Positions 1-20,657 of a stretch of 20,657 nucleotides of DNA are shown here, piece after piece (positions within the stretch are counted from its first letter, which is position 1; each line of letters begins with the position of its first letter). Position numbers and translations under genes: made by a program. The stretch lies in NCBI GenBank assembly GCA_015494005.1, contig WGCB01000703.1, forward strand, positions 1 to 20,657, given 5' to 3'. The notes beneath the pieces were generated by a model. It ran no database searches, was not told where the DNA came from, and saw only the letters and a list, made by a program, of their open reading frames with translations. The stretch comes from Caldilineaceae bacterium (GTDB taxonomy: Bacteria; Chloroflexota; Anaerolineae; Caldilineales; Caldilineaceae).

Positions 1-234
1 GAGCCCATGCCCTTCGACCTGAACAACTGGGTCATCTTCAAAGGGGTCACCATCCACGGCATCATCGGCCGGCGGCTGTGGGAGACCTGGTTCCAGATGA
101 GTGGGCTCATCCGCAGCGGCGCGGTGGACCTGGAGGCGCTGGTCACCCACCGCTTCCCCATGGGCCAGTTCGAGGAGGCCCTGCACACCATGGCCTCCGG
201 CGAGAGCGGCAAGGTGGTTCTGCTGCCCGACTGA
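1..234 (+). CDS. tdh: L-threonine 3-dehydrogenase, C-terminal fragment (5' end outside window)
   Basis: The open frame enters from the left edge in phase (GAG CCC ATG ...) and ends at TGA 232-234, so only the last 77 residues are visible; the ATG at 7 is internal. The fragment matches the C-terminus of zinc-dependent medium-chain threonine dehydrogenases: the glycine-rich GIIGR stretch, the ETWFQM segment, the THRF motif, and a closing SGKVVL strand. Tdh oxidises L-threonine with NAD+ to 2-amino-3-ketobutyrate in the cytoplasm. The next gene, 78 bp downstream on the same strand, encodes the enzyme that consumes this unstable product, which supports the call and a tdh-kbl operon. The catalytic zinc and Rossmann regions lie outside the window, so activity cannot be judged. 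Confidence 0.9.
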   Translation, partial: EPMPFDLNNWVIFKGVTIHGIIGRRLWETWFQMSGLIRSGAVDLEALVTHRFPMGQFEEALHTMASGESGKVVLLPD

Positions 235-245
235 TCCTCGAGCAT

Positions 246-268
246 GTGGGAGACCCGATGCCTCCCAC
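246..268 (+). other. Intercistronic hairpin between tdh and kbl
   Basis: Perfect 7-bp inverted repeat GTGGGAG (246-252) / CTCCCAC (262-268) around a 9-nt loop, in the 78-bp gap between the tdh stop and the kbl start. No T-run follows, so it is unlikely to be an intrinsic terminator. It may protect the mRNA or tune expression of kbl relative to tdh. Function is inference. Confidence 0.45.
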
Positions 269-312
269 CCAAGGCGTCACTTCTACCCAACCACACCCAA
301 GGGAGTTGAACC

Positions 313-1494
313 ATGAGCGACAAACTGCAGTGGATCGACGACGCGCTGGCGGAATTGCGGGAGAAGGGGCTCTACAACACTATCCGCACCATCGAGTCAC
401 CCCAGGGGGCCTGGCTGGTGGTGGACGGCAAGCGAGTGCTGAATTTCTGTTCCAACAACTACCTGGGCCTGGCCAACGATCCCCGGCTGGTGCAGGCGGC
501 CAAGGAGGCCATCGACAAGCTGGGGGTGGGGCCGGCCGCGGTGCGGACCATCGCCGGCACCATGAGCATCCACGTGGAGCTGGAGAAGCGCCTGGCCGAG
601 TTCAAGGAGGCGGAGGCGGCCATCCAGTTCCAGTCCGGCTTCACGGCCAACCTGGGCACCATCCCGGCCCTGGTGGGGCGAGGGGACGCCATCTTCTCCG
701 ATGAGCTGAACCATGCCAGCATCATCGACGGCAGCCGCCTGAGCCGGGCCCAGATCGTCCGCTACCCCCACAACGACGCCCGCACCCTGCGCACCCTGCT
801 GGAGGAGCAGCGAGGCCAGTTCAACCGGGCCCTCATCGTCACCGACGGCGTCTTCAGCATGGACGGGGACATCGCGCCCCTGCCGGAGCTGACCCGCCTG
901 GCCGAGGAGTTCGACTGCATGATGATGGTGGACGACGCCCACGGCGAGGGGGTCCTGGGCCACGGTGGCCGGGGCATCGTCCACCACTTCGACCTCCAGG
1001 GCCGGGTGGATGTGGAGGTGGGCACCATGTCCAAGGCCTTCGGCGTGGTGGGGGGTTACGTGGCCGGCAACGCCAAGGTGGTGGAGTGGCTGCGGCAGCG
1101 AGGCCGTCCCTTCCTCTTCTCCTCCGCCACCACCGTGCCGGACACGGCCGCCTGCCTGGCCGCGGTGAACATCCTGGAGGAGAGCACGGAGCTGGTGGAT
1201 CGCCTCTGGGAGAACACCCACTATTTCAAGGACGAGATGGTGAAGCTGGGCTTCGACATCGGCCAGAGCATGACCCCCATCACCCCGGTGATGTTGGGGG
1301 ACGAGAAGCTGACCCAGGAGTTCAGCCGCCGCCTCTTCGAGGAGGGGGTCTTCGCCACGGCCATTGCCTACCCCACCGTGCCCCTGGGCAAGGCCCGCAT
1401 CCGGGTCATGATCTCCGCGGCCCACAGCCGGGACGATCTGGACCAGGGCCTGGCTGTCTTCGCCAAGGTGGGCCGAGAGCTGGGCGTGATCTGA
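313..1494 (+). CDS. kbl: 2-amino-3-ketobutyrate CoA ligase (glycine C-acetyltransferase)
   Basis: Protein of 393 residues, the usual family length. It is a PLP-dependent alpha-oxoamine synthase (fold type I) that cleaves 2-amino-3-ketobutyrate with CoA to glycine and acetyl-CoA in the cytoplasm. Visible landmarks are [10 protein letters not shown] near residue 45, the DDAHGEG motif with the PLP-pyridine aspartate at D208, and TMSKAFG with the Schiff-base lysine at K241. The start at 313 has a GGGAG ribosome-binding sequence at 301-305. It lies directly behind tdh, giving the complete two-step threonine-to-glycine route. Close relatives such as 8-amino-7-oxononanoate synthase (BioF) share these motifs; the tdh neighbour and overall similarity favour Kbl. 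No anomaly seen. Confidence 0.95.
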
Positions 1495-1496
1495 AT

Positions 1497-1542
1497 GGGG
1501 AGTGGGGAATGGGGAATGCGGAGTAGGGAGTGGTGGGTAGGG
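1497..1542 (+). repeat. G-run repeat tract (degenerate GGGGAAT/GGGAGT units)
   Basis: Immediately after the kbl stop there are six G-runs: 1497-1500, 1504-1507, 1511-1514, 1526-1528, 1535-1537 and 1540-1542. The first three are separated by 3-nt AGT/AAT loops. The tract looks like a decaying tandem of 7-bp units and could form a G-quadruplex in the coding-strand transcript. No terminator is otherwise visible after kbl. Confidence 0.6.
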
Positions 1543-1566
1543 CCTCGCTCTGACATCCCATCCCCC

Positions 1567-1592
1567 GATCCACCCGCGACGATCCACCCGCG
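1567..1592 (+). repeat. 12-bp direct repeat, two copies
   Basis: GATCCACCCGCG occurs at 1567-1578 and again at 1581-1592 (14-bp period), between kbl and the permease gene. It may be a small duplication or a protein-binding site for the downstream gene. Nothing in the sequence decides between these. Confidence 0.4.
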
Positions 1593-1645
1593 GTGACGTC
1601 CAGCAACTCGTTGTCCCGCACCAGAGTTCATGCAAAGGATGGGCC

Positions 1646-4081
1646 ATGGCGAGCGTCGAGACCAAACCTGCAGCAACCAAGGCCGGGGCAGGCCCCAAGG
1701 CGGCCGGAGGGCCCAAGGTAGAGATCAGCCTGGCCCGGGATCTGGGCCTGTTGGATGTGACCATGATCGGCGTGGGGGCCATGATCGGGGCTGGCATCTT
1801 CGTGCTGACGGGCATCGCCGCCGGCCATGCTGGCCCCGGGCTGATCCTGGCCTTCTTCCTCAACGGCGTCATCGCCACCATCATCGGCTCCGCCTACGCG
1901 GAGCTGGGCAGCTGTTTCCCCGAGGCCGGGGGCGGCTACCTCTGGGTGCGCCAGGGCATGAGCGAGGTCTTCGGCTTCCTCTCCGGCTGGATGAGCTGGT
2001 TCGCCCACGCGGTGGCCTGCTCCCTCTATGCCCTGGGCTTCGGCTCCTTCACCGCGGAGGTGCTGCGCATGGGCTTCGGCCCCATGCCCGTGGACCGGGA
2101 CGTCCTCGCCGTGGGGATCGGCGTGCTGGCCGCGCTGCTCTTCACCGTGATCAACTTCCGGGGCTCCTCGGAGACCGGGCTGGTGGGCAACATCGTCACC
2201 AGCATCAAGATCTTCATCCTGCTGGTCTTCGCCGGCTTCGGCCTGCAGAAGATCTTCGGCCAGCCGGATCCCCTGGCCCACTACACCCCCTTCCTGCCCG
2301 AGGGCTGGCTGGGCGTCTTCGTGGCCATGGGCCTGACCTTCATCGCCTTCGAGGGCTACGAGATCATCGCCCAGAGCGGCGAGGAGGTGAAGGATCCGGA
2401 CCGGAACATTCCCCGGGCCATCTTCCTGAGCATCGCCATCGCCGTCTTCATCTACCTGCTGGTGGCCTTCGTGGTCCTGGGGGCGGTGGACCCGCCGCCG
2501 GGCATGCCCATCTACAAGTACCTGGGCACCCTGGGGGAGCTGGGCATGGCGGAGGCCGCGGGCCAGTTCATGCCCTACGGCAAGCTGGTCCTGCTCCTGG
2601 CTGGCATGGCCAGCACCATGAGCGCCCTGAACGCCACCATCTACAGCTCCAGCCGGGTCAGCTTCGCCATGGGCCGGGACGGCAACCTGCCCACCATCTT
2701 CGGCCGCATCCACCCCATCACCCACACCCCCCACTACGCCATCTTCATCAGCGGGGCCCTGATCATCGGCATGGCCGTCCTCCTCCCCATCGAGGACGTG
2801 GCGGCCAGCGCGGACATCATGTTCCTGCTCCTCTTCATGATGGTCTCCTACTCGGTCATCACCCTGCGCAAACGGCGCCCGGACCTGCGCCGCCGCTTCA
2901 AGATGCCCTTCTTCCCCTACTCGGCCTGGCTGGCCATCGTCCTGACCCTGGCCCTCTCCGTCACCCTCTTCGAGCTCAGCCCCATCGCCTGGTACGGGGC
3001 CCTGGCCTGGATCGGCGTCGGCCTGGTGATCTACTTCACCTTCAGCGTGAAGCAGCGGGAGGAGATCAAGGAGAAGGAGCGCCCCATCATCATGGAGGAG
3101 ATCGTCACCATCAAGGAGTACAGCGTGATGGTGCCGGTGCGGGACGTGCGCCAGGCCTACGGGCTGAGCAAGCTGGGCGCGGTCCTGGCCGCGGTGCACG
3201 ACGGGGAGCTCCTGGCCCTGCACGTGATCCGGGTGCCCAAGGCCCTGACCATCGGCGAGGGGCGGGTCTTCCTGCGCCAAGGGCGGACGATCCTGGAGAC
3301 GGTGATCCAGGAAGCCCGGAAGTACGACGTGCCCGTCCACACCATGGTGCGCCTGGGCCGCAACGTGGCCCACACCATCCTGGACACGGCCCGGAAACGT
3401 AACGTGAACCTGATGCTCCTGGGCTGGCCTGGCTACACCGCCAGCCGCAACGTGGCCTTCGGCTCGGTCATCGACCTGGTCAGCGCGAACCCACCCTGCG
3501 ACCTGGCGGTGGTCCGCTTCCGCAAGCCCTGGGACGCGCCCAAGCGCATCCTCCTGCCCAGCCGGGGCCGGGGCCCCAACGCCCGCATGGCCTTCGAGAT
3601 GGCCCGGGACATCGTCCGCTTCTACAGCCAGCCGGAGCACGGAGGGATCCAGCCCCAGATCCGGGTCCTGCACGTGATCACTCCCCGGCAGAAGCCCGAG
3701 GATCTGGAGGTCTTCCGGGAGCAGGTGACCCGCCTGGCCCAGCTGCTGGAGATGGAGGTGACCCTGGACACGATCCAGGCGGAGACGCCGGTGGACGGCA
3801 TCGTCCAGGCCAGCCGGGATGCGGACGTGGTCATCATGGGGGCGTCGGCCCAGCGGCTCTTCGAGCAGCGGCTCTTCGGCAACATCCCCGAGCTGGTGAT
3901 GCAGCAGTCCGCCACCACCATCATCATGTGCAAGCGCTATCAAGGGGAGGTGCGCAACTGGCTGCGCCGCTTCTTCCTGCCCGAGCCCATCGACTGGGAC
4001 GATCCCCGGCTGGGCGGCATCCGGGACGAGGACTACCGAGAGAGTGCAAATGGGGGCAATGGCGGGGGAGGGATCGGGTGA
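1646..4081 (+). CDS. APC-family amino acid permease with two C-terminal universal stress protein domains
   Basis: Protein of 811 residues. Residues about 25-480 are a hydrophobic APC-superfamily transporter with roughly 12 membrane segments and the GAGIF signature near residue 50. Residues about 490-620 form a first USP domain with an intact nucleotide-binding pattern G-2x-G-9x-G-S (G593, G596, G606, S607). Residues about 632-765 form a second USP domain in which this pattern is not recognisable. The last dozen residues are a Gly/Asn-rich tail running into G-rich DNA. Likely role: inner-membrane uptake or exchange of an amino acid, with the cytoplasmic USP part sensing nucleotide. Substrate is unknown; the tdh-kbl neighbours hint at, but do not show, threonine or serine. 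Start 1646 has AAAGGA six bases upstream. The next 154 bp to the convergent ClC gene hold no gene or clear terminator. Confidence 0.88.
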   Translation: MASVETKPAATKAGAGPKAAGGPKVEISLARDLGLLDVTMIGVGAMIGAGIFVLTGIAAGHAGPGLILAFFLNGVIATIIGSAYAELGSCFPEAGGGYLWVRQGMSEVFGFLSGWMSWFAHAVACSLYALGFGSFTAEVLRMGFGPMPVDRDVLAVGIGVLAALLFTVINFRGSSETGLVGNIVTSIKIFILLVFAGFGLQKIFGQPDPLAHYTPFLPEGWLGVFVAMGLTFIAFEGYEIIAQSGEEVKDPDRNIPRAIFLSIAIAVFIYLLVAFVVLGAVDPPPGMPIYKYLGTLGELGMAEAAGQFMPYGKLVLLLAGMASTMSALNATIYSSSRVSFAMGRDGNLPTIFGRIHPITHTPHYAIFISGALIIGMAVLLPIEDVAASADIMFLLLFMMVSYSVITLRKRRPDLRRRFKMPFFPYSAWLAIVLTLALSVTLFELSPIAWYGALAWIGVGLVIYFTFSVKQREEIKEKERPIIMEEIVTIKEYSVMVPVRDVRQAYGLSKLGAVLAAVHDGELLALHVIRVPKALTIGEGRVFLRQGRTILETVIQEARKYDVPVHTMVRLGRNVAHTILDTARKRNVNLMLLGWPGYTASRNVAFGSVIDLVSANPPCDLAVVRFRKPWDAPKRILLPSRGRGPNARMAFEMARDIVRFYSQPEHGGIQPQIRVLHVITPRQKPEDLEVFREQVTRLAQLLEMEVTLDTIQAETPVDGIVQASRDADVVIMGASAQRLFEQRLFGNIPELVMQQSATTIIMCKRYQGEVRNWLRRFFLPEPIDWDDPRLGGIRDEDYRESANGGNGGGGIG

Positions 4082-4235
4082 TCAGGCCATTGAGCGATTG
4101 GGTCTGAGGGAGTCGAAGACCGAGAGGATAACAATCGGGTCAGGAGATTGAAGACCGGAGATTGGGCGAGACGAAGGCCCCAACATCTGGCCGCTTTACC
4201 GCCCTTTCCCGCTCACCCGTTCACCCCTTCAAACG

Positions 4236-6323
4236 TCATCCGCTTCCCGTCTTCCCGTCCTCTTCTTTGCCGTCGGCCGTGCCCTTCAGGCAGCGGAAGA
4301 GGGTCCCCGAGTCGTCCGTGCGCACGAAGGCGGTGATCCGATCCCCGGGCTGGAGGACGGTGTTGCCGTGGGGGATCATCACCTTGCCGTCTCGGCGGAT
4401 GGAGATGAGGATGCTGTCCTTGGGCAGGCGCGAGGCGATCTCCTGGATGGTCTTGCCCACGGCCCGGTCGTTGGCGTCCAGGGTCAGATCCACGAATTCC
4501 GTGCCATCGAGATTGCGCAGTTGCACCCGTTTGGCCCGGTGTTGGAGCTCTGCTCGCCGGGCCAACGCCATGTTGTAGGCCCGGATGATGTCCTCCCGCC
4601 GGATGAGCCCCACCACCCGGTTGGGGTCCTCCCGGCTGACCACGGGCAGGCGGCCGAAGCCCCGGATGCCCATGCGGGAGAGGGCCTCGGCCAGGGTCTC
4701 GTCCGGGTAGGCCACCATGAGCTTCTCCCGGGGCGTGCCGATCTCCGTGACCCGGGTGCTGCGGGGCAGCCCCTCGTCCACCGCCCGGTCCAGGTCCGTG
4801 ACAGTCACCAGCCCCCACAGCTTGCCCTGGGGATCCAGGATGAGCAGGCCGTGGCTGTGGGTGCGGGAGAAGACATCCGACAGCTCGGTGAGGGTGGTGG
4901 AGGTGGAGACCGTATTCAGGTCCCGGCTCATCACCTCCCCCACGGTGACCCCCTGGAGCACGTCCACGTCCCGGCCACCCTGGAGGGTGATCCCCTTCAA
5001 CTTCAGCTTGAAGGTGTAGATGGACTCCGCGAAGAGGGCGTCGGCCAGGATGGTGGAGAGGACCGTGGCCAGCATCAGGGGCAGGATGAGCTTGTAGTCG
5101 TTGGACATCTCGAAGACGATGAGGATGGCGGTGATGGGGGCTCGGGCCGCGCCGGCAAAGACGGCTGCCATGCCCACGATGGCATAGGCGCCGGGGTTGG
5201 TGGCCACATCAGGCCAGAAACTGTTGGCCACGGTCCCCACCATGCCTCCCAGGGCCGCCCCCATGAAGAGGGCCGGCGCGAAGACGCCGCCCGAGTTGCC
5301 CGAACCCAGGGTGAAGCTGGTGGCGATCAGCTTCAGCAGGAGCAAGGCCCCCATCATCCCCAGGGAGAGGGTGATGTTGTCCGCGATGACCTCGCCGATG
5401 AAGTGTAGGCCCGGCCCCAGGACTTCCCGGCCCGGCAGGACCAGGGCCACCAGGCCGGTGAGGAGCATGCCCAGGGCCGTCTTCACCGCCTGGGGGGCGG
5501 CCCAGCCGTCAAACTTGGCCTCCGCAAAGTAGAGGACCCGGATGAAGAGCACGGCCACGATGGCCGCCAGCCCGCCCAGGACCACGTAGATGGGCAGCTC
5601 GCCCAGGTGGTTCAGCGGGTAGGCGGGGACCGCGAAGGCCGGCCGGTCGCTCAGGAAGACGCGGCTGACGATGCTGGCCGAGACGGAGCTGATCACCACT
5701 GCGCCGAAGTAGCGGGAGGTGAAGCGGCCCAGGACCACTTCCAGGGCGAAGATGGCCCCGGCGATGGGGGCGTTGAAGGTGGCCGCGATGCCCGCAGCCG
5801 CGCCGCAGGCCACCAGGGTGCGCACCCGCTCGTTGGCGAAGTGGAGCAGCTGGCCCAGGGTGGATCCCAGGGCCGCCCCCACCTGGACGATGGGGCCCTC
5901 ACGGCCGGCGGAGCCCCCCGCGCCGATGGTCAGGGAGGAGGCCAGGATCTTGGCGGCCGCCACTCGGGGGCGGATGCGTCCGCCCCGCACCGCGATGGCC
6001 TCCATCACCTCGGGCACGCCGTGGCCCTTGGCCTCCGAGGCCCAGCGGTCCACGATGAAGCCCACCACCAGGCCCGCCACCCCCATGGCCAGGAGCAGCC
6101 CTGCCACATCCCCCAGGGTGTTCCGCACCACCTGGACACCATCTCCGATCGCGCCCAGCAGCCAGATGAAGATCACCGCGCCCAGGCCCGTCCCCAGGCC
6201 AACGATCACCGCGGTGGTGAGCATCACCGCCTCTTCCGGCGGGTGCCAGCCTGTGCTGAAGAGACGGAGCAGCCACTGGTTCAGAGTTCGACGAGATTGG
6301 GTCACGGATGCAGTCGCTTTCAT
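4236..6323 (-). CDS. ClC-family chloride channel/transporter with CBS pair and TrkA-C domain
   Basis: Protein of 695 residues. Residues about 30-440 are the ClC membrane core. The selectivity motifs are KGHGVP (100-104), GREGP with gating glutamate E142, GGVFAP (345-350) and pore tyrosine Y436. Residues about 460-585 form a CBS pair that usually binds adenine nucleotides, and 600-672 resemble a TrkA-C (RCK_C) ligand domain. Two pore positions are notable. The internal proton glutamate of E. coli ClC (E203) aligns with V196, as in animal channel-type ClCs, and the central pore serine is H101. This hints at passive anion conduction rather than H+ exchange, but some exchangers also lack the internal glutamate. 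Start 6323 has a GAGAG ribosome-binding sequence. It is divergent from the cytochrome gene and convergent with the permease. Confidence 0.92.
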   Translation of the reverse strand: MKATASVTQSRRTLNQWLLRLFSTGWHPPEEAVMLTTAVIVGLGTGLGAVIFIWLLGAIGDGVQVVRNTLGDVAGLLLAMGVAGLVVGFIVDRWASEAKGHGVPEVMEAIAVRGGRIRPRVAAAKILASSLTIGAGGSAGREGPIVQVGAALGSTLGQLLHFANERVRTLVACGAAAGIAATFNAPIAGAIFALEVVLGRFTSRYFGAVVISSVSASIVSRVFLSDRPAFAVPAYPLNHLGELPIYVVLGGLAAIVAVLFIRVLYFAEAKFDGWAAPQAVKTALGMLLTGLVALVLPGREVLGPGLHFIGEVIADNITLSLGMMGALLLLKLIATSFTLGSGNSGGVFAPALFMGAALGGMVGTVANSFWPDVATNPGAYAIVGMAAVFAGAARAPITAILIVFEMSNDYKLILPLMLATVLSTILADALFAESIYTFKLKLKGITLQGGRDVDVLQGVTVGEVMSRDLNTVSTSTTLTELSDVFSRTHSHGLLILDPQGKLWGLVTVTDLDRAVDEGLPRSTRVTEIGTPREKLMVAYPDETLAEALSRMGIRGFGRLPVVSREDPNRVVGLIRREDIIRAYNMALARRAELQHRAKRVQLRNLDGTEFVDLTLDANDRAVGKTIQEIASRLPKDSILISIRRDGKVMIPHGNTVLQPGDRITAFVRTDDSGTLFRCLKGTADGKEEDGKTGSG

Positions 6324-6413
6324 GGTTTCTCTCGGTCTATGGGACGCTATGCTGCGCGTGGATGGCAGTCCGAAACCAGGCTGCCAGAAGGTGTTCGATT
6401 CAAGGCCGGATCA

Positions 6414-6442
6414 AGTATAGTACTTCGACTGGGATGACGCAA
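6414..6442 (-). promoter_or_regulatory. Possible promoter of the ClC gene
   Basis: Reading the minus strand, TTGCGT (6437-6442), a 17-bp spacer and TATACT (6414-6419) precede the ClC start by about 90 bp. The -10 matches five of six consensus bases, the -35 only three. It lies in a locally AT-richer patch. Prediction only. Confidence 0.4.
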
Positions 6443-6737
6443 AGAGCCGAAGGTGAGACAATTGCTTCCGTCACCGGCGCACGCCCTGGAGCAGCAGTCG
6501 TCCCTGGCATGAGCCGGGAAGAGAGAGGTTCGGATACGGGCGTTAACATGCCCATAACAAAGACGCAACCTGCCCTTTAACCAGCCCCCTGGGCAGTGGG
6601 CGTATCATTTTTCAAAAGGACGTCGGTAATCGTTTTCAGGCCCACGAGCAGGACCAGTCCACTGGGGCCTTCGCCTCGGCCTATCTCGCACGGCATTTCC
6701 ATGGGCGATCCGGATCGAACCGCCCGAAAGGCTCATC
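6443..6737. other. Non-coding divergent region with 11-bp-spaced TAACAT-like repeats
   Basis: This is most of the 414 bp between the divergent ClC and cytochrome genes; I see no credible gene in it. On the plus strand TAACATG (6544), TAACAAA (6555), CAACCTG (6566) and TAACCAG (6578) recur at 11, 11 and 12 bp. They resemble the boxes before htrA, clpB and hsp20. A TATCAT (6603-6608) could be a -10, with one degenerate repeat slot between. A CTGCCC/GGGCAG inverted repeat (6570-6575, 6591-6596) overlaps. The leader to the cytochrome start would be about 125 nt. Confidence 0.4.
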
Positions 6738-7388
6738 ATGTCTCCGCAACCCGCCAGAACAAAAGACAAGTCACAGGACGCGGCCTCGGCCGCTTCGTTC
6801 GGACGGCGATGGCGATGGCCGTTGTTCCTAGCCCTGCTCGTCGGCGCGGTGCTCCTCCCTTCCACGGCCGTTGGAGTCAGCATCCACATGGAGAACAACG
6901 ACACTTTCTGCGCCAGTTGCCACACCGAACCCGAGACCACCTATGTTTCCCGGGAGGAGATCGTGCGCTCGGGCGCGGCGGCCCCCCAGGATCTGGCCAT
7001 GTACCATGCTGGGGGAGAGCATCCGGTGGCCTGCATCCAGTGTCACAGCGGTGAAGGGCTGGTCGGCCGCGCGGAAGCCCTGGCCCTGGGCAGCAAGGAT
7101 CTGTGGGCCTACGTGCGCGGCTCGTACCCCCAGCCGGCGCCCCTGAACCACCCCATCCCGGACGCGAACTGCCTGAAATGCCATCAAGAGGTGCTGGTGA
7201 AAAAGTCTTTCAACAACCACTACCACCGATTCTTGCCCCGCTGGCAGCAGATCGCCGGGGACAACGCGGCACACTGCGTAGACTGTCATGCCGGCCATAA
7301 AGAGGATGGAAGCCCACAACTGGCCTTCCTGAACAAGGAGCGGGCGCGCATCCAGTGCAATGCCTGCCATCGGCTTATCGGGGAATGA
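6738..7388 (+). CDS. Membrane-anchored pentaheme c-type cytochrome (NapC/NirT-like)
   Basis: Protein of 216 residues with five CXXCH heme-attachment motifs starting at C58, C99, C145, C180 and C207. One N-terminal hydrophobic segment (about 25-47) follows an Arg/Trp-rich cytoplasmic stretch. This anchors the protein with its hemes outside the membrane, the layout of NapC/NirT/NrfH quinol dehydrogenases. Such proteins pass electrons from membrane quinol to a periplasmic or surface reductase. No reductase gene lies next to it, so the partner is unknown. Family members usually have four hemes; the fifth CXXCH sits six residues from the C-terminus. Start 6738 keeps the anchor intact; a weak GAAAGG lies upstream. 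A longer in-frame start is not supported. Confidence 0.85.
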   Translation: MSPQPARTKDKSQDAASAASFGRRWRWPLFLALLVGAVLLPSTAVGVSIHMENNDTFCASCHTEPETTYVSREEIVRSGAAAPQDLAMYHAGGEHPVACIQCHSGEGLVGRAEALALGSKDLWAYVRGSYPQPAPLNHPIPDANCLKCHQEVLVKKSFNNHYHRFLPRWQQIAGDNAAHCVDCHAGHKEDGSPQLAFLNKERARIQCNACHRLIGE

Positions 7389-7568
7389 CGTTATCTCTGC
7401 CCCTGCGCCCACCGTGGTCGCTGCTCCCTTGCCATCCTCCCCCCTGGCTGAATTCCCTGCCCAAATCCCCCCTGTCCGGATAAGATCTCCCATCGTCTGA
7501 TATCGGACGGTAGCCTCTCCCAGGGCTGGCGGACAGCAGCCTGGGACCGTACATCGCGCCAGGGATTC
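7389..7568. other. Non-coding stretch between cytochrome gene and htrA promoter
   Basis: First part of the 345 bp between the cytochrome stop and the htrA start. No credible gene is seen. It holds a CCCAGG (7519-7524) / CCTGGG (7540-7545) inverted repeat with a 15-nt loop but no T-run, so no clear terminator for the cytochrome gene. Confidence 0.5.
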
Positions 7569-7621
7569 AGACGTTTCTCTAATGTTGCGGTAACATGGGG
7601 TAAATGCTTACCCGGTATAAT
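7569..7621 (+). promoter_or_regulatory. htrA promoter with four 11-bp-spaced direct repeats
   Basis: AGACGTT (7569), TAATGTT (7580), TAACATG (7591) and AAATGCT (7602) recur at exactly 11 bp. After 7 bp comes a perfect TATAAT (7616-7621) followed by TGG. No acceptable -35 hexamer is present at 16-18 bp. The same arrangement precedes clpB and hsp20. Two inverted repeats overlap it: ATGTT-N5-AACAT (7582-7596) and GGGTAA-N4-TTACCC (7598-7613). The start of transcription would be near 7628, giving a leader of about 105 nt. Confidence 0.7.
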
Positions 7622-7733
7622 GGCGGGCGACGAGCGGTTTTTGTCGTACACCTTCGTCACCGAACAAGGTGAAAAAGAAGCGGTTCCAGTAAACAGCTGA
7701 AATATACGAGTGAAACAGGAAAGGAGAGCACTT

Positions 7734-9155
7734 ATGCGCGTGGATCTACGGAAACGGCTCCTAGTTATGGTGGGGGTCGTCTTGATTGCGGGTTTGATCT
7801 TGACCGGCTGCAGCAACGTGATCCCGGGGGGAGCCCTGCTGGCCACCCCGGATCAACCCCAGGCCCAGGAGAAGGCGGTGGAGAGCGTTCCAGTCGCCAA
7901 CCCTGCGCCCGCAGCACCTCTGGCCGCGTCGGGCCAGCCGGACCAGGAGCTCCTGGCCAGCCTCTACGAGCACACCCTGCCCTCGGTGGTGAACATCCAG
8001 GTCTCGGTAAAACCGGAGGCCGCGGGCGTGCTGCCGCCCCCCTTCGAGACACCGGACCAGCTGCCCCGCGGGGAAGGGACTGGCTTCGTCTACGATGACG
8101 AGGGCCACATCGTCACCAACAACCATGTGGTGGCCGAGGCGGACAAGATCACGGTCTACTTCTACAACGGCATGTGGGCGGACGCGGAGGTGGTGGCCAC
8201 GGATCCCCAGGCGGACCTGGCCGTGATCCAGGTGACCCCGCCGGAGGGCATCGAGCTGCGGCCCCTGCCCCTGGCCGAGCCGGACAGCATCAAGCCCGGC
8301 TACTGGGTGGTGGCCCTGGGCAGCCCCTTCGGCCTGGAAAACACCATGACCCTGGGCATCGTCAGCGCCCTGAGCCGGGGCCTGCCCGTGGGCCCGGGTG
8401 AAGGCCCGGCCCGATACACCCTGCCCGACGTGATCCAGACCGACGCCGCCATCAATCCCGGCAACTCGGGCGGCCCCCTGCTGAACCTGGAAGGCCAGGT
8501 GGTGGGGGTGAACTTCGCCATCAACTCGCCGGTGCGCGCCAACAGCGGCGTGGGCTTCGCCATCCCCGTGTCCGTGGTGCGGCGAGTGGTGCCGGCGCTC
8601 ATCGAGGAAGGCGCCTACCACTACGCCTACCTGGGCATCGCCGGCCGGACTGTGAATGCCGACGTGGCGGAGCAGGAGGACCTGCCCGAAAATCTGCTGG
8701 GCGCCTTCGTGGCCCAGGTGATGCCCGGCGGCCCTGCGGACAAGGGCGGCGTGGAGGCCGGGGATGTGATCGTGGCCATCGACGGCATGCCCGTGCGCCA
8801 GTTCGAGGACCTGGTCAGCTACCTGGTGACCAAGGCCGCGCCGGGCCAGAAGGTCACCCTGACCGTGGTGCGGGATGGCAAGGAGCTGGATCTCGATGTC
8901 AAGCTGGGCGAGCGCCCCACCCAGGCAGCGCCCGAGGGCGAGGCCACGGCGGTCACCATCGATGAGGCCATCGCCATCGCTCGAGACGCGGCCACCAAGG
9001 CCGGTATGATCGACAACATCGACGCCACCTCGGCCAAGCGGGACGTCCGGGACGGCGAACCTGTCTGGGTGATCACCCTGGAAGGGGATGGCAAGACGGT
9101 GACCGTGGTGGTGGACGCCAACACGGGTGACGTCCTGGAGATGGGATCCCGCTGA
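7734..9155 (+). CDS. htrA: HtrA/DegP-family serine protease, lipoprotein with PDZ and C-terminal PepSY-like domain
   Basis: I chose the ATG at 7734 because AAGGAGAG (7721-7728) sits five bases upstream; an in-frame GTG at 7710 lacks this. The 473-residue product starts with a basic N-terminus, a hydrophobic segment and the lipobox LTGC (C26), so it should be a lipid-anchored protein outside the membrane. The trypsin-like domain has the triad H131 (TNNHVV), D161 (QADLAV) and S245 (GNSGGP). A PDZ domain spans about 298-395. The final 65 residues (DEAIAIA ... VVVDANTGDVLE) look like a PepSY domain, which is unusual at the end of HtrA. It should degrade or refold damaged exported proteins. It has its own promoter with the 11-bp repeats and its own terminator, and stands just before grpE. 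Confidence 0.93.
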   Translation: MRVDLRKRLLVMVGVVLIAGLILTGCSNVIPGGALLATPDQPQAQEKAVESVPVANPAPAAPLAASGQPDQELLASLYEHTLPSVVNIQVSVKPEAAGVLPPPFETPDQLPRGEGTGFVYDDEGHIVTNNHVVAEADKITVYFYNGMWADAEVVATDPQADLAVIQVTPPEGIELRPLPLAEPDSIKPGYWVVALGSPFGLENTMTLGIVSALSRGLPVGPGEGPARYTLPDVIQTDAAINPGNSGGPLLNLEGQVVGVNFAINSPVRANSGVGFAIPVSVVRRVVPALIEEGAYHYAYLGIAGRTVNADVAEQEDLPENLLGAFVAQVMPGGPADKGGVEAGDVIVAIDGMPVRQFEDLVSYLVTKAAPGQKVTLTVVRDGKELDLDVKLGERPTQAAPEGEATAVTIDEAIAIARDAATKAGMIDNIDATSAKRDVRDGEPVWVITLEGDGKTVTVVVDANTGDVLEMGSR

Positions 9156-9215
9156 TCCCCCACTGCGGCCAGGCAGGAGAAGAATCGCCCGGACAGGTCA
9201 TCCGTCCTGGGCCAG

Positions 9216-9249
9216 GCTGGGTGGGGGAGTCTCCTCCACCCAGCTTTTT
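9216..9249 (+). terminator. Intrinsic terminator after htrA
   Basis: A 13-bp stem (9216-9228 with 9232-9244, one G-T pair) and a 3-nt loop are followed by TTTTT (9245-9249). It lies 60 bp behind the htrA stop and should separate htrA from grpE. Confidence 0.85.
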
Positions 9250-9321
9250 CACCACCTGGTCGGCGGCAACAGAACCGGGGAAACGAGCCGGAGAAAACGG
9301 TGGTAAAATAGGAGGTAGAGC

Positions 9322-10137
9322 ATGAGTTTCTACGACCCATTTGGTCGACCCAGCCGAGGAAGCCGACGCCGGCGTCAGCCCAGCGTCGAGGACTACTACC
9401 AGCTGGTCCAGGCCTACAAAGAGCTCTCCGCGGAGCGGGATGCGCTGGTCCAAAAGCTGCGGGAGCAGGAGGCCATCATCGCCCGGCTGGAGCAGGAGGT
9501 GGCTCGGCTGCACGAGGCCCTGCAGCGGCAGGAATCCCGGAGCGCCCGGCTGGAGCAAGAGCTGGCCCGGCTCCAGGAAGCGCTCCAGCAGCAGGAGCCC
9601 CGGGAGCACAAGATCAAGGTGAAGACGCCCGCCGAGGCTCCTGCCAGACCCCAGGCCCGGGAAGGGGAAGAGGAGGAGTGGAAGGAGCGCTACCTGCGCC
9701 TCCAGGCGGACCTGGAGAACTACAAGCGGCGCCTGGAGCAGCGCTACGCCAAGGAGGTGGACGAGCAGCGCCACCGCATCCTGCGGGACATGCTCTCCCT
9801 GGCGGATCACCTGGAGATGGCCCTGGCCCATGCCCGCAACCTGGAGGAGGCAGACCAGGCGGAGGCGATCAAGAGCTTCGAGGCCAACCTGGAGGCCACC
9901 CTCCGTGCCTTCCTGGAGACCCTGAAGCGCTACGGCGTGGAGCGCATGGAGGCCCAGGGGCAGCCCTTCAACCCCGAAGTCCACGAGGCCGTGGGCCAGA
10001 TCCCCAGCCAGGAGGTCCCAGAAGACCACGTGGCCCAGGTGGTTCGGGCGGGCTACGTGGAGAAGGAGCAGGGGGAGGACGGCAAGGACAGACTGCTGCG
10101 ACCAGCCCGGGTCCTGGTCAGCAAGGGAGGTGAGTGA
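9322..10137 (+). CDS. grpE: GrpE nucleotide exchange factor with long N-terminal coiled coil
   Basis: Protein of 271 residues, longer than the usual 170-210. Residues about 110-268 carry the GrpE core: the [12 protein letters not shown] helix, a long dimer helix, and the C-terminal beta domain with FNPEVHEAV and RPARVLVS. GrpE releases ADP from DnaK. The extra N-terminus has a basic GSRRRR patch followed by a coiled coil of charged heptads, including a tandem duplication (see the repeat at 9481-9606). An AGGAGG box (9310-9315) sits seven bases before the ATG. Stop and dnaJ start are three bases apart, so the two are co-translated. Only 72 bp separate the gene from the htrA terminator and no good promoter is visible there. 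No dnaK lies in the window. Confidence 0.95.
9481..9606 (+). repeat. 63-bp tandem duplication inside grpE (21-residue coiled-coil unit)
   Basis: Bases 9481-9543 and 9544-9606 encode residues 54-74 and 75-95. Both units begin ARLEQE, continue ARL.EAL and end in a Q-E-rich segment; the nucleotides are similar but diverged. The duplication lengthens the N-terminal coiled coil by three heptads per copy. Confidence 0.75.
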
Positions 10138-10139
10138 GC

Positions 10140-11129
10140 ATGGCGAAGGACTATTACAGCATCCTGGGCGTGCCCAAGACGGCGGACGAGAAGACCATCA
10201 AGAAGGCCTACCGCAAGCTGGCCCGCAAATATCACCCGGACGTGAACCCAGGAGACAAGGCCGCAGAGCAGCGCTTCAAGGAGATCAACGAGGCCTACCA
10301 GGTCCTGTCGGACCCGGAGAAGCGCAAGATGTACGACCGTTTCGGCCCGGACTGGGAGCAGTACGAGAAAGCGGGCGTGGGGCCAGAGGACTTCGCCCGG
10401 GGCTTCCGGCCCGGCGGCCCCGGGGGACCTGGCGGCGCCTACACCCGCACGGTTACGCCCGAGGAGTTCGAGCAGATGTTCGGCGGTGGCATGGGGGGCA
10501 TGGGCGCCGGCGGCTTCGAGGACATCTTCGAGTCCCTCTTCGGCGGCCGGGGTGGCCCGGGCGTGGGGGCCCGGGGCTTCCGGGAGCGCACGCCCCTGCG
10601 TCGCCGGGGCCAGGACATCACCGTGCCCGTGGAGATCACCCTGGAGGAGGCCTTCCACGGCGCCAGCCGCACCCTGCAGATGGACGACGGTCGGCGCATC
10701 GAGGTGCGCATCCCTCGGGGCGTGAAGACCGGCTCCCGGGTGCGGGTCAGCGGGGAAGGCGCGCCGGGCATCGGCGGCGGCAAGCCCGGGGATCTCTACC
10801 TGGAGATCCGGGTGAAGCCCCATCCCCGGTTCCAGCGGGAAGGGGACAACCTGCGGGTGAAAGTGCCGGTGGATCTCTACACCGCGGTCCTGGGCGGGGA
10901 GGTCCAGGTGCCCACCCTGGAGCGTCCCGTGGCCCTGAAGATCCCGCCGGGCACCCAGAACGGCAAGGTCTTCCGCCTGCGGGGGCTGGGCATGCCCAAC
11001 ATGAAGAACCCGGACAAACGGGGCGACCTCTACGCGGTGGTGGACGTGAAGGTCCCCACGGATTTGACGCCGGAGGAGAAGGAGCTCTTCCAGCGCCTGC
11101 GGGAGCTGCGGCGAGCTCGGGTGCACTAG
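10140..11129 (+). CDS. dnaJ: DnaJ-family co-chaperone, zinc-finger-less (CbpA type)
   Basis: Start at ATG 10140, three bases after the grpE stop, with AGGGAGGTGA just upstream; an in-frame GTG at 10134 would overlap grpE. The 329-residue protein has a J domain (about 3-68) with HPD at residues 32-34. A Gly/Phe-rich linker (about 80-140, [10 protein letters not shown]) and two C-terminal beta domains follow. There is no CXXCXGXG zinc region and no cysteine at all, so it belongs to the CbpA/class B group rather than classical DnaJ. It delivers clients to DnaK and stimulates its ATPase through the HPD loop. The close coupling to grpE and the following hspR form a typical chaperone operon, here lacking dnaK. 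Confidence 0.93.
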
Positions 11130-11184
11130 GACGGAAGCAGAAGCGAGGAGAGAGAAGACCAGGCATGGAGGAGGGGGGTAAGCC

Positions 11185-11583
11185 ATGGTAGAGGTGCAGA
11201 TTCGTTACGCCATTACCCGGCACCGGGAAGAATCGGAGCCGGTCTACACGCCGGACGTGGCCGCGGCCCTGGCCGGGATCAGCCGCCAGGCCCTGGAGGT
11301 CTACCGGCGAGAGGGGCTGGTCCAGCCCAAGGTGCGGGCCGACGGGACCCTGGGCTACAGCCTGGCCGACATCCGCCGGCTGGCTCGGATCCGGCGTCTG
11401 CGGCAGGAGATGGGCCTGGATCTGGCGGCTGTGGAGGTGGTGCTGCATCTGCGTCGCCAGGTCACGGAGCTGCGCCGTCAGCTGGCCGAGACCCAGCGGG
11501 CCATGGAGCGGCGAGAGCAAGAGCTGCTCCAGGAGATCCAACGGCTGCGTCGTCAGCTGGATGAGGCATCATTCTGGTTTTAA
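11185..11583 (+). CDS. hspR: MerR-family regulator, HspR-like
   Basis: Protein of 132 residues. The N-terminal half is a MerR-type winged helix-turn-helix (about 18-85: VYTPDVAAALAG, the helix-loop with YRREGLV, then GYSLADIRRL). The C-terminal half is a leucine/arginine-rich coiled coil ending in an aromatic SFWF. Position behind grpE-dnaJ and similarity to HspR repressors of Actinobacteria support the name. HspR represses chaperone operons with DnaK as co-repressor. A GGAGGGGGG sequence precedes the ATG. The gap to dnaJ is 55 bp without a terminator, so it is likely in the operon. I found no HAIR-type operator (CTTGAGT-N7-ACTCAAG) in the window, so its targets are not visible here. Confidence 0.82.
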   Translation: MVEVQIRYAITRHREESEPVYTPDVAAALAGISRQALEVYRREGLVQPKVRADGTLGYSLADIRRLARIRRLRQEMGLDLAAVEVVLHLRRQVTELRRQLAETQRAMERREQELLQEIQRLRRQLDEASFWF

Positions 11584-11666
11584 TCATTGAGCTTTCGGGG
11601 GACCAGGAAGGCTTGACGGGGGATCGGAGCAAGCCAGGAGATCGGACCAAGGAGGAGATGGGAGAA

Positions 11667-12752
11667 ATGGGAGAGTTTGTCTTCAACATCGGGGCGAAGG
11701 TCTACTGCCGGGATGGCCAGTGTGGCAGGCTGGCCAAGGTGGTGGTGGACCCCAAGACCAAGCGCATCACGGATCTGATCGTGGAGAAGGGATTCCTGCT
11801 CAAGGAAGACCGGGTGATCCCCGTCTCTGTGGTGGAGAGCACCAGCGATGAAGCCATCCAGCTCTCCATCGAGAGCAAGGAGCTGCCCAAGTTCCCCAAG
11901 TACCGGGAAGTGGAGCTGGAGGAGCCGGCCCCGGATTGGAAGATGCGAGAGCCCTACCAGCTGGAGGACGTGGTGCACTGGGCCGCGGTCTACGGGGATG
12001 TGCCGGTGCTGGAGAGCCTGGCGCCCAAGGTGCGCGTGCGGGTCCACGAGGGCATCAGCGGTGGCGCCACGGTCATCGCCCGGGACACGCCCATCTTCAC
12101 CGTGGACGGCATGGTGGCCCGGGTCCACCACGTGATCACGGACCCAGAGAGCGGGGAGATCCGCTACATCGTCGCCCGCCGGGGCATCCTGCCCTACCGG
12201 GTGGTCATCCCCGCGACCCTCATCGAGGGGGTGGACGAGGAGGGTGTCAGCCTGAACGCCACCCTGGAGGACCTGAAGAAGCTCCAGCGCTGGACGCCCC
12301 GCTCGCCGGTGGAGATCCTGGCGGAGATCACCCAGAAGCTGCGGGAGTCGGAGCGTGATTTCAGCCGGGTTACCGCCACGGTGGAGAAAGGGGTGGTGCG
12401 CCTGAGCGGCACTGTGGCCGATGAGGCGGCCAAGGAGGAAGCCGAGGCCATCGCCCGCTCCGTGGCCGGGGTCATCGACGTGGAGAACGTCCTGGACACG
12501 GACACGGCCATCGTGGCGGAGGTGACCGCGGCCCTGGCCCAGGATCCCCGCACCAAGGACGCGGTCATCGAGGTGATCAGCGACCGAGGTGTGGTGACCC
12601 TGAAGGGCGAGGTGGAGAACGCGACGATCCGCCGGGCTGCGGAGGTCATCGCCTCCCAGCAGCCGGGGGTGGTGGCCGTGATCAACGAGCTGGAGGTGGT
12701 CCCGAAAGAGGAGCTGCCGAACTTCCCGGCCCCGCCACCCCAGTCCTTGTAG
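11667..12752 (+). CDS. PRC-barrel and BON domain protein
   Basis: Two in-frame ATGs (11658, 11667) follow AAGGAGG (11649-11655). I prefer 11667 for spacing, giving 361 residues; a TTG at 11613 is also open. The protein has two PRC-barrel-like units: one near the N-terminus (FNIGAKVY ... ITDLIVEKG) and one about residues 145-190 (DTPIFTVDGM ... RYIVARRG). Two BON domains follow at about 235-290 (GVVRLSGTVADE) and 295-355 (GVVTLKGEVENA). PRC barrels often bind RNA or partner proteins, and BON domains often bind membranes or other macromolecules. No signal peptide or membrane segment is seen, so it is probably cytoplasmic. Position 83 bp after hspR suggests stress-linked expression. The precise function is unknown. 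Confidence 0.8.
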   Translation: MGEFVFNIGAKVYCRDGQCGRLAKVVVDPKTKRITDLIVEKGFLLKEDRVIPVSVVESTSDEAIQLSIESKELPKFPKYREVELEEPAPDWKMREPYQLEDVVHWAAVYGDVPVLESLAPKVRVRVHEGISGGATVIARDTPIFTVDGMVARVHHVITDPESGEIRYIVARRGILPYRVVIPATLIEGVDEEGVSLNATLEDLKKLQRWTPRSPVEILAEITQKLRESERDFSRVTATVEKGVVRLSGTVADEAAKEEAEAIARSVAGVIDVENVLDTDTAIVAEVTAALAQDPRTKDAVIEVISDRGVVTLKGEVENATIRRAAEVIASQQPGVVAVINELEVVPKEELPNFPAPPPQSL

Positions 12753-12755
12753 CCT

Positions 12756-12786
12756 GTCTCCCTCGCCCGGTCTCGGGCAGGGGGAC
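12756..12786 (+). terminator. Strong hairpin after the grpE-dnaJ-hspR-PRC/BON operon, no U-tract
   Basis: Three bases after the stop there is a 13-bp stem with one bulged C and a 4-nt loop: 12756-12763 pairs with 12779-12786, and GCCCG (12765-12769) with CGGGC (12774-12778). No T-run follows. It may act as a terminator or a 3'-end stabiliser. Confidence 0.5.
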
Positions 12787-12852
12787 AAACCTGGTCCATC
12801 CTCGGGCTGCGAGGGTGCGGCCAGTCCAATTTGCACAACGCTCGTCTCCCAG

Positions 12853-12899
12853 ATGTGTGCCTGATGGTAGCTTTGCTGAGCATCCCCCTCGGCGCACAT
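12853..12899 (+). other. Imperfect inverted repeat upstream of the baeRF gene
   Basis: ATGTGTGCC (12853-12861) faces GGCGCACAT (12891-12899), eight of nine pairing plus one G-T in RNA, with an inner GATG/CATC pair (12863-12866, 12881-12884). It lies 42 bp before the start codon in a 188-bp gap where no clear promoter could be read. It may be an operator or a structured leader. Confidence 0.35.
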
Positions 12900-12940
12900 T
12901 TGTGGCAGAGGAGCTATCCAACCACGTGAGGAGAACGCCT

Positions 12941-14185
12941 ATGAATGAGAAAGAATACCTGGAAAGCTTGACCCTGGACCTGATCGGCGACGATGAGCGA
13001 GGCTACGATTTCATCACCGACGCCGGGGTCCAGCTGCTCAAAGAGCTCCAGACCGAGGAGCCCCGCATCCTGTCCCTCTACCTGGACATCTCGCCGGAGC
13101 GCATCCAGCACGAGCCGGTGCCCATCCGCTACCGGCACCTGGTGGAGAAGGTGGCTGAATCCATCGAGGACAAGGAGAACCGGCGCATGTTCCAGGCCGT
13201 GGCCGACAACATCGGCGCCATGCTGCTCAACGAGTACAACCTGATGCGGGGCAAGGGATTGGTCATCTTCGCGGTGCCCGAGAAGTACTCGCCCAAGGGC
13301 CACCGGGAGGTGAAGTACGAGACCATGGTCCGCTATCACCTGCCCGCGCCGCCCAAGGATGACCTGCAGTGGGGCGTCCTGCCTGTCCTGACCCCGCTGC
13401 TGGTGCAGATCGACGAGAACGAGCCCACCGGCGTGATCCTGGTGGACCGGCAGCGGGCCCGGTACTTCGTCTACTACATGGGCGAGGCTGCGGAGTACTC
13501 GGTCATGGAGTTCGATCCCACCCCTCAGAAGACCCGGGCCCTGGGCTACGGCGCCCACAACCACGAGCAGTGGCTGGAGGAAAAGTACAAGGCCCATCTG
13601 CGCCATGCCGTCCTGGTGGCGGACCGGCTGAACCAGCTGGCCGACTGGAAGTGGATGGCGGTGGGGGGCACGGATCAGACGCCCGAGGACTTCGTGGATC
13701 GCCTGCCCAAGCACCTGAAACAGAAGCTCCTGGGCACCTTCCAGATCGACGTGGACGCCAACTACAACCAGGTGCGGGACGAGGTGGCCCCCATCGTGCA
13801 CCAGGCGGAGGTCCAGGAGGAGCGGGCCTTCCTGGAGCGCTGGATCGGCGAGCTGGAGCGCCGGGGGGACCGGGCCGTCTTCGGCCTGGCAGACACCACC
13901 TTCGCCCTGCAGCAGGGGCGCATCGACACCCTGATCACCCAGCCCTACTTCGAGCACAAGGGCTGGCAGTGCCAGGACTGCGGCGGCCTCATCGCCGACC
14001 TCATGGACGAGCCACCCAGCCACTGCCCCTACTGCGGTGGCGAGCTGGTCACCGTGCCGGACATCGTCACCCTGGCTGCCGCCCAGACCCTGGAGCATGG
14101 CGGCCATGTGGAGGTGGTCCGGGACGAGGAGAACCAGAAGCTCCTGGAGAAATACGGCAACTTCGGCGCTTACCTGCGCTTCTAG
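12941..14185 (+). CDS. baeRF-type (eRF1/Dom34-like) release-factor-related protein with C-terminal zinc ribbon
   Basis: Start at ATG 12941, with GAGGAGA at 12928-12934; the upstream open frame has no family similarity. The 414-residue protein resembles bacterial archaeo-eukaryotic release-factor-like (baeRF) proteins. It has an N-terminal domain (LSLYLDI) and a middle domain beginning GVILVDRQRARYF near 165. An eL30-like third domain (AVFGLADTTFALQQGRIDTLI) follows at about 305-335. A zinc ribbon lies within it, with CxxC pairs C344/C347 and C362/C365. In the place of the eRF1 GGQ loop it reads GAHNHEQW (204-211), so a classical hydrolysis loop is absent but a glutamine (Q210) remains. It likely acts on ribosomes or peptidyl-tRNA; this is inference. 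It sits between the hspR operon and clpB and has a strong terminator of its own. Confidence 0.75.
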   Translation: MNEKEYLESLTLDLIGDDERGYDFITDAGVQLLKELQTEEPRILSLYLDISPERIQHEPVPIRYRHLVEKVAESIEDKENRRMFQAVADNIGAMLLNEYNLMRGKGLVIFAVPEKYSPKGHREVKYETMVRYHLPAPPKDDLQWGVLPVLTPLLVQIDENEPTGVILVDRQRARYFVYYMGEAAEYSVMEFDPTPQKTRALGYGAHNHEQWLEEKYKAHLRHAVLVADRLNQLADWKWMAVGGTDQTPEDFVDRLPKHLKQKLLGTFQIDVDANYNQVRDEVAPIVHQAEVQEERAFLERWIGELERRGDRAVFGLADTTFALQQGRIDTLITQPYFEHKGWQCQDCGGLIADLMDEPPSHCPYCGGELVTVPDIVTLAAAQTLEHGGHVEVVRDEENQKLLEKYGNFGAYLRF

Positions 14186-14203
14186 GAGGCCCGGAAGAGC
14201 TTG

Positions 14204-14235
14204 AGCCCGGCGGGGGATCCTCGCCGGGCTTTTTT
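14204..14235 (+). terminator. Intrinsic terminator after the baeRF gene
   Basis: A perfect 9-bp stem AGCCCGGCG (14204-14212) / CGCCGGGCT (14222-14230) with a 9-nt loop leads into six T residues (14230-14235). It lies 19 bp after the stop codon. Confidence 0.92.
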
Positions 14236-14280
14236 GACTCCGCCCAGGGCGTTGGGCGGGTGGCGCCTTCAGGACAGCTC

Positions 14281-14333
14281 TAACTTTACGCTAATACTCC
14301 GCTTGTGTTTGTCAAATGGAGAGCCGCTACACT
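14281..14333 (+). promoter_or_regulatory. clpB promoter with four 11-bp-spaced direct repeats
   Basis: TAACTTT (14281), TAATACT (14292), TTGTGTT (14303) and AAATGGA (14314) lie at exactly 11-bp steps. Then come 7 bp and TACACT (14328-14333), followed by TGG. The geometry is identical to that before htrA and hsp20. A TTGTCA (14310-14315) resembles a -35 but is only 12 bp from the -10. Transcription should begin near 14340, about 60 nt before the start codon. Confidence 0.7.
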
Positions 14334-14353
14334 GGAGAAAGAGGAATCATCGT

Positions 14354-14367
14354 GTGCATGGCTGCAC
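14354..14367 (+). other. Small hairpin in the clpB leader
   Basis: GTGCA (14354-14358) and TGCAC (14363-14367) flank a 4-nt loop in the predicted clpB 5' leader, 19 nt before the AAGGAGG ribosome-binding site. It does not cover that site. A regulatory role is only possible. Confidence 0.3.
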
Positions 14368-14401
14368 GAAAACGAACGGAATCATAAGGAGGGAACAGCC
14401 C

Positions 14402-17005
<2,604 letters not shown>

Positions 17006-17025
17006 GCCCTGGAATGAAGACACCG

Positions 17026-17053
17026 GCGGGGGCGGTCCTGGGATCGTCCCCGC
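17026..17053 (+). other. Hairpin between clpB and the DUF5335-like gene
   Basis: Bases 17026-17037 pair with 17042-17053 (12 bp including two G-T pairs, 4-nt loop), 21 bp after the clpB stop. No T-run follows. It may allow partial read-through into the next gene or stabilise the clpB message. Confidence 0.45.
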
Positions 17054-17100
17054 TGCATACCTGAACTGACCACGTTCAAACCTTGAGGAGGAGAGAGACC

Positions 17101-17460
17101 ATGAAGAATCGCAAGCTGGACCGGAGTGAGTGGGAACGGGAGCTGGCCAAGCTCAGCGAGGAGGAGTACGACTGGGACGTGATCCTGGAGACCTTTCACC
17201 CGGAGCTGGGCTATGGCGTCATCGCCGAGCATGTGCCCCTGCTGGCCGTGGACGTGGACGTGAAGGATGGCCGGGACGACGCGGTGCTCATCAGCTGGGG
17301 GCCGGAGCCGGACCTGAACAGCCACGCCCAGTACGATCCAGTGGAGATCTGGCTGGCCCTGGACGAGGACGGCCATCCCACGTCCCTGGAGGTGATCAGC
17401 AAGGACGGCTCCAAGGTGTTCGCCACCTTCCATGGCCCGTACCAGGAGCAGGCCGGGTAG
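17101..17460 (+). CDS. Small acidic protein, DUF5335-like
   Basis: Start at ATG 17101, with GAGGAGGAGAG at 17085-17095; product 119 residues. It opens with RKLDRSEWERELAKLSEEE, followed by alternating beta-type segments (VPLLAVDVDVKDG, VEIWLALDEDG, SLEVISKDGSKVFATF). It is strongly acidic, with no signal peptide, membrane segment or cysteine. The KLDRSEW opening and the final strands resemble DUF5335 proteins, whose function I do not know. It lies 95 bp after clpB without a clear terminator or promoter between, and just before hsp20. Co-expression with clpB in stress is therefore plausible but unproven. Confidence 0.65.
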   Translation: MKNRKLDRSEWERELAKLSEEEYDWDVILETFHPELGYGVIAEHVPLLAVDVDVKDGRDDAVLISWGPEPDLNSHAQYDPVEIWLALDEDGHPTSLEVISKDGSKVFATFHGPYQEQAG

Positions 17461-17474
17461 CGGGTCTCCAACAT

Positions 17475-17549
17475 AAGCAGGCCACAAACATTCGTCTTAT
17501 CCTTCGCTAACATTGCGCTGATGCTGTTCAAACAGACCCGGCGTAGAAT
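17475..17549 (+). promoter_or_regulatory. hsp20 promoter with five to six 11-bp-spaced direct repeats
   Basis: AAACATT (17486), TTATCCT (17497), TAACATT (17508), TGATGCT (17519) and AAACAGA (17530) lie at exact 11-bp steps; a weak AAGCAGG (17475) extends the series. After 7 bp comes TAGAAT (17544-17549), followed by TGG. The arrangement equals that before htrA and clpB. Transcription should start near 17556, giving a long leader of about 135 nt. Confidence 0.7.
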
Positions 17550-17603
17550 GGAAAATGAGAGTTGGATAGGATTCATCTTCTCTGCGACTCTTGGCTCTAC
17601 GGA

Positions 17604-17628
17604 GAATGTTGAATCCACGAATGTTGAA
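17604..17628 (+). repeat. 10-bp direct repeat in the hsp20 leader
   Basis: GAATGTTGAA occurs at 17604-17613 and 17619-17628 (15-bp period) inside the predicted 5' untranslated region of hsp20, in a locally AT-rich stretch. Role unknown; it could be part of a leader structure. Confidence 0.45.
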
Positions 17629-17692
17629 ATCTGAGGCTGAGAGACGAACGGCAGCAGATTGAGGCTTGTTACGATCACAAGGAGGTGACAGT

Positions 17693-18166
<474 letters not shown>

Positions 18167-18198
18167 CCGGATTGCATCCCTGAAATTGAAACCAATGC

Positions 18199-18234
18199 GA
18201 GAGCCCCGTCTGGGATATCCCAGACGGGGCTCTC
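18199..18234. terminator. Perfect 36-nt palindrome between hsp20 and the ferritin gene
   Basis: Arms 18199-18216 and 18217-18234 are exact reverse complements, each 18 bp and without a spacer (centre GGGATATCCC). It lies 32 bp after the hsp20 stop and 76 bp from the convergent ferritin stop. Neither side carries a strong T-run (CACTTTCC on the plus strand). It probably acts as a bidirectional terminator or transcript-end block. Confidence 0.65.
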
Positions 18235-18238
18235 ACTT

Positions 18239-18289
18239 TCCTGCCTGCTGTGAGGTCCTGCCTGCTGTGAGGTCCTGCCTGCTGTGGGG
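18239..18289 (+). repeat. Three tandem copies of a 17-bp unit
   Basis: TCCTGCCTGCTGTGAGG is present at 18239-18255 and 18256-18272. A third copy at 18273-18289 differs by one base (GGGG at the end). The array lies in the short non-coding gap between convergent hsp20 and ferritin genes. It looks like a minisatellite that could vary between strains. Confidence 0.9.
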
Positions 18290-18310
18290 AGGGCGGTCCT
18301 CACCCTCGGC

Positions 18311-18844
18311 TCAGGCCGCTCCTCCGGCCTCCCCGCCAGCGCCAGGACCGCCGGCATCGGGGCGAGGATTGCGGGCCAGGTAGTCCTCCACCAGCAGGAT
18401 GTTGTCCCCGGCATGCTTCATCACATTGAGCAGATCCGACATGCTGGAGACCTCCTCCAGCTGCTCGGTGACGAACCACTGCAGGAAGTCCCGGGTCAGG
18501 TGGTCGTTCTCCTCGATGGCCAGGTCCACCAGATTGTTGATCAGCTCCGTCACATGGAGCTCCTGCTGCAGGGCCATCTCCACGCATTCGATGGGCTTCT
18601 CGAACTCGTTCTTGGGCCCTCGCACCGGCGGCACCAGGGCCACCGCGCCGGCGTCGGTCAGGTAGTGGAGGATCTTCAGGGCGTGGCCATACTCCTCCGT
18701 GGACTGGGCGTAGAAGTACTTGGCCAGCTCGGGCAGGGTCTCCCGGTCGTAGTAGAGGGCGAAGGCCAGGTACTGGGCCGCCGCGAAGAACTCTTCCTCC
18801 ACCTGCTTGTTCAGTGCATCCACTATCCGTTGTTTCAGCAACAT
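18311..18844 (-). CDS. ftnA: Ferritin (non-heme, FtnA-like)
   Basis: Protein of 177 residues with a four-helix ferritin fold. Aligned by eye with E. coli FtnA, the ferroxidase residues are present: E18, E51, H54, E95, Q128 and E131. The helix-D segment DFLQWFVTEQLEE is typical. It oxidises Fe2+ and stores it as mineral in a 24-mer shell, protecting against iron-driven oxidative damage. The last 20 or so residues (after YLARNPRP) form a Gly/Ala tail beyond the usual end, probably flexible. An AAGGAGGGG box precedes the ATG. It is downstream of mutL on the same strand (76-bp gap) and convergent with hsp20. A Dps or bacterioferritin is less likely: lengths and motifs fit ferritin. Confidence 0.92.
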   Translation of the reverse strand: MLLKQRIVDALNKQVEEEFFAAAQYLAFALYYDRETLPELAKYFYAQSTEEYGHALKILHYLTDAGAVALVPPVRGPKNEFEKPIECVEMALQQELHVTELINNLVDLAIEENDHLTRDFLQWFVTEQLEEVSSMSDLLNVMKHAGDNILLVEDYLARNPRPDAGGPGAGGEAGGAA

Positions 18845-18920
18845 GGTTCCCCTCCTTGTTCGGGTGTGTCCTGCCTGTTTGAGTGATCCACGCGTCGAGA
18901 AAAGTTGCCTTCCCCGGGCA

Positions 18921-20657
18921 TCACGTCCGCTTGAACGCCTTCTCCAGCTCCCCCGCGCTGAGCTGGATCATGGTGGGCCGGCCGTGGGGACAGGTCCGGG
19001 GGGACTGGCAGGCCTCCAGCTGGCGCACCAGCTCTCGCATCTCGATGTCGCTCAGCACCTGCCCCGCTTTGATGGCCGCCCGCTTGCAGACCATCTTCAC
19101 CAGCCGAGCCTCCAGCTCCTCCCCGACGAGGTTGCGCTCCTGGGCCAAGCCCTGGAGGATCTCGTCCAGGACCCGCTCCGGATCCTGGTTGGCCAGCAGG
19201 CTGGGCACCGCCCGCACCAGGAAGGTCTCCCCGCCGAAGGGCTCGATCTGGAAGCCCACACTGGCCAGGGCCTCCAGGTGCTGGGCGATGAGGCCGGCCC
19301 GCTGGTTCCCCGCGTGGACGGTGATGGGCTCCAGCAGACCCTGCTGCGGGGGCGTCCCCTGGGCCGTGCCGTAGCGCTGAGCCATGAACTTCTCGTAGAG
19401 GATGCGCTCGTGGGCCGCGTGCTGGTCGATGAGGTAGAGTCCCTCCGGCCCCTCGGCCACGATGTACATGGCCCCCACTTGGCCCACCACCCGCAGGGGC
19501 GGCAGTTTCCGGGGCGTCGGGCCGGTGTCGCCCACCGGCTGGGCCGGGGGAGACACCGGGATGGCCGCCTCCTCCGGCCCCGCTGCCAGGGCGTCGAGGG
19601 GACTCTCCTCTGGGATCTCCCGGGGCTCTGGGGGCACGAAGAGGTCCAGCTCATGCTGCCCGGCCTGGAGGATGGACTCCCGCCGGGCGGCCCAGCTGCT
19701 CAGCCGCTCCTGGGATCCGCCTGGGCCCTCCTCGGGGCGGGCCGTCGACTCGCCCCCTGGCAGCTCCAGGTCCGGGATGGCGGCGTGGGTGATCACCACC
19801 TGGCGCACGCTCTTCTGCACTCGGGAGAAGACCCGCCGGGCGTCCTGGAAGCGCACCTCCGTCTTGCGGGGATGGACGTTCACGTCCACCAGGCCCGGGT
19901 CCATCTCCAGGAAGATCACGGCCACCGGGTAGCGGCCCACGGGCAGCAGGGTGTGGTAGGCCTGGACCACGGCATGGGTCAGGCTGCGGTCCTCGATGTA
20001 GCGGCGGTTCACGAAAAGGTCGATGTGGCTGCGGTTGGCCCGGGTCCAGGTGGGCAGGCTCACGTAGCCCGAGACCCGGATCTCGCCGGAGCGCCCCCCG
20101 CCGGGGACGGTCCCTGGCCCGGGCTGGGCCAGAGCGCCGAACTCGTCCAGCCCCATGAAGTCCACCTCCGACTCCGGGGCCTGGGCCCCGCCTTCCGGGA
20201 CCAGGGGCACCATCTGCCGGGCTTTCTCCAGGCCGTGGATCTTCACCAGCACGTCGAAGACCTGGCCGCTGCCCGTGGACTGGAAGAGGAGCCGCCCCTC
20301 GCTGACGAAGCTGAAGCGGCGCTCCGGATGGGCCAGGGCGTAGCGTTGGACGATGGCGGCGATGTGGCCGGCCTCCGTGGCCGACTTGCGCAGGAACTTG
20401 CGCCGGGCCGGGGTGTTGAAGAAGAGGTGCTCCACGGTGACCACCGTCCCCACCGGCAGGCCCGCCCGGCTCTGGGAGACCAGCTCGCCCCCCTCCACCC
20501 GCAGCTGGGTGCCGAAATCCTCGCTCCGGTGGCGGGTGGCCAGGGTCAGGTGGCTGACCGCGGTGATGCTGTAGAGGGCCTCCCCCCGGAAGCCGAAGGT
20601 GGCGATGCGGTCCAGGTCCTCGGCCCGCTGGAGCTTGCTGGTGGCATGGTGCTGCAC
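18921..20657 (-). CDS. mutL: DNA mismatch repair protein MutL, 5' end outside window
   Basis: The frame is open to the right edge, and 578 residues are visible up to the stop at 18921-18923. The N-terminal ATPase is cut: GHL motif III (TFGFRGEAL) is present near 20580-20600, but motifs I and II lie beyond the edge, so about 75-80 residues are missing. After the transducer domain and a low-complexity linker (positions about 19500-19760) comes the C-terminal dimerisation/endonuclease domain. It has the DQHA-x2-E-x4-E motif (19392-19427) and the CPHGRP motif (about 18975-18992). These mark a nicking MutL, as in bacteria without MutH. It links MutS mismatch recognition to strand removal. A mutS gene often lies upstream but cannot be seen here. 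Confidence 0.95.
   Translation of the reverse strand: MQHHATSKLQRAEDLDRIATFGFRGEALYSITAVSHLTLATRHRSEDFGTQLRVEGGELVSQSRAGLPVGTVVTVEHLFFNTPARRKFLRKSATEAGHIAAIVQRYALAHPERRFSFVSEGRLLFQSTGSGQVFDVLVKIHGLEKARQMVPLVPEGGAQAPESEVDFMGLDEFGALAQPGPGTVPGGGRSGEIRVSGYVSLPTWTRANRSHIDLFVNRRYIEDRSLTHAVVQAYHTLLPVGRYPVAVIFLEMDPGLVDVNVHPRKTEVRFQDARRVFSRVQKSVRQVVITHAAIPDLELPGGESTARPEEGPGGSQERLSSWAARRESILQAGQHELDLFVPPEPREIPEESPLDALAAGPEEAAIPVSPPAQPVGDTGPTPRKLPPLRVVGQVGAMYIVAEGPEGLYLIDQHAAHERILYEKFMAQRYGTAQGTPPQQGLLEPITVHAGNQRAGLIAQHLEALASVGFQIEPFGGETFLVRAVPSLLANQDPERVLDEILQGLAQERNLVGEELEARLVKMVCKRAAIKAGQVLSDIEMRELVRQLEACQSPRTCPHGRPTMIQLSAGELEKAFKRT

Follow-up and report, generated by a model that had tools for sequence, protein, structure and literature searches.

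Tandem 11-bp repeat arrays precede heat-shock genes in many Chloroflexota and point to a candidate OmpR/PhoB-family regulator

Heat-shock genes of many Chloroflexota are preceded by arrays of 7-bp direct repeats placed every 11 bp, and this array looks like their heat-shock switch. The box, its layout, target genes and spread were computed directly, as were the co-occurrence of a response regulator and its adjacency to arrays in several lineages. Quite likely, they serve as tandem operators for a single response regulator of the OmpR/PhoB family, which would turn on the genes for protein quality control (the heat-shock regulon) in Chloroflexota. Their reader is probably a little-studied sensor-regulator pair, encoded beside an array in several lineages.

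Arrays in front of htrA, clpB and hsp20

The window, i.e., the whole stretch of DNA analysed, corresponds to positions 1-20,657 (forward strand) of contig WGCB01000703.1 from a Caldilineaceae bacterium (GCA_015494005.1). Three arrays are found on its forward strand. The first (7569..7608; AGACGTT, TAATGTT, TAACATG, AAATGCT, in 11-bp steps) precedes the gene of an HtrA-like serine protease with a PDZ domain (7734..9155). The second, also with four elements (14281..14320; TAACTTT, TAATACT, TTGTGTT, AAATGGA), lies upstream of clpB (14402..17005), and the third, with five (17486..17536; AAACATT, TTATCCT, TAACATT, TGATGCT, AAACAGA), upstream of hsp20 (17693..18166). The original prediction, which proposed 13 such elements, was borne out by reading the sequence: all 13 start at the claimed bases and the 11-bp step is constant. 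The promoter layout also agrees with it, since in each array the last element is followed by 7 bp, a -10 box (TATAAT at 7616..7621, TACACT at 14328..14333 and TAGAAT at 17544..17549, respectively) and GG. Its base counts were equally accurate (A/T at position 1 and C/T at position 4 in 13/13, A at position 3 in 12/13, T at position 7 in 10/13), and, as it had stated, no TTGACA-like -35 was found by direct reading 17 bp 5' of the three -10 boxes.

The 4-bp spacers are not random, most of them ending in C, which makes the repeat an 11-mer resembling TAAYRTTnnGC; among spacings of 8 to 14 bp, 11 alone works. When a matrix built from two arrays was used to score the third, left-out one, the scores were 28.9 (htrA), 27.2 (clpB) and 25.6 (hsp20, last four elements), all above the best values (19.2, 20.8 and 20.2) obtained on both strands of 400 full-length first-order Markov sequences.

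Judging from the spacing, htrA is possibly the first gene of a unit with grpE (9322..10137), a dnaJ-type gene (10134..11129) and hspR, all on the forward strand. The last (11185..11583) encodes a MerR-family, HspR-like protein below the NCBIfam HspR cut-off (69.8 against 105 bits). Neither CIRCE nor HAIR, searched in the window by consensus sequence, gave any match at up to 3 mismatches.

Further arrays in the same genome

The layout (7-bp elements, 11-bp steps, 7 bp, TAnnnT) recurs at seven further promoters of this genome, belonging to two hsp20 genes, BON, thioredoxin and DUF2267 genes, a gene truncated by the contig end and the gene of a NEW3 protein, which is the weaker case. In a check that could have spoken against the original prediction, and did not, all 10 profile matches at E<=10 in this genome sit upstream of genes or, in one case (C323), before a contig end. 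A search of the genome for two elements alone shows no enrichment, with 11 rows for the pattern and 10 for its reversed control. The signal lies in the number of elements together with the promoter layout. Two of the seven distinct two-element places (C325 and C588) were set aside for having no promoter layout. Regarding autoregulation, the element matrix was run over the full length of all 21 winged-helix loci of this genome and, for 18 of them, once more over the region immediately 5' of the gene. No array in promoter layout was found; there are two elements at L071 and a weak stretch at L087.

Distribution and target genes in Chloroflexota

The observation is confirmed and extends far beyond the window. 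Using a profile from an alignment of seven arrays (A2; a nine-array version had three rows shifted by one repeat), we found arrays in 33 of 100 genomes at E<=0.01 and, with the cut-off tightened to E<=0.001, in 95 of the 249 class genomes scanned, the window's genome included in both counts. In a sample of the phylum, 26 of 301 genomes have arrays, 21 of them outside the class. The conservation expected upstream of hsp20, clpB and htrA is present in relatives, which keep the layout. Upstream regions of clpB from 78 named genomes give scores of 23.8 to 35.4 in five of the eight Chloroflexota, the other three scoring 19.2, 7.6 and -1.5, against at most 7.9 in the remaining 70 genomes. The last element is 7 bp from the -10 box within the class and, judged by eye, about 8 bp at some promoters outside it.

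Among 149 arrays of relatives (matrix score >=30 and >=400 bp downstream, 11 of 160 having been dropped as shorter, and congeners counted apart), 108 precede hsp20, clpB, dnaK, grpE, htpG, ftsH, lon, groES or htrA, a figure restricted to classical chaperone and protease genes. Another 26 match other genes of a panel built in part from array matches (NEW3, YugP, M50 protease, small Zn protein, transaldolase, a 918-aa protein and others), and 15 match none; the panel genes drawn from relatives were verified in Pfam. In the phylum sample, 14 arrays were read, 13 from outside the class and five from a single genus, and they precede groES (8), hsp20 (4), clpB (1) and a NEW3 protein gene (1). The regulon is broader than the three genes first noted, as it also includes dnaK, groESL, grpE, htpG, lon, ftsH and trx, and it extends past the class.

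A candidate response regulator

The candidate is a conserved response regulator of the OmpR/PhoB family that in many cases has a GAF-PAS histidine kinase as its partner. The lead came from a comparison of six small array-positive genomes, where 30 of the 44 winged-helix matches had sequence loci. The family whose members were reciprocal best matches across these six genomes turned out to mix orthologs and paralogs: the conserved regulator group was later not found in G069 (79% complete) or G119 (84% complete), and G109 has a different gene as its ortholog.

At E<=1e-85, the regulator is found in 179 of 249 class genomes, as a single copy in all but three. In the phylum sample its best matches are either <=5.3e-94 or >=1.0e-87, the cut between orthologs and paralogs having been chosen after the scores were known. 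Of the 95 array-positive class genomes, 83 have the regulator, compared with 96 of the 154 array-negative ones (Fisher p 1.2e-5, taking the array, FHA-winged-helix and regulator scans, each of 249 genomes, to cover one set). By family, the counts are 32 of 33 against 13 of 23 (p 2.6e-4; 230 of the 249 genomes have an assigned family, the other 19 being left out). In the phylum sample the regulator is present in 23 of the 26 genomes with arrays and in 97 of the 275 others (p 1.2e-7). All these statistics are confounded by descent, and the regulator was picked as the candidate after being seen beside an array and in the six small genomes.

The association has exceptions on both sides. Twelve of the 95 array-positive class genomes have no ortholog at E<=1e-85, among them G054, with a stated completeness of 100% and a borderline array. 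In the window's genome (87.9% complete) no ortholog was found, the best match being at paralog level (2.3e-74), and other OmpR-type regulators are present. The 96 class genomes with the regulator and no array at E<=0.001 include every one of the five g9 genomes in the class sample that belong to the window's own family; some other regulator-bearing genomes negative in the scan do hold arrays that it missed.

Gene order connects the regulator with the arrays. In G106 we observed kinase-regulator-ARRAY-small Zn protein-dnaK-YugP-htrA-ARRAY-hsp20, in G073 regulator-ARRAY-small Zn protein-dnaK, and in G072, G248, G105 and G203 regulator-ARRAY-hsp20, while two genomes from other classes, G426 and G412, have the kinase-regulator pair divergent from ARRAY-hsp20. 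Within 1.5 kb of the regulator, 10 of the 66 genomes examined have a heat-shock gene and 56 have none (four of the 66 loci were chosen for arrays on the same contig, and two of these are among the ten). No such gene was found that close in any of 20 loci of FHA-winged-helix proteins or 48 loci of other winged-helix proteins. Only four response regulators, of differing subfamilies, were found among the neighbors in the array loci of relatives.

Two regulators, L311 and L308, fall below the equivalog cut-off of all 25 NCBIfam families listed, which include KdpE, MtrA, PhoB, YycF, RpaB and CpxR. Examples, as bits against cut-off, are 218/300 (MtrA), 216/340 (YycF) and 200/296 (PhoB) for L311, and 229/325 (KdpE), 229/330 (RpaB) and 208/296 (PhoB) for L308. 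JGI often labels the conserved regulator as KdpE, although it is under the NCBIfam KdpE cut-off.

Alternative explanations

Instead of an activator, the array might bind a repressor, either the same regulator or another winged-helix protein, that leaves the DNA on heating in the manner of HrcA, HspR and CtsR at their own sites. Operators over the -35/-10 region can block the polymerase, and Synechocystis Hik34 is thought to control heat-shock genes negatively (available part of PMC3264485). We consider this unlikely, since the constant 7-8 bp to the -10 box, the absent -35 and the position of the arrays upstream of the start rather than over it fit activation.

A one-component activator of the SARP/AfsR type (winged helix plus BTAD), reading the array by sigma adaptation, appears slightly less probable still. 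The arrays do show the geometry of SARP promoters, in which repeats are 11 or 22 bp apart and the 3' repeat is 8 bp from the -10 box (excerpt of PMC10936776), the distance in the arrays being 7-8 bp; on the other side, the 7+4 unit is also that of PHO boxes (excerpt of PMC4415409). BTAD matches occur in all 36 array-positive genomes searched, weakly in G069 and G088, but a profile of the five BTAD-type winged helices of the window's genome had no match when run against the relatives' array loci, most of which cover 0.5-1.5 kb on the upstream side and at most 3 kb on the downstream side. In the window's genome, one SARP gene (L087) has a weak array-like stretch before it, although without the promoter layout, and it is the response regulator instead that shows the gene-order link to arrays.

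A PHO-box identity, which would place the heat-shock genes within the phosphate regulon as one of its branches, is very improbable. The 7+4 architecture is identical and the element resembles the TTAACA of Bacillus, but no phosphate gene was recognised among the 149 arrays classified, those matching no panel gene having been read by eye, and the regulator is under the PhoB cut-off (200 against 296 bits for L311). Least credible of all is an FHA-winged-helix regulator controlled by a divergently encoded Ser/Thr kinase: it was attractive for its conservation, is present in 200 of 249 class genomes, has 54 and 57% identity to the window genome's protein in two array-positive genomes, and is flanked by the divergent kinase gene in all three, but we reject it because it is absent at E<=1e-20 from 13 of the 95 array-positive genomes, near-complete ones included, while its association is weak (82/95 against 118/154, p 0.07) and none of its 20 loci has an array, or a gene of the heat-shock panel, within 1.5 kb.

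Proposed mechanism

An OmpR/PhoB-type activator of a stress regulon, as originally predicted, is the best-supported reading, given the conservation of layout, the co-occurrence and the gene order. The GAF and PAS histidine kinase often encoded beside the regulator may sense proteotoxic or redox stress and would phosphorylate the regulator. Regulator monomers could then align head to tail along one face of the DNA, with each 11-bp repeat taking up a single monomer. As the last two repeats would span the -35 region and the spacer, the regulator would substitute for the missing -35, recruiting polymerase with the main sigma factor to the -10 box 7-8 bp downstream. We infer the binding, the phosphorylation, activation over repression and the signal, as well as an action of the regulator in the window's genome, a search of which did not turn up its gene.

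We lean towards a wider reading, in which many Chloroflexota lineages run their core heat-shock response through one ancestral, highly conserved kinase-regulator pair, rather than an alternative sigma factor or a repressor, and activate dnaK, groESL, clpB, hsp20, htpG, lon, ftsH and htrA via tandem 11-bp arrays that replace the -35. If this is true, a large and mostly uncultured phylum gains a heat-shock switch with a scannable box, a specific kinase-regulator candidate and a list of targets, and the heat-shock systems known from bacteria are joined by a positive, two-component route. The reading would also assign a function, directly testable in cultured relatives, to a conserved regulator often called KdpE.

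Comparison with known systems

In the literature covered (titles and abstract openings among the matches listed, excluding subscription papers and preprints), we found neither a description of the box nor a two-component heat-shock system of Chloroflexota. The targets of HrcA/CIRCE, HspR/HAIR, CtsR and sigma-32 overlap those of the arrays, but these systems use inverted or otherwise spaced operators, or alternative sigma factors. CpxR, CssR and MprA are OmpR-family activators of HtrA protease, and MprA also of a small heat-shock protein, but they serve envelope-stress regulons and not the core dnaK/groESL/clpB set.

In cyanobacteria, Rre1 is a NarL-type regulator. With Hik34 it makes up a two-component system whose targets include htpG and groESL and in which Hik34 is likely a negative regulator whose loss markedly lowered the heat induction of two genes only (PMC3264485, in part). 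Two-component control of heat-shock genes would be shared with the array system, while the part of that source available notes no 11-bp array.

The SARP promoters of AfsR and PimR have 7-bp repeats every 11 bp; those of AfsR end about 8 bp before the -10 box and overlap a poor -35, whereas the PimR operator has no -35 overlap (excerpts of PMC10936776 and PMC5930380). SARP systems control secondary-metabolism genes of actinobacteria, and no linked SARP gene was found in the array loci of relatives. The PHO boxes of PhoB/PhoP are tandem 11-nt units with 7 conserved and 4 less conserved bases, bound head to tail (excerpt of PMC4415409), and the arrays share this organization of at least two 7+4 direct repeats. 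They differ from PHO boxes in a candidate regulator under the PhoB cut-off, in the TAAYRYT-like element and in their targets, which are heat-shock rather than phosphate genes.

Arrays in the window and in its own genome

The three arrays of the window, tandem 7-bp elements (WAAYRYT) repeated every 11 bp and followed after 7 bp by a -10 box, were found before htrA (7569..7608), clpB (14281..14320) and hsp20 (17486..17536), all three at exactly the bases named in the original prediction. Its claims of an 11-bp period and of a missing consensus -35 at these promoters were also confirmed, 11 bp being the sole working spacing among the 8 to 14 bp tested. The place of the -35 is covered by the second-last element, and the last one lies inside the spacer. 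Since most of the 4-bp spacers end in C, the repeat unit is an 11-mer. Scored with a matrix built from the other two arrays, each held-out array is a clear outlier (28.9, 27.2 and 25.6, with maxima of 19.2, 20.8 and 20.2 for the same three matrices in 400 simulated windows). A baeRF family 10 gene (bacterial release-factor-like; 12815-14185) is directly upstream of the clpB array.

The assembly of this genome has 4.17 Mb in 820 contigs, is given as 87.9% complete, and includes the window as contig 703; its clpB is closest, among named genes, to those of Anaerolineae and Caldilineaceae, which suggests placing the genome in the class Anaerolineae of the Chloroflexota. A two-element pattern was not enriched in it (11 rows vs 10 for the reversed control), and 5 of the 7 distinct places show the full promoter layout. 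The profile made from seven arrays recovered these seven and three new places. The targets on other contigs are a double-thioredoxin protein with a second hsp20 (C358), a BON protein with a third hsp20 (C535), a DUF2267 protein (C780) and probably, with no more than two good elements, a NEW3-domain protein (C779). A further full array (L001, C323), divergent from the gene of a sigma-70 region 2 protein, points off the end of its contig, beyond which its target gene lies.

Arrays in Anaerolineae and in other Chloroflexota

A first profile matched 33 of 100 genomes (E<=0.01) and a second one, built from 59 aligned matches (55 distinct rows), 95 of 249 genomes of the class (E<=0.001), the own genome included in both. 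Around the matches, 171 loci were read (L021-L069 and L091-L213 minus L102, some overlapping), giving 160 distinct arrays that scored 30 or more with the matrix, of which 149 have at least 400 bp downstream. Conservation before relatives of the three window genes, which had been predicted, was found for hsp20 (62 of the 149 arrays), clpB (19) and htrA (1). The remaining arrays precede dnaK (13), a small zinc-finger-like protein (13; followed by dnaK or YugP where seen), grpE (4), htpG, thioredoxin and NEW3 (3 each), ftsH, lon, groES, M50 protease and YugP (2 each), and thioredoxin reductase, transaldolase and a 918-aa protein (1 each). The panel genes from relatives were checked in Pfam, where FtsH was recognized as an AAA protein only and the small protein had no match. 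The 918-aa product (L056, G047:C22) is no chaperone but a NACHT protein that contains HEAT repeats. A small cysteine-rich protein (CANCGI...CCxGCxxGGPCxCDY), for which a Pfam search gave no match, recurs between array and dnaK (L057, L091, L388, L391) and also before YugP (L036, L389).

No gene was assigned to 15 of the 149 arrays, 9 of them from a single genome, G092. Seven of these nine have the variant element TAACYTT and perhaps represent a second box. In eight loci of this genome (L148, L173, L189, L194-L197, L200) we observed a similar box, with elements TAACYTT/TAACCCT and equal distance to the -10, before receiver-domain proteins, genes that by eye resemble radC and a prenyltransferase gene, and an OmpR-type regulator recognized by Pfam (L197). 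This box may belong to a paralogous regulator.

In a sample of the phylum, 26 of 301 genomes matched at E<=1e-4, 21 of these outside the class. The 14 highest-scoring stretches were read (13 from outside the class, five from one genus), and each is followed by groES, hsp20, clpB or the NEW3 gene. In some of these 14, the -10, judged by eye, is 8 bp past the final element, and element three is degenerate. No array was found in 70 clpB upstream regions from outside the phylum.

Search for the reader protein

Winged-helix matches in the own genome number 21, and none adjoins an array in promoter layout. A winged-helix domain on C417 (L084) is the C-terminus of a 470-aa protein of unusual architecture, with a weak TCAD9 match, below cut-off, in its middle. 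Six small array-positive genomes were then compared, with sequence loci for 30 of 44 winged-helix matches; members of one response-regulator family were reciprocal best matches across the six genomes. Inside it, a conserved group (A6) shows 66-92% identity and a C-terminus that is mostly GYxFVDF; its member in G073 directly precedes an array. This group, called the regulator below, was picked as candidate after looking at the data. In a later whole-genome profile, the family matches of G069, G119 and G109 were not orthologs of it, and because the lead had mixed orthologs and paralogs, our confidence that the regulator reads the arrays is slightly lowered.

Whole-genome profiles were used to separate this candidate from an FHA-winged-helix regulator. 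The latter, present in 200 of 249 class genomes, was rejected as reader: its gene is missing from 13 of the 95 array-positive genomes and its association is weak (82/95 vs 118/154, p 0.07, ignoring descent). With p-values that take no account of descent and presuppose the same genomes in repeated searches, the regulator was found in 83 of 95 array-positive vs 96 of 154 array-negative class genomes (p 1.2e-5), in 32/33 vs 13/23 families (p 2.6e-4; 230 of the 249 genomes, those with a printed family), and in 23/26 vs 97/275 genomes of the phylum sample (p 1.2e-7), here cut in the gap from 5.3e-94 to 1.0e-87 that separates its best matches into two groups. The exceptions to both proteins share one genome, G118. 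The FHA-winged-helix regulator forms a conserved divergent pair with a Ser/Thr kinase (L085, L317 and L321, in own C107, G088 and G124).

In the own genome, a profile search found no ortholog of the regulator, the best match (2.3e-74) being at paralog level. This may be an assembly gap, since 12% of the genome is missing and box and regulator occur together in relatives of its family (G001, G006, G011, G013). Four other genomes of the family (g16) have neither at the thresholds used, and the five g9 genomes sampled carry the regulator without an array call. The sensitivity of the array scan is low: arrays do adjoin the regulator in family f28, which scored negative at E<=0.001.

Gene order around the regulator

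A histidine kinase gene, whose product has GAF, PAS, HisKA and HATPase domains, often precedes the regulator; in 32 of 66 genomes a kinase match lies no more than 1.5 kb away, some of the stretches being shorter than that distance. G106 has the order kinase, regulator, array, small zinc protein, dnaK, YugP, htrA, array and hsp20; G073 has regulator, array, small zinc protein and dnaK; and in G079 the regulator precedes YugP. Among twenty added loci, mainly from genomes with long contigs and without array call, hsp20 is within 1.5 kb in 8, four of these (G072, G248, G105 and G203, one family) having the order regulator-array-hsp20. In G426 and G412, from two families outside the class, the genes of kinase and regulator are divergent from an array followed by hsp20. 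A heat-shock gene lies within 1.5 kb of the regulator in 10 of 66 genomes, or 8 of 62 without the four fetched because arrays shared the contig, vs 0 of 20 FHA and 0 of 48 other winged-helix control loci; 56 of the 66 regulator loci have no adjoining heat-shock gene.

Comparison with known systems

We consider it likely that the arrays are operators of one OmpR/PhoB-family response regulator activating a heat-shock regulon. The regulator, a member of the OmpR/PhoB family, is close to KdpE, MtrA and RpaB, and for none of the 25 NCBIfam families among the matches listed did its score reach the cut-off; the proteins of solved structure that match it best are KdpE, an unnamed regulator (6lgq), MtrA and RegX3, and many relatives are named KdpE by JGI. 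The box was not described in the literature among the matches listed. PHO boxes have the same 7+4 unit (PMC4415409), SARP promoters have the same distance to the -10 (PMC10936776), and Hik34 of Synechocystis is an earlier case of a two-component system controlling heat-shock genes (PMC3264485). The operator architecture is already known; the box and the regulator group would be new, and the regulon and its breadth unexpected.
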